Origin: Pirellulales bacterium
Lineage (GTDB): Bacteria; Planctomycetota; Planctomycetia; Pirellulales; JADZDJ01
Assembly: GCA_035656635.1 (NCBI GenBank)
Contig: DASRSD010000005.1
Location: 1 to 53,974, forward strand
Reading direction: 5' to 3'
Length of the DNA: 53,974 nucleotides
Positions 1 through 53,974 of this stretch are shown here, one piece after another. Made by a program: the position numbers and the translations under genes. The stretch's first letter is position 1. Every line of letters begins with the position of its first letter. The notes beneath the pieces were generated by a model that was not told the DNA's origin, did not search any database, and saw only the letters and a list, made by a program, of their open reading frames with translations.

Positions 1-2023
1 CGCCGGGAGCAACTTCGGCTTCAACTTCGTCGATGCCAAGTTTTTGAGCTACCGCTTGGGCCGTAGTGCGACTATCGCCGGTGAGCATCACAATGCGTAC
101 GCCATCGGCATGCAGCGCCGCAATTGCCTCTGGGGTACTCGCCTTGATGGGATCGGCCACCCCTAGCAAACCTTTCAGTTGTCCATCTACGGCAACGAAC
201 ATCACCGTTTGGCCATCGCGCCGGAGCGCTTCGGCACGCTCCAATTGCTGTGGCGGCATCACGATTTTCAAATCCTCCAACAGCTTCGCATTGCCGAGGG
301 CGACTTCTTGAGCCTCGATTTTTCCAATCACGCCTTTACCGGTAATAGATCGAAAGTTTTCGACCTCGGGCAGCACCAGCTGTTTTTCTTTCGCGCCGGC
401 GACAATTGCCGCAGCCAAGGGATGCTCGCTGGCCTTTTCCAGCGCAGCGGCCAACCGTAGGAATTTGGAATGGTCGTTTCCATGAGCAGAACCGGCGATT
501 GAGGGTTCCACCGTAATTAGCCGTGGCTTGCCTTCGGTCAGAGTGCCGGTCTTATCGACGACCAACACATCAACTTTTTCCAACATTTCCAATGCTTCGG
601 CATTTTTCACGAGCACACCGGCCAGCGCGCCGCGGCCTGTACCCACCATGATTGCCATTGGCGTGGCCAAACCGAGGGCACAAGGACACGCGATAATTAA
701 CACCGCCACCGCATTGACCACTGCGTACGCCAAGCGTGGTTCCGGTCCCACAATCAACCAAATGGCAAAGGCCAGAATTGCCACAACGATTACTGCCGGC
801 ACAAACCATGCGGCAACCACGTCCGCCAACCGCTGGATCGGAGCCCGGCTACGCTGGGCTTGGCTAACCATGCGCACAATTTGGGCCAGCAATGTTTCGC
901 TGCCCACCCGCTGGGCTTGCATCACGAGTGAGCCGGTACCGTTGACTGTGCCGCCGGTGACGTGATCGCCGGGTTGCTTTTCCACAGGAAGAGGCTCGCC
1001 GGTGATCATCGATTCATCCACGCTGCTAGCGCCTTCCAGCACCTCGCCGTCGACCGGCACTTTTTCGCCCGGCCGTACTCGCAATCGATCCTGGGGTTGC
1101 ACCTGGTCCAACGGCACATCGTGTTCGCTGCCATCGGCATTGATTCGCCGGGCATTTTTAGGCGCTAATCCCAACAAAGCGCGCAGGGCACTAGAAGTTT
1201 GCCCGCGCGAACGCAATTCCAGGACTTGACCCAAAAGCACCAGCGTGATGATCACGGCTGCCGCTTCAAAGTACACCTCGACTTGCCCACTGTGCCCGCG
1301 CAGCGATTCGGGAAATAAATTCGGTACGAAAGTAGCGACCACACTGAAACCGTAAGCCGCGCCGGTTCCCATGGCAATCAGCGTAAACATGTTGGGCGAG
1401 CGATGCACAATCGATTGCCAGCCGCGCTGAAAAAACGGCAAACCCGCCCACAGCACGACCGGCGTGGCTAGCGCGAATTCGACCCATCGCAGTGTGGTCG
1501 CACCCATCCAACTTTGTACCGGCATTCCAGGAAGCATGTCGAGCATGGCCAGGACCAGCAGCGGGCCGCTAAACGCCAAACTAATCCAAAAGCGGCGCGA
1601 CATCTCGACCAGTTCCGGGTTTGCTTCTTCCGCGCCCGTTATGGTTTGCGGTTCCAGCGCCATTCCGCAAATCGGGCAATTGCCAGACTGATCGCGCACA
1701 ATCTGCGGATGCATGGGACAAACCCATTGAGTGCGCGCCGCCGGAATTGCGGGCTGCTTTGGTTCAAGCGTCGGTTTGTCCGGCGACAACACTTTCAACT
1801 GCGGCCCAGATGCAACCGGCACAGAAGATAAATACCCCTCCGGCTGCGCTTGGAACTTTTTCAAGCAACCAGGACTGCAAAAATAATACGTGTGACCCTG
1901 GTATTCAAAATGGCCTGCCGCGCGGGCCGGATCAACGAGCATGCCACACACAGGATCACGAGCTTTGGCCAGCCCCGAAGCAGGTGCAGGAAGGTGTTGA
2001 TGCTCAGAGCTGATTTTTTTCAT
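1..2023 (-). CDS. Copper-type P1B ATPase (partial, 3' end beyond window)
   Basis: This is a heavy-metal translocating P-type ATPase of the inner membrane, most like CopA-type Cu(I) exporters. The first 674 codons are visible and the reading frame stays open to the window edge. A YHS metal-binding domain lies near residues 25-65 (DPVCGM, then YYFCSPGC). A heavy-metal-binding zinc-ribbon-like segment follows at about 100-130 (CPMHPQI, CPICGM). The ATPase core has TGE at residue 341, the ion-site CPC at 446-448 within [11 protein letters not shown], the phosphorylated Asp 490 in [10 protein letters not shown], a SEHPL nucleotide-binding motif, and TGD at 648. There is no N-terminal HMA domain; the YHS and CPMHP modules replace it. 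All these motifs sit in one frame from the ATG at 2023, which overlaps the last 20 bases of trpD, so the two are probably co-transcribed. CPC points to copper or silver, but the ion is inferred. Confidence 0.93.
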
Positions 2024-3032
2024 TGGTCAACTCCACCAGCCGCGTAAGCAAATGTTGTGCAGCGCCCGAATTAATCGCTTGGTGCGCCATTTGGACGCCC
2101 TCGGGCAATGAGCCTGCCTTGCCAGAGATCCATAATGCGGCGGCAGCATTGGCGGCTACAATCTCGCGCGCCGGACCAGTTTCTCCTGCTAGCAACCGTT
2201 GGATTAAATTTGCACTTTGCCCACTATCTTCTACGATCAACGGTTCGAGCGAAACTGCCGGAGGCAAGCCGAAATCGGCCGCAGTCCAGCGGAGTTCATT
2301 CAGTGTGCCGTCGTGGACGACCTCTGTAACATGGGTTTCGCCGGCCAGGGTCACTTCGCCCAATTCGCCGTCGCCGCTAACGACCACGGAATGTTGCGTC
2401 CCCAAACGGGCCAAAGCTTTCGCCATGGTTTGGCGCAACTCCGCCCGGCCAACACCGAGTAATTGAAACGGCGCACCGGCAGGGTTACATAAGGGTCCCA
2501 GCAAATTGAAGATGGTTGGCACACCCAAGCGGCGGCGAACATCCGCCACACGCTTCATCGTCGGATGCATCAGTGGTGCAAAACAAAAACAAATGCCCAA
2601 CTCGTCCAGGCAACGCTCAACGCAGGGCACATCGGCGGCAACGTTTACCCCCAAAGCAGCCAGCACGTCGGCGGAGCCAGTGCAGCTGGTTACCGCGCGA
2701 TTGCCGTGCTTTGCGACCGGCACGCCAGCAGCAGCCGTAACCAAGGCGGCCGTCGTGCTAATGTTGAACAATCGAGAGCCTACACCGCCGGTGCCACACG
2801 TATCGATCACAGTACGATGTCGAGTGCGGATCGGCAGCATGTGCTTGCGAAGCGAAAGGGCCGCGCCGGCAATTTCTTCCACGGTTTCGCCCTTGGCACG
2901 CAAGGCTGTTAGAAGCAGGGCGATTTGCTCTTCCGGCAATTGCCCCTCCATGACCGCGTCGAAAACAGCGGTTGTTTCTGGCTGAGCCAGGTTTTCTCCG
3001 GCCGCCAAACGACCGAGTGCGGCAGTAATCAT
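2004..3032 (-). CDS. trpD: Anthranilate phosphoribosyltransferase (divergent active site)
   Basis: TrpD transfers the phosphoribosyl group of PRPP to anthranilate in tryptophan synthesis. The 342-residue length and the family landmarks are normal: CGTGG, FNIST, KHGNR, TGSADVL and a [10 protein letters not shown] segment. Two conserved acidic positions look replaced. The usual GTGGD reads GTGGV, and the usual DGLDE stretch that holds the Mg-PRPP ligands reads DGELGE, so the first Asp of the DE pair aligns with Gly. The enzyme may therefore be altered or impaired; I infer this from family knowledge. No other trp gene is in the window. The next gene downstream, a copper ATPase, starts inside its 3' end. 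The ATG at 3032 gives the usual N-terminus. Confidence 0.9.
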
Positions 3033-3228
3033 ATGGTTGCGCTGCGTAGAAGGATGGGTCCAAAAATTCTATCGCCCCGCAGCAATTGGGGAATGGGGAG
3101 TTGAGAAAATCAATGCATTCCTCGCGAAAATATCAGACGTTCTTCGCTGCTGGAATATGAAAGCGGCTTGGGTTAGGATCGAGGCCACTTGCAGCACCGT
3201 TTGCACATGAATTGAATTGGAAGGTCCA

Positions 3229-4491
3229 ATGCTGATCTATCGCCCGATCATTGGTGTCGTCGCCCTGAGCGTCTGGGCTGCCAGCGTGGCGGCGGGTGCC
3301 CAAGAGTGGACGCGATTTCGAGGCCCAAACGGACAGGGACAAAGCGATTCGGCTGCGACCATCCCCATCACCTGGACCGAAAGCGACTACAACTGGAAGG
3401 CGCCATTACCGGGCGTTGGGCATTCGTCGCCGGTCATTTGGGGCGATCAGGTGTTTATCACCTGCGCTGAGCCAGACACCGCCGCACGGCACGTGCTGTG
3501 TTTGAATACCGCCACAGGCCAAAAATTGTGGCAGCGAGATTTTCCTGGAGCTAAATATCACGTCCACACGCAAAATAACTTTGCCGTCAGCACGCCCGCT
3601 TTGGATGCGCAGCGCATTTATTTGGCCTGGGCTTCCGCCGATAAGTTCACGCTGCAGGCGTTAACGCATGCAGGCGATTCCGTCTGGGAAATCGATTTGG
3701 GGCCATTTGTCAGCCAGCACGGTTTTGGCACATCGCCGATCGTGGTGGACGATGAGGTAATTATCACCGACGATCAAGAAGGCGATCAGCGGTTCCTCCT
3801 TGCCGTCGACTCAGCCACGGGACAAGAACGTTGGAAAATTCCCCGCAAGTATGCCGATAACCGACAGAACGCTTCCTATGCCACCCCTTGCATTTTGGAA
3901 ACAAAGGCTGGACGCGAATTGATCGTGTGCAGTTGGGCATACGGCATTACCAGCCACGATTTGAAAACCGGAGCCGTAAATTGGGAAGCGCCCGTGTTCA
4001 AACTGCGACCGGTGGGTTCCCCCGTCTTGGCTGACGGTTTGATTCTTGCCAACTGCGGCGAGGGGCAAGAAGGCAAAGGAAATAACATGGTCGTGGCCAT
4101 CAAGCCCGGGAGCAAAGAGGGTGCCCCATATGAATTGGCGTACAGCATCCCCAAATCGTCGGCTCCGTATGTGACCACCATTTGCACCGCAGGCGATTTG
4201 GCTTTCTTGTGGGGCGACGGCGGAATTGTCAGTTGCATTGATGTACCAACCGGCAAGATTCACTGGCGTCAACGAGTGGGGGGAATTTTTTATGGTTCGC
4301 CGGTGCGAGTGGGCGATCGCATTTATTGCATTTCGCTCGATGGCGACGTCGTGGTGCTCGCCGCCTCGTCGGAATATAAACTGCTGGCCCGCAACCCGCT
4401 GGGCGAAGGCAGCCAGGCAACGCCCGCCATTGCGGATGGCAAAATGTACCTGCGCACCCTGTCGCATCTGATTTCGATCGGCGGAAAATAA
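3229..4491 (+). CDS. Exported PQQ-like beta-propeller repeat protein
   Basis: The 420-residue protein begins with a signal peptide (about residues 1-22, ending AAGAQ) and then shows repeated blades with the typical TGxxxW element: TGQKLWQ, TGQERWK, TGAVNWE and TGKIHWR. This is the PQQ-binding-like WD propeller fold, very common in exported planctomycete proteins and usually without a bound quinone. No catalytic residues of a PQQ dehydrogenase are evident, so its function is unknown; a scaffold or binding role is an inference. I chose the ATG at 3229 rather than the in-frame TTG at 3217 because GGAAGG lies about six bases upstream of it. It stands alone, between the divergent trpD and an adenylating enzyme gene. 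Confidence 0.88.
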   Translation: MLIYRPIIGVVALSVWAASVAAGAQEWTRFRGPNGQGQSDSAATIPITWTESDYNWKAPLPGVGHSSPVIWGDQVFITCAEPDTAARHVLCLNTATGQKLWQRDFPGAKYHVHTQNNFAVSTPALDAQRIYLAWASADKFTLQALTHAGDSVWEIDLGPFVSQHGFGTSPIVVDDEVIITDDQEGDQRFLLAVDSATGQERWKIPRKYADNRQNASYATPCILETKAGRELIVCSWAYGITSHDLKTGAVNWEAPVFKLRPVGSPVLADGLILANCGEGQEGKGNNMVVAIKPGSKEGAPYELAYSIPKSSAPYVTTICTAGDLAFLWGDGGIVSCIDVPTGKIHWRQRVGGIFYGSPVRVGDRIYCISLDGDVVVLAASSEYKLLARNPLGEGSQATPAIADGKMYLRTLSHLISIGGK

Positions 4492-4600
4492 ATTATCTTA
4501 TTCGCCCGGTGCTGCGATGCCGAGAAAGCTGTATTTCTTAGATGTTTGGTCAGACCGAGTGCAACTACAAAAAAACGCTGCGCAGCATAGAATTTGAGTG

Positions 4601-5887
4601 ATGACACCCACTACCGCCGCTGAACGCCGCCGCTTGGAATCATTGCCGCGCGCAGAGTTGGAGCAATATCAACTGCGACGGTTGAACGCATTACTAAACC
4701 AGGCATTGCCGTCCAACCAGTTTTATGCGCAAAAATTGGCGCGGATGAAACAGCCCATCGAGTCGCTGGCAGAATTCGCGCAGTGGCCATTCACATTCAA
4801 AGAAGAGTTGATGGGTCCGGCAAGCGGGGGCGACACTGCGAACAATCACACGTGGCCGCGGGAACGGTATTCGCGCTTTCATCAAACTTCCGGCGCCAGC
4901 GGGCGACCGATGGTGGTGCTCGATATGCCGGAAGATTGGCAATGGGTGCTGGAATGTTGGCAATACGTGCTGGATGCGGCGGGCGTGGATTCCGGCGATC
5001 GAGTGCTGATGGCCTTTTCGTTTGGTCCGCACATCGGGTTCTGGGGCGCTTATGAAGCATTTTGCCAGCGGGGAGCGCTGGTCATTCCCACCGGCGGCAT
5101 GAACTCGCTGCAACGCTTGGAATTGGTCCGACACAACGAGCCCACCGTGGTGTGTTGTACCCCTAGCTATGCGCTGCATTTGGCTGAAGTGGCGGGACAG
5201 CACGATATTGATATTGCGCAATGCGGCGTGCGAATATTGGTTTTGGCAGGCGAGCCCGGTGGATCGGTGCCCGCCGTCCGCGGCAGATTGGAACAATTGT
5301 GGAATGCCCAGGTGCATGACCATTGCGGGGCAACGGAAGTAGGTCCCTGGGGCTTTGGAGAACCGCATGGTCAAGGGCTACATGTGATTGAGTCCGAATA
5401 TATTGCCGAGTTCTTATCCTTGGCGACCGGTGGACCGGCCGAGGATGGCGAGGAAGCGGAGTTGGTGATCACAAACTTGGGTCGGATTGGATGCCCGGTG
5501 TTGCGCTACCGCACGGGCGACGTCGTGCGCCCCACCTGGCTGCACTCGGAAGCCAATCGATTTGTGTTCCTCGCTGGCGGTGTGCTGGGCCGGAACGACG
5601 ACATGCTGGTGGTTCGCGGCGTCAATGTGTTTCCCAGCAGCATCGACCATATTTTGCGAAGCTTTCCGGAAGTGGTGGAGTACCGGGCCACGGTTTACAA
5701 AGTTTCGGAGATGGATCGCTTGCGGATCGAAATTGAAGATCGCCTGGAGCAGCCGGATCGAATTTTGCAGGAATTCAAACTACGGATTGGCCTGCGTGTA
5801 GAAGTGGAATCAGTTCCACTGGGTTCTTTGCCCCGATTTGAAGGCAAGGGAAAGCGATTTATTGATAACCGGGAACTGCCACGATGA
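4601..5887 (+). CDS. PaaK-like AMP-binding CoA ligase
   Basis: This 428-residue protein belongs to the phenylacetate-CoA ligase branch of adenylate-forming enzymes, which activate a carboxylic acid with ATP and pass it to CoA. The ATP-binding loop TSGASGRP is near residue 95, CGATEVGPWG near 243, and YRTGDVVR near 305. The small C-terminal domain has RGVNVFPSSI, the usual PaaK form. The substrate cannot be told from the sequence. The next gene overlaps it by ATGA (5884-5887), so the two are translationally coupled. The frame also allows GTG at 4598, directly before the ATG. Confidence 0.87.
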   Translation: MTPTTAAERRRLESLPRAELEQYQLRRLNALLNQALPSNQFYAQKLARMKQPIESLAEFAQWPFTFKEELMGPASGGDTANNHTWPRERYSRFHQTSGASGRPMVVLDMPEDWQWVLECWQYVLDAAGVDSGDRVLMAFSFGPHIGFWGAYEAFCQRGALVIPTGGMNSLQRLELVRHNEPTVVCCTPSYALHLAEVAGQHDIDIAQCGVRILVLAGEPGGSVPAVRGRLEQLWNAQVHDHCGATEVGPWGFGEPHGQGLHVIESEYIAEFLSLATGGPAEDGEEAELVITNLGRIGCPVLRYRTGDVVRPTWLHSEANRFVFLAGGVLGRNDDMLVVRGVNVFPSSIDHILRSFPEVVEYRATVYKVSEMDRLRIEIEDRLEQPDRILQEFKLRIGLRVEVESVPLGSLPRFEGKGKRFIDNRELPR

Positions 5888-6225
5888 GCTCCATGTCACC
5901 CCAGCCGATCCAGCTCTCTCGCTCGGGCGACAATGCAATCGTAATTCATTGGAGCGATGGCGGACTGCGTCAGTATTCGTTCCGCGAATTGCGCGATGCT
6001 TGTCCCTGTGCCACCTGCCGCGAGAAGCGCTCTGCGGTTCCGGAAGCGGCGAATCTCTTGCCGGTGTTGTCGGCATCGGAAGCTCGACCACTGCAAATTG
6101 CCAAGATGGAGCCGGTGGGTAATTATGCTTACTCCATCGAATTCAGCGACGGTCACAACACGGGCATTTACACGTTGGACCTGCTCCGGCAACTCGGCCA
6201 CGAGGCTCCCGGCAAATCGGCCTGA
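5884..6225 (+). CDS. DUF971 family protein
   Basis: The 113-residue protein matches the DUF971 fold, also found at the N-terminus of gamma-butyrobetaine hydroxylase-like proteins. Visible signs are IHWSDG near the start, the paired cysteines CPCATC at about residue 41, and the closing YTLDLLRQL. The Cys pairs suggest a metal site. Related proteins sit next to iron-sulfur and ParA/Mrp genes in other genomes, but here the partner is the PaaK-like ligase, with a 4-base overlap. No reaction is established for the family. Confidence 0.85.
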   Translation: MSSMSPQPIQLSRSGDNAIVIHWSDGGLRQYSFRELRDACPCATCREKRSAVPEAANLLPVLSASEARPLQIAKMEPVGNYAYSIEFSDGHNTGIYTLDLLRQLGHEAPGKSA

Positions 6226-6266
6226 GGTTTACCAGCAACCCAGCGAATCAATCGCAGCCGGCGCAT

Positions 6267-6749
6267 TCACATCAAGCTGCCCGACTGCGGATCCACGCCC
6301 ACGCCTTTGGTCAATTCGATAAGCGCGTCCATCACGCTCAGTAGTGCGCTGGGATCCAGCATTTCGCTTTCCTCGTCTCCCTCGTTGTCGGAAACCTGTT
6401 CGAAGTGCAGAATATCGAACTTCGCATCGCACTGACCAAGCTGCGCAAGTTTCGGACGATCCGAGGCATCAATGTTGCCTTTCATGTCGCGCTGCAGTTC
6501 ATCCACTTGGTCCGAGACTTCCTCGCCCGACACATAGCTGATGTCCATGGCAGCATAATCTTGCGGAGAGCGGAGCGAAACGGAATCGAAATGGCCAGCG
6601 TCATCCGCCTCGCCGTTGCTCAGTTCAAATCGGGGATTAATTTTCAGTAAGCGGCGCTTAACCTGTTCCAGCATGGGCCGCCGCGCAGAATCAAATAGCA
6701 CAAAATAAGTTTCGCGCCATTTAAAATCGTGATTTTCGAAAGTAGACAT
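6267..6749 (-). CDS. Conserved hypothetical protein (160 aa)
   Basis: I do not recognise a named family. The protein is acidic and soluble, with an aromatic N-terminus (FKWRETYFVLF) that resembles small planctomycete proteins of unknown role, and a Glu/Asp-rich segment (NEGDEESEM) before the C-terminal helix. No signal peptide or membrane segment is visible. It lies downstream of proC and an 80-residue gene on the same strand, with a gap of 69 bases, and may share their transcript. The frame is open to a GTG at 6770; I prefer the ATG at 6749. Confidence 0.6.
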   Translation of the reverse strand: MSTFENHDFKWRETYFVLFDSARRPMLEQVKRRLLKINPRFELSNGEADDAGHFDSVSLRSPQDYAAMDISYVSGEEVSDQVDELQRDMKGNIDASDRPKLAQLGQCDAKFDILHFEQVSDNEGDEESEMLDPSALLSVMDALIELTKGVGVDPQSGSLM

Positions 6750-6818
6750 CGTTGATTTCTTAATTGTCACTCAGCCGTGCGATGGTCTCCTGCGCAATCT
6801 CCGCGCCGCAAGGCTGCA

Positions 6819-7061
6819 TTACTGAGGCTCTTCCCATTCTTCATCTTCGCCCCCTACGCTCCCCTGCCACTGTTCCAAGGCATTCAACACCGCATCACGC
6901 TCCTCACGCTTGGCCCAGACCGATTCGCCCTGTTCCAGGCGAATTTCGTAGTTGCCTTCCTGCGTGCAATCGTCATGACCGCAAAAGTGTGGAACTGCCG
7001 CAATCCACACAATCCGGTACAAGGGAATATGTTTGTCGTCGACGATACAAAAGATGGACAT
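6819..7061 (-). CDS. Small acidic conserved hypothetical protein (80 aa)
   Basis: An 80-residue protein of unknown function. It opens with MSIFCIVDDKHIPLYRIVWI, has a Cys/His cluster (HFCGHDDC), and ends with a very acidic tail rich in Glu and Trp. The Cys/His cluster could bind a metal, but this is only a suggestion. It starts 29 bases after proC on the same strand and is followed by another unknown gene, so the three look like an operon. Confidence 0.55.
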   Translation of the reverse strand: MSIFCIVDDKHIPLYRIVWIAAVPHFCGHDDCTQEGNYEIRLEQGESVWAKREERDAVLNALEQWQGSVGGEDEEWEEPQ

Positions 7062-7090
7062 AATTCACTTTGTCAATATATACGCTTCAG

Positions 7091-7903
7091 TTATCCGTTC
7101 GCCAATTCCGTCGCGCGACGGGCGGCAGCTTCCACAGCGGAAATTAATGCGCCTCGCACGCCGTGGTTTTCCAATACATGTAAGCCTGCAATCGTGGTGC
7201 CGCCCGGACTTGCCACGCGGTCTTTCAGCACTCCGGGATGATCTCCCGTGGAGAGGACCATTTGTGCTGCCCCTTTCATGGTCTGAGCAGCAAGTTTCAG
7301 TGCGACGTCACGAGTCAGCCCCAGTCGCACGCCGCCGTCGGCTAGGGCCTCAATCATCAGATATACAAAGGCTGGACCCGAGCCCGACAAGCCGGTGACG
7401 GCGTCCAACAGTTTTTCTTCCACCTGAATCGCTAACCCCACGGAACCGAATAATTGTGCCACTAGTTCGGCGTCTGCTTTGTTCGTGGCCGGTCCCAGGC
7501 AGTACGCACTTGCACTTTGGCCCACTAAACATGGCGTGTTGGGCATCACGCGCACGAGCCGACACTCCCCCAGGACTTCTGCGAGCGATTGCAAACGGAT
7601 GCCGGTGACAATCGAAATGACTAATTTTTCATTTCCCAAGGCGCCATGCAGTTCTGCCAGCGCCGCCTTTGCTTGCTGCGGTTTAACCGCCAGCACAACT
7701 ATATCGCATCGACGGGCGACAATCGTATTGTCCGAAGCGATGCTGCAATCCGGAAGTACCCGCTGAAATTCTGCGAGTGCATCCGCCAGCGGATCGGCCG
7801 CCACAATTTGCCTCTCAGCTAGCAAACCGGCAGTGGTAAATCCGCGCGCCATGGCCCGAGCCATTTGTCCTGCGCCAATGAAACCAATGGTTTGCTTCAA
7901 CAT
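7091..7903 (-). CDS. proC: Pyrroline-5-carboxylate reductase
   Basis: ProC reduces pyrroline-5-carboxylate to proline with NAD(P)H, the last step of proline synthesis, in the cytoplasm. The 270-residue length is normal. The N-terminal Rossmann motif is IGFIGAGQMA. The middle has AVKPQ and the RVMPNTPC segment, and the C-terminal helical domain carries the family signature TGLSGSGPAFVY followed by the PGGTTIAGL substrate loop. Two small unknown genes follow on the same strand. Confidence 0.95.
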   Translation of the reverse strand: MLKQTIGFIGAGQMARAMARGFTTAGLLAERQIVAADPLADALAEFQRVLPDCSIASDNTIVARRCDIVVLAVKPQQAKAALAELHGALGNEKLVISIVTGIRLQSLAEVLGECRLVRVMPNTPCLVGQSASAYCLGPATNKADAELVAQLFGSVGLAIQVEEKLLDAVTGLSGSGPAFVYLMIEALADGGVRLGLTRDVALKLAAQTMKGAAQMVLSTGDHPGVLKDRVASPGGTTIAGLHVLENHGVRGALISAVEAAARRATELANG

Positions 7904-8366
7904 ACAAAAAGGCTTTCCGGCCGTATGGCGTATCCGGGATCGCTTATGGCTTGCCGCAGGGTCTATCGCTGCTAGCGTGCTTCTTGCAATGCTACGTTAC
8001 GCGGCAGAAACCGACAACCGGAAGCAAAACTGGGTTGCAAGAACAATTCTGAAAATGCGAGGGCGGTTCCCCCGACTGATACAGTCGGGCTATCTGCCAA
8101 TGGTCTCCCGACCCTAAATTCCCCGGCAAATACGTCTGGACCAAAAGCACCGTTTTTGCGACACTTCGCGACCTTTTCAGACTGTCCAGCTGGCGAAATC
8201 CGTCGAGAGAAATCAACCCTGAGCGGTCTGCGCCTGACCAGACACTTTTCCAATTCGTCAATCGCGCCCGATGCTCAATCCGGAAAGTATCTGCAGCCCA
8301 TTGTGCGGAATCGTCCGAAAAATTTAAAGCTTACAACAATCAACCATATCACGGAGGTCTCAGACC
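7904..8366. other. Gene-free stretch between proC and a small exported gene
   Basis: This divergent intergenic region should hold the promoters of proC and of the gene at 8367. The only structure I see is the palindrome at 8071-8089 and a strong ribosome binding site GGAGGT at its right end. No coding frame is convincing. Confidence 0.5.
8071..8089. repeat. Palindrome CCCGACTG-N3-CAGTCGGG, copy 1
   Basis: A perfect 8-base stem with a 3-base loop (CCCGACTG ATA CAGTCGGG). The same stem with a different loop recurs at 44860-44878, so it is a dispersed palindrome of the REP type rather than a gene-specific site. Confidence 0.7.
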
Positions 8367-8657
8367 ATGTCGAAGCGTCGCATGTTAGGCGCCGGGTGCC
8401 TATTGGCAATTTTGAGTATAGGCATTCCAGCTTATGCCCAAGGAGTGAGCTGGCTACCATCCGCTTCCAGCTCGAAGCAAGAGGCTTCGGCCGATGCTGC
8501 TCAGGGTGTACAAAAAGACGATTCGCAATTGACGGTTGTGAACGCCAGTCCAGATGACAACGCTTCGATTGTCGACACCGCCGCCAAAAAGAAGAAAAAA
8601 TCATTCTGGGATAACAAAGTCTTTCACCCGACACAGTGGTTTTCTAAGAAAAAGTAA
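8367..8657 (+). CDS. Small exported hypothetical protein (96 aa)
   Basis: The protein has a clear signal peptide (basic start, hydrophobic core, cleavage near AYAQG at about residue 26). The mature part is short and polar and ends with a lysine-rich tail, KKKKKSFWDNKVFHPTQWF then SKKK. The start is well supported: GGAGGT lies ten bases before the ATG. Two more tiny exported proteins follow on the same strand, and all three may be transcribed together. The function is unknown. The basic, aromatic tail could bind an anionic partner such as a membrane or nucleic acid, which is an inference. Confidence 0.7.
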   Translation: MSKRRMLGAGCLLAILSIGIPAYAQGVSWLPSASSSKQEASADAAQGVQKDDSQLTVVNASPDDNASIVDTAAKKKKKSFWDNKVFHPTQWFSKKK

Positions 8658-8681
8658 ACCCAAAAGACATTAGGCGAAGGT

Positions 8682-8837
8682 ATGTTCCGGATGGAAAGAT
8701 TTATCAGGGCGTTGGTTATTCTGATCTTCACCGTGGCGCTGACCGCTGCCACCGGCTGTAGTCTGTTCCAACCCCAACAGCCGAAAAAGCCGCTCACCGT
8801 TGAAGACTGGATGCTTCAACCACGCATACAGCCCTAA
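8682..8837 (+). CDS. Tiny lipoprotein (51 aa)
   Basis: A 51-codon frame beginning 24 bases after the previous gene. It encodes a basic N-terminus, a hydrophobic core and a lipobox TAATGC with Cys at residue 26, so the mature lipoprotein is only about 26 residues long. The mature part ends VEDWMLQPRIQP. I believe short Trp-Met-Pro tails of this kind recur in small planctomycete lipoproteins, but I could not check. A GAAGG lies just upstream of the ATG. Its function is unknown. Confidence 0.6.
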   Translation: MFRMERFIRALVILIFTVALTAATGCSLFQPQQPKKPLTVEDWMLQPRIQP

Positions 8838-8955
8838 ATGCCGTACTGATCGATCGAATTCGATGCACGGCATTGCTCCGTCGGAAATTTCTTATTCGCA
8901 CAAACAATTACAGCTCCGTTTGACAATGGGGGTGTACCGCAGGATCTTCCAGAGC

Positions 8956-9135
8956 ATGAAATCAAATTGCTTCTTCTTATGTTGGCTGGGACTCGTGGTA
9001 CCGCTTGCCGCCGGCTGCACTAGCAACCAACGCCCAACAGCTGCGATCCCCAAACCCAGTCACGCCGCAGCGGTTGCCAACGATTTCCCCACTCCGATGC
9101 CAACAGGCGTTCCCGCCGGATCGGCCACAAAGTAA
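8956..9135 (+). CDS. Small lipoprotein (59 aa)
   Basis: A 59-residue protein with a typical lipoprotein signal: MKSN, hydrophobic core FFLCWLGLVVPL, lipobox LAAGC. The mature part is about 39 residues, rich in Pro, Ala and Thr, and has no recognisable domain. It would be anchored to a membrane by its N-terminal Cys. In-frame upstream starts exist (for example ATG at 8926), but they would bury the signal peptide, so 8956 is preferred. It is the third of three short exported proteins in a row. Confidence 0.55.
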   Translation: MKSNCFFLCWLGLVVPLAAGCTSNQRPTAAIPKPSHAAAVANDFPTPMPTGVPAGSATK

Positions 9136-9443
9136 ACGAAGATTGGCACTTACGGGGACGGCGGCTATTCAAAAAGTGCGAATCGCCCTTCGCTATCTTC
9201 TCAGGTCAGCGTATTTTTGCTATGAATATGGTTTGTAAAGCAGACCCGTAGGACTGTCGGCAGCACACGAAATTTTTCCGGAATTGGATGCCGAAAGAAC
9301 GCTGCACCCACCATCGTTGCTCTACCCCACGAGTTGTCAGTCCTCCGCTCGTCTGCTAGATCGTGTGTGTTCCTTATAGTTTGGCCGCTGGCAAGATTCG
9401 CTGAGAATTGGCGGCCGTTTATTCGGTTCTTCGGTGCGTGGCC
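9136..9443. other. Gene-free stretch
   Basis: No supported gene, repeat or hairpin was found here. Open frames on the minus strand look non-coding. It presumably holds the promoter of the gene at 9444. Confidence 0.4.
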
Positions 9444-10388
9444 ATGAATCGTACTTTGCATTGGCGATTTTTGCACTCGGCCCTGCCCGTACTAGGCATT
9501 GCCGTTTTGTTGTGCATCAGCGGCACCGTAACGTGCAGCTCCACTGTGCATGCTGAGACCGCCACGCCTCCTTCCTCCACGGCATCGGCCGCCGAGCTCA
9601 CTCCTCGTGATTTACACGTTTGGGGGCGTTTCGATCCGGGCACGTGGAAGCAGGTTCGCGTGATTACCGATGCTTTGAACAGCCGTGGCGAAGTGGTCGA
9701 CACCACCACCACAGAAATTAAAACCACGCTGCTCCGCGCCGATGCCAAACGTCTCACGTTGCGAATCGAGGCCATCGTGGAAGTTGGCGGCCGCCGGTTC
9801 GAAAGCCCGGCGCAAATTGTCGAATATGGCTACTACGGCGAGTCGCCTAACCAGCCGGCCGAACTCAAATCGCTGGGTTCGGAACCGCTCACGGTCGATG
9901 GCCGGCAAGTTTCCTGCCGCATTCAACAGCTTGTGGCCAACACCGGGCACGATAAGGAAATCACGCAGTTTTTCCTATCGGACGACGTGGAACCTTATGT
10001 GCTGAAGCGCGAAACGCGAATTTTTACTGCCGACGGCAAATCGCCGCAGGATCCGCAAACCACCGTCGAGGTGATCGCGCTGGATATGCCTTACAAAGTG
10101 CTCCACGAAATGAAATCGACCGCCTACGAACGTACCATTCAGCGCAGCGACCATGGCGCGAATGTTACGCTCGATGTCACTTCCGTCGACGTGCCCGGCG
10201 GCATTGTGGCTCGCACGTCGAAAGAATTCGACAGCGAAGGCCGGCTGGTCCGTCGCAGCACGTTGGAACTGGTCGACTATCGGGTGGTCGACAATGACGA
10301 CGACAACGCCGACAATTCCAGCGGGGACAAGAACAACCCCCAAAATCTCACTCGCCGGCAAGTCAAACGGGCCCGCAAGCATTCTTAG
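9444..10388 (+). CDS. Exported hypothetical protein (314 aa)
   Basis: The protein starts with a long signal peptide (about residues 1-38, ending VHAETA). The mature part is a mostly beta-looking domain with DLHVWGRFDPGTWKQV near its start, which resembles exported planctomycete proteins of unknown role. The tail is acidic (DNDDDNADN) and then basic (RRQVKRARKH). No catalytic motif is visible. The ATG at 9444 is chosen because the upstream in-frame extension from a TTG adds residues before the signal peptide. It is followed 33 bases later by a DUF1810 gene. Confidence 0.65.
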   Translation: MNRTLHWRFLHSALPVLGIAVLLCISGTVTCSSTVHAETATPPSSTASAAELTPRDLHVWGRFDPGTWKQVRVITDALNSRGEVVDTTTTEIKTTLLRADAKRLTLRIEAIVEVGGRRFESPAQIVEYGYYGESPNQPAELKSLGSEPLTVDGRQVSCRIQQLVANTGHDKEITQFFLSDDVEPYVLKRETRIFTADGKSPQDPQTTVEVIALDMPYKVLHEMKSTAYERTIQRSDHGANVTLDVTSVDVPGGIVARTSKEFDSEGRLVRRSTLELVDYRVVDNDDDNADNSSGDKNNPQNLTRRQVKRARKHS

Positions 10389-10421
10389 GCCCATGCCCGT
10401 TGCTGATGGATCGATGGCGCA

Positions 10422-10850
10422 ATGGAAGACCGCTTCGAGTTGCAACGTTTTTTGAATGCGCAACAGGACGTTTATCCACAAGTCGTGGAAGAACTGCAGT
10501 CTGGCGAAAAGCGCAGTCATTGGATGTGGTTCATTTTTCCCCAAATCAAGGGCCTGGGCCGCAGCCCGACGGCGCAAAAATTTGCCATTGCTTCTCAGGC
10601 CGAAGCACAAGCTTATGCGGCCCATGCGGTGCTGGGCACACGGCTGCGAGAGTGTACCGGGTTGGTCATCAACATCGACCGCCGCTCCATCGAGCAGATA
10701 TTTCCGTATCCCGACAATCTAAAGTTCCATTCCTGCATGACGCTGTTCATGGTCGCTGCTGCCGAAAACGCGCTGTTTGTCGGCGCCATCGACAAGTATT
10801 TTGTCGGCAGGCCGGACGACCATACACTGGCCATCTTGAGGTGCGGTTAG
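10422..10850 (+). CDS. DUF1810 family protein
   Basis: The 142-residue protein matches DUF1810 along its whole length. It begins with FELQRFLNAQ, carries the family signature SHWMWFIFPQIKGLGRS at about residues 31-47, and ends with the conserved GRPDDHTLAIL. The family is widespread, cytoplasmic and without an assigned reaction. It may be co-transcribed with the exported protein upstream. A strong bidirectional terminator-like hairpin lies about 240 bases further on. Confidence 0.88.
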   Translation: MEDRFELQRFLNAQQDVYPQVVEELQSGEKRSHWMWFIFPQIKGLGRSPTAQKFAIASQAEAQAYAAHAVLGTRLRECTGLVINIDRRSIEQIFPYPDNLKFHSCMTLFMVAAAENALFVGAIDKYFVGRPDDHTLAILRCG

Positions 10851-11092
10851 TAGTTGCGCCGTAGCACATCGACAATCGTATCGGTCCGTTGACCTGCGAC
10901 GAGCAGCCGAATGCGATCGCCGAGCCTTCTGGGGCATCGTCTGGGCCTAGGATGAAACGGAATTTTTCGCCTCGGAAATTCAAAGCCAGATTGCTTTGAA
11001 ACTTGCAGTCCAACTTTCCGGCGACTGTTTTTTTGTCACCAATTAGGCCTTCTTATTTTCCACCATTTTTCCACTTGAATTGGGCCACGCTC

Positions 11093-11124
11093 AAAAATCG
11101 GTCCGAGAAATCTCGGCGATTTTT
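11093..11124. terminator. Bidirectional intrinsic terminator-like hairpin
   Basis: The sequence reads AAAAATCG, GT, CCGAG, loop AAAT, CTCGG, CGATTTTT. The inner five and outer eight base pairs form a long stem flanked by an A-run and a T-run, so it could end transcription in both directions. It lies between the convergent DUF1810 gene and the response regulator gene. Confidence 0.55.
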
Positions 11125-11500
11125 GCAATTCTCCGTCGCCACAAAAAAATCCAATCGGAAATTATCGCGGCACTGCTGGTGACAATTTTCACGTCTGGTT
11201 GTTTTTCTCAATTGTCAAAGATCAATCTCGCCGCTTGCTGGAAATCCCAGCTCGACGACCAGAGGCTAGCTCTGCAGCGGCATTGTACCAAATAAGTGGC
11301 CTAATTTTTCGGCAGAAAATCTGTGCAAGCGGAGTCGTGGCGATTCAATAACTGCAAGGGTTGTTGGCGAGAAAATCAAGCACTGCTGCGACCATTCGCC
11401 AAAGACACACGGAGCCCAGAAGTGCACAGGCGATTGTGTTAACACAACGTTTAACATGTAGCGGCGGAAATAGAAGTGGCGGCGAAGCGCGGCGGTTAAT

Positions 11501-11519
11501 CCCCGGCGAGAGGCCGGGG
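11501..11519. repeat. GC-rich hairpin CCCCGGC-N5-GCCGGGG
   Basis: A perfect 7-base stem around the loop GAGAG, 48 bases past the stop codon of the response regulator gene. There is no T-run, so it may be a REP-like element or a stabilising 3' hairpin rather than an intrinsic terminator. Confidence 0.5.
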
Positions 11520-11566
11520 CTAAGCTGCGGCTCGAAATGGAAGGCCGGCATGAGCGACGGAAAAAG

Positions 11567-13108
11567 TCATGCGCTGCGTTCCAGGTTTTGGCTTTGGTTC
11601 AGTTTGTTGTAGAGCGTTTTCAAACTGATGCCGAGTTCTTCTGCGGTTTTGGGCTTGTTGCCGGCGTTGCGTTCCAGGGCCTGGTAAATGGCTTGCATTT
11701 CCAGGTCGCGCAGCGAAATGGGAGCCGGTGCCCTCACCCCTGAACCGTCTCCCGCAAGGGGCGAGGGGAGACTGCTTGCTGTCGCGCCCGGCTCGGAGGC
11801 GCCCCTCATCCCCGGCGCTTCGTTTTCGACGCGACTGCCGCCCTGCGCCGCTCGACGCCCGTCGAGCATGCTCGTTTGCTGGGGAGAAGGGAGAGAAGCA
11901 TGGTCGGATTTTTGCCCGTGAGCGCTGTCGATGCGCAGGCGGCGGGCGCCGAACTGTTCCGGCAAGTGTTCGCTGGAGATCGGCAACTCGTCGCACAGAA
12001 TGGAAGCATGCTCCACCACGTTGGCCAGCTCGCGCACGTTGCCGGGCCAATCGTGGTGTTGCAGCTTTTCAATCGCTTCTGGCGTGAAGGCCGGATCGCT
12101 GGACCGCAGATGCGGGCGCAGCCGCTTCAGTAAGTGCAGAGCAAGTAAAGGCACATCGGCAAGACGCTGGCGGAGCGGGGCCAGTTGAATTTCAAACGTG
12201 TTCACGCGGAACATCAGGTCTTGGCGGAAATCGCCCTGCGAAACCATTTCGTCCAGGCGGCGATGGGTGGCGCAAACCACACGCACGTCGACGGTGAGCG
12301 ATTGGTTTTCGCCCACGCGGCGAATTTCGCCGCTTTCCAGCACACGCAGCAGCTTGGCTTGCATGGGTTTGGGAAGTTCGCCAATTTCGTCCAGAAACAG
12401 CGTGCCGCCATCGGCGACTTCGAACAGGCCCACGCGGTGCTCGTCGGCGCCGGTGAAGCTGCCTTTGCGGTGGCCGAACAGTTCGCTTTCGATCAGGCTT
12501 TCCGGCAGAGCGCCGCAGTTGATGGCCACGAAGGGCATTTCGGCCCGGGCGCTTTGATCGTGCACGGCGCGGGCGACCAACTCCTTGCCGGTGCCGGTTT
12601 CGCCGGTGATAAGAACGGTGGAATCGGTGGGGGCGACTTTGGCGATCAGCGTTTTCACTCGTTCGATTTCCGGCGAATTGCCGATGAGCTGCGAAGTGCC
12701 TTCGACCGATTCCAGACGTCGTTTGAGTGCCCGGAATTTGTGGGTGAGCTCGCGCTTTTGGATGACGCGGTTCAGCAGCGATTCGATTTCCACTAGCTTG
12801 CACGGCTTGGTGAGATAATCGAACGCTCCATGACGCAAGGCAGCCACGGCCGATTCCAACGACGATTTGCCAGTCAGGACCACGGCTTCGGTATCGGGCG
12901 AGAGCTCCTTACATTTGCCGATAACTTGGATGCCGGTGAGGCCGGGCATATCGAGATCGACGATGATGCAATCGTAGGTGTTGCGCTCCAGCGCGGCCAC
13001 GGCGGTGAGACCATCGGGACAGACGGTGACTTCGTGGCCCATGCGATCCAGCTCGATGCGCATGAGTTCCTGGAGCGAGCGTTCGTCATCGGCGAATAGC
13101 AACTTCAA
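11567..13108 (-). CDS. NtrC-family sigma-54 response regulator
   Basis: A 513-residue transcription activator that works with sigma-54 RNA polymerase. The receiver domain (1-120) has DD at 7-8, the phospho-acceptor Asp 51 in DLDMPG, and Lys 101 in TKP. The AAA+ domain (about 140-385) has Walker A GETGTGKE at 169-176, the sigma-54 contact loop as GSFTGA at 216-221 (the usual form is GAFTGA), Walker [12 protein letters not shown], and the WPGNVREL sensor motif. A Fis-type helix-turn-helix ends the protein ([10 protein letters not shown]). Residues of about 404-463 are an odd Pro/Ser/Gly-rich linker read from a repeat (see 11720-11899). It follows the histidine kinase gene by 83 bases and is surely its partner. 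The target genes are unknown. Confidence 0.94.
11720..11899. repeat. Intergenic-type repeat embedded in the response regulator gene
   Basis: About 180 bases between the AAA+ and DNA-binding regions. On the gene strand it starts with a pyrimidine-rich CTCTCCCTTCTCCCC and ends near a purine-rich, imperfect complement. It contains the hairpin 11747-11772 (GTCTCCC ... GGGAGAC). The translated end reads [14 protein letters not shown], which closely resembles the SPLAGEGSGVR peptide commonly produced when a widespread dispersed bacterial repeat is translated. Confidence 0.6.
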
Positions 13109-13191
13109 TCGTTTACGCGGCTTGATAGCGATGATGCGGCTCCTTGTGTGGACGGCCAGTCGGAAAGTATTTAAGCGAGTTCGTTGTTAAG

Positions 13192-14919
13192 CTATGCTGC
13201 GAGTTGCTTCTTGGCTCCCGCCGACTGAGCGCTCGGCGGCAAATGGTTGAGCGGCGATTTTTTGGCTTCTGACAAGGGAAGCGTGACGTGAAATTGTGAG
13301 CCGCGGCCGGGACCCGCGCTAACGGCTTCGATCTGTCCGCCATGCTCGCTGACAATGCGATAGACGATGGAAAGGCCCAGGCCAGTGCCTTGACCGCCGC
13401 GCTTGCGGGTGAAGAACGGCTCGAACAGGTGCTTAAGCACTTCACTGGTCATGCCGCAGCCATCGTCAGTGAAAATCATTTCCGCGAAGTCTGGCTTGCG
13501 GGTCAGTTGGATGGTAAGCGTGCCGCCGGCATCGACGCTGTCGAGTGCATTGGTGACAAGGTTGAGCACCACCTGTTTGATTTCTTGAGCGTTCACCGGA
13601 GCGAAGACGCCTTCGCCCGCATTGAATTCGATTTTTCGGTTTTGGTATTTGCCGACATGGCGGACCATATCGATGACGCCTTGGATCAGCTCGCGCAGGT
13701 CGGTGCTTTGGCGTTTGACTTCGCCCAGGCGAGAAAAATCGAGCAGCTTCTCCGTAATTTCCTTGCAGCGGAAGGCCTCGGTCTGAATCATTTTTAGGTA
13801 CCGCTGCACGACCTGGACTTGGTCGTTGCCGACAGGGCACATTTCCATCAGCCGGCCTTCCAGCGACTCGGCGCATAAGGCAATTGAAGCCAGCGGATTG
13901 TTGATTTCATGAGCCACGCCGGCCGCGAGGAAGCCCACGCTGGCCAGTTGCTCGCTGCGGACGACTTGCTTGGTGCGGAGTTGGACCTGGCGATCGAGAT
14001 CGTCACGGATGGTGCAGAAGCGGGTGGTCATGTCGTTCATGGCGGCGCTGAGCTCGGCCATTTCGTCGTGCGACTCCAACTGGATGCGATAGTTAAAATC
14101 GCCGGCGGCAACAATGCGCGAGCCTTTTACCAGCAGTCGCAAGGGACGAAAAATCCAGCGGTAGCCCAAGCGAATGAACACGGCCACAAACACCGTGGCA
14201 GCGATCGCGCAGATCCAAGCGAGAATGATCCAAGCGCGATAGCGGGAGTGGACTTCGTCCTTGAGCTCTTGCATGCGCTCCTGAAGAAAGCTGGGGAGCT
14301 TGGCAACCAGAAATTGCAAATCCGCCAAATCGATTTTGACGTTATCGGTGTGCGGCGTGCGATACGATTCGGCGTTGTCGGCGGCTGCATCCGACTTAGG
14401 GATGTCGTATTGGATGGCGACGCTATGTTCGTCGCCTCCATCGTTTTGGGCCAGCGGCTTGTTGCGATACCAATCGTTCTCGGCCGTTTCTTTTTCGACA
14501 TTCGCCAGCAGATGCTTGACTTGGGCCAATGCCACAAACTCCTGGCTGGCGTCGCCTAAGCGAAATTCGGAGCGCTCGGTTTCCTTGAGTGCGTTCTCGT
14601 AATCTTGTGCCGTAGCCTGTGCCTTGGAAAACTCGTGCCGGAAATCGTCGCTGAGCTGCTGTTCCGAAACCGTGGGCAATTCCAATTGCGGATAGCGGCC
14701 CAAAAACTCCAGATTGGCTAGAAAGACGCGCAAATTACTGACTCGTTCCGACAGAGCCGTAGCCGGCGGCAATTCGCGAGCGCGACTGCTGATGCTGCGC
14801 ACTAGCTCGCGATAGGCATAGGTGCCCTGGAAGCTGCTAGTGGACATCGTAAGCATGATGACCAGCAGCAAGGCAATGCCTAACAACAATTTGTTCCGGA
14901 TGGGCCACCGAGACAACAC
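13192..14919 (-). CDS. Membrane sensor histidine kinase
   Basis: A 575-residue sensor kinase paired with the NtrC-type regulator just downstream. It has TM1 at about residues 10-26, an exported sensor region to about 228 without a recognised domain, TM2 at about 229-250, and a HAMP linker. The HisKA box follows with the phosphorylated His 337 in GVAHEINNPLAS. The ATPase domain has the N box NLVTNALDS near 453, DDGCGM, and GGQGTGLGLS. I chose the GTG at 14919 because AAGGAGGT lies five bases upstream. The longer frame from 15030 would put 37 extra residues before TM1. The signal sensed is unknown. Confidence 0.92.
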   Translation of the reverse strand: MLSRWPIRNKLLLGIALLLVIMLTMSTSSFQGTYAYRELVRSISSRARELPPATALSERVSNLRVFLANLEFLGRYPQLELPTVSEQQLSDDFRHEFSKAQATAQDYENALKETERSEFRLGDASQEFVALAQVKHLLANVEKETAENDWYRNKPLAQNDGGDEHSVAIQYDIPKSDAAADNAESYRTPHTDNVKIDLADLQFLVAKLPSFLQERMQELKDEVHSRYRAWIILAWICAIAATVFVAVFIRLGYRWIFRPLRLLVKGSRIVAAGDFNYRIQLESHDEMAELSAAMNDMTTRFCTIRDDLDRQVQLRTKQVVRSEQLASVGFLAAGVAHEINNPLASIALCAESLEGRLMEMCPVGNDQVQVVQRYLKMIQTEAFRCKEITEKLLDFSRLGEVKRQSTDLRELIQGVIDMVRHVGKYQNRKIEFNAGEGVFAPVNAQEIKQVVLNLVTNALDSVDAGGTLTIQLTRKPDFAEMIFTDDGCGMTSEVLKHLFEPFFTRKRGGQGTGLGLSIVYRIVSEHGGQIEAVSAGPGRGSQFHVTLPLSEAKKSPLNHLPPSAQSAGAKKQLAA

Positions 14920-15215
14920 GCGCGACCTCCTTGTCGCTGGATGTCGAGAGATGCTAGCAGCTTCACAACATGCTGGCGTCGTGAGGCGGGGCGGAAAGTG
15001 TAGCAAATGATGCCGCGTGACAGAAGGCATTCTTTATGGCGATCTTTCCGACCTAGAAAGCTTTCGCGATTTCCTGTTTTATAGGTTTATCGGGAGTCGA
15101 AATGAGTATACGGAGCGGAATGTAACGGCTACCGCCACGGCGGTCTTGCCGCTATCACGCAACGCCGCTATTCTATTGCTCAATTCTAGTGCTTTCATTG
15201 CATCGGTGGCATCGA

Positions 15216-15845
15216 ATGAACATGGCCAAGGAGACAGGTTTTCAAGCTTGGGCCGCACGATCGCGCGGATGGATCGGCGTTTTTGTATTAGTGCCATTTA
15301 GCATTTTGGTTTTGTTGTCTACCCCACGATCTTTGGAAGGTAGTTGGGAAGACTTCATCTTTGACCAAGTGGCGTGGATGATGTTTTTCGCAGGCGCCGC
15401 TTTTCGCTGGTGGTCGACGCTGTACATTGGCGGTCGAAAAACCGCGAGCTTAATCCAAGAAGGTCCGTATTCGCTGTGCCGTAATCCACTTTACGTCGGC
15501 ACATTCTTGATGGTGCTTTCGGTAGCGATTTTTTTAGAAAGCTTGACGTTTGCGCTGGGGTTGGTGTTGGCAAGCGGGATCTATCTTTTCACCACGGTGC
15601 CTGTTGAAGAAAGGCGCTTGCACCAATGCTTTGGGGAAGAATATGCAAGCTACTGCCGAAAGGTGCCCCGATTTGTGCCGCAACTGAGCAGCTTTCGCAG
15701 TGCGGCAACCATTGAAGTACGCATCGGCGGTTTATTTTCTGAAGCCATTCGGGCTGCCCGCTGGATTTGGATTCCCATTCTGTGCCTTTTGATTGTGCAA
15801 TTGAGGTCACAGCCCAACTGGCCGCATCTGCTGCGATTGCCGTAA
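15216..15845 (+). CDS. ICMT-like membrane methyltransferase
   Basis: A membrane protein of about 209 residues from the isoprenylcysteine carboxyl methyltransferase / phospholipid methyltransferase family. It has several hydrophobic segments. The SAM-binding C-terminal half shows GPYSLCRNPLYVG at about 92-104, followed by the VPVEERRLHQCFGEEY motif typical of the family. The substrate is unknown; a lipid or small hydrophobic acceptor is likely. Two ATGs (15216, 15222) are possible. Its 3' end faces the LptF/G gene only 32 bases away, and GGCCTTCGGCC flanked by A- and T-runs there may act as a shared terminator. Confidence 0.82.
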   Translation: MNMAKETGFQAWAARSRGWIGVFVLVPFSILVLLSTPRSLEGSWEDFIFDQVAWMMFFAGAAFRWWSTLYIGGRKTASLIQEGPYSLCRNPLYVGTFLMVLSVAIFLESLTFALGLVLASGIYLFTTVPVEERRLHQCFGEEYASYCRKVPRFVPQLSSFRSAATIEVRIGGLFSEAIRAARWIWIPILCLLIVQLRSQPNWPHLLRLP

Positions 15846-15877
15846 AAACCGGCCTTCGGCCTAAAAAGCAGTTTCTG

Positions 15878-17059
15878 CTAATGTTGATAAACTCGTCGCA
15901 TGCACTGCGCACCCAGTAAGGCCAATATCACATTACCTGCCCATACGCTCCAGCATGGTACTGCGCCTGATTTTGCTTTCGAAACGCCTAACACGAGAAG
16001 CGGGTAATAACAAAGCAAGATTGGTAGAAAGCAGACAAAAAAACTGCTGAGAAAGTCGGCATTTCGCATGTAAATGGCCAGCGGCACGCCCAACAGCACG
16101 AAGCCCAAGCAGCTAAAGCCGTTGGCCCAGCGGCGATAAGGTTCCATGTTTAACCGGTAAAGCCGTTGCTGGGCTTCGTTCAATTCTGACGAATCGGTAG
16201 TCCAGGAAGCATTCGCCAAGCTGGAAAAATCGCCGCTAATGAGTTGGTAAGCGGCCTTTGCAGCGAGTTGTTGCTGAAGCGATTGAATACGACTTACCTG
16301 ATTAATTTTTTCTTGGGGGATGACATTCATCGGTAAATAAGAGGGACTGCTGCCACCACCGTTTTTGCGGCTCGCTTCGCTCAAAGGAATTGCTTGCTCC
16401 CAGCTTGGCAGCTCGAGCTGCCCGTCGCCAATTTCCACCGTGCAGTTGGTGCAGGAAATGTTAAGAACCTGGGCCGCCAAATCGGTTCTCATCGTGGCTT
16501 CGTCACAAATGATGGTTCGGGTAGGTTGATCGCCATCTCCCTGCAGCGTGATGGTAGGATGAATTAAGCGCTTGCCAACGACATCGGCGACATTGATGAA
16601 AAACTGCTTAGCGCTATAGGAATGTTGTTGTCGCAAACGACCGTACGCAATTTCTTCAACCCCATCAATCACCACGCGTGCGGCGCCGTTGTATCCCCAG
16701 GAAACGGCCACATCGTTCAACCACACGGCCCAAAGGCTAATAACAAATGCCAAAATGAAAGCCGGCCATAACAACACCAAGGGAGAAATGCCACTGGCTT
16801 TGACCGCGATAATTTCATTCGTTGACGACATCCGTCCGAATACATTGCAGCTGGCAAACAAAATCGTAGCTGGCACGGCAAAGCGTAGGGCGTCCGGCAA
16901 CACGAAAGGTATCAGCAGAATAATTTGTTTGACGCCTAACCCCTCGAGATAGGCTTCTTTTACCAAGCCGACCAGCAAAAAAAACAGCGTCATCCCGGCA
17001 AGCGATACCAGGAAGACCTTGAGCAGCTCGATCAAAACATAGCGCGTTAGAATTCGCAT
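15878..17059 (-). CDS. LptF/LptG family permease
   Basis: The 393-residue protein has the YjgP/YjgQ layout: three N-terminal membrane helices (about residues 8-125), an exported beta-jellyroll domain, and three C-terminal helices (from about 300). The start MRILTRYVLIELLKVFLV and the GRMSSTNEIIAVKASG segment are family hallmarks. LptF and LptG are the permeases of the LptB2FG transporter that extracts lipopolysaccharide from the inner membrane. Only one copy is present here and no lptB or lptC is near, so which subunit it is cannot be decided. Confidence 0.85.
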   Translation of the reverse strand: MRILTRYVLIELLKVFLVSLAGMTLFFLLVGLVKEAYLEGLGVKQIILLIPFVLPDALRFAVPATILFASCNVFGRMSSTNEIIAVKASGISPLVLLWPAFILAFVISLWAVWLNDVAVSWGYNGAARVVIDGVEEIAYGRLRQQHSYSAKQFFINVADVVGKRLIHPTITLQGDGDQPTRTIICDEATMRTDLAAQVLNISCTNCTVEIGDGQLELPSWEQAIPLSEASRKNGGGSSPSYLPMNVIPQEKINQVSRIQSLQQQLAAKAAYQLISGDFSSLANASWTTDSSELNEAQQRLYRLNMEPYRRWANGFSCLGFVLLGVPLAIYMRNADFLSSFFVCFLPILLCYYPLLVLGVSKAKSGAVPCWSVWAGNVILALLGAQCMRRVYQH

Positions 17060-17185
17060 GACAGGTGAGTAAATGTAGCGATTTCCGGGAATCGCGGAAA
17101 TGACAATTCTTCCGCCGCGGAGATTTTGCCCGATCGAAACAGAGAAATTCGCCCCAGCGAATGATTATTTCCAGCCGGTTGAGAA

Positions 17186-18520
17186 CTAACTGCTTTCAGT
17201 AGAAGGCCGCGGCTGGTAGCTTCCAGTTCGCACGTGTGCTTGCTGATTGCGCAACTCATTCATCATCAGGCGCAGTGCAGTAGAAAACTCGCGGACGGCC
17301 AGCGGATAATTGCGAGCGTCGAATGCTTGCTTGCCAATCAGCGCTCGCGAGTTAAATTCGTCCCAGTTCACTGCCCACTGCTCTTCCGTCGCAGCATCTC
17401 GTAATTGCTCAATCATGGACAACAGTTCCCGCACAACTTCTTCGGTGGGAGAACAATCGGAAGTAGCATGCGGGCCAGTGCCCAGCCGAATTCCGGCCGG
17501 AAGGTAGCGAGTTTCTTGTTCTTGTGGCGAAATTCGAAGTAGCAAACCGACCACGCCCAAAGCAATTCCAACCAAGATCGCGCATAAAGCCGGAATACTT
17601 AACTGGGCCGCGCCCAAGAGGACCGCCAGCAGAAAACAAACAGCAGACGCCAACCACAGTTTTTGAAGCGGGGGGGCCGGAGATATTGAGGCAGATTGGT
17701 CGGACAAAGCGAACGGCTTAACTTGCCATCCGCCGGCGGGCGTCAGGGTTGTATTTTTGACACGGATGACAATTGCCGTAACATTGTCGGGCCCGCCGCG
17801 CAAGTTGGCGATGTCGACCATCACCTGCGCGACTTCTGCCAAAGGCAACGATTGCAAAAAAGCTCCAATTTCCGAGTCAGATACTTGCCCGGTCAATCCA
17901 TCGCTGCAGAGCAAAAATATGTCGCCTGCTTCTAACGGGTAGGGACCTTCCAAATCGACCCTTACATCAGCGTGCGGGCCTAACGATCGCGTGATGATAT
18001 TTTTTGGCACGAAGCCCGGCAGGGCGCTTTTGGGAACCTGTCCTGCGGCCGACATTTCCCAAACCAGACTGTGATCGAATGTAAGCTGTTCGAGTTGATG
18101 ACCGCGCATTCGATACACTCGGCTGTCGCCCACGTGGGCTACCAATGCTCCTTGAGGAAGCAGCAGCAGCGCACTGGCGGTAGTTCCCATGCCCTGAAAA
18201 TCCGGATTCGCTTGGCCACGACCATGAATTTGACCGTTGACCTCCTCAATGCTTTTTCGAATGGCGTCCGGGGCGGAAAGATCGTGGTATTTAAGGTACG
18301 TGTGCGGAATGCCTTCTGCGGCCATTTCGCTGGCGAGTTCCCCAGCGGCATGCGCACCCATGCCGTCACAAACTACAAACAGGTGACCGCGGCGAAGCCA
18401 ACTTTCCATGTCCGGCGCGAGAACTTCGGTATGTGCATCCTGGTTGTTTGCGCGTCGCATTCCGACATCGGATATTGCGACGTATTCCAGGCAATCATTC
18501 CAGGTTGCTACCGAGGCCAT
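17186..18520 (-). CDS. PP2C-type Ser/Thr protein phosphatase with membrane tail
   Basis: A metal-dependent phosphatase that removes phosphate from Ser/Thr, probably opposing planctomycete Ser/Thr kinases. The PP2C domain (about 10-255) shows the metal-binding sets RRANNQDAH, VVCDGMGAHAAGE, GMGTTASAL, VGDSRVYR, CSDGLTGQVSD and GGPDNVTA, all intact. Two hydrophobic helices follow at about 285-330 and then a cytoplasmic-looking C-terminal helical region with no named domain. It is therefore membrane-anchored. It lies upstream of the LptF/G gene on the same strand, with a 126-base gap. Confidence 0.93.
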   Translation of the reverse strand: MASVATWNDCLEYVAISDVGMRRANNQDAHTEVLAPDMESWLRRGHLFVVCDGMGAHAAGELASEMAAEGIPHTYLKYHDLSAPDAIRKSIEEVNGQIHGRGQANPDFQGMGTTASALLLLPQGALVAHVGDSRVYRMRGHQLEQLTFDHSLVWEMSAAGQVPKSALPGFVPKNIITRSLGPHADVRVDLEGPYPLEAGDIFLLCSDGLTGQVSDSEIGAFLQSLPLAEVAQVMVDIANLRGGPDNVTAIVIRVKNTTLTPAGGWQVKPFALSDQSASISPAPPLQKLWLASAVCFLLAVLLGAAQLSIPALCAILVGIALGVVGLLLRISPQEQETRYLPAGIRLGTGPHATSDCSPTEEVVRELLSMIEQLRDAATEEQWAVNWDEFNSRALIGKQAFDARNYPLAVREFSTALRLMMNELRNQQAHVRTGSYQPRPSTESS

Positions 18521-18865
18521 GCGCGAGCCTTATCAATAGTTTTCAGGGCCGTTACCAAGCACCTCAGAAGCACGCGAATAATTCCCCGGGCATGAAGTTG
18601 TTTCTAATCGAGTTGGGCCTTCAATTGCCTGCAATCAACCCGATCAAGAACCACTTGTTATGCTAGCATCATATCCAGCTTGCGCAGATGTCACAAAGAT
18701 TTATTCTAACTTGAAATCGGGCATCATAGTAGTGATTGCGGCGATGGTTTCAGGCCTTTGCCGGCAGGCACGAATTGGGCTGGCTGTTGCTGGACCGCGC
18801 CGCTTATACTTCTTCGCTTTTCTCTTGTCTCAGCCTTCCTCGCTCTATTCCTGTGTGATCGTGGC
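18521..18865. other. Divergent intergenic region
   Basis: It separates the phosphatase gene (minus) from the PEGA lipoprotein gene (plus) and should hold both promoters. I see no repeat or small gene, and no promoter I can place with confidence. An in-frame upstream extension of the plus gene to 18758 exists but looks non-coding. Confidence 0.4.
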
Positions 18866-19678
18866 ATGTCGGTTTTCCGCTATCTAAATTGCTTTTGCCG
18901 CTTGAGCTTTACGCTGCTGCTGTTCGCAATCACAGCGAATCTAGTGGGTTGTGTCGAGCGGCGAATGACCATTCGCAGTGCTCCCCCCGGGGCTGAGGTG
19001 TACGTCGACGATTATTTAATCGGCACCACGCCCGTTTCGACGGGCTACACATTTTACGGCACGCGTAAAATCCGGTTGGTTAAGAATGGTTACGAAACGC
19101 TGACGGTTTATCAGCCCATGCCGGCGCCTTGGTATGATGTGTTTGGCGCGGATTTTTTCAGCGAGAATTTATGGCCGGGAAAGATTCGTGACGAGCGCAG
19201 CTTCGATTACCAGATGAATCCACTGGTAATGGTGCCTACCGAGGAATTAAGAAGTCGCGCCGAGCAACTACGCAGCGCCAGTATTATGCAAGCCGCAGCC
19301 GAGTCACCGGTGATAGCTTCGCCGCCGGGAATCGCACCGTCAATGCCGCCTGCGGTAGGATCGCCAACTTTAACCCCGACGCCGGAGAATTTGCCGCCGC
19401 CGGCGAACGCCACGCCAATCGGACCGCTTTATCCATCGACAGCGGGGCCGCAAGCCTTGCCGGCGACGAGTCCTCCGGGAAACTTTGGGCCGCCGGGCAA
19501 CTATCCGCCACCGGGCGGTTATGGCCTGCCGAGTAATTCAATACCGGGCACCTATCCTGTCCCTAATGCGTATCCGGCGCCGAGTGTGGCGCCCAGCAAT
19601 GGGCCGTTATTCAATCAGCCTGTGGTGCCTCCGGGCTGGCGACCGATTGGAGAAGCCCAGACGCCGCTGCAACGCTGA
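18866..19678 (+). CDS. PEGA-domain lipoprotein with proline-rich tail
   Basis: A 270-residue lipoprotein: signal peptide with lipobox NLVGC, then a PEGA domain at about 32-75 (RSAPPGAEVYVDDYLIGTTP, then RKIRLVKNGYETL). The middle is polar. The last 110 residues are rich in Pro, Gly and Asn, with NYPPPGGYGLP-like repeats, and are likely disordered, spanning or binding the cell wall. PEGA domains occur in surface proteins and are usually binding modules. The ATG at 18866 is chosen because it places the signal peptide at the N-terminus. Confidence 0.8.
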   Translation: MSVFRYLNCFCRLSFTLLLFAITANLVGCVERRMTIRSAPPGAEVYVDDYLIGTTPVSTGYTFYGTRKIRLVKNGYETLTVYQPMPAPWYDVFGADFFSENLWPGKIRDERSFDYQMNPLVMVPTEELRSRAEQLRSASIMQAAAESPVIASPPGIAPSMPPAVGSPTLTPTPENLPPPANATPIGPLYPSTAGPQALPATSPPGNFGPPGNYPPPGGYGLPSNSIPGTYPVPNAYPAPSVAPSNGPLFNQPVVPPGWRPIGEAQTPLQR

Positions 19679-19769
19679 ACAATCATCAAGGCACCGCTGA
19701 GTGCTGAGCGATGAACGAAGAAATACATCTCGCCGCACAACAGTTGTTCATTCTTGAGAGTGGATCGTT

Positions 19770-20837
19770 TTACTTTATTCCTGGGCCAGGACTGATCGCG
19801 TCAGTAACAATCACACCGGGATGACGAGCCACCTTGTCGGTGATGACGTTCACATTGCAGATGATAGGTTCCAACTCACGGGTCAAGCGGTTTACATTCG
19901 TGGCGGCTTGACTAAGGTTGTTATACAACTCGGGATTGTTCACGAGTTGGCCCAGGGAACCTTCCTTGCTATTCAGCGCTCGGCTGAATTTGTTGAATTG
20001 GGTAAGTAAAGATTCCAATTGCTCCACGCTGCGAGCAATGTTGGTGATCATGCCTTCGCCCTGTTCGTCCATTGCTTTCGTAACCGTTTGTATATTCTGG
20101 AGGTTGTCGTTGGCCAAAGCGATGGTCTTTTGCATGCCATTGATCGTGTCTCGGGTTTCTCCCAAAAGTTTAGGCATTTCGCCAATCGTTTGCTTCAAAT
20201 CACGTTTCAGCTTCTCATCTCCCACGACGTCATTGATGTCTCGCAGCGATTTTTGGAATAACTGCATGGTCTGATCCGTGTCTTCGATGATCTTGGCGAA
20301 TTGTTGCCGATTGTTCCCGAGCACGTCGTTCAGGTTTTTAGCTAGCTTTCCCACTTCTGTGCCAGCGACGGTTAATGATTCCGCTGCGCGGCTTAAATTT
20401 CCTTCGATATTGGCAAATGCCTGCAACGGATCGGTGGCGACCATGCCCGCCAGCAGATCGCCAGATTGAATACGAACGCGCTGGGTCACTTTTTGTGGGC
20501 CGGGCACAAATTCCAACCGAGCGTCTCCCAGCAGGCTTTGCTTAATCTGCACGGCTTCGTCACGGTACAGCTCGATTTCGCCGTCAATGCTGGCCGTGAT
20601 GAGCACCTGATTATCTGGAGCAAACTGCACCTTGGTCACCTTGCCGATGTGAATGCCACTTTTTTCGATCGGAGTATCTCGCGAGACGCCAGGGGCCGAT
20701 GCGAACTTAATGTAGACCACGTAAGTGCCGCGCAAAAGCGCCGGCGCTTCGCCGAAAAGCAGCATCAGAATTCCCGTGATGATCAGTGCGGCCAGCACCG
20801 TAACACCCACGCGGAACTGTACGACGCGTTCGTCCAT
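19770..20837 (-). CDS. MlaD/MCE family lipid-transport substrate-binding protein
   Basis: The 355-residue protein has one N-terminal membrane helix (about 9-28) and then an MCE/MlaD domain (about 40-120, FASAPGVSRDTPIEKSGIHIGKVTKV). A long helical, coiled-coil-like tail follows. MCE proteins form rings or tubes that carry phospholipids between the inner and outer membranes. It is the third gene of an MlaE-MlaF-MlaD operon and starts 63 bases after the ATPase gene. Confidence 0.9.
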   Translation of the reverse strand: MDERVVQFRVGVTVLAALIITGILMLLFGEAPALLRGTYVVYIKFASAPGVSRDTPIEKSGIHIGKVTKVQFAPDNQVLITASIDGEIELYRDEAVQIKQSLLGDARLEFVPGPQKVTQRVRIQSGDLLAGMVATDPLQAFANIEGNLSRAAESLTVAGTEVGKLAKNLNDVLGNNRQQFAKIIEDTDQTMQLFQKSLRDINDVVGDEKLKRDLKQTIGEMPKLLGETRDTINGMQKTIALANDNLQNIQTVTKAMDEQGEGMITNIARSVEQLESLLTQFNKFSRALNSKEGSLGQLVNNPELYNNLSQAATNVNRLTRELEPIICNVNVITDKVARHPGVIVTDAISPGPGIK

Positions 20838-20900
20838 GATGTAGTTACAGGATCAGTACGTGAAAGTAAGTGGACCTAAGGTAAATTGTCGATCGGGGAC

Positions 20901-21713
20901 TTAGTTTGCGGCTCGTTGCATTTCACGAATTCGGAGTCCGGCTTCGCCCCGGACAAATTGCGAAACTCGCTTATCCGTGCTGCGCTCTAAAGCATCGGGA
21001 GAACCATCGAAAATGATTTGTGGCTCGTCGGATTTTAGGCTTCCCAGCGGAAACATCATAATCACGCGATCGGCCGTCTTGCGCACCGTGTTCATGTCAT
21101 GCGTAACAATGACGCTGGTGACCGAATGCAGCTTGCGAGTGTTCAAAATCAATTCATTAATGACGTCGCTCATAATTGGATCCAAACCCGTTGTTGGCTC
21201 GTCGTACAATATGATTCCTGGATTAAGCGCCAACGCGCGGGCCAGGCCAACGCGCTTGCGCATTCCCCCAGATAGTTCTGCCGGCCGTTTTTCGAGCACC
21301 TCGTTGGGCAAGCCCACTTCCGCAATTTTGTCCCTAACCGTCTGTTGAATTTCGGCGACGGACATTGAGGTGTGTTCTTTGAGCGGAAAGGCGACGTTTT
21401 GTAAAACGGTAAGGCTATCGAACAAGGCGGCGCCTTGAAATAAAAATCCAAAGCGCGTGCGCTGCTGAGCGATTTCCTGGTCATTCATTTGAGCCAGGTT
21501 ATGACCTTCCAACAGCACTTCGCCGCTGGTGGGCCGGCTGAGGCCGATCAGCATTTTTAGCAGTACTGTTTTTCCACACCCGCTTTCTCCGATGACCACC
21601 AGCGTTTGTTCGCTCGGGACCGCAATGTTAATATTGCGCAACACCGCCTGCCGTCCATAGCGGACGTTAAGATTACGAGTCTCAATTAAGGCCGGCGCTT
21701 TTTCCGTGGGCAT
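20901..21713 (-). CDS. MlaF-like ABC transporter ATPase
   Basis: The 270-residue ATPase powers the Mla-type lipid transporter at the inner membrane. It has Walker A GESGCGKT, the Q-loop near FLFQGAALFDSL (typical of MlaF), the signature ELSGGMRKRVGLARAL and Walker B ILYDEPTTGLDP. The start is set at 21713, 22 bases after the stop of the permease gene; an upstream in-frame start would overlap that gene by 74 bases. Confidence 0.92.
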   Translation of the reverse strand: MPTEKAPALIETRNLNVRYGRQAVLRNINIAVPSEQTLVVIGESGCGKTVLLKMLIGLSRPTSGEVLLEGHNLAQMNDQEIAQQRTRFGFLFQGAALFDSLTVLQNVAFPLKEHTSMSVAEIQQTVRDKIAEVGLPNEVLEKRPAELSGGMRKRVGLARALALNPGIILYDEPTTGLDPIMSDVINELILNTRKLHSVTSVIVTHDMNTVRKTADRVIMMFPLGSLKSDEPQIIFDGSPDALERSTDKRVSQFVRGEAGLRIREMQRAAN

Positions 21714-21735
21714 TTCAAAACAATGGGGCCATGTC

Positions 21736-22605
21736 TTAAAATAATTTCGCTTGGTTCGGCCACAGAGCGGCAGAAAGTGCGTTGATTCCAATGTTAAGAA
21801 AGAGGTCAATAATCAAAATCAGCACGAACGAATATACAAAAGCATTGGTGGCCGCACGACCTACCCCTTCTGCGCCCGGATCACAATGAAAGCCGCGCTG
21901 ACAGCTAATTTGCGCGATGGCGGCGCCAAAAAACAAGCTTTTGAAAATTCCCATGAATAAATCCCAATTGCCGACATAGCGCTGTGAATTCTCCCAATAG
22001 AAATGCGAATCGATTTTTAATATGGTGATGCTGTAAAATGCTCCGCCTACCACGCCCATAAAATCGGCCATGACCGTCAGGGCAGGAATGAGAAGCAAGC
22101 ACCCTAGAAATCGCGGAACCACAAGATAGTAAATGGGATTGGCGCCCATGGAGGAAAGGGCATCGATTTGTTCGGTGACACGCATGGTGCCTAATTCAGC
22201 GGCGATGGCGCTGCCCACGCGCCCGGCAAGCATCGTTGCTGCCAACACCGGGCCCAATTCTCGGACCAGCGATTCATTGATCACGGCGCCTAAGCGGCTT
22301 TCGAGGTGCATTTGTCGGAACTGATCGTAGCTCTGCACCGACAACACCATCCCAATGAAGGTGCCAGTAATTGCCACCACGGGCAGGCTAAGAACTCCAA
22401 TCTGGTAAAAATTCGGCAGCAGAGTATCTTTGCGGGGCAAACGTGTCATCATCCACCGCAAAGTCATCCAGAAGAACAGGGCTGCATCGCCAACGGTCGC
22501 AACCCAGCCGATAATCACTTCGCCAAAATCGGCGATCCAATCCATCGCGCCCCCTAAACGGGCCGCTTCAGACGCAGGCTTCGGGATATTGGCGCCGGTG
22601 GACAT
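21736..22605 (-). CDS. MlaE-like lipid transport permease
   Basis: A 289-residue membrane permease of the MlaE family, first gene of the three-gene operon. It has five to six hydrophobic segments and the conserved regions [17 protein letters not shown] and [26 protein letters not shown]. Together with MlaF and MlaD it should move phospholipids between the membranes, which suits a planctomycete with an outer membrane. The start at 22605 removes an unlikely N-terminal extension read from 22701. Confidence 0.92.
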
Positions 22606-22835
22606 GATGAACAGGTGTTTTGGGCCTATGGGAAGGCTTTGTGGGGAATCTGCGGCGATCAAGACCCATCTGATGAGGCAAGGGCACCGACGCAGGGGCA
22701 TTTCTGCCGTGCCGGATTGCGCTGTCCAACTTCATTCGACAGCGAAAGGTTGGCCGCTTGAGTGAAGCATGCCGCTTGAGAGGATATTTCCGATTAATGA
22801 AAATCGGCTAACTCGCTTGCATTGCTGGCATAGAA

Positions 22836-22857
22836 CCCTGGGGATTTGCCCCCAGGG
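22836..22857. terminator. Hairpin CCCTGGGG-N6-CCCCAGGG downstream of clpC
   Basis: A perfect 8-base stem with a 6-base loop, 24 bases past the clpC stop codon. On the clpC strand it is followed by TTCTAT, a weak U-tract. It is likely the terminator or a 3'-stabilising hairpin of clpC. Confidence 0.55.
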
Positions 22858-22880
22858 CTGGAGTACCTACCTGAACTCTC

Positions 22881-25466
22881 CTACGAACCTTCGCTTCCGG
22901 AGTCCGTTTCCTGAGAGGGCTGGCTGCCGATGTCTGTGCCGCCGACGGTGCCGACGAGCTGTGGCTCGCCTACCGTTCCAGTAAAAGTGAGATGTTTGAC
23001 TTTGCCTTCATCGTCTTTTTTCACATCGACAATGATGGTGTCTTTGCCCTGGAACTCACCCTTCAGCAATTCCTCGGACAGCGGGTCTTCGATCCGTTGT
23101 TCGATTTCACGGCGGAGCGGACGAGCGCCAAAGTCCAAATTGGATCCCTTGCGAATCACGTATTCCTTCGCGGCATCGGTCAGGATCAATTTCAATCCGC
23201 GCTCGGAAAGCCGGTGACGGACCTTGGACAGTTCAATATCGATCACGTGTTTCAAATCGTCCTTGGTCAAGTGCCGGAACACAATTAAGTCGTCCAAGCG
23301 GTTCAAGAATTCAGGACGAAAAACTTTTTCGATCCGCTCGGTGACGCGCTCCTTCATGCTCTCGTACGAACTGTCGCTGTCGGCCTTGCGGAAGCCGAAA
23401 TCGGATTCGTTCTTGATGGCTTCGGCGCCTGCGTTGGTGGTCATAATCAAAATCGTGTTGCGGAAATCAACGTGGCGTCCGAAGCTGTCGGTTAAACGTC
23501 CTTCCTCCATGACCTGCAACAGCATATTGAATACGTCCGGATGGGCCTTTTCGATTTCATCAAGCAGGACCACCGCATAAGGTCGCCGGCGGATTTTTTC
23601 GGTAAGCTGGCCTCCCTCTTCGTAACCGACATAGCCCGGCGGAGCGCCGATTAAGCGGCTGACGTTGTGCTTTTCCATGTACTCGCTCATGTCAATTTGC
23701 ACGAGGGCTTCCTCATCGCCGAACATGAACTCGGCCAGCGCCTTGGCGAGCAGGGTTTTACCAACCCCTGTAGGACCGGCAAAGATGAAGCAGCCGGTGG
23801 GCCGTTTGGGATCCTTCAGTCCACTGCGACTGCGGCGGACGGCCTTCGAAATGCTTTTGATCGCTTCGTCCTGACTAACGACGCGATTGTGCAAATCTTC
23901 CTCCATCTTCATCAGTCGCATGCTATCTTCAGTGGTCATGCGAGTAAGAGGAATGCCGGTCATTTTGGACACGACTTCCGCAATGACTTCTTCGTCAACC
24001 ACGCCGTCCGCTTCGCGGCTGCGTTCGCGCCAGTCGCGAGTAATCTGCTGCTTTTTCTTTTTCAGCTTGTCGGCGGAATCGCGAAGGGAAGCCGCCTTTT
24101 CAAAATCTTGATTGGCGACCGCATCTTCCTTTTCTTTGTTGAGTCGCTCGATTTCGTCGTCGATTTCTTTCAGGTCGGGGGGCTTGGTCATGGCTTTCAA
24201 ACGCACCCGCGCGCCGGCTTCATCGATCACGTCAATGGCCTTATCCGGCAAGCAGCGGCCCGTGATGTAACGGCTCGAAAGCTCCACGGCGGAGTCGATT
24301 GCATTATCGGTAATTTGAACGCGGTGATGCGTTTCGTACCGATCGCGCAAGCCTTTCAGAATTTCGATCGTTTCCGATTTGTTCGATGGCTCGATGACGA
24401 TTTCCTGAAACCGGCGGGCTAAGGCGCTATCCTTCTCGATGTATTTGCGGTATTCATCCAGCGTGGTCGCCCCAATGCATTGGATTTCGCCGCGAGCCAA
24501 GGCTGGCTTGAGCACATTGCTAGCGTCAATGGCGCCTTCCGCACCACCGGCGCCAACGAGCGTATGCAATTCGTCAATAAATAAGATCGTGTTTTTGGCC
24601 CGCCGAACTTCGTTCATCACGGCCTTAATGCGTTCCTCGAATTGCCCACGGTATTTCGTGCCGGCGACCATCATTGCCAAATCGAGGACTACGATTCGCT
24701 TGTCAGTCATGATTTCGGGCACGTTGCCATCGACAACGCGTTGGGCCAGCCCTTCCACAATGGCCGTTTTGCCGACGCCGGCCTCGCCTAAAAGCACCGG
24801 ATTGTTTTTCGTGCGGCGGCAAAGAATTTGAATCGCACGTTCAATTTCCCGTTCCCGACCGATGACAGGGTCTAACTTCGATTGGCGTGCCAGCTCGGTA
24901 AGATCGCGGCCGAAGCTATCGAGGGCAGGGGTTTTGGACTTTCCACTTTTTCCGGTCGGTTCCGAACCGCCGCCACCACCGCCACCGCTGCGCTCCATGC
25001 CGCCTCGTTCGCCTCCCTCGCTCTCCATGCCGTGGCCCAATAGGCTAAGCACCTCCTCGCGCACGTCTTCCAGTTTCAAGCCCAAGTTCATAAGCACCTG
25101 GGCGGCCACACCTTCTTGTTCTCGCAATAGACCGAGCAGAATATGTTCGGTGCCCACGTAGTTATGGTTTAGATTGCGAGCCTCCTCCATGGCGTACTCG
25201 ATGACCTTTTTCGCGCGCGGGGTTTGCGGCAATTTACCCATGGTGACCATATCGGGTCCGCTTTGAACCAGCTTTTCCACCTCCAAGCGGATTTTGCGCA
25301 GGTCAATGTCGAGATTTTTAAGGACATTCGCGGCTACCCCGCTACCTTCTTTAATCAAGCCCAGAAGGACATGCTCGGTGCCGATGTATTCATGGTTGAA
25401 CCGTTGAGCCTCTTGGTTCGCCAATTGCATGACTTTCCGAGCTCGATCAGTGAAGCGTTCGTACAT
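22881..25466 (-). CDS. clpC: ClpC-type AAA+ unfoldase
   Basis: The 861-residue Hsp100 unfoldase feeds substrates to the ClpP protease. The N-domain (1-150) holds two Clp-N repeats ([11 protein letters not shown] and [11 protein letters not shown]). The D1 ATPase has Walker A GEAGVGKT and D2 has GPTGVGKT. Between them lies the ClpB/ClpC middle segment with a UVR-type motif ([10 protein letters not shown]), typical of ClpC. An unusual Gly-rich linker ([14 protein letters not shown]) joins the N-domain to D1. The tail is acidic and Ser/Thr-rich. GAGG lies about nine bases before the ATG. Confidence 0.95.
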
Positions 25467-25620
25467 AGGTTAGGTCCTCTTTTCCTCCGGCAATATCATG
25501 CCGTCTTTCAGGATCTTTCAGCTGGTTCGATATTCTAGCCACTCGGTGTTATCGAGCAGTTTTCTACTTAGGCCGATCGTGATTGTTCAATTGGTCTTGT
25601 GTCAATCTGTTTGAAGTTGA

Positions 25621-26142
25621 TTACCTCAAATCATCTAAAAGCTGCCGCTCACGTTGAATTTCGCCATGCCAAGTGTGCGACGCGTCCCTCCGCTCCAATT
25701 GGCGAAGGCACTCATAAGCCTCGGCTACTCGTCCGGTCCGACGCAGCAATCCTGCCCACATGATCTGTGCATTGGCATCGTTTTTATTGCGACCAATTAA
25801 CCGGGTAAGTAGGTGCTCGGCTTTGATCCAGTTCCCATGTAAGTATTCGCATTGGGCCTCACGAAACAAGTCTTCTACGGTTTTAGCGGCTTGCCCTGAG
25901 TCGAAACCCAGTAACTGCCGAAACGACAGAGCTATAGAAGCCATCCAGGCCACTATAAGCAAAAGCCATACCTCAAGCCGCTGCGCCGGTTCGACCCAAT
26001 CGGCCCACACGAAGGTAAAGGTCAGGGCTAAACTCAATAACCAAGCGAACCCGCATGCTACCATCAGCCCCGACCATGCGCCGGAACACCATAGCTGTGT
26101 AAAGCCAGGCCAAAGCGGTGTGAACCACCGTTTCCAGCGCAT
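25621..26142 (-). CDS. Membrane protein with TPR-like tail (173 aa)
   Basis: The N-terminal third has two hydrophobic segments (about residues 22-45 and 58-75). The C-terminal half looks like two tetratricopeptide-type helical pairs (EDLFREAQCEYLHGNWIKAE, LLRRTGRVAEAYECLRQLER). It probably sits in the inner membrane with the helices in the cytoplasm and binds another protein. No family name can be given. AAAAGGG precedes the ATG at 26142 at a good distance, so I reject the longer frame to 26319. Confidence 0.6.
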   Translation of the reverse strand: MRWKRWFTPLWPGFTQLWCSGAWSGLMVACGFAWLLSLALTFTFVWADWVEPAQRLEVWLLLIVAWMASIALSFRQLLGFDSGQAAKTVEDLFREAQCEYLHGNWIKAEHLLTRLIGRNKNDANAQIMWAGLLRRTGRVAEAYECLRQLERRDASHTWHGEIQRERQLLDDLR

Positions 26143-26645
26143 TTGCTGACCCTTTTCCGATGAGCAGGAAAGACCGGTTAAGCACAAAATGATGCCGGGG
26201 AATTCTAACCCCGGATTCCGGCTGCAGCAAGGGAAAATAGGGCCCCCCCGCTGGCGCGTCGTTAGCGGCGTTGCTGTTGAACTTCGGGTAGGGGCGAACC
26301 GTGGCCAAATATGTGGCATTCGCGCATCTTCGCTGCAAGCTCTCAGGACGGCTACCGGTAGTCATGAATGTTCAGGCCGCACGATTAACTTGCAGTACAA
26401 CCACACCGGTGGCGCTGATTTCTGTGCCGGCAGATTACAAATTTCAAGGCTGTTAAAAAAAATGCACAGAATTGGGCCACTCAATTGTTACAATCGTTGG
26501 AAGCAAACACGAATTGTTGCTAATTCGCTACGGGAATTTGGGAATCCAATGAGTTATTAAAGTAGCCCTCTGCATCCCAGAAGGCTTTCACCGCATTACC
26601 CGGTCAGTTGACCATCCGTTGAAGAGCACATTGGAGGAATACAGC
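26143..26645. other. Divergent gene-free region
   Basis: It lies between the minus-strand TPR-like gene and the plus-strand phage-domain genes and should hold both promoters. A short palindrome ATTGT-T-ACAAT at 26484-26494 could be an operator, but it is small enough to be chance. Open frames here look non-coding. Confidence 0.4.
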
Positions 26646-26921
26646 ATGTCGACAGCCATTCAAACTGTTCCTATCACCGCTGAGGACACGGAATACTCGA
26701 TTGATTTGGGGACGATCAGCAATCTTACGATTGGGTGTCGCGAGCAGCTCGGAAATCTCCGCATCGCCTTGCAAAGCGGGTACGTTGCGGAGCGTAGCGA
26801 GCCCTTCCTCGAGGTGAAATACAGCAGTAAACAATCGCTCAGCTTCAGTCCGGCGATGGACATCATTTTATATATCGCCAGCGACACGACAAACGTCGTG
26901 GCGGAAATCGTAACGAAATAG
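26646..26921 (+). CDS. Small phage-virion-like domain protein A (91 aa)
   Basis: GGAGGA lies eight bases before the ATG, so the start is firm. The 91 residues form one beta-looking domain: TEYSIDLGTISNLTIGCRE, then NLRIALQSGYVAERSEPF, ending DIILYIASDTTNVVAEIVTK. The same pattern makes up the C-terminal half of the protein at 27553. It resembles short domains in tailed-phage structural genes of the form TEYSxxLPxxTKxFxIQxR ... YFQSxxAGxxVEI. There is no signal peptide. The function is unknown; a small multimeric structural or decoration protein is my inference. Confidence 0.6.
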   Translation: MSTAIQTVPITAEDTEYSIDLGTISNLTIGCREQLGNLRIALQSGYVAERSEPFLEVKYSSKQSLSFSPAMDIILYIASDTTNVVAEIVTK

Positions 26922-26986
26922 CTCAATCGAATTTAGACCAATAGGCCAAATAACACTCACACCGCGAAACAGAAAGGTACCAACTC

Positions 26987-27232
26987 ATGAAGCTCCATGC
27001 TTTCACTTTGCAAACCGATCAGACCGAAATCACCGTGCCTCCTTGTCGATATCTTCAAATCCAATCGTATTTTGGCGACAACTCGTTGGAAATAAATGGC
27101 GATGCAGTTTCATTGCCTCAGAATACGTCGATCGTCGTGAATACGAGCGAAGGCAATACACTTGAAGCCACCAGCTTGTTATGGATCAATGAAGGCGAAG
27201 GGGCATCGGTCAATGTGATTTGGGGCGTTTGA
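26987..27232 (+). CDS. Small beta-rich protein of the same cluster (81 aa)
   Basis: The protein is short, has no signal peptide and looks all-beta. AAAGG lies about nine bases before the ATG. It ends LLWINEGEGASVNVIWGV, a hydrophobic terminal strand like those of phage tail or decoration proteins. It does not clearly share the repeated domain of its neighbours. It starts 65 bases after the previous gene and belongs to the same cluster by position. Its function is not known. Confidence 0.5.
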   Translation: MKLHAFTLQTDQTEITVPPCRYLQIQSYFGDNSLEINGDAVSLPQNTSIVVNTSEGNTLEATSLLWINEGEGASVNVIWGV

Positions 27233-27552
27233 GCGCGGCGTGCCCAGTGTCGGGCCAGGGTCAGTTTTCAAGAATTGCACGATTCTCCGGCGCTTCGATT
27301 CATTGCCACACTGCTCATCGCGAAAGTCGCTGGCGAAGCCATCGAATTTAGCATTTGCTGACACTGCTAGTGGCCGCTGTGACCGCAAGCCGGTCCGTAC
27401 AACGGCTGAGCACACCGGCTCCCTAATTGCCACCGACGCGACATTCATTTAGCTGCAAATCAATACCCCTGGTATTGAACGGAACATTGGACATCTTGGC
27501 AGAACGAATTCCCGACGGGGATTCTGCCGAAACATTAACTCCCCTGCGAACA
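27233..27552. other. Gene-free stretch within the phage-domain cluster
   Basis: About 320 bases with no convincing gene. A plus-strand frame at 27240-27452 has a composition unlike the neighbours, and the frame upstream of 27553 stays open to 27427, so the next gene may begin earlier than annotated. Confidence 0.4.
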
Positions 27553-28125
27553 ATGACAACTCCATTTGACGATGACATTTTTAATTTGGCTGACGGTGTG
27601 GAAGAAATCTATATCGATAGCTCGAGCCCTTATCAAGCAATCATCCGAAGAATTACCCGCGCGGAATCCGTCGGATCGGGACTGCCGGATACGGCAATTG
27701 TTTTCATGGTTGAATCCGATGCTGTGCCCACGATCAGAGCGACCATTTTACGCAGCAATGGCGAAACTTACACGATCGTGAAAGCCGAGCTGCGCTCGCA
27801 TGAAACTCGGTGGGTTGTCTTTACCGGGAGTATTTCTCCGCCTGTGCAGAGCCAACCCGAGTTTCATACAATCAACATCGGTGCGGCCAACACGGAGTAT
27901 AGCTTGGCGCTAACCGCCATTAACAGCTTAAAAATTAGCGCTCGCGATGTCACAAAATCATTTCGCCTGGCTTTTGAATCGGGCAAAGTTGCCGACAGCA
28001 TGGAGCCATTTCACACAATGCATTCACATCAAACTCTGGCATACAACTTCAAACCGGCGTTAGATTTCACTTTATATGTTGCGTCTCCCTCGGGAGGGGT
28101 AGCGTTGGAGCTCATAACCCAATAA
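27553..28125 (+). CDS. Two-domain phage-structural-like protein (190 aa)
   Basis: The N-terminal half begins MTTPFDDDIFNLADGVEE and continues with a small beta domain (ATILRSNGETYTIVKAEL). Its start and length resemble phage head-tail joining proteins of the lambda FII type, although the similarity is by eye only. The C-terminal half (about residues 105-190) repeats the domain of the 91-residue protein at 26646: NTEYSLALTAINSLKI, RLAFESGKVADSMEPF, DFTLYVAS, ELITQ. So this is a fusion of two virion-like modules. No other phage gene such as a terminase, portal or capsid is present. The start is uncertain because no clear ribosome binding site precedes 27553. Confidence 0.55.
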   Translation: MTTPFDDDIFNLADGVEEIYIDSSSPYQAIIRRITRAESVGSGLPDTAIVFMVESDAVPTIRATILRSNGETYTIVKAELRSHETRWVVFTGSISPPVQSQPEFHTINIGAANTEYSLALTAINSLKISARDVTKSFRLAFESGKVADSMEPFHTMHSHQTLAYNFKPALDFTLYVASPSGGVALELITQ

Positions 28126-28184
28126 ATACGACCCTCGCGGTTCATAGCGATCCAAGAATCCGGCGCGCGTAGCAAAAGCCAAAT

Positions 28185-28204
28185 ACCGCCTTCAACAAGG
28201 CGGT
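28185..28204. terminator. Hairpin ACCGCCTT-CAAC-AAGGCGGT
   Basis: A perfect 8-base stem with a 4-base loop between the phage-domain cluster and the thiamine gene. There is no T-run on either side, so termination is possible but not shown; it could equally be a leader hairpin of the thiE mRNA. Confidence 0.35.
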
Positions 28205-28238
28205 TGAGCGAGCAGTTTCATCAGCAATCAAGCTTTTC

Positions 28239-29345
28239 ATGCCTTGCAACGACGAAAATCATTCTGTGGAACTGCCGCTGACCTCAGCCGATAAGCTGGG
28301 CGTTCTGCGCATTATTGATGCGGAGGTTAATCGAGCTGCCGAAGGATTGCGCGTGGTCGAAGATTACGTTCGATTTGTACTGGATGATCAACATTTGACC
28401 GGGCTAGCAAAACGACTACGGCACGATTTAACTACCGTACTGGGGGGTCTAGCATCGACCGATCGTTTGGCGTCACGCGAAGCGCAGATCGATGTGGGCA
28501 TGGCCCTGGAGGTTCCGCAAGAATCGCACCGATCCAACATTTCCAATGTTGTAGCTGCCAGCTTCAAACGAGTCCAGCAAGCATTGCGATGTCTGGAAGA
28601 ATACGTGAAATTGCTAAATCCCGTCGCGGGTGCAGAAATTGAGTCGCTACGATTTCGCTCATACACATTGGAACGGGCAGTGAGCCTTACTGCGGATTCG
28701 CTTCGCCGACTATCAAAAACACAGTTATATGTGCTAATCGATGGTTGCACCGACGAACGAGCATTTGCGAGTTTAGTTGAGTTGCTAGTTGCTGCTGGAG
28801 TCCATGCACTGCAGCTGCGTGACAAACGACTTTGCGACCGGGACTTGTTGATGCGCGCTCGTCTCCTGCGCAGCATCACTAAGTCCACAGAGACGTTATT
28901 TATCATGAATGATCGCGCGGATCTGGCAGTTCTTGCTGGAGCCGATGGCGTGCACCTGGGACAGGAAGAACTGGGGGTAAAAGACGCTCGGGCCATCATG
29001 GGGCCACGTGCGTTCGTGGGCATCTCCACACACAATATTGAGCAAGCCCGGCGGGCCGTACTGGACGGAGCCAATTACATTGGCGCGGGTCCAACGTTTC
29101 CGTCCGCCACTAAATCGTTCGAAGCGTTTGCCGGGGAGAATTTATTGCGCAGCGTGGCGGCGGAGATTTCGTTGCCCGCCTTTGCCATTGGGGGCATCAA
29201 TTTGCAGAATTTTCCACAAATAGAAGCCACAGGAATCCGGCGCGTTGCGGTTAGTATCGCAGTGGTTAAAGCGAACGATCCGGCGGCCGAAGTGCGCCGG
29301 TTTTTAGAACGGTTAACTTCCAATGAGTCGCAGATTTTTCGATAG
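28239..29345 (+). CDS. thiE: ThiD2-ThiE fusion, thiamine-phosphate synthase
   Basis: The 368-residue protein has two parts. Residues of about 20-150 form a ThiD2-type domain (RAAEGLRVVEDYVRFVLDD, LRHDL, NISNVVAASFKRVQQALR). That domain has been linked to phosphorylation of hydroxymethylpyrimidine phosphate. Residues from about 163 form the ThiE barrel, which joins the pyrimidine and thiazole phosphates to thiamine phosphate: QLRDK, MNDRADLA, GVHLGQEEL, GISTHN, GPTFPSATK and AIGGI. Such fusions occur in cyanobacteria and planctomycetes. I saw no TPP riboswitch upstream. The gene converges with the tlpA-like gene, six bases apart. Confidence 0.92.
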   Translation: MPCNDENHSVELPLTSADKLGVLRIIDAEVNRAAEGLRVVEDYVRFVLDDQHLTGLAKRLRHDLTTVLGGLASTDRLASREAQIDVGMALEVPQESHRSNISNVVAASFKRVQQALRCLEEYVKLLNPVAGAEIESLRFRSYTLERAVSLTADSLRRLSKTQLYVLIDGCTDERAFASLVELLVAAGVHALQLRDKRLCDRDLLMRARLLRSITKSTETLFIMNDRADLAVLAGADGVHLGQEELGVKDARAIMGPRAFVGISTHNIEQARRAVLDGANYIGAGPTFPSATKSFEAFAGENLLRSVAAEISLPAFAIGGINLQNFPQIEATGIRRVAVSIAVVKANDPAAEVRRFLERLTSNESQIFR

Positions 29346-29351
29346 AATACG

Positions 29352-30044
29352 TCACTCGGTAGACCCGACAGGCGTGGCTGCATTTTTTTCGATAGATTTT
29401 TTGAGATCGACCTTTTCTGTTAGTAGTTGTGATACCATTTGTTCGATTTGCTGGTCGTAGCCGGGTTGATAACCTAACCACAGCGCGCGAATTACTCCAT
29501 TGCGATCGAGCAATACCGAGGTGGGATAGCCGAAGCCCTCCATGTCGATCACGTTTGCCAGAAATTTGCGGCTGGCAGCGTCAGGATCGACATAGGTGGG
29601 ATAGGTCGCCCCGCGAGATTTAAGAAACTTTTCGACATCTGCTTGCAACTTGGGAATATCTTCGTGGGCGGGACCGCCTTCCGAAACAGCAACGGACACA
29701 AATGCAAACTCTGGATTACCGCGATATTTATCCCATAACTCCAGCATGTGCGGGAATTCATCCATGCAGTAACCACACCAGGTTCCCCAGTAATTAATCA
29801 GCGTCACCTTGCCGCGAACCGCTTCCAGCGATAGTCCGTCCGTTGTGCCGGTAAGTGGTTGTAGTTCCAACAGCGGTAGGTGCTTTCCCACGCCAGGTTG
29901 ATTAAGGGCGTCTTGTAGTTGAATATGGGGTTTTAGATACAGCACCCACACAACAGTCAGCACCGCTCCTACGGCAATGGTGCCCCAGGTTCCCCAAGGA
30001 GAACGTCGGACCGGCAGCTTTTCATCAAGTTGATCGTTTGTCAT
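29352..30044 (-). CDS. TlpA/ResA-like membrane-anchored thioredoxin
   Basis: The 230-residue protein has one N-terminal membrane helix (about 21-41) and then a thioredoxin fold outside the cytoplasm. The active site is WCGYC (about residues 100-104) within NYWGTWCGYC, and the cis-proline loop is GYPTSVLLD. The redox-active Cys pair fits thiol-disulfide exchange, for example in cytochrome c maturation, but no cytochrome genes are nearby. The ATG at 30044 is chosen because it places the helix near the N-terminus; the frame is open further upstream. Confidence 0.87.
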   Translation of the reverse strand: MTNDQLDEKLPVRRSPWGTWGTIAVGAVLTVVWVLYLKPHIQLQDALNQPGVGKHLPLLELQPLTGTTDGLSLEAVRGKVTLINYWGTWCGYCMDEFPHMLELWDKYRGNPEFAFVSVAVSEGGPAHEDIPKLQADVEKFLKSRGATYPTYVDPDAASRKFLANVIDMEGFGYPTSVLLDRNGVIRALWLGYQPGYDQQIEQMVSQLLTEKVDLKKSIEKNAATPVGSTE

Positions 30045-30185
30045 AGCAAACAAATTCTCTTTCTCTCTGGCCGTGTGCAGAATGTTGGAGTGCTGTGGTA
30101 ATAATACATTTTTCCTGTCGTTCAGGCAGGTCGGATGGTTAGCGTAAAAAGCCAAATAGCTTTGAAATGTCAAGCCAAGAATTCT

Positions 30186-30737
30186 ATGCACTTTGAAGTT
30201 GAACAGAAATTCCCATTGGACGATGTTGCAGCGGTCGAACAGCGGCTTCTGGAACTCGATGCGCAAGAAGCGGGCATCGTCGAACAGGTGGATCAGTATT
30301 TCAATCATCCGGTTCGCGACTTTGCTAAAACCGATGAAGCCCTTCGGCTGCGCCGTGCTGGAGAGCAGAACCTCATAACTTACAAAGGGCCCAAACTCGA
30401 CACCGAGACCAAGACTCGTCCCGAACTCGAAATAGCTTTGTCGGCTGGCCCTTCCGTGTTGAATGACTTTGCTAGGCTGCTGGAGGCACTGGGTTTTCGG
30501 TCAGTGGCCAGAGTGCGTAAAACTCGCCGTCGGTTATTTGTCGACTGGGAAGCTAAAAGGATCGAAGTGGTAATCGACCAGGTGGAGGGCTTGGGCCGGT
30601 TCCTGGAACTGGAATTATCGGCCACGGAAGCGGAAATAGACGCCGCTAAATCTTCTGTGACTTCTCTGGCTTCCGCGCTAGGTTTATCCCGCTTCGAACG
30701 CCGCAGTTATCTGGAAATGCTCCTGGCGGTGCAGTGA
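30186..30737 (+). CDS. CYTH-domain protein (class IV cyclase / thiamine triphosphatase-like)
   Basis: The 183-residue protein starts with the CYTH signature ExExK as EVEQK at residues 4-8. Charged strands that line the tunnel of these triphosphate-binding enzymes follow (ALRLRRAG, LITYKGPK, RPELEIAL, VRKTRRRL, DQVEGLGRFLELE). Members are class IV adenylate cyclases, thiamine triphosphatases or tripolyphosphatases, and the sequence does not settle which. It is divergent from the tlpA-like gene across 141 bases. I prefer the ATG at 30186 because the signature normally lies at the very N-terminus. Confidence 0.88.
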   Translation: MHFEVEQKFPLDDVAAVEQRLLELDAQEAGIVEQVDQYFNHPVRDFAKTDEALRLRRAGEQNLITYKGPKLDTETKTRPELEIALSAGPSVLNDFARLLEALGFRSVARVRKTRRRLFVDWEAKRIEVVIDQVEGLGRFLELELSATEAEIDAAKSSVTSLASALGLSRFERRSYLEMLLAVQ

Positions 30738-30836
30738 CCATTGCAACCTCGGCTGCTCAGGGAAGATAATGAGCTAGTGGCCATGTGAAGAGAGGCAGCG
30801 ATCTAAAACAGTATTGAAACTTGGTGGCAGGTGAAT

Positions 30837-31907
30837 ATGCGCGAGCGGCCGCCCAGAACGCGCCAAGTGCATGTAGCGTTTGAGCAGCTGGAACTGCGCG
30901 CCATGTTGGCGGCCGGATCCCCAATGGTCGCGCCCCAAGTTCTTGCAGCCGCTCCAACTGCTTTGCACGCAGCGGTAAGTTCTGCAAATGGGGCAGCGAC
31001 CATCCATGCACAGGCAGCAAAATTAACCACCCCCGCAGTTGCAAAAGCGACGGCTTCCTCCCGTTATGAGCGAGGGGACCTAAGTGGCAATGGCCAAGTT
31101 GATGCAGCTGACATTGTCGTCTTTCTCAGAGCATTGATCGACTTGAAGGCGTACCAAACTGCGAACCAGCTCAGCGATTCACAGCTATTGACCGTTGGGG
31201 ATATTAATCAGGATGGCCACGTTAACAATCTCGATTTGCAATCCTTGATCGATTTAATTAAATCCGAGGGGACGCCGCCACCGCCCGCTCATAAGGCATT
31301 CGTACCGATTGTCCCGACCGGATCCAATTCACCTTCGAATGTTTCACTTGTCAATTCGTCTACGGGATCAGGAGCGCCCGTGGTATCGCAGTTGGTTGTA
31401 AGTAGCACGGCGGGCGCTTTCACGCCATTGAAATCGTCGGAAGCACTGTTGGCAGGTGGGGGAGGCGATGCACAGCCTGGTGCGCAGACGGTGTCGGACA
31501 ACGGTCCTCCCATGCCGACCCGCACGAAGACGAGCGATATCGCTCTTATCGCCTTTGCTCCGCGTCAATCCACCGGAGGCGACGATATTGTGGAAGGCGT
31601 GCTTATGAAATTGGCTGACGTCGAGGAGCCGCAATTGTTAGCAATTGAATATGGCGACGAAGTTGTAAGACGAGAAGTAACGGTAAACAAAAAAGTGGCG
31701 CCGCAGCAATCTGTTGAGGCACCGGTGATTGAGACAGTAATCAAGGCACTCACGCCTGAGGTCGGAAATCCCACTGAATTTTCCTGGATAAACTATATGT
31801 GGTTGGCAATACCAGCGGGCGCAGGCATGGCTGCCGCCGCTTGGTGGATTTATCGGCAGCGCCTGCAAGATAATAAGGGCACATTATTTCGTCGCTTGGG
31901 GCTTTAG
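30837..31907 (+). CDS. Exported dockerin-like protein with LEPR-XLL-like signal and C-terminal membrane helix
   Basis: The N-terminus reads FEQLELRAMLAAG, close to the LEPR-XLL export signal of planctomycete surface proteins. Residues of about 80-145 form a dockerin type I pair: GDLSGNGQVDAADI and GDINQDGHVNNLDL, both with calcium-binding Asp/Asn spacing. A Ser/Pro/Gly-rich region follows. A C-terminal hydrophobic helix (about 320-338, AIPAGAGMAAAAWW) precedes RQRLQ and suggests a membrane anchor. Dockerins bind cohesins; no cohesin domain is seen in the window. The ATG at 30837 follows AGGTG; the GTG at 30831 is in frame. Confidence 0.78.
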   Translation: MRERPPRTRQVHVAFEQLELRAMLAAGSPMVAPQVLAAAPTALHAAVSSANGAATIHAQAAKLTTPAVAKATASSRYERGDLSGNGQVDAADIVVFLRALIDLKAYQTANQLSDSQLLTVGDINQDGHVNNLDLQSLIDLIKSEGTPPPPAHKAFVPIVPTGSNSPSNVSLVNSSTGSGAPVVSQLVVSSTAGAFTPLKSSEALLAGGGGDAQPGAQTVSDNGPPMPTRTKTSDIALIAFAPRQSTGGDDIVEGVLMKLADVEEPQLLAIEYGDEVVRREVTVNKKVAPQQSVEAPVIETVIKALTPEVGNPTEFSWINYMWLAIPAGAGMAAAAWWIYRQRLQDNKGTLFRRLGL

Positions 31908-32042
31908 GCTGGGGCTGAGCTGTGTGGCAACCCGCCTGTATTTCGACACCAATGCACGTGATGGAATCCCGGGCAATTCAGCTTTTGATACGACACTTTG
32001 ATATTCTTGCACTAGAACGCAAAATCGTTTGGAGAAATCATC

Positions 32043-33773
32043 ATGTTGCCGACACCTGATGAAACCACGCAACTCGACGTTCGTTTGCCTAGCGACGTTA
32101 AACACCCTTCGGGCTCGAAGAACGAAGCAATGCACAGCCCGACGGTGTCACAACATCGTGATGGAACCGATCGGCAATCACCCGTTATTTTCACAGAGAA
32201 ACCGCCTCTTAAGATTGGCCGTTATGAATGTCGTCGGCAAATTGGCTTGGGCACATTTGGTGCTGTGTATTTGTGCTTTGATCCGCAATTGAAACGGAAT
32301 GTCGCTATTAAACTTCGTCATGAGCACACCTCATCGTTGGGTAATGGCGCGACGGATTTATTGCACGAAGCGCAAAGTGTGGCCCGCTTGCGGCATCCTG
32401 GAATTGTAGCGGTGCTTGATACGGGCTGCACCGAAGATGGTCGTGGCTACATCGTTTATGAATATGTAGCAGGAAACGATCTGAAGCGGCGCATCGAAAT
32501 GGCTGATTTTACGCGCGAAGACGCGATTCGCTGGATTTCTGAAACGGCCGATGCTTTGCACTACGCGCATTTGCAAGGGTTGGTGCATCGGGATATTAAA
32601 CCGGCTAATATTTTGATCGATCATTCCGGCCATACACGTTTGGCCGATTTCGGCTTGGCCAAGATCGACGATCGCTTTTTCACAGATGATACCGGCCGGG
32701 TGTTGGGAACCGTGGCTTATATGAGTCCGGAGCAAGCCGACGGAAAATCGCATTGGGCAACGTCGCAATCGGACATTTATTCGCTAGGTGTAGTCTTATA
32801 CGAATTGCTTTGCGGCAGGCGCCCGTTTAATGCGGAAAGTTCGATCGATTTGTTGGAGCAAGTAAAGTACCGTGCGGCGCCACCACCGCGCGCCATTCAC
32901 GACGATATCCCCCAGCCGCTGGAGCAAATTTGTTTACGGGCCATGGCCAAAGAGCCGGCTGGTCGGTTCACCACAGCAGCCGACATGGCCGCCGAGTTGC
33001 GTGCCGTGCTGGCAGGTCCGCCGCTCCGCAATCGCGGATGGCAATTTTTCATCGTAGCGCTGGCTGGGATGGTGTTCGCAGTGGCTGCCGTAATGTGGGC
33101 ATGGCGTGATCGGCTGTTCGATAAAGCCGATAAAGCAGTGAATTTGCCGACTACGCTTAGTCCTACAATACAAACGAATATATCATCCTATAACCCGCCA
33201 ACCTTGGAAATATTTTTGCAGCGGCGGTTGCAAGTAAACGACTTCGTCAAGCTCCATCAGGCTGACCTGCCGATTCATCCAGGCGATAAATTACAGTTGC
33301 ACGCGAAAATTGATCGGCCGGGCTATATTTATTTGTATTGGTACGATGCTGAAGGCAAACCTAAGCGTTTGTGGCCCGAACCAGGCGCGCCTTTGGAACA
33401 GCAACAACCGGAGAGCGAAGTTTGGAGTCCGGCCGAGGCCAAAAGCAATGGAGGAACAGCAAAATGGTGGCCCGTGGAAGGAACCTCCGGCGCTCAATTG
33501 GCTTTGGTGACGGTTGCTGATAAGCCGCTGTCGGCTGTCGAACTCCTGCAGTTTGAAAAACAGACCTTTGCCTTGGCGGACGAACTGTCACGTCCACGGC
33601 AAATCGTTGAGTTTGTGCATCCTGATTTATCGCCGACTTCATTAGCACGAGGTTTAGGGCAAAACCCGATAGAATCTCCGAAACGGGTCGTACGTGAATT
33701 AGAGCCAGAATTAAATTCTCGGTTCAAAGCTTATCGCGGTTGGTTATTTTTCCAGGAAGCTATTCGTGATTAG
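32043..33773 (+). CDS. Transmembrane Ser/Thr protein kinase with DUF4384-like domain
   Basis: A 576-residue Hanks-type kinase. The kinase domain spans about 59-325: GLGTFGAVY glycine loop, Lys 90 in VAIK, catalytic Asp 184 in HRDIKPANI, DFG at 202-204, and YMSPEQADG. All are intact, so it should be active. A membrane helix follows at about 335-357. The C-terminal part (about 390-505, VKLHQADLPIHPGDKLQLH, GYIYLYWYDAEG, WPEPG) matches DUF4384, a beta domain of unknown ligand that would lie outside the cytoplasm. Its last codons overlap the next gene by 8 bases. The paired TPR-CHAT protein is a likely partner. Confidence 0.92.
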   Translation: MLPTPDETTQLDVRLPSDVKHPSGSKNEAMHSPTVSQHRDGTDRQSPVIFTEKPPLKIGRYECRRQIGLGTFGAVYLCFDPQLKRNVAIKLRHEHTSSLGNGATDLLHEAQSVARLRHPGIVAVLDTGCTEDGRGYIVYEYVAGNDLKRRIEMADFTREDAIRWISETADALHYAHLQGLVHRDIKPANILIDHSGHTRLADFGLAKIDDRFFTDDTGRVLGTVAYMSPEQADGKSHWATSQSDIYSLGVVLYELLCGRRPFNAESSIDLLEQVKYRAAPPPRAIHDDIPQPLEQICLRAMAKEPAGRFTTAADMAAELRAVLAGPPLRNRGWQFFIVALAGMVFAVAAVMWAWRDRLFDKADKAVNLPTTLSPTIQTNISSYNPPTLEIFLQRRLQVNDFVKLHQADLPIHPGDKLQLHAKIDRPGYIYLYWYDAEGKPKRLWPEPGAPLEQQQPESEVWSPAEAKSNGGTAKWWPVEGTSGAQLALVTVADKPLSAVELLQFEKQTFALADELSRPRQIVEFVHPDLSPTSLARGLGQNPIESPKRVVRELEPELNSRFKAYRGWLFFQEAIRD

Positions 33774-36700
33774 GCCGCTGGAACACCAAATGCGCGAACA
33801 CTGGCCGTTGGCAGCGTATGCCGTCTGGGCATTGTTTCTGGGCGGACCATGTCTAACCCACGCTATGGCGGAAGACCAAGGGCCGCCTGTTGACGTGCGC
33901 TTGGTTAACGATTTGTATCGCGCCGGCCAGTACCGTCAAGCGGTGGAAGTGCTAGACCAATTGCTTGAACCCCGCAAGGCCGCCAAACTTTCTGTGCCAG
34001 CATCAATTTCCTGCTTGAATTTGGCGGTAGAAGTCAATCAGGCATCCGGACGCTTCGACGCGGCCTTGCGATGTGCTCTTCAGCAACAACAACTTCAGGA
34101 CCATCAATTCGACGGCGTGCCTGCTAAGCAAAACACTTATCGACAGACGATGGCGCTAACAATCGCCGATTTGCAGATGTCATTGGATGAATTCAAAGAA
34201 GCTGAGAAAACACTGCGCGGAGCTTTGGCAATTCCAGCAGGGGCGCGGTTGGATGATCCATTATGGGAAGCCAATGCGCAAGTTCAATTGGCCCGAGCGG
34301 TTGCCGCTCCAGCGCTTGCCGATCGACAAGAGGTTGCTCAGCAGCAGGCTGCAAAACAGTGGACCGTGGCAGAGAACTGCGCCCGACACATCGTGGATCA
34401 TTATCTTTCTGGCCACATGACAGTGCAGCAACTAGTTCAGGCCGCAAAATTACAAGAGGAATGCTTATTAGCACTAGGCCGTGCCGACGAGGCGGCTGGG
34501 CTTATAGATCGATTATTGCAGAGCGGTTCGCCTGAGCTGGATGACTTAGCTCGGATGGATTTGAGCAATGAACTGGCGCGCTGTCGACATGCAGAGGGAA
34601 ATTTTGCGGCGGAGCGCACGGTTCTTGAACAGGCGCTCTCGTGGCAACAAAACGTAGATCACAACGAACCGACCGTGGCTCAGGCCGCGCTGTTAAATCG
34701 TTTGGCCGTAGTGTTGCAAACACTTGGTGCAGATACGTTGGCCGAGGATAGATGGAAATCCGCCGCGAATTTGTATCGTCAGCTTCTTGATCCTGCCGCC
34801 AAAGGGACTCTTCATACTGCAACCAAACCTGAAGTTAAATTCCTCGATTTACAATGTCTCCAGGGACTTCAGGAAATTGATATGCGGTTAGGAAATTGGC
34901 CCGACGGAGTGAGCATATCGCAGGATTTGCTACAGCGATTGGAACCGCGATTACGAGCAGACGATCCTGCTTTCATACGTGCCAAAACGATGCTGGGAGC
35001 TTTTTTAGCCAAAAACGAGGATTGGAATGCAGCTCGGCCTATTTTAGAAGAAGCGGCCGCGTATTGGCGCACTCGTGTGCCGCTGGCCCCGGCAGACTTG
35101 GCCGGCACGTTGGTCAATTTAGCGGAAATCGCACGTCAAACGGGTAGTTTCACGCAAGCTCAATCGCTTTTGGAAGAGGCATTATTGTCTTATCGAGCGG
35201 TGTTGTCTTCCCACGATGTCAAACTGGCGGATGCGCTTTCGAATTTGGCGGCAGTTCAAAATGCTCGTGGCCAATTTCACGAGGCGCTAACGAATTATCT
35301 GGAAGTGGAGTCCATTTGTCGCGATCCGGCGAATATCGACGATCGCCGATCAGAGGAGTTGCATAGCACGGCACTGCTCAATTTGTCGATGCTTTACAAG
35401 TCGCAGCGACAATTTGACTCCGCCGCCGCCACCTGTGAGCAAGCCTTGGCGCTAGTGCAAAAACGACATCCATCGGATACGGATATCGCGCTGCTGCCAT
35501 TTCACATTGCGCTAGCGTCATTATATTTGGCCGAGGATATTTCACCACTAGACGAATCGATGGTTTCAGTATCATCTGAGACGAATGCCAACTTTCAAAG
35601 CATGTCTCAGAATCGTGGGTTGAACGCTGCACTCCAGCGAGCGGATTTTCATATCCAGTCCGCGCTTAGTCTTTGCACACAACATGGATTATTGCAAAAA
35701 CCGACCGGAGCAAACCTGTTGCATTTGACCGCCACATTGCAATATCGTCGCGGCGAGCTAAAGGCTGCCAAAGAATCATGGCACTCGGCGCTGCAAATTG
35801 CCCAGCTCAATGGGCAAACCGCCATCGCGTTTCGGTGTTTGAGTTATTTGAGTCAATTAGCAGCAAAAGAGAGTAATTTTGATGAAGCGGAAACTCTTTC
35901 GCGCAGTGCTGTTGAATTGCAAGAAGTAATTCAAGCATATCCTGCAATGCATTACATGGCTTTGGTGAACCGCGCTCAAATACTCCGCAAGCTGGGACGC
36001 AAAGAGGACGCGCTGAATTGCTTGCACGAGGCAGTGCGCGTAATTGAATCGCCGCGAGCCGAAACCACCGGCGGTGAAGCACAACGAGCTGTTTATTTTG
36101 CCCAGTTCGCAGCAGCGTTTGATTTATTGGTTGATTGGAGCGTGGAAGAGAATCATTGGGATGATGCTCTGAGCTATGCGGAAGCGGGCCGCAACCGTAC
36201 TTTTCTCGACCAGGTGCGAGCTGCTGGAATCGATTTGAAGGCATCGTTGCGGAACACGCCACAAGAGCATTTGATAGACGACGAACAAACAATTCTGTCG
36301 CAATATCATGCCTTGCAGGCTTCGGCGATCGAGTGGCTTGTTTCCAATGGCCCATCGGATGCAGTAGCGAATTCGGCAACCGGTGCGTCCGTCAATGAAA
36401 CTAATACCACCAGGAAGAATTCTAGCGGCAAAATTGCGGACTTGTCAGCTGAACTAGCAGGTCGTTTGGCTGATTTGCGTCGTCAGTATGCGGATATCCA
36501 AACTGCCATTCGCGACGCCAGTCCATTTTATCGCGAGTTACTATTAGGGAATCGTGAGCTGCAAGCTTGGCCCGTCGTAAAATCGCATGTGTTGTCTTCC
36601 GACAGTGTGATACTGCTTTATTATCTGGGTCAAACCGGGGGGCATTTGTTTTTAATCGATGGAAATGTGGCCTCACGTAATTCTGCAGCCGTTGATACAT

Positions 36701-37926
36701 CTTCCGATGCGGGCGGCGATTCCAATAGGAATGCAACGTTTAGCAGCAGTCAGGAAGTGACGCACTATCCCCTGGTAGTGTCGGCTGAGCAATCGTCACG
36801 GCTGGGAATTCCAGCAGGTCCATTATCTCGCCAGGCGGCGGCACAGTTAGTGTTCCGTTTCGTGGCAACGCTTTGCGAACCGGAACATGCTCGCAATTCT
36901 AGTCGTGAGCTAGGCCAAAAGGCCGTGACTAGCGCCAAGTATGCAATCGGCCCAAGTGAAGAATTGATGATTACGGACATCTTTGTTCCGCCGGCCCTGC
37001 GTGAAGAACTTCGCCGGCGAAGCCCGCGCTATATTGCTCTGGTTCCGGATGGAGCATTGCATCAACTACCGATGGAAGCACTGCGTGTATCTATCGATCC
37101 GCCGCGCTATTTGCTCGATGAATTGCCGCCCATCGCTTATGCGCCGTCGGCGATGATTTTAGCGGCGTTGGGGCAGCGTAAATCGGTAGAGAGCGTAAAG
37201 GATTTTTCCTTACTCACCGTGGGTAACCCGCGCTATCCGGAAATCGATCCGGCGATAAGTCGATCTTCCAGTGATGTGGCATTGGCCGATTACATCGCGG
37301 CAGGCGGCACGCTGTCGCCACTTCCTGGCACGTCAAGCGAATGCCGCAAGGTTGCTGCCTCCCTGCGCTCCGCTGGTCTGAAAGATGTAATCACATTGGA
37401 AGACCTGAACGCTTCAGAACGAAATGTCCGCACACATTTGGCGGGCCGGCAATTCGTGCACTTGGCTGCGCATGGCCTAGTCGATCAACAGTATCAGAAT
37501 TTATTTGGTGCCTTGGCTTTAACGCAGCCAGACAATTTCCAAAATGTCACTACTGAAAATGACGGTTTTCTTTCGTTGTTCGAAATCCACAATCTGCCAC
37601 TGGACAGCTGCGAATTGGTTGTGCTCAGCGCGTGCCAGACGAATATTGGGCCGGATCGGCCATTAGAGGCCGGTTCGACGATGGCGCGGGCATTTTTGGC
37701 GGCCGGTGCGCGGCGGGTTGTTTGCAGTCAGTGGGATGTGGACGATGAATCGACTTCGGAACTGATCGGTTCTTTTGCAGCCGCCTTGGGCGAATCGCTC
37801 CGAGCTGGCCAAACGCCCAATTACGCAGTGGCGTTGGCAGAGGCAAAAAAATATGTCCGTGCACAGTCAAAATGGTCGTCGCCTTATTTTTGGGCGCCAT
37901 TTGTATTAATGGGTCCGGCAAAATAG
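33766..37926 (+). CDS. Exported TPR-CHAT (caspase-like) protein, 1386 aa
   Basis: The GTG at 33766 is preceded by AGGAAG six bases upstream, inside the end of the kinase gene, so the two are translationally coupled. A signal-like hydrophobic segment lies at about residues 14-34, ending in AMAED. Many tetratricopeptide repeats fill about 40-820. The C-terminal CHAT domain (about 1120-1386) carries the caspase-type dyad His 1236 in HLAAHG and Cys 1290 in LSACQT, both present, and ends with SPYFWAPFVLMG. CHAT proteins are clan CD cysteine proteases, some of which take part in defence and cell death. Export of a CHAT protein is unusual. The substrate is unknown. Confidence 0.9.
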   Translation: MIRPLEHQMREHWPLAAYAVWALFLGGPCLTHAMAEDQGPPVDVRLVNDLYRAGQYRQAVEVLDQLLEPRKAAKLSVPASISCLNLAVEVNQASGRFDAALRCALQQQQLQDHQFDGVPAKQNTYRQTMALTIADLQMSLDEFKEAEKTLRGALAIPAGARLDDPLWEANAQVQLARAVAAPALADRQEVAQQQAAKQWTVAENCARHIVDHYLSGHMTVQQLVQAAKLQEECLLALGRADEAAGLIDRLLQSGSPELDDLARMDLSNELARCRHAEGNFAAERTVLEQALSWQQNVDHNEPTVAQAALLNRLAVVLQTLGADTLAEDRWKSAANLYRQLLDPAAKGTLHTATKPEVKFLDLQCLQGLQEIDMRLGNWPDGVSISQDLLQRLEPRLRADDPAFIRAKTMLGAFLAKNEDWNAARPILEEAAAYWRTRVPLAPADLAGTLVNLAEIARQTGSFTQAQSLLEEALLSYRAVLSSHDVKLADALSNLAAVQNARGQFHEALTNYLEVESICRDPANIDDRRSEELHSTALLNLSMLYKSQRQFDSAAATCEQALALVQKRHPSDTDIALLPFHIALASLYLAEDISPLDESMVSVSSETNANFQSMSQNRGLNAALQRADFHIQSALSLCTQHGLLQKPTGANLLHLTATLQYRRGELKAAKESWHSALQIAQLNGQTAIAFRCLSYLSQLAAKESNFDEAETLSRSAVELQEVIQAYPAMHYMALVNRAQILRKLGRKEDALNCLHEAVRVIESPRAETTGGEAQRAVYFAQFAAAFDLLVDWSVEENHWDDALSYAEAGRNRTFLDQVRAAGIDLKASLRNTPQEHLIDDEQTILSQYHALQASAIEWLVSNGPSDAVANSATGASVNETNTTRKNSSGKIADLSAELAGRLADLRRQYADIQTAIRDASPFYRELLLGNRELQAWPVVKSHVLSSDSVILLYYLGQTGGHLFLIDGNVASRNSAAVDTSSDAGGDSNRNATFSSSQEVTHYPLVVSAEQSSRLGIPAGPLSRQAAAQLVFRFVATLCEPEHARNSSRELGQKAVTSAKYAIGPSEELMITDIFVPPALREELRRRSPRYIALVPDGALHQLPMEALRVSIDPPRYLLDELPPIAYAPSAMILAALGQRKSVESVKDFSLLTVGNPRYPEIDPAISRSSSDVALADYIAAGGTLSPLPGTSSECRKVAASLRSAGLKDVITLEDLNASERNVRTHLAGRQFVHLAAHGLVDQQYQNLFGALALTQPDNFQNVTTENDGFLSLFEIHNLPLDSCELVVLSACQTNIGPDRPLEAGSTMARAFLAAGARRVVCSQWDVDDESTSELIGSFAAALGESLRAGQTPNYAVALAEAKKYVRAQSKWSSPYFWAPFVLMGPAK

Positions 37927-38013
37927 GCGTTAGAACCTTGCCATCCCCGTTTTGCGCTGCTCAATAAGGCACTTCTTTAGGCCCAAGTGATTAAAACAAG
38001 CTCATTAGGCGTC

Positions 38014-38019
38014 TATAAT
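38014..38019 (+). promoter_or_regulatory. Possible -10 element TATAAT
   Basis: A perfect TATAAT about 95 bases before the giant gene at 38112. The -35 region is poor (TAAAAC sixteen bases upstream). It is suggestive only. Confidence 0.25.
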
Positions 38020-38111
38020 CTAAGAGAAGCTAATTTTCCCGTCCAAGGCTGTATATAAATAGAAATTAGCCATCAGGAACGGATCAGTCTGATTTGCAGT
38101 TTTAGGAGCAG

Positions 38112-41100
38112 ATGCAAGTGGCTATCGGCGTTGCCCCGCCCGATCCTGGTTCAACACAAAGCCAGCCCGATGGTAAACACCGGGGCGGGAAGTCTCCGGA
38201 CCGAGGCTACTTAATCGACCGACGCCTCCGTCGCACCCGCAGTCAGGTAAAGGCGGTCGAAGTGGGGACGGCATTGACCATATTAGCTGTATCCACGCTG
38301 GCGTTTTTCTTGGCGACCGCGCTCATCGATCATTGGGTGCTGCATGGCGGCTTGAGTATTGTGGAGCGGTATTTTTTATTCGGTATGTTTGTCATCGGTG
38401 CGAGCTATTGGTTAGTCTCTGTCGTATTACCTGCGGCGTTTGGCCGGGTGAATTCGATCTACGCTGCGCATGCGATCGAGCGCAACAAGCCTTCGCTTAA
38501 AAACAGCCTGATCAATTTTTTGCTGTTTCGCCAACAAAGGGAAACCATACACCAGGTCGTCTATAGCGCGCTGGAGGAGCAAGCGGTTGCCGACCTGTCC
38601 GGCACGCATGTAGAGAGTGCCGTCGATCGCACTCGGCTGATTCACCTAGGTTATGCGTTCCTCGGTTTTGTAGCTGCCTTTGCGCTTTATTTTGTGCTGT
38701 CGCCGAAAGATCCGTTTACCACGGTCCAGCGTGTGGTGCTCCCGTGGGTCGATGTTCCCGCCCCATCGCGCGTCAGTATTCTTGATGTTCGACCAGGTAA
38801 CTCCACGGCTTTTCGCGGACAACCAGTTCAAGTATCTGCCGAAATTCAGGGTTTGGGAGGCAATGACGTCGTCAAGCTCTTCTATAGCACAGCGGATCAT
38901 CAAGTCGTTGATCGGGCGATCCCAATGCATGTGCCCGAGGGTTATCGTCATGTGGCGGTGCTGCCGGAAGGTAAGGAGGGAATTCAGCAGGACTTGGATT
39001 ATCGCATCGAAGCGGGCGATGCAATCAGCAGCGTGTACCACGTGCACATTGTGCCGGCGCCAACCATCATGGTCGACCGAATCGATTACAAGTATCCAGC
39101 CTATACAGGCCTGAATCCCATCACCGTATCGCATCATGGCGATGTGAAGGCACTCGAAGGCACGCAAGTGACCATTCATGGCGTCGCCAACCAGCCAGTC
39201 AAATCGGCGTCGATTGATTTCAATTGCGATGGCAAGCTTGACGGAGCTATGAAAGTCGACGGCAATGACGCCACGCTGTCCTTCGTGTTGTCGCTTAATG
39301 ATGTCCGCACCGGGCCTCTGTACGACAGTTATCAATTGCGAATTGTCAACACGCAGGGGATGGTAAACCCGGAGCCAATTAAACATCGCATTGAGGTTGT
39401 GCCCGATTTGCCGCCCGAAGTAACGTTCTTGGCCCCACAACAGGAAGAAGTTTCCGTGCCGTTGGATGGCCAAATCGTATTGGAAGTGCGGGCGATCGAT
39501 CCTGATTTCGCGCTGAGCAGCGTGGTTCTGCGGGCGAAAACCGAGCGGGGCAAATTGATTGATCAACCTTTGTTGCCCGATGGCGTCCATGTGGGCCCCT
39601 TCAATGGCAAGTATCAATTTGCGCCACAGAAACTAGGTTTGAAAGTGGGAGATGTGGTGCGTTATTTGGCCGAGGCCACTGATAATAAGTCGCCTGAGGC
39701 CAACGAAACGATGACTCCGGAACGGCGAATTCGCATTGTTGCGCCGGAAAATTCAAACACGCGGCAGCAGGCTGATCCCCTGGCGCAAAATGAAGGGCCG
39801 AAGAATCAACTAAATAATCCACAGCCCCACGACTCGCGCAATGAGGGAAGGCCGCAACAGCAAGGTCAAGAAAACCGCGGCTCCAAAAACGACGATTCTC
39901 AACCTCCGGACGGCAAAGATGACAAGCAGCCGCACCGTAGTGCGGACCAGAAAAATAACTCGAACGATCAACCCAGCGAAAACGATGCAGATCGAAGCCA
40001 AAAGCAGCCGAATAATCTGTCACAGCCCAATAACGGAGATAAATCGCTGCCAGGCGACCAAAGCGCCCCTCCGCTGACCGATAAGCCGCAACCTGGTAAG
40101 CAGCCCGACGGCAAAAGCGATTCGAAAAACGACCAACGCTCCCAAGGCAGCGAGGAGCAGCACAGCAATCCGCAAAACCCAGGGGATCAAAAGTCTGACC
40201 AGAACAAAAGCAACGGCAATCAACCACAAGATCAGCCTGGAAAGCAATCGCCAAATAACAATCAACCATTGTCGAACAAAGATCAGCAGCAAGAAAACAA
40301 AAGCGGTCAGCAGCGGAACCCGGATAAGCAACAAGGAAATCAATCCGGCAATTCCCACGGCAACCAAAGTGGCAAGGGCGGGTCACAGCAGTCGGATCCC
40401 AACGCTTCGAAAAATTCTCAGAACGAGTCGCAGTCAGATCAGAATAAAAATCAAAACGGAACGCAGAACGGATCGCAATCAAACAACAATTCTCCCAACA
40501 ATCATAGCCAATCGGGCGATCGCTCTTCTTCCAACGATGTCCACTCGCAATCTTCGGGCCAGCCAAATAACAGCACTCCCATCCCCTCCGACGGCAGCGA
40601 CGATGGCAAAGGGGTTGAACGCATTCTGGAGCACAAGCAGCAAGAGTCGAAATCGAGCGGCAATCAAAACAATCAATCGGGCAATTCGCAAAAAAGTGGA
40701 AATGCAGATGCCCATCCGTCTGGACAGCAATCGCCGGAAGCTCAATCGTCCGACAAGCAGCCGGCCAACCAATCGTCAGGTCCAGCCAGCGAGAGAAATG
40801 ACAACAGCGGAGAAAAAAACCAGCGTGACCAGAACGCTGAAAAGGGGAGTGGGACGCAGCCGTCGGGAAATGAATCTGCCAAGCAAAAATCGGATAATGG
40901 AAAATCCGATAGTGGAAAATCGGATCGTGATCAAACCGAGCGAGGAAAATCTGACAGCGGAAAAACTGACAAGGAAAAATCTGAGAATGGAACTTCCGAC
41001 AAAGACAAAGCCGAAAAAGGAAATTCCGGTAACGATCATTCTCCCGGCAGCGACCAAAAGTCGGACGCTGGACAGCCAAATAACCAAGGCGATTCCTCGA

Positions 41101-42773
41101 AGGAGAATGGGTCTTCGAATTCCCCCGATCAGCCGGGCAAGTCGCAACCGCCGGTGAATAATCAGAAGTCTGACAACGGGAAATCCGACAAAGGAAAGTC
41201 AGACAATGGAAAGACTGAGAATGGAAAGACTGAGAATGGAAAGGCTGAGAATGGAAAATCCGACGGCCGAAAGCCCGATAATCAGAAATCTGCTTCCGGC
41301 CAAAAATCCGATGAGAAGTCCGATCGAAAGTCGGAACCAGGAGAAAAGTCGGAGAATGGCCAACCCGGCAACGAGCAAAAATCCGATTCGCATGAATCGA
41401 ATCCGGGCGATCAATCGCCGCCGGGCAACAACGATCAAACCCAGAACCAGCCGAATTCCAACGGCATGCCGCAATCGAAAGCGGATCACAAGCCGTCTGC
41501 GGAAAATCCGAAATCACAGTCTCACGACGGCCAGCCGCAAGGAAAGCCGTCGCTAAATCCGTCCGATAAAAGCGCCGATCATTCGCAGCAACTTCCATCG
41601 GAAAATTCTGGAAGTCCACAGGGCAAATCGGAATCGGGCGACAACAAAGATAATCCCCACGGTTCTCCTCCTCCGCAGCAAAACGGGCAGCCTAGCGATA
41701 AACCTTCGAACAACTCCGGCAAGCCGAACGATTCCAAGTCACAAGAGTCGCAGTCGCCCAGCAACAGCCAGCGCCCATCTAACTCGCGTGGTCAACAAGA
41801 TGGCGACCGGTCCGGCAACGGAGGCAAAGGTGGCGGGCAAAGCGGCAACAGCCAAGGAAAAGGAAGCGCCGGCCAAAACACTCCGTCCGATCAAGGCGCC
41901 GGCAAGTCGGAAGAGCCGGGCAAGGGTGAGTTGTCGCAAAAGCCAGGCGGCGATCAAAAATCGGACCAGCCCACGGGTCAGTCGGGAAACGAAAAGGGTC
42001 AGGGTTCTTCCAGCCGCACTCAAGACGGCTCGGATTCCAAGAGCGATTCGAAGTCCGATTCCAAAAACGAATCCAATCCGAATTCCCATGACGGTGGCAA
42101 GCCCAGTTCCAATTCCGATTCGCCATCTCCGTCCAACGCCAAGTCGAGCACCAATTCGCACGCCAGTCCGGCCGACCATCGCAGCAACGATCGGCCCGAT
42201 CAACAAAAATCGAACGAGCAACCCAAGTCGGACAACTCCCAACCGCCGCTTTCCAAATCCACGCCCAACCCATCCAATCAGGAAAACTCCCCCTATCCCC
42301 AGCCGCCGTCGCAAGGCGCCGCCAATGGCACGGGCGGATCGGCCAGCGGTTACGGCAGCGGCTTCATGGAGGGTCCGCAATCCAAGCCCGACAATGCCAA
42401 TCTCGACTACGCCAAAAAAGCGACCGGATTGGCGCTCGATTATCTGAAGAACGCCATGAAAAACGGCCAAGAGGGAGATAATATGTTGAAAGATTTGGGC
42501 TGGTCGCGGGCGGAAGCGGAAGATTTTATCAAACGCCAGGAGCAGCGATTGCACGACGCTCAACGTTCCGATCCCAACGATCAATCGCGGCGCGAAGCGG
42601 AAGATGCTTTGCGCAGCCTGGGATTGCGGCCCGATCGTACCGATCGCTCCGGCAAAACCATCACCAGCGACAGCCAGCGCGGCATGGCCAGCGGCCGGCA
42701 TACCACTCCGCCGCCGGAATATATGGAGCAGTCCAAGGCATACAGCCAAGGAATCAACAGCAGCGACAAGTAA
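38112..42773 (+). CDS. Giant membrane protein with huge disordered Asn/Gln/Ser/Lys/Asp tail (1553 aa)
   Basis: The N-terminal part has three hydrophobic segments (about 48-70, 85-110, 180-200). An exported region with Ig-like or beta-sandwich features follows to about residue 550 (YKYPAYTGLNPITVSHHGDVKALEGTQV is the clearest, split by its own turns). This layout resembles planctomycete proteins labelled DUF4175-like. Residues of about 555-1410 are low-complexity: Ser, Asn, Gln, Lys, Asp and Gly dominate, with NGKSDKGKSDNGK-like runs. The last 140 residues are ordered-looking and helical (LDYAKKATGLALDYLKNAM, GWSRAEAEDFIKRQ). AGGAG stands four bases before the ATG. Its function is unknown; a cell-wall or scaffold role is a guess. 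Confidence 0.85.
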   Translation: MQVAIGVAPPDPGSTQSQPDGKHRGGKSPDRGYLIDRRLRRTRSQVKAVEVGTALTILAVSTLAFFLATALIDHWVLHGGLSIVERYFLFGMFVIGASYWLVSVVLPAAFGRVNSIYAAHAIERNKPSLKNSLINFLLFRQQRETIHQVVYSALEEQAVADLSGTHVESAVDRTRLIHLGYAFLGFVAAFALYFVLSPKDPFTTVQRVVLPWVDVPAPSRVSILDVRPGNSTAFRGQPVQVSAEIQGLGGNDVVKLFYSTADHQVVDRAIPMHVPEGYRHVAVLPEGKEGIQQDLDYRIEAGDAISSVYHVHIVPAPTIMVDRIDYKYPAYTGLNPITVSHHGDVKALEGTQVTIHGVANQPVKSASIDFNCDGKLDGAMKVDGNDATLSFVLSLNDVRTGPLYDSYQLRIVNTQGMVNPEPIKHRIEVVPDLPPEVTFLAPQQEEVSVPLDGQIVLEVRAIDPDFALSSVVLRAKTERGKLIDQPLLPDGVHVGPFNGKYQFAPQKLGLKVGDVVRYLAEATDNKSPEANETMTPERRIRIVAPENSNTRQQADPLAQNEGPKNQLNNPQPHDSRNEGRPQQQGQENRGSKNDDSQPPDGKDDKQPHRSADQKNNSNDQPSENDADRSQKQPNNLSQPNNGDKSLPGDQSAPPLTDKPQPGKQPDGKSDSKNDQRSQGSEEQHSNPQNPGDQKSDQNKSNGNQPQDQPGKQSPNNNQPLSNKDQQQENKSGQQRNPDKQQGNQSGNSHGNQSGKGGSQQSDPNASKNSQNESQSDQNKNQNGTQNGSQSNNNSPNNHSQSGDRSSSNDVHSQSSGQPNNSTPIPSDGSDDGKGVERILEHKQQESKSSGNQNNQSGNSQKSGNADAHPSGQQSPEAQSSDKQPANQSSGPASERNDNSGEKNQRDQNAEKGSGTQPSGNESAKQKSDNGKSDSGKSDRDQTERGKSDSGKTDKEKSENGTSDKDKAEKGNSGNDHSPGSDQKSDAGQPNNQGDSSKENGSSNSPDQPGKSQPPVNNQKSDNGKSDKGKSDNGKTENGKTENGKAENGKSDGRKPDNQKSASGQKSDEKSDRKSEPGEKSENGQPGNEQKSDSHESNPGDQSPPGNNDQTQNQPNSNGMPQSKADHKPSAENPKSQSHDGQPQGKPSLNPSDKSADHSQQLPSENSGSPQGKSESGDNKDNPHGSPPPQQNGQPSDKPSNNSGKPNDSKSQESQSPSNSQRPSNSRGQQDGDRSGNGGKGGGQSGNSQGKGSAGQNTPSDQGAGKSEEPGKGELSQKPGGDQKSDQPTGQSGNEKGQGSSSRTQDGSDSKSDSKSDSKNESNPNSHDGGKPSSNSDSPSPSNAKSSTNSHASPADHRSNDRPDQQKSNEQPKSDNSQPPLSKSTPNPSNQENSPYPQPPSQGAANGTGGSASGYGSGFMEGPQSKPDNANLDYAKKATGLALDYLKNAMKNGQEGDNMLKDLGWSRAEAEDFIKRQEQRLHDAQRSDPNDQSRREAEDALRSLGLRPDRTDRSGKTITSDSQRGMASGRHTTPPPEYMEQSKAYSQGINSSDK
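41205..41268 (+). repeat. 15-base tandem repeat inside the giant gene
   Basis: Four or so copies of a 15-base unit (AATGGAAAGACTGAG and close variants) run in frame and encode repeated ENGKT-type pentapeptides. It is the most regular part of a wider degenerate repeat region and probably arose by slippage. Confidence 0.6.
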
Positions 42774-42778
42774 CAAGT

Positions 42779-42938
42779 TGTCAGTGGCCAGTGGTCGATG
42801 GTCAGTTGTCCGTGTACAGTAGCAAGCGGTTAAACGCAGAGGAGTCGCTAAGCCGAAAGCGGAATGTGGCCCCGGGTTCTGTGAAAATTTGCTCTGCGTC
42901 AACCACTGACCACTGCCAACCGACCACTGACCACTGCC
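42779..42938. repeat. Inverted arms of a CAGTGGTCAGTGG repeat upstream of nadB
   Basis: The left arm (42779-42808) and right arm (42902-42938) are made of short units, GTCAGTGG and its complement CCACTGAC, facing each other. The middle carries AACGCAGAGGAGTCGCTAAG, which also looks like repeat material. The right arm ends one base before the nadB start codon, so it replaces a usual ribosome binding site. Confidence 0.6.
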
Positions 42939-42939
42939 G

Positions 42940-44544
42940 ATGGATCCCTCGCCGCGCTACCTGGTTCCCTTCTTTCCCAAGCGGGTCCCGCACCACTTTA
43001 CCGATGTGCTCATTATCGGCGGCGGCCTGGCCGGGTTGCGGGCCGCTAACGCAGTCGATCCGCGGCTCTCGGTGTTGGTCATCACCAAAGAAACGTCGCG
43101 GCAATCGAACAGCGCTTACGCCCAAGGGGGCATTGCCGGCGTCTTGGATCCGGAAGATCGCTTTGAAGATCACATCGCCGATACCCTCACCGCTGGTGGC
43201 AAACTGTGCGATCGGGCCGTGGTGGAATTGGTGGTCCGCGATGCCCCCGAGAAAATTCGGGAACTGATCGAGTGGGGTACGCATTTCGATCTGGAAGCCG
43301 GCGGCCTGGCCCTGGGGCGCGAAGGAGGCCACAGCCATGATCGCATTGTGCATGCCCTGGGCGACGCCACCGGCAAAGAAGTGATGCGGGCCGTCATCGA
43401 GCACACGGCCGGCTTGCCCAACGTGCAAATGTGGGAAGATACCTTCACCATCGATCTCTTGACGCACGAAGGCGTCTGCCGCGGGGCACTGGTTTGGAAC
43501 GCCCAGCACGGCAAAACCATGGTCTGGGCCAAGCAAACTATTTTGTGCACCGGAGGTTGCGGGCAAGTATTTCGCGAAACCACCAACCCCGAAGTCGCCA
43601 CTGGCGATGGGTTGGCCATTGCCTGGCGGGCCGGCGCCGAGCTGCGCGACATGGAGTTCATGCAATTCCATCCCACGGTGTTGTACATTGCCGGGAGCAG
43701 CCGAAATCTTATTACCGAAGCCATGCGCGGCGCCGGCGGCCGCCTGACCGATCGCAATGGTCATCGGTTCATGCCCGAATACGATCCGCGCGCCGAACTG
43801 GCCCCACGCGATGTCGTCAGCCGGGCCATCGTTTCGCAGATGGAAAAAACGCGCCACCCGAATGTCTACTTGGATATGAGCCATCTCGATCCGGCCACCG
43901 TCCGGGCCCGTTTCCCAGGCATGGCGGCCATTTGCGCCGAGTTTGGGCTCGATATCACGCGCGATCCCATCCCGGTGCGCCCGGGAGCCCATTACATGAT
44001 TGGCGGCGTCACCGTCGATTTGGCCGGCCACACCACGCTCCCCGGCTTGTGGGCGGCCGGCGAAGTCACGTCCAGCGGGCTGCACGGTGCCAATCGGTTG
44101 GCATCGAACAGTTTGCTGGAAGGGTTGGTGTTTGGCACGTATGCCGGAACCGGCGCTTCGGAGGCCGCGGCGCGCATGCCCGATTCGTTCCAAGTGCTGC
44201 CGCTGGAAAATCCGCCGGTCGTCGATGGGGGCGAGCCGCTCGATTTGGCCGACATTCGCAATTCGCTCAAATCGCTGATGTGGCGTTCCTGTGGCGTGCG
44301 CCGTGATGCGGAGCACTTGACCGCCGCCTCGGAAGATATCGACCGTTGGTGCCGCTACGTGTTGCCGCGGCAATTCACCGATCCCAAGGGCTGGGAATTG
44401 CAGAACATGCTGGAAATTTCGCGGCTGATGATTCGCGCCGCCGTGCAGCGGCAAGAAACCCGGGGCGTGCATGTGCGGACCGATTTTCCCGCCACCGACG
44501 ATGCCCACTGGCAGCGCCACCTGTCCTTTGGGCGTGCCGGCTGA
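42940..44544 (+). CDS. nadB: L-aspartate oxidase
   Basis: NadB oxidises L-aspartate to iminoaspartate with FAD, the first step of de novo NAD synthesis. The 534-residue length fits. The FAD motif is DVLIIGGGLAGLRAANA at about 22-38. NSAYAQGGIAG, the HRDI-like region GREGGHSHDRIVHA, and the active-site stretch DPRAELAPRDVVSRAI with Arg, followed by HYMIGGV, are intact. GLHGANRLASNSLLE closes the FAD-binding fold. There is no Shine-Dalgarno sequence ahead of the ATG; the leader is a repeat arm. nadA and nadC are not in the window. Confidence 0.94.
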   Translation: MDPSPRYLVPFFPKRVPHHFTDVLIIGGGLAGLRAANAVDPRLSVLVITKETSRQSNSAYAQGGIAGVLDPEDRFEDHIADTLTAGGKLCDRAVVELVVRDAPEKIRELIEWGTHFDLEAGGLALGREGGHSHDRIVHALGDATGKEVMRAVIEHTAGLPNVQMWEDTFTIDLLTHEGVCRGALVWNAQHGKTMVWAKQTILCTGGCGQVFRETTNPEVATGDGLAIAWRAGAELRDMEFMQFHPTVLYIAGSSRNLITEAMRGAGGRLTDRNGHRFMPEYDPRAELAPRDVVSRAIVSQMEKTRHPNVYLDMSHLDPATVRARFPGMAAICAEFGLDITRDPIPVRPGAHYMIGGVTVDLAGHTTLPGLWAAGEVTSSGLHGANRLASNSLLEGLVFGTYAGTGASEAAARMPDSFQVLPLENPPVVDGGEPLDLADIRNSLKSLMWRSCGVRRDAEHLTAASEDIDRWCRYVLPRQFTDPKGWELQNMLEISRLMIRAAVQRQETRGVHVRTDFPATDDAHWQRHLSFGRAG

Positions 44545-45235
44545 TTTTTCAGTCAAAATTTCATTTTCCACTGACCGATCCGCGGCGAGAAGCAGGCCGG
44601 GGATGTAATTGTTTTTGTCACGTCCTTTTATTTTCCGGGCAAAATCGACCAGTTTTGTCAGGACCGCGCTTGCCGCAGCACGGCAAATTCGCAGCCCGCT
44701 GCGCGCCGGCAGACGACAAAACCAATTCGATTTACGTCCCGCGATGTTCATTGTTGGTGAATTGTTGATTGTTTGTTTGAGCGTCCGACGATCATTTTCG
44801 TGATTGGAAAAATTTGGATCGTCGCGAAATTTTATTGTGATCGGACACATCATACATGGCCCGACTGTGCCAGTCGGGAACCTGTGAGTAAACCGTCAGC
44901 GAATCACAACCCGCTGATACTGTTCATTTGTATATTACATTGCCGCGAGAAATGCAAGCCAATTTTTGGGCCACTGTGTGTCAGACACGTGTGGTCTGGT
45001 GGCTGGCCCGGGCGTGGGAATCCAGGGGCTCGGCAGCCTCGACCCGGCCACCCGACCGGGCAAGATGAGCCGCGAATGAACGGGAATGAACGCAGATCGG
45101 AAGAGCGGCGGAAACTGGAGGCGGCGGGCAGATGAGAGCCTGTCCGATGCTAGATGTTTTATCGAATTGCCAACCCCCGGCGCACCGGCTCTCGATGAGC
45201 CAGCAGCAATCCAATCGCGCCGGCGGTTCGCCGAT
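44545..45235. other. 691-base gene-free, repeat-bearing region
   Basis: No gene is supported. It contains the palindrome at 44860-44878, a TCAGCG...CGCTGA hairpin near 44898, a repeated GAATGAACGGGAATGAACGC motif near 45074-45093, and an exact 13-base match to a sequencing-adapter core at 45094-45106. An open minus-strand frame opposite nadB is a shadow. Confidence 0.5.
44860..44878. repeat. Palindrome CCCGACTG-N3-CAGTCGGG, copy 2
   Basis: The same perfect 8-base stem as at 8071-8089, here with loop TGC. No T-run follows. Confidence 0.7.
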
Positions 45236-45535
45236 CTACATTTTCGGCTTTTGATTCCAAACGATGAGGCAGCCGGCGCCGGTTAGTAACGGGAAGAGGC
45301 CGGCCAAATAGAAGAACGACGGTGCGCCGCCGCGCTTAGTCGCCAGCATGAGCAGCACAGCGATGCCGCAGAGGACGGAAAGTGCGCCAATCGTCACGCC
45401 CCACCATGGGCGCTGGCCTCGCTTCCGCTTCAAAGCAATCATTGCCAGCCGGCTGGCGATTCCGAGAATGATCGGCAATGCGAACACCACCGCCACGATC
45501 GGCCCAATATCGTCGGCGAGCAGTGGAATAATCAT
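45236..45535 (-). CDS. Small membrane protein (99 aa)
   Basis: A short hydrophobic protein with three predicted membrane segments (about residues 8-28, 44-62, 72-92), separated by KRKRGQRPWW and TKRGG loops. It resembles small multi-pass planctomycete proteins without a named family. The frame allows a start at 45565 (TTG), but the ATG at 45535 gives a helix close to the N-terminus. It lies 38 bases after a zinc-ribbon gene on the same strand. Confidence 0.5.
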   Translation of the reverse strand: MIIPLLADDIGPIVAVVFALPIILGIASRLAMIALKRKRGQRPWWGVTIGALSVLCGIAVLLMLATKRGGAPSFFYLAGLFPLLTGAGCLIVWNQKPKM

Positions 45536-45573
45536 GTCCGCATCATACCTGATTCGGTACGGCAATTAGCCCG

Positions 45574-45861
45574 TCAGGCAGGATCGGCGGGTCGATTTGG
45601 AATGATCTGTGCATCGACGGCATTCACGAACAGGGTGTGCCGACATTTTTGGCAACAGACCATGAAAAACGAATACATCGGCACGCCCTCTATGCTTCTG
45701 CGACCGGGAATTAAAACGTGGGTCTTGATCAGATGGTCCTCAATTTCCCACTGGCTGGTTTTGCAAATCGGGCACTGGACGCTGCCGGACCCGTGTTCCA
45801 AAAACCACGCAGCGCATTTTTCGCGCTCTTCGCTACTGAGAATTCCCCTGTCGTCTGGCAT
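45574..45861 (-). CDS. Zinc-ribbon protein (95 aa)
   Basis: Two Cys pairs, CPIC at residue 30 and CCQKC at about 69-73, form a likely zinc ribbon. The spacing and the phrase FVNAVDAQII match small zinc-ribbon proteins of unknown function whose typical layout is CPxC ... CxxC ... FxNA. GGAGG five bases before the ATG at 45861 supports this start. The longer overlapping minus-strand frame at 45729-46121 is out of phase with this gene and is not needed. Confidence 0.65.
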   Translation of the reverse strand: MPDDRGILSSEEREKCAAWFLEHGSGSVQCPICKTSQWEIEDHLIKTHVLIPGRRSIEGVPMYSFFMVCCQKCRHTLFVNAVDAQIIPNRPADPA

Positions 45862-46254
45862 GCAGTCCTCCCGAATGATCGTCTGCTGTATGTAAATAGT
45901 GAAAGCACGTTGGCTGGCGCGGCCTCGCTGCTCAAAGCGACCATGGCTGCGCGCAATTCATCTGGCGTCGGTTTCAAGGAATCCCAATGTATGCGATTCC
46001 GGCGACGACTCCCAGCGCCGCAATTATTCTCATAAATTGTGAATAATTCGGGTCGTCGCCTAATTTGATCGGAAGTAGATGTAGCGATGGCTGTCCCCAG
46101 CCACTTTTTCTCGATGAACACGGCGGCGGCTGAGGACAGCCGCCGCTACATTTTTCAAATTAGACGACGATCATAATTCGCGCTTGCTTTATTCGGCTGC
46201 GTGCTTGCGGTATCATTGACCGCCTTCTGCAATACAGCCACCGGGTTTGTGCCC
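45862..46254. other. Gene-free divergent region with an inverted repeat
   Basis: It separates the zinc-ribbon gene (minus) from the GNAT gene (plus). It holds the inverted repeat at 46080-46150. A minus-strand 19-codon frame starting at 46033 encodes a hydrophobic peptide (MRIIAALGVVAGIAYIGIP); I do not call it a gene. Confidence 0.45.
46080..46150. repeat. Inverted-repeat element with TGTAGCG ends
   Basis: The left arm TGTAGCGATGGCTGTCCCCA and the complement of the right arm (TGTAGCGGCGGCTGTCCTCA) agree at 17 of 20 bases, separated by about 22 bases. The element begins and ends with TGTAGCG/CGCTACA and has the form of a non-coding mobile (REP or MITE-like) repeat. Confidence 0.65.
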
Positions 46255-46773
46255 ATGAAAATTATCCAGTGCGACGAATCGCATGCTGAGCCGATTTTGG
46301 CGATTTTTAACGACGCCATCGCCAACACCACTTCGCTGTACGATTATCATGCCCGCACGTTGCAGACCATGCACAGTTGGTTTGCCGACAAGCGGAAGGG
46401 GAATTACCCGGTGATCGGCGTGGTCAACGAGGCGGGCCAATTGATGGGGTTTGGCACGTACGGCACCTTCCGGGTGCGGCCGGCTTACAAGTACACCGTG
46501 GAGCATTCGGTGTATGTGGACGCACAATTTCGCGGGCAAGGCGTGGGGAAAGTATTGATGCGGGAAGTGATTGCCGCGGCCGAAGCGCAAAACTATCACG
46601 TGCTGGTGGGCGGCATCGATTCGCAAAATGCCGTGAGCATTGCGCTGCACAAACAGTTCGGCTTCGCGTACTGCGGAACCGTGAAGCAGGCGGGCTTCAA
46701 GTTCGGCCGCTGGCTCGATCTGGATTTCTACCAGCTCATTTTGAAAACGCCGGCGGAGCCTGTGGATGGATGA
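46255..46773 (+). CDS. GNAT N-acetyltransferase (phosphinothricin-acetyltransferase-like)
   Basis: The 172-residue protein is a GNAT acetyltransferase close to the PAT/YncA group that acetylates small amines or amino-acid analogues with acetyl-CoA. ANTTSLYDY lies at about residues 22-30, the YTVEHSVYVDAQFRGQGVGKVLM segment at about 80-102 carries the acetyl-CoA loop RGQGVG, and the late SIALHKQFGF motif closes the fold. The true substrate is unknown. The ATG at 46255 is chosen because the upstream extension to 46201 does not match the family. Confidence 0.88.
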   Translation: MKIIQCDESHAEPILAIFNDAIANTTSLYDYHARTLQTMHSWFADKRKGNYPVIGVVNEAGQLMGFGTYGTFRVRPAYKYTVEHSVYVDAQFRGQGVGKVLMREVIAAAEAQNYHVLVGGIDSQNAVSIALHKQFGFAYCGTVKQAGFKFGRWLDLDFYQLILKTPAEPVDG

Positions 46774-46775
46774 GC

Positions 46776-46803
46776 AGGTGATGGGGTGACGGGTTAGGGG
46801 TGA
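46776..46803. repeat. GGTGATGGGGTGA-type repeat, right after the GNAT gene
   Basis: A short run of GGTGATGGGGTGACGGGTTA-type units starting three bases after the GNAT stop codon. The same units occur in larger number at 47436-47517, so together they flank the tag gene. Confidence 0.5.
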
Positions 46804-46834
46804 AAAACAGAGCCGCGCGCGTTAGCAAGCGGCT

Positions 46835-47422
46835 TCATTTGCGCGCGGGCTTTTGCACTTCGCGGTGGCGGAAGCAATCGATGGTGTGGTCGTTCACCAT
46901 GCCCACCGCCTGCATGTGGGCGTACACCACCGTGGGGCCCAGAAATTGAAAGCCCCGTTGTTTGAGGTCTTTTGACCAGCGGGCGGCAACGTCGTCGAAG
47001 GCGGGCACCTCTTTCATCTTGCGAAATCGGTTCACGATGGGGCGGCCCTCGACCCAGCTCCACATGTATTTGGCAAACGTGCCAAACTCTTCGCGCACTT
47101 CCAAAAAGCGCTGCGCGTTATTCACCGTGGCCTTGATTTTGGCCCGATTGCGCACAATGCCGGCATCGTTCACCAATCGCTGGAGGTCGCGCGCGGTGAA
47201 GCGGGCCACTTGGCGATAGTCGAATTTAGCGAAGGCCCGGCGAAAATTTTCGCGCTTGTGCAGCACGCACCGCCACGATAAGCCCGCTTGAAACGCCTCC
47301 AGCACCAAGAACTCAAACAGCTTGCGGTCGTCATGCAGCGGCACACCCCATTCGGTATCGTGGTAAGCCACGTAAAGCGGATCATCCAGCGGCGGCCAGG
47401 GGCAACGGAGGGGCTTGGGCAT
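46835..47422 (-). CDS. tag: DNA-3-methyladenine glycosylase I
   Basis: The 195-residue glycosylase removes 3-methyladenine from alkylated DNA. Family landmarks are RCPWPPLDDPLYVAYHDTEWG at the start, with Cys 7 and His 21 as zinc ligands. FEFLVLEAFQAGLSW holds the active-site Glu. The C-terminal NDHTIDCFRH supplies the other His and Cys of the zinc site. No ribosome binding site precedes the ATG; the leader consists of the GGTGAT repeat at 47436-47517. Confidence 0.93.
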   Translation of the reverse strand: MPKPLRCPWPPLDDPLYVAYHDTEWGVPLHDDRKLFEFLVLEAFQAGLSWRCVLHKRENFRRAFAKFDYRQVARFTARDLQRLVNDAGIVRNRAKIKATVNNAQRFLEVREEFGTFAKYMWSWVEGRPIVNRFRKMKEVPAFDDVAARWSKDLKQRGFQFLGPTVVYAHMQAVGMVNDHTIDCFRHREVQKPARK

Positions 47423-47435
47423 GGGAGGGATAATG

Positions 47436-47517
47436 AGGTGATAAGGTGAGCGGGTGATAAGGTGATGGGGTGAGGTTTAGCCGCGACCCGCTGGGGGAGC
47501 GCGGGTGATGGGGTGAG
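47436..47517. repeat. GGTGATAAGGTGA-type tandem repeat upstream of tag
   Basis: Repeated GGTGATAAGGTGA and GGTGATGGGGTGA units with a central CGCGACCCGCTGGGGGAGCG stretch. It occupies the leader of the tag gene and matches the run at 46776-46803. Confidence 0.55.
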
Positions 47518-47547
47518 AGCGAAATTGTGATTAACTCGGGTGGTTTT

Positions 47548-48003
47548 TTATCCAGTATTCGCGGAAAGACCGCAATCGGGGAAGCGATTCCACATCTCTT
47601 TGCCGACCGGCAGCCTCTTGCTGGCGATGATGTCGTCGATGTGGCAAACGGGAAAGCCTTCGACATCGACGTGTCTTTTCCAAGCGTCGTCAAATTGCTC
47701 TATCCCGTCGCGGGCAAAAATTAGATCCAGATCAAATGGTCCATTCTTCAACTGCACAAAGTCCTTGCCACTTTCTATTTCCCGAAGTTGATTTTCGGAC
47801 AATTGGAAGCCTAAATCAGCGAGCGCCAAATTAATTGCTTTGCAATTCCCTTCGGTCTTTGCCGCGTACAGATCGGCATCCTGCGTTGTGTCGGGAAAGC
47901 CAAGTAGAATGGCGCCCGATTTTCCGATGAACAGATATCTTACGCCATGCCGTGCGAAGGCATCGCGGATTTCCTCCGCTTGGCGATACTCAAATGCGCC
48001 CAT
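47548..48003 (-). CDS. Nucleotidyltransferase (MNT/AbiEii-like) with apparent frameshift
   Basis: The protein starts MGAFEYRQAEEIRDAFARHG and has the nucleotidyltransferase motif as GKSGAILLGFPDTTQDADLY, with the Asp-x-Asp metal site, and FDLDLIFARDG. After SKR (near 47614) the frame changes character. Reading one base out of phase gives AGRQRDVESLPRLRSFREYW and a stop at 47531-47533, which fits the usual end of this family (SKRxxxRxKDxxxLPRL). One G is probably missing between 47613 and 47614, in the gene or in the assembly. Fourteen bases of its start overlap the upstream 76-residue gene, as in two-gene toxin-antitoxin-like pairs. Confidence 0.7.
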   Translation of the reverse strand: MGAFEYRQAEEIRDAFARHGVRYLFIGKSGAILLGFPDTTQDADLYAAKTEGNCKAINLALADLGFQLSENQLREIESGKDFVQLKNGPFDLDLIFARDGIEQFDDAWKRHVDVEGFPVCHIDDIIASKRLPVGKEMWNRFPDCGLSANTG

Positions 48004-48220
48004 AGCCGAGCCAATCGGGAAGATTTTTTTCACACCAGGCGCGATAGTCGGCCATGGTATCGAAGGCCCGGAAAGTGGCGTCGTCGAGCACTGGCTTGTA
48101 CGTGCGGATAAAAGCGTACTTAAACCGCTCGCGCAAAGGCCGCCGGGCGGCAGCTTCAAACTCCTGCATCTCTTCGGCGGAAATCGAGAGAACTGGCAAT
48201 TCTGGCTGGGATTCGAGCAT
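47990..48220 (-). CDS. Small partner protein of the nucleotidyltransferase (76 aa)
   Basis: A 76-residue protein ending ADYRAWCEKNLPDWLGYGRI, a C-terminal pattern I associate with small genes that precede nucleotidyltransferase genes in planctomycetes and cyanobacteria. It is acidic at the start and basic in the middle. Its stop overlaps the next start by 14 bases, so the two are translated together. A toxin-antitoxin role is possible but unproven. The frame is open to 48517, but the ATG at 48220 is the natural start. Confidence 0.65.
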   Translation of the reverse strand: MLESQPELPVLSISAEEMQEFEAAARRPLRERFKYAFIRTYKPVLDDATFRAFDTMADYRAWCEKNLPDWLGYGRI

Positions 48221-48492
48221 AGTTACATTGTGCCATGATAAGCTGTGAAATTGTATCACGCCCGGCAGCGATCCAAGAGCTGGTTTATTGCGTAGGGGAG
48301 ATGGTCTGGACAAACTCGTTCCTGGCGTTGTAAGTTCTTGGGCAGATGGTGGTTGAGTGAATAGCTGCCAACACTCTAGGGGACCCTGGCAACCTCGAAA
48401 GTAACGCCGTAAACTATTGCCAAAACTAAAGTTGTGTTTTTTTGGCAATTGCAGCGCCAACCGCATTCCGAGCCACAGGGAGTTGAGGGAAC

Positions 48493-49233
48493 ATGGGTGA
48501 AACCAACGGGCAAGCAATGATCGAGGCGGTCGGGTTGTCGAAATATTACGGCGATTTCGCGGCCATTGATGATGTCTCGTTTCATGTGAACCAGGGGGAA
48601 GTGGTGGCGTTTTTGGGGCCGAACGGGGCCGGCAAAAGCACCACCATGAAACTGCTGACCGGATATTTGGCTCCCACCGCCGGCTCCGCCCGCATTGCCG
48701 GGCACGACATGGCCCGCGATCGCTTGGCGGCCTCGTCCCGGTTGGGTTATTTGCCGGAAAACGGCCCGCTGTATGTCGACATGACTCCCCGCAGCCTACT
48801 GGAATTTTTTGCCGACGCGCGCGGCATGTCGCCGGCGCGGAAAAAACAGCGCATTGATGCCGTCGTGGAACAGTGCGCTTTAGGCGCAGTGATTGGCAAG
48901 GCCATTGGCAAGTTATCGAAAGGTTATCGGCAACGTGTAGGCATGGCGCAAACGCTGTTGCACGAGCCCGACGTGTTAATTCTTGACGAACCCACGGCAG
49001 GATTGGATCCGAACCAGATTCGCGAAGTGCGGGAAACCATTCGCCGGCTGGGGCGCGAAAAAACCATTTTGCTTTCGACCCATATCATGCAGGAAGTGGA
49101 AGCGATTGCCAATCGGGTGTTGTTCATTAACGAAGGTCGATTGGTGTACGATGGCGCGCCCGCGGAATTGACCAAAGACGGTTACTCGCTGGATGAACGT
49201 TTTCGAGCGCTTACCGCGACGGCGCCAGCGTGA
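48493..49233 (+). CDS. ABC transporter ATPase (GldA-like)
   Basis: The 246-residue ATPase has Walker A GPNGAGKST, the signature LSKGYRQRVGMAQ and Walker B VLILDEPTAGLDP, followed by the H-loop LSTHIM. It matches the ABC-2/GldA type. It is the first of three genes for a Gld-like transport complex: ATPase, membrane fusion GldF-GldG, DUF4340 protein. GAGG lies five bases before the ATG. The substrate of such systems outside Bacteroidetes gliding is not known. Confidence 0.93.
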   Translation: MGETNGQAMIEAVGLSKYYGDFAAIDDVSFHVNQGEVVAFLGPNGAGKSTTMKLLTGYLAPTAGSARIAGHDMARDRLAASSRLGYLPENGPLYVDMTPRSLLEFFADARGMSPARKKQRIDAVVEQCALGAVIGKAIGKLSKGYRQRVGMAQTLLHEPDVLILDEPTAGLDPNQIREVRETIRRLGREKTILLSTHIMQEVEAIANRVLFINEGRLVYDGAPAELTKDGYSLDERFRALTATAPA

Positions 49234-49244
49234 AATGCGATGAG

Positions 49245-49274
49245 CGGTTAGCAATTAGCGGCTAGCAATTAGCA
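49245..49274. repeat. TTAGCAATTAGCGGCTAGC repeat, copy 1
   Basis: A run of GTTAGCAATTAGCGGCTAGCAATTAGC between the ATPase and the GldF-GldG gene. Related units stand at 52281-52307, and an inverted copy is at 52386-52420. Confidence 0.6.
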
Positions 49275-49327
49275 GAACAACGATACGATAAAAAATTCAC
49301 CCAACACTTGAACCGTTACCATCTGCA

Positions 49328-52279
49328 ATGAATTACCACGTTATTCGCGCGATTTTCCGGCGGAACTTTGTCAGCTATTTCAGCAACCCGACGGGCTACG
49401 TCTTTATTTGCGTGTTTGTGCTGCTGGGATCGTTCTCAGCATTTTGGCCCGACGAGTTTTTCAACGCCAACCTGGCGAACTTGGAGCAACTGAATCATTG
49501 GTTCCCCTACATCATGCTGGTGTTTATACCGGCCATCACGATGAGCATTTGGGCCGACGAGCGCCGGCAGGGGACCGACGAGCTGCTGCTGACCATTCCG
49601 GCGGCCGATATTGACGTGGTGTTGGGAAAATATTTTGCCGCGGTGGCAATTTTCAGCGTGTCGCTGCTGTTCTCGCTGATTTGCAATTTGTCGGTGTTGC
49701 GAAAGCTGGGTGCTCCCGATGTCGGTTTGCTCTTGGGCACGTATTTCGGCTATTGGATGGTGGGCTTGGCGATGTTGGCCATTGGCATGGTGGCGTCGTT
49801 TTTAACGTCCAATTTAACGGTGGCGTTCATTTTGGGCGTGGCCTTCAACGCGCCGCTGGTGTTTTTGAATGTGCTGGATGTCATTGTGCGTGGCTCGGCC
49901 TGGACCGCCACTGCCAAGGGTTGGAGTGTGGGAGAGCAAATGAGCGATTTTGGCCGCGGCGTCATTAGCCTGCCCGCCATTTGCTACTTTCTAATGATCG
50001 TTGTGGCCATGCTTTATTTGTGCATGGTGCTGATTGGCCGGCGGCATTGGCTAGGGGGCCGCGGCGGCAAATCGATGGGGCCCCATTACGTGATTCGCGC
50101 CCTGGCGCTGGTGGCGCTGGCCGTGGGAGTGAATTTGCTGGTGCAGAACGTGAACATTCGGGCGGATGTCACCCAGGAACGGCTGAATTCGATTGCGCCG
50201 GAAACCAAGCAGCTAATTTCTGGTCTCGATCCGCAACATCCGGTGGTGATTGAAGCCTTCATCAGCGCGAACGTGCCGGAGGAATTTGTGCAAACCCGGC
50301 TCGATTTGCTGAATTTGCTGCGGGAATTCCAGCAGCTTTCCGGCGGAAAAATTCGCACCAACGTGCATTCCGACGTGGAGCCGCTGACCGACGAAGCCCA
50401 ACGCGCCGAACAACAATTCGGCATCGCGCCGCAGGAAGTCTTCACGCAATCGCGGGGCGTGTTCAAAAATGAAAACATCTATTTGGGCGCGGCGATCACC
50501 TGTGGGCTGGAGAAAATGGTGATCCCGTTTTTTGAGCGCGGCGTGCCCGTGGAGTACGAATTGGTGCGCTCGTTGGCGACCATCACGCAGCAAAAGCGAA
50601 AGCGCGTGGGGGTGCTGCAGACCGATGCAGAATTATTCGGCGGATTCGATTTCAGCGGCGGCATGCCCCGGCAGCGCCCCAACGAACGGTTGATTGAAGA
50701 ACTGGGCAAGCAATACGAAGTGGTGCGCGTGGATCCGACCAACCCCATCACGGAGCGCTACGACGTGCTGCTGGCAGTGCAGCCTTCATCGCTGACGCAG
50801 CCGCAAATGACGAACTTTATCGATGCCGTGCGCAAAGGCCAGCCGACGGCCATTTTTGAAGATCCGTTGCCGGCTTACATTGCCGGCGCCGTCGGCACCG
50901 GCGAGCCCCGCCGCTCACGGCAAAACCCGATGATGCCCTTCCAGCAGCCGCAAGCGGAGCCGAAGGGGAACATCCAAGAACTGTGGGATTTGCTCGGAGT
51001 GGAGTTGGTGCAAAAGAGTCGCCGCAGCGGACTGCTCGGCGATTTGGATAGTGGTTACGCCGTGGTGTGGCAAAATTTCAAGCCGGAAAGGTTCTCGGGA
51101 ATCGATCAGCTTACACCGGAGTACGTGTTCATTAGCGCCGAGGCGCCGCATACCAGCGAGCCCTTTGAGCCGTTCAACGAAAAGAATCCAATCACGGCCG
51201 GCCTGCAAGAGTTGATTCTGCCTTTGCCCGGTGGATTGACCAAGCTCAACGCCGCCAGCACCGATTTTGTGCCTCTGGTGCACACCGGCAGCAACACCGG
51301 CCTGATTATGGTGAAAGATTTGATAAGCGCGCGGGCGTCGCTGGATATTCGCAGCCGCGAAGGCGCGCCGACCAACGAGGAATATGTTTTAGCGGCGCGG
51401 ATTACAGGCAAGGCGAAAGCGACTGAGGACGAAGAAGACGCCGCAAAAACAAGCGCCAAGGATAATGGCGATAAAGCCGGCGGCAAAAAAGGGGACGACG
51501 CCAAGAACGACACAAAAAAAATGGACGCTGCAAAAACAGACGCCAAAAGCGGCGCAAAAGACGAAAAGCAGGGGGATGCCAAAGGAGCATCGTCCGATGC
51601 CGCCACAGATCACAAAGAAGACGCCAATTCCCAATTGAATGTGGTGCTGGTGGCCGATATCGACATGCTGGCTGCACTGTTTTTCGACAGCCGTGCCCGG
51701 CGTTCCCCCGATACGGAGCTGCAAATCGACACCGACAATGTCACGTTCGTGCTCAATGCCTTGGATGTGTTGGCCGGCGACATGCGCTTTGTGCAACTGC
51801 GAAACAAGCGGCCCATGCACCGCCCGCTGGAGGAAATTGTAAAGCAAACGGAAGATGCGCGCAAAGAAACGGAAAAAGCGCTCAACCAGTTCAAAAAAGC
51901 CAGCCAGGAACAAGAGGAGCAGTTGGAAAAAGAATTGACCGATACGAAGGAAGAGCTGAACAAGCAGTTAACCGAGCTGCAGAAGCAGGACAACGCCGAT
52001 CCCAACGTGCTGCGCGAGAAAGGAATCGATTTGTCGCTCAAGCTGCAAGTGGCCAGCCGGCGCAAGGAAGTGACCGAGGAGCATTTGCGGCAGGAAACTC
52101 AAAAACAAATTGAAAAAGCCAATAGCGAATTAGTGGCCTCCGTGCACGGCGTGCAAGACACTTACAAATTATGGAGCGTGATTTTGCCTCCCGTGCCTCC
52201 GCTGCTGGTGGCCTTTTTCGTGTATTTTTATCGCCGCACGAAGGAGCGCGAAGGAGTGGCCAAAGCGCGGCTCCGATAA
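49328..52279 (+). CDS. Fused GldF-GldG type ABC-2 permease/periplasmic protein (983 aa)
   Basis: The first 250 residues are an ABC-2 permease with six hydrophobic segments (VFICVFVLLGSF to CMVLIGRRHW). They are followed by another helix near 262-278 and a GldG-type exported domain (about 285-640: NSIAPETKQLISGL, PVVIEAFISANVPEEF). Residues of about 694-765 are an inserted Lys/Asp/Ala-rich disordered stretch. Residues of about 820-940 are a coiled coil, and one last membrane helix (about 955-972) ends the protein. GldF and GldG are separate in Bacteroidetes; the fusion fits planctomycetes. It pairs with the ATPase just upstream. Confidence 0.88.
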   Translation: MNYHVIRAIFRRNFVSYFSNPTGYVFICVFVLLGSFSAFWPDEFFNANLANLEQLNHWFPYIMLVFIPAITMSIWADERRQGTDELLLTIPAADIDVVLGKYFAAVAIFSVSLLFSLICNLSVLRKLGAPDVGLLLGTYFGYWMVGLAMLAIGMVASFLTSNLTVAFILGVAFNAPLVFLNVLDVIVRGSAWTATAKGWSVGEQMSDFGRGVISLPAICYFLMIVVAMLYLCMVLIGRRHWLGGRGGKSMGPHYVIRALALVALAVGVNLLVQNVNIRADVTQERLNSIAPETKQLISGLDPQHPVVIEAFISANVPEEFVQTRLDLLNLLREFQQLSGGKIRTNVHSDVEPLTDEAQRAEQQFGIAPQEVFTQSRGVFKNENIYLGAAITCGLEKMVIPFFERGVPVEYELVRSLATITQQKRKRVGVLQTDAELFGGFDFSGGMPRQRPNERLIEELGKQYEVVRVDPTNPITERYDVLLAVQPSSLTQPQMTNFIDAVRKGQPTAIFEDPLPAYIAGAVGTGEPRRSRQNPMMPFQQPQAEPKGNIQELWDLLGVELVQKSRRSGLLGDLDSGYAVVWQNFKPERFSGIDQLTPEYVFISAEAPHTSEPFEPFNEKNPITAGLQELILPLPGGLTKLNAASTDFVPLVHTGSNTGLIMVKDLISARASLDIRSREGAPTNEEYVLAARITGKAKATEDEEDAAKTSAKDNGDKAGGKKGDDAKNDTKKMDAAKTDAKSGAKDEKQGDAKGASSDAATDHKEDANSQLNVVLVADIDMLAALFFDSRARRSPDTELQIDTDNVTFVLNALDVLAGDMRFVQLRNKRPMHRPLEEIVKQTEDARKETEKALNQFKKASQEQEEQLEKELTDTKEELNKQLTELQKQDNADPNVLREKGIDLSLKLQVASRRKEVTEEHLRQETQKQIEKANSELVASVHGVQDTYKLWSVILPPVPPLLVAFFVYFYRRTKEREGVAKARLR

Positions 52280-52280
52280 C

Positions 52281-52307
52281 GAGCAGTTAGCCGTTAGCAA
52301 CTGGCGG
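52281..52307. repeat. TTAGCAATTAGC-type repeat, copy 2
   Basis: GCAGTTAGCCGTTAGCAACTGG, two bases after the GldF-GldG stop. It is degenerate relative to the copy at 49245. Confidence 0.45.
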
Positions 52308-52385
52308 CATTCATTCGCAAAAATTGAATCGGACATGAACCGTGATGCGTGAAACCTTTCGATGAAACCAAACCATATTTCCATC

Positions 52386-52420
52386 TGGCTAATCGCTAGC
52401 CGCTAATTGCTAATTGCTAC
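52386..52420. repeat. TTAGCAATTAGC-type repeat, inverted copy 3
   Basis: GGCTAATCGCTAGCCGCTAA followed by TTGCTAATTGCTAC is the reverse complement of the 49245 copy. It ends seven bases before the start of the DUF4340 gene, where a ribosome binding site would be expected. Confidence 0.6.
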
Positions 52421-52427
52421 GAAAACT

Positions 52428-53974
52428 ATGAACGAAACCAGCAAAACCATCTCGTTTGTCATGACCGCAGTTGCCGTGCTGTTCTTGGCTTGGGTGATTC
52501 GGCCTGTCCCGCCGCCGGTGCAAACCGACGCGTTGGTCGGCAAGTCGTTATTTCCCGCGCTGGACGATCCGCTCAAGGCCAAGCGCATGCGAATTGTCAC
52601 CTTCGACGAGGGAACCAGCCAGGTTCGAGATTTCGAAGTGGCGCAAGTGAACGGCGCCTGGTCGTTGCCGTCGCACAAAAACTATCCGGCCGATGCCAAA
52701 GACCAAATGGCTTCCGCCGCGGCGTCGCTGGTCGATCTGAAAGTGTTGGCCGCCGTCAGCAACGATGCCCGCGATCATGCACTGTACGGCGTGGTCGAGC
52801 CAAAATCTTCCGAAGATCAGTTCGGACAAAAAGGAGTGGGCAAGCTGGTCACCATTGAAGATGAAAACAGCAAGCCACTGGCGCGGATCATCATCGGCAA
52901 GGAAGATAAGCCCACGCACAGCGACGAGTTCGCCGGCTCGCAAACGCAATTGCGGTTTGTCCGCATTCCGGGCCAGGACCAGGTGTATCGGGTGCAAATG
53001 AATGCCGATAAATTCAGCACCAATTTTGCCGATTGGATCGAAACCGACCTGCTCAAGCTTAGTCCCTGGGATGTAACGGATATCAAGCTCCACGATTACT
53101 CCGTGGCCGACAAGCTGACTCCCACGGGCGAAGTGACGCCGGTGATGATGCCGCGGGCCGACATCGATTTGTCGTTCGACGATAAATCGAACAAGTGGAA
53201 TCTTAAGCAACTGGAAGAATACAAAGACAGCAAGCCCAAGGAAGTGAAGCTGACCGACGCGGAGGAATTGAACACGACCAAATTGAACGATTTAAAAACC
53301 GCGCTCAGCAATTTGAAAATTATCGACGTGGCCCGCAAACCGCCGCAACTGAGCGCCGACTTAAAGACGGAAAAGGGAGCGATACGCGACGAAGGGATGG
53401 AAGATTTAATGCGCCGCGGCTTTCTGCCGGCGATGGTGCACAATCAATTCCAGCTTGTCTCGAATGACGGCGAGGCCATTGTTTCGATGAAGGACGGCGT
53501 GCAATACGTGCTGCGGTTTGGCGAGGTGGCGGGAATCGATTCCGGCGCCGAGGCCGACAAAAAGAAAACCGCCGATGCCAAGTCGGACGGCAAAAAAGAC
53601 GAGAAAGGCAAAAAGAGCGAAACCGCTGGCGAGAAGTCGGAGGCGTCAATTGCCGACGAGGCCGACAAAAGCGGAGGGGAGAAATCGAGCAAGACAGGCG
53701 GCCTGAGTCGGTACATCATGGTGATGGCCCAGTTCAATCCCGATTTAATTCCTAAGCCCGTATTGCAACCGTTGCCGGAAATCAAAAAAGCGCCCGAGAA
53801 AGCAACCACCGGCAAAACCGCCGAGCCGACAAAAACCGAAGGGGCAAAAGCTGCATCGGCCGACAAAAAAGGAGACGGCAAATCGGACGCCAAAAGCGAG
53901 GACAAGAAAGACGACAAGAAAGACGCCAAGAAGGATGATTCCAAATCGGGCGCGGCAGCCAAAGATGAAAACGA
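52428..53974 (+). CDS. DUF4340 domain protein (partial at window end)
   Basis: Third gene of the Gld-like operon. It starts with a membrane helix (about 8-25) and an exported DUF4340-type region (about 35-365: KRMRIVTFDEGT, YGVVEPKS, RIIIGKED, LSPWDVTDIKLHDY). DUF4340 proteins often accompany GldG and are of unknown role. From about residue 370 a Lys/Asp/Ala-rich disordered tail begins (KKDDKKDAKKDDSKSG near the edge), like the insert in the GldF-GldG protein. The frame is open to the window end, so the gene continues beyond 53974. Confidence 0.88.
   Translation, partial: MNETSKTISFVMTAVAVLFLAWVIRPVPPPVQTDALVGKSLFPALDDPLKAKRMRIVTFDEGTSQVRDFEVAQVNGAWSLPSHKNYPADAKDQMASAAASLVDLKVLAAVSNDARDHALYGVVEPKSSEDQFGQKGVGKLVTIEDENSKPLARIIIGKEDKPTHSDEFAGSQTQLRFVRIPGQDQVYRVQMNADKFSTNFADWIETDLLKLSPWDVTDIKLHDYSVADKLTPTGEVTPVMMPRADIDLSFDDKSNKWNLKQLEEYKDSKPKEVKLTDAEELNTTKLNDLKTALSNLKIIDVARKPPQLSADLKTEKGAIRDEGMEDLMRRGFLPAMVHNQFQLVSNDGEAIVSMKDGVQYVLRFGEVAGIDSGAEADKKKTADAKSDGKKDEKGKKSETAGEKSEASIADEADKSGGEKSSKTGGLSRYIMVMAQFNPDLIPKPVLQPLPEIKKAPEKATTGKTAEPTKTEGAKAASADKKGDGKSDAKSEDKKDDKKDAKKDDSKSGAAAKDEN

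Follow-up and report, generated by a model that had tools for sequence, protein, structure and literature searches.

Gene transfer agents (GTAs) are known from few groups only. RcGTA, BaGTA and VSH-1 unite phage-derived head and packaging genes with vertical inheritance, and their genes are spread over several loci, some of which hold one or two genes (PMC11841831). Putative GTAs have been placed in the capsid family PF05065 (PMC8346489), and the extent of GTA distribution has been posed as a question in a review (PMC11841831). We found no report of a planctomycete GTA in the literature that we searched, which was not a full survey; a prophage of Zavarzinella has a TerL close to RcGTA-like TerLs (PMC7947584). 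Phage-type capsid proteins are likewise kept by hosts in encapsulins and other virus-derived compartments (PMC8346489), and for the necks of such particles the described proteins to compare with are lambda FII (PF05354) and SPP1 gp16 (PF05521). Here, we describe a Pirellulales bacterium in which the gene of a neck protein, P3, lies among host genes, apart from intact genes for the rest of a phage-type head, a separation that suggests a previously unreported GTA-like system. We consider it likely that P3 is the neck of a phage-derived, vertically inherited and probably tail-less GTA-like particle whose genes are distributed over at least three loci.

The window, by which we mean the whole stretch of 53,974 nucleotides that was analysed, contains at 26646-28125 three ORFs on one strand between the clpC side and a thiE-type gene, so that the row of three short genes given in the preliminary description is confirmed. 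P1 (26646..26921, +) encodes 91 aa and has its ortholog in the sister species at 10000-10272(-) of locus L009; P2 (26987..27232, +) encodes a fast-evolving protein of 81 aa; and P3 (27553..28125, +) encodes 190 aa, with an ortholog at L009 8819-9388(-). For P3, the mechanical ORF list starts at TTG 27427, and we prefer ATG 27553 because both the sister species and the alignment with neck proteins support it. The flanks had been called ordinary host genes, which is right for clpC (22881..25466, −; in the ORF list, 95% identical to and syntenic with L009 11725-14316) and for the thiamine phosphate synthase gene of thiE type (28239..29345, +; in the ORF list and syntenic in the sister, its identity taken over from that description), but passed over a gene for a TPR-repeat membrane protein (25621..26319, −) that has Pfam TPR matches, is syntenic in the sister genome and probably starts near 26142. 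Upstream of the operon, a 59-bp non-coding block with a promoter-like sequence (..GAATTGGGCCACnCAAnTGTTACAATCGTTG..; 26455..26513, +) is kept near-identical between the two species. The block was not found upstream of the capsid and terminase loci discussed below, and a search for a regulatory motif common to all three loci found none. Further downstream, at 30831-37926, three adjoining genes encode a dockerin-containing protein, a Ser/Thr kinase and a large protein of the TPR-CHAT type.

The N-terminal domain of P3 (residues 1-95, 27553..27837) had been likened by eye to a phage head-tail joining protein, and sequence profiles bear this out. Residues 5-88 match Pfam PF05354 (Phage_attach, the lambda FII family) with an E value of 0.0029 and 18.6 bits, under the curated cut-off of 26 bits, and the P3 of the sister species has no Pfam match. 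Since the score lies under the cut-off, we class P3 not as a member of PF05354 but as a relative of a neck family found beside capsid genes in other Pirellulales. A profile match in another genome of the order, which at E 0.0056 is by itself at chance level for the size of the search, pointed to a protein of 114 aa encoded directly 3' of the gene for a phage capsid protein (PF25209, E 6e-17); this protein matches Phage_attach independently, as P3 does. An HMM built from 132 such capsid-adjacent proteins, with the present genus excluded, matched 134 of 18,845 ORFs, namely its own 132 members and the two P3s (E 1e-8 and 1.5e-5) and nothing else, and its alignment spans the N-terminal domain of P3 from the first methionine at 27553. 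Profile-profile comparison with hhalign agrees (probability 93.6-95.6%, E 1e-8 to 2e-7): among 20 families of the capsid module described below, the domain matches the neck family only (95.6%, E 1.3e-8), the other 19 scoring under 1.5%. The structural model of this domain is of low confidence (pLDDT under 50), too weak to judge whether it has the beta-barrel fold of FII and gp16. These comparisons support the view that the N-terminal half of P3 is a phage head-tail joining (neck) protein kept outside any phage.

The C-terminal domain of P3 (residues 99-190, 27847..28122) has a different relative, P1, which is a stand-alone copy of it. P1 matches residues ~103-189 of P3 at 37% identity with an E value of 4e-13, and the global alignment of P1 with the C-terminal domain scores 17.6 SD above shuffled sequences, so that the duplication noticed earlier by direct comparison is real. 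P2 has no sequence relation to P1 or P3 in pairwise comparison. The C-terminal half of P3 is modelled as a jelly roll (pLDDT about 77) and P2 as a jelly roll or double-stranded beta-helix (pLDDT 81); judging from the model of its P3 counterpart, P1 would be a jelly roll as well. Structure searches with the C-terminal domain of P3 and with P2 show that this fold occurs in virion and cellular proteins alike. The matches returned by Foldseek and VIA are ordinary viral or cellular jelly rolls, and we do not argue a virion origin from them; small proteins of Pseudomonas phage tf, which came up as candidates from fold matches, are alike at the fold level only. The Ena subunits of endospore appendages, together with other jelly rolls, share the overall fold of the C-terminal domain with a Z of about 7, which is chance level for so common a fold, and have no sequence similarity to it. 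When compared by hhalign with the 20 module families, P1 and P2 match none, and neither does the C-terminal half of P3. Going by these models, P1 and P2 appear to resemble virion proteins in fold only, and, as they lack a sequence match to the module families, their assignment to the module is based on adjacency and fold. The earlier suggestion of virion parts kept outside a phage is thus supported for the N-terminal half of P3 but not for the predicted jelly rolls of P1, P2 and the rest of P3.

The genome of the window (G000) was compared with one other of its genus, G001, in which P1 and P3 occupy the same place between clpC and thiE. The two P1 proteins are 87% identical (dN 0.09) and the two P3 proteins 75% identical (dN 0.15), in both cases at saturated dS, with no stops and no sign of relaxed selection, and both are better conserved than the flanking thiE-type gene (65%) and TPR gene (66%). 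Purifying selection acts on both P1 and P3. P2 has a possible counterpart at L009 10382-10633(-), with 20% identity and an alignment 5.3 SD above shuffles, which precedes P1 where P2 in the window follows it. Between P1 and P3, the sister has two additional small ORFs (L009:9404-9960), a basic one of about 40 aa and one of 88 aa, with no recognised counterpart in the window; beyond thiE (L009:4743-6931) it has a DNA methyltransferase gene and what is probably a restriction gene, both absent from that place in the window. Another early suggestion was that the three genes are what is left of a prophage, which would then have lain between clpC and thiE, and a neck domain of phage type without further phage genes next to it is what such a remnant would leave. 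We regard this as very unlikely: the purifying selection on P1 and P3 and their unchanged place in the sister species speak against decay, as do their conservation above that of neighbouring host genes and the intact, vertically inherited capsid module with which they would be partnered.

Outside the genus, direct searches for P1-P3 found no homologs in phage records (tblastn), plasmids, IMG/VR or GTDB contigs, and none beyond the match at E 0.0056 in sets of 296 and 396 genomes of the order and 392 of the phylum; weak matches in two genomes (G162 and G058) fall in unrelated or overlapping ORFs and were treated as chance matches.

The capsid family that the neck search led to, PF25209, has members in 164 of the 296 genomes examined for this order and by inspection falls into two classes, one of high-scoring ORFs of 600-900 aa that are prophage-like and often present several times per genome, the other of lower-scoring ORFs that measure about 390 aa and mostly occur singly in a genome. 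The high-scoring loci, among them one in the sister genome (G001:C120:52-954), have the look of ordinary prophages, with several copies in some genomes. Capsid genes of the lower-scoring class are embedded in a cluster that recurs from genome to genome, the module. Its gene order begins with a ParB-like protein, an ATPase, the small terminase, TerL (PF17289), the portal (PF05136) and a small protein, continues with a protease, a cement protein (PF09956), the capsid protein, optional genes for LamG and beta-sandwich proteins, a protein of 70 aa and the neck, and in some families ends with a tail completion protein (PF11367), a tail tube and other genes for the tail. Among its named carriers are Bythopirellula polymerisocia, Botrimarina colliarenosi, Aeoliella straminimaris, Lacipirellula limnantheis and Planctomycetales bacterium 10988. 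At E <=1e-5, the portal profile finds matches in 112 of 196 genomes and the TerL profile in 130 of 196, the latter count including weak matches that resemble prophage terminases. Each of the 132 neck genes shares the strand of the capsid gene, and 131 of them are downstream of it, at a median of 957 bp. The neck family matches both of the Pfam families to which lambda FII and SPP1 gp16 belong (Phage_HCP in 24 of 43 proteins, Phage_attach in 10 of 43), and SPP1 gp16 itself in the PDB.

Several features recur beside or near this module. An ATPase with a fused GNAT acetyltransferase domain (PF00005 and PF00583) is encoded directly upstream of the terminase genes (for example, L250:13075-14271 and L248:10905-12098), and its family is found in 63 of the searched loci. 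A regulator of the XRE type, which may control the module, adjoins the capsid gene in 29 loci, such as L069:3981-4751(-), L070:1525-2088(+), L071:9483-10079(+) and L076:904-1398(+). In family f16 (L253-L261) the capsid has diverged strongly, and genome G096 has two copies of it. In distant families, similar proteins of 270-300 aa (L099:1410-2312, L158:19254-20060) and a protease-like protein are encoded near the module and may belong to it.

In the genus of the window, terminase, portal, protease and capsid genes are intact, on a contig other than that of P1-P3. The first 5 kb or so of contig C48 of G000 hold the genes for the small protein (about 1.0-1.3 kb), the protease (1430-2452) and the capsid protein (2464-3681), the 70-aa gene (within 3717-4061) and an XRE regulator (3981-4751, −). 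At 30-36 kb follow the ParB-like protein, the ATPase, TerL (32741-34192; E 1e-241) and the portal (34316-35695; E 3e-227), and then the host gene upp. Both gene groups are also present in G001, on contigs C221 and C201, where an ORF for the small terminase was read at L250 12505-12954. Between the two species, dN is 0.056 for the capsid, 0.088 for TerL and 0.089 for the portal, at a dS of about 1.5. Capsid and portal genes, which the preliminary description proposed to look for within 100 kb, thus exist in this genome, as do terminase genes, but on another contig. Neither PF05065 (capsid) nor PF04860 (portal) occurs in the three nearest genomes; they are the wrong families to search for, as the module uses PF25209 and PF05136.

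What this genus lacks at its capsid loci is the neck gene, with none beside the capsid gene in G000 or G001 and none besides P3 in the contigs of the genus that were examined; a cement gene between protease and capsid was not found either. Five other loci with at least 5 kb of sequence downstream, among them the loci of Bythopirellula polymerisocia and Lacipirellula limnantheis, also have no neck gene near the capsid gene, so its displacement or loss extends beyond this genus. That portal and terminase are kept with P3 as the one neck gene in sight bears on a different account of the operon, according to which only the N-terminal domain of P3 derives from a virion and was reused for a cellular role, while P1 and P2, perhaps along with the C-terminal half of P3, have nothing to do with a particle. 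The missing matches to module families and the abundance of jelly rolls among cellular proteins would agree with it, but the domain of P1 is fused to the neck domain within P3 and the genes are adjacent in both species, and we judge it improbable.

A head without a recognised cement gene, and the lack of tail genes beside the module in many genomes, could also be understood if the capsid formed an empty or protein-loaded compartment in the manner of encapsulins, its vertex plugged by P3 and its packaging genes serving other purposes or surviving as relics. To our knowledge, encapsulins come without terminase, portal, protease or neck genes, whereas the module keeps all of these under constraint, and the capsid gene of this genus has terminase and portal genes on its own contig. 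TerL retains its Walker A motif and the conserved nuclease region, and the constraint on TerL and on the portal comes close to that on the capsid. As these features fit DNA packaging, we disfavour the compartment and consider it quite unlikely.

Whether the module belongs to hosts or to phages was approached through its phylogeny and its tail genes. In a tree of 39 capsid proteins, 12 changes account for 13 host-family labels, which is the minimum (mean of shuffled labels 26.7) and agrees with the prediction of vertical inheritance. An ORF of tape-measure size (465-848 aa) lies between the tail tube gene and the next tail gene, g288, in six of 12 viral contigs, whereas the 21 chromosomal loci, which stand for about 17 distinct contigs, have no ORF >300 aa there. 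These viral relatives, one of them a 51.6 kb contig in IMG/VR with a tape-measure gene (L227), and the genuine prophage-type capsid loci in the same genomes speak for an active or satellite prophage lineage that diverges together with its hosts and has P1-P3 as late genes. Such a lineage is nevertheless an unlikely source, given that there is as a rule one capsid copy of this kind per genome in a tree congruent with host families, that the genes are scattered among host genes and that the chromosomal copies have no tape measure. In Botrimarina colliarenosi, moreover, the stretch from ParB to neck, about 11 kb long, contains module-type genes only, with host-type ORFs outside it. IMG/VR also holds many short contigs (L168-L247) with a capsid gene up to 79% identical to that of the chromosomal module, some of which may be fragments of host chromosomes labelled as virus. 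With capsid, portal and terminase under purifying selection and a gene tree that follows the hosts, both as in GTAs, a neck domain outside any phage and a vertically inherited module make a domesticated particle the best supported of the options first raised; nothing points to a component of an injection device.

The architecture of the neck protein offers an indication of what kind of particle this would be. Most module necks consist of two domains, Phage_attach followed by Phage_HCP (as in SPP1 gp16), whereas P3 has the first domain only, aligned with that of the neck family, followed by the jelly roll that it has in common with P1. Where a locus extends at least 4 kb past the neck gene, tail genes come after 42 of the 53 necks with two domains and after none of the 24 with one domain, counts in which loci are related and the same contig is sometimes included twice, so that a Fisher p-value is inflated. 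From this association and the single neck domain of P3, we infer that the particle of this genus is probably tail-less. It could instead be incomplete or tailed, the cement gene being missing from the capsid locus and tails having been surveyed near the module only.

Taken together, these observations would fit a GTA-like head in which protease and capsid protein make the shell, the terminase loads it with DNA through the portal and P3 seals the portal from below. In this genus the neck gene would have left the capsid locus to lie with P1 and P2 between clpC and thiE, and the jelly roll of P3 would have replaced the second, gp16-like domain. P1 could then add more copies of that jelly roll and P2 another one, so that the vertex of a head without a tail would be capped or decorated by jelly rolls. 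Assembly of the particle, packaging and transfer of host DNA and the roles of P1 and P2 are our reading of the genes. P3 differs from lambda FII and SPP1 gp16 in its score under the Pfam cut-off, in having a jelly roll where gp16-like necks have their second domain and in the position of its gene, apart from that of the capsid. The module in turn differs from described GTAs in its capsid (PF25209 and not PF05065), in its lambda-type portal (PF05136), in chromosomal tail-gene clusters that lack a gene of tape-measure size, many clusters having no tail genes at all, and in its host phylum, Planctomycetota. A broader proposal, to which we give slightly less than an even chance, is that Pirellulales carry an undescribed, vertically inherited GTA lineage that in this genus is tail-less, is split over at least three loci and has had the tail-joining domain of its neck swapped for a duplicated capping or targeting jelly roll.

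A packaging module that tracks host phylogeny across many families of Pirellulales would add a phylum to those with GTAs, and it may account for many of the IMG/VR fragments of this kind. It would point to a route by which Planctomycetes exchange genes, one open to testing, and the swap of a neck domain would be a natural experiment in the working of phage heads without tails.
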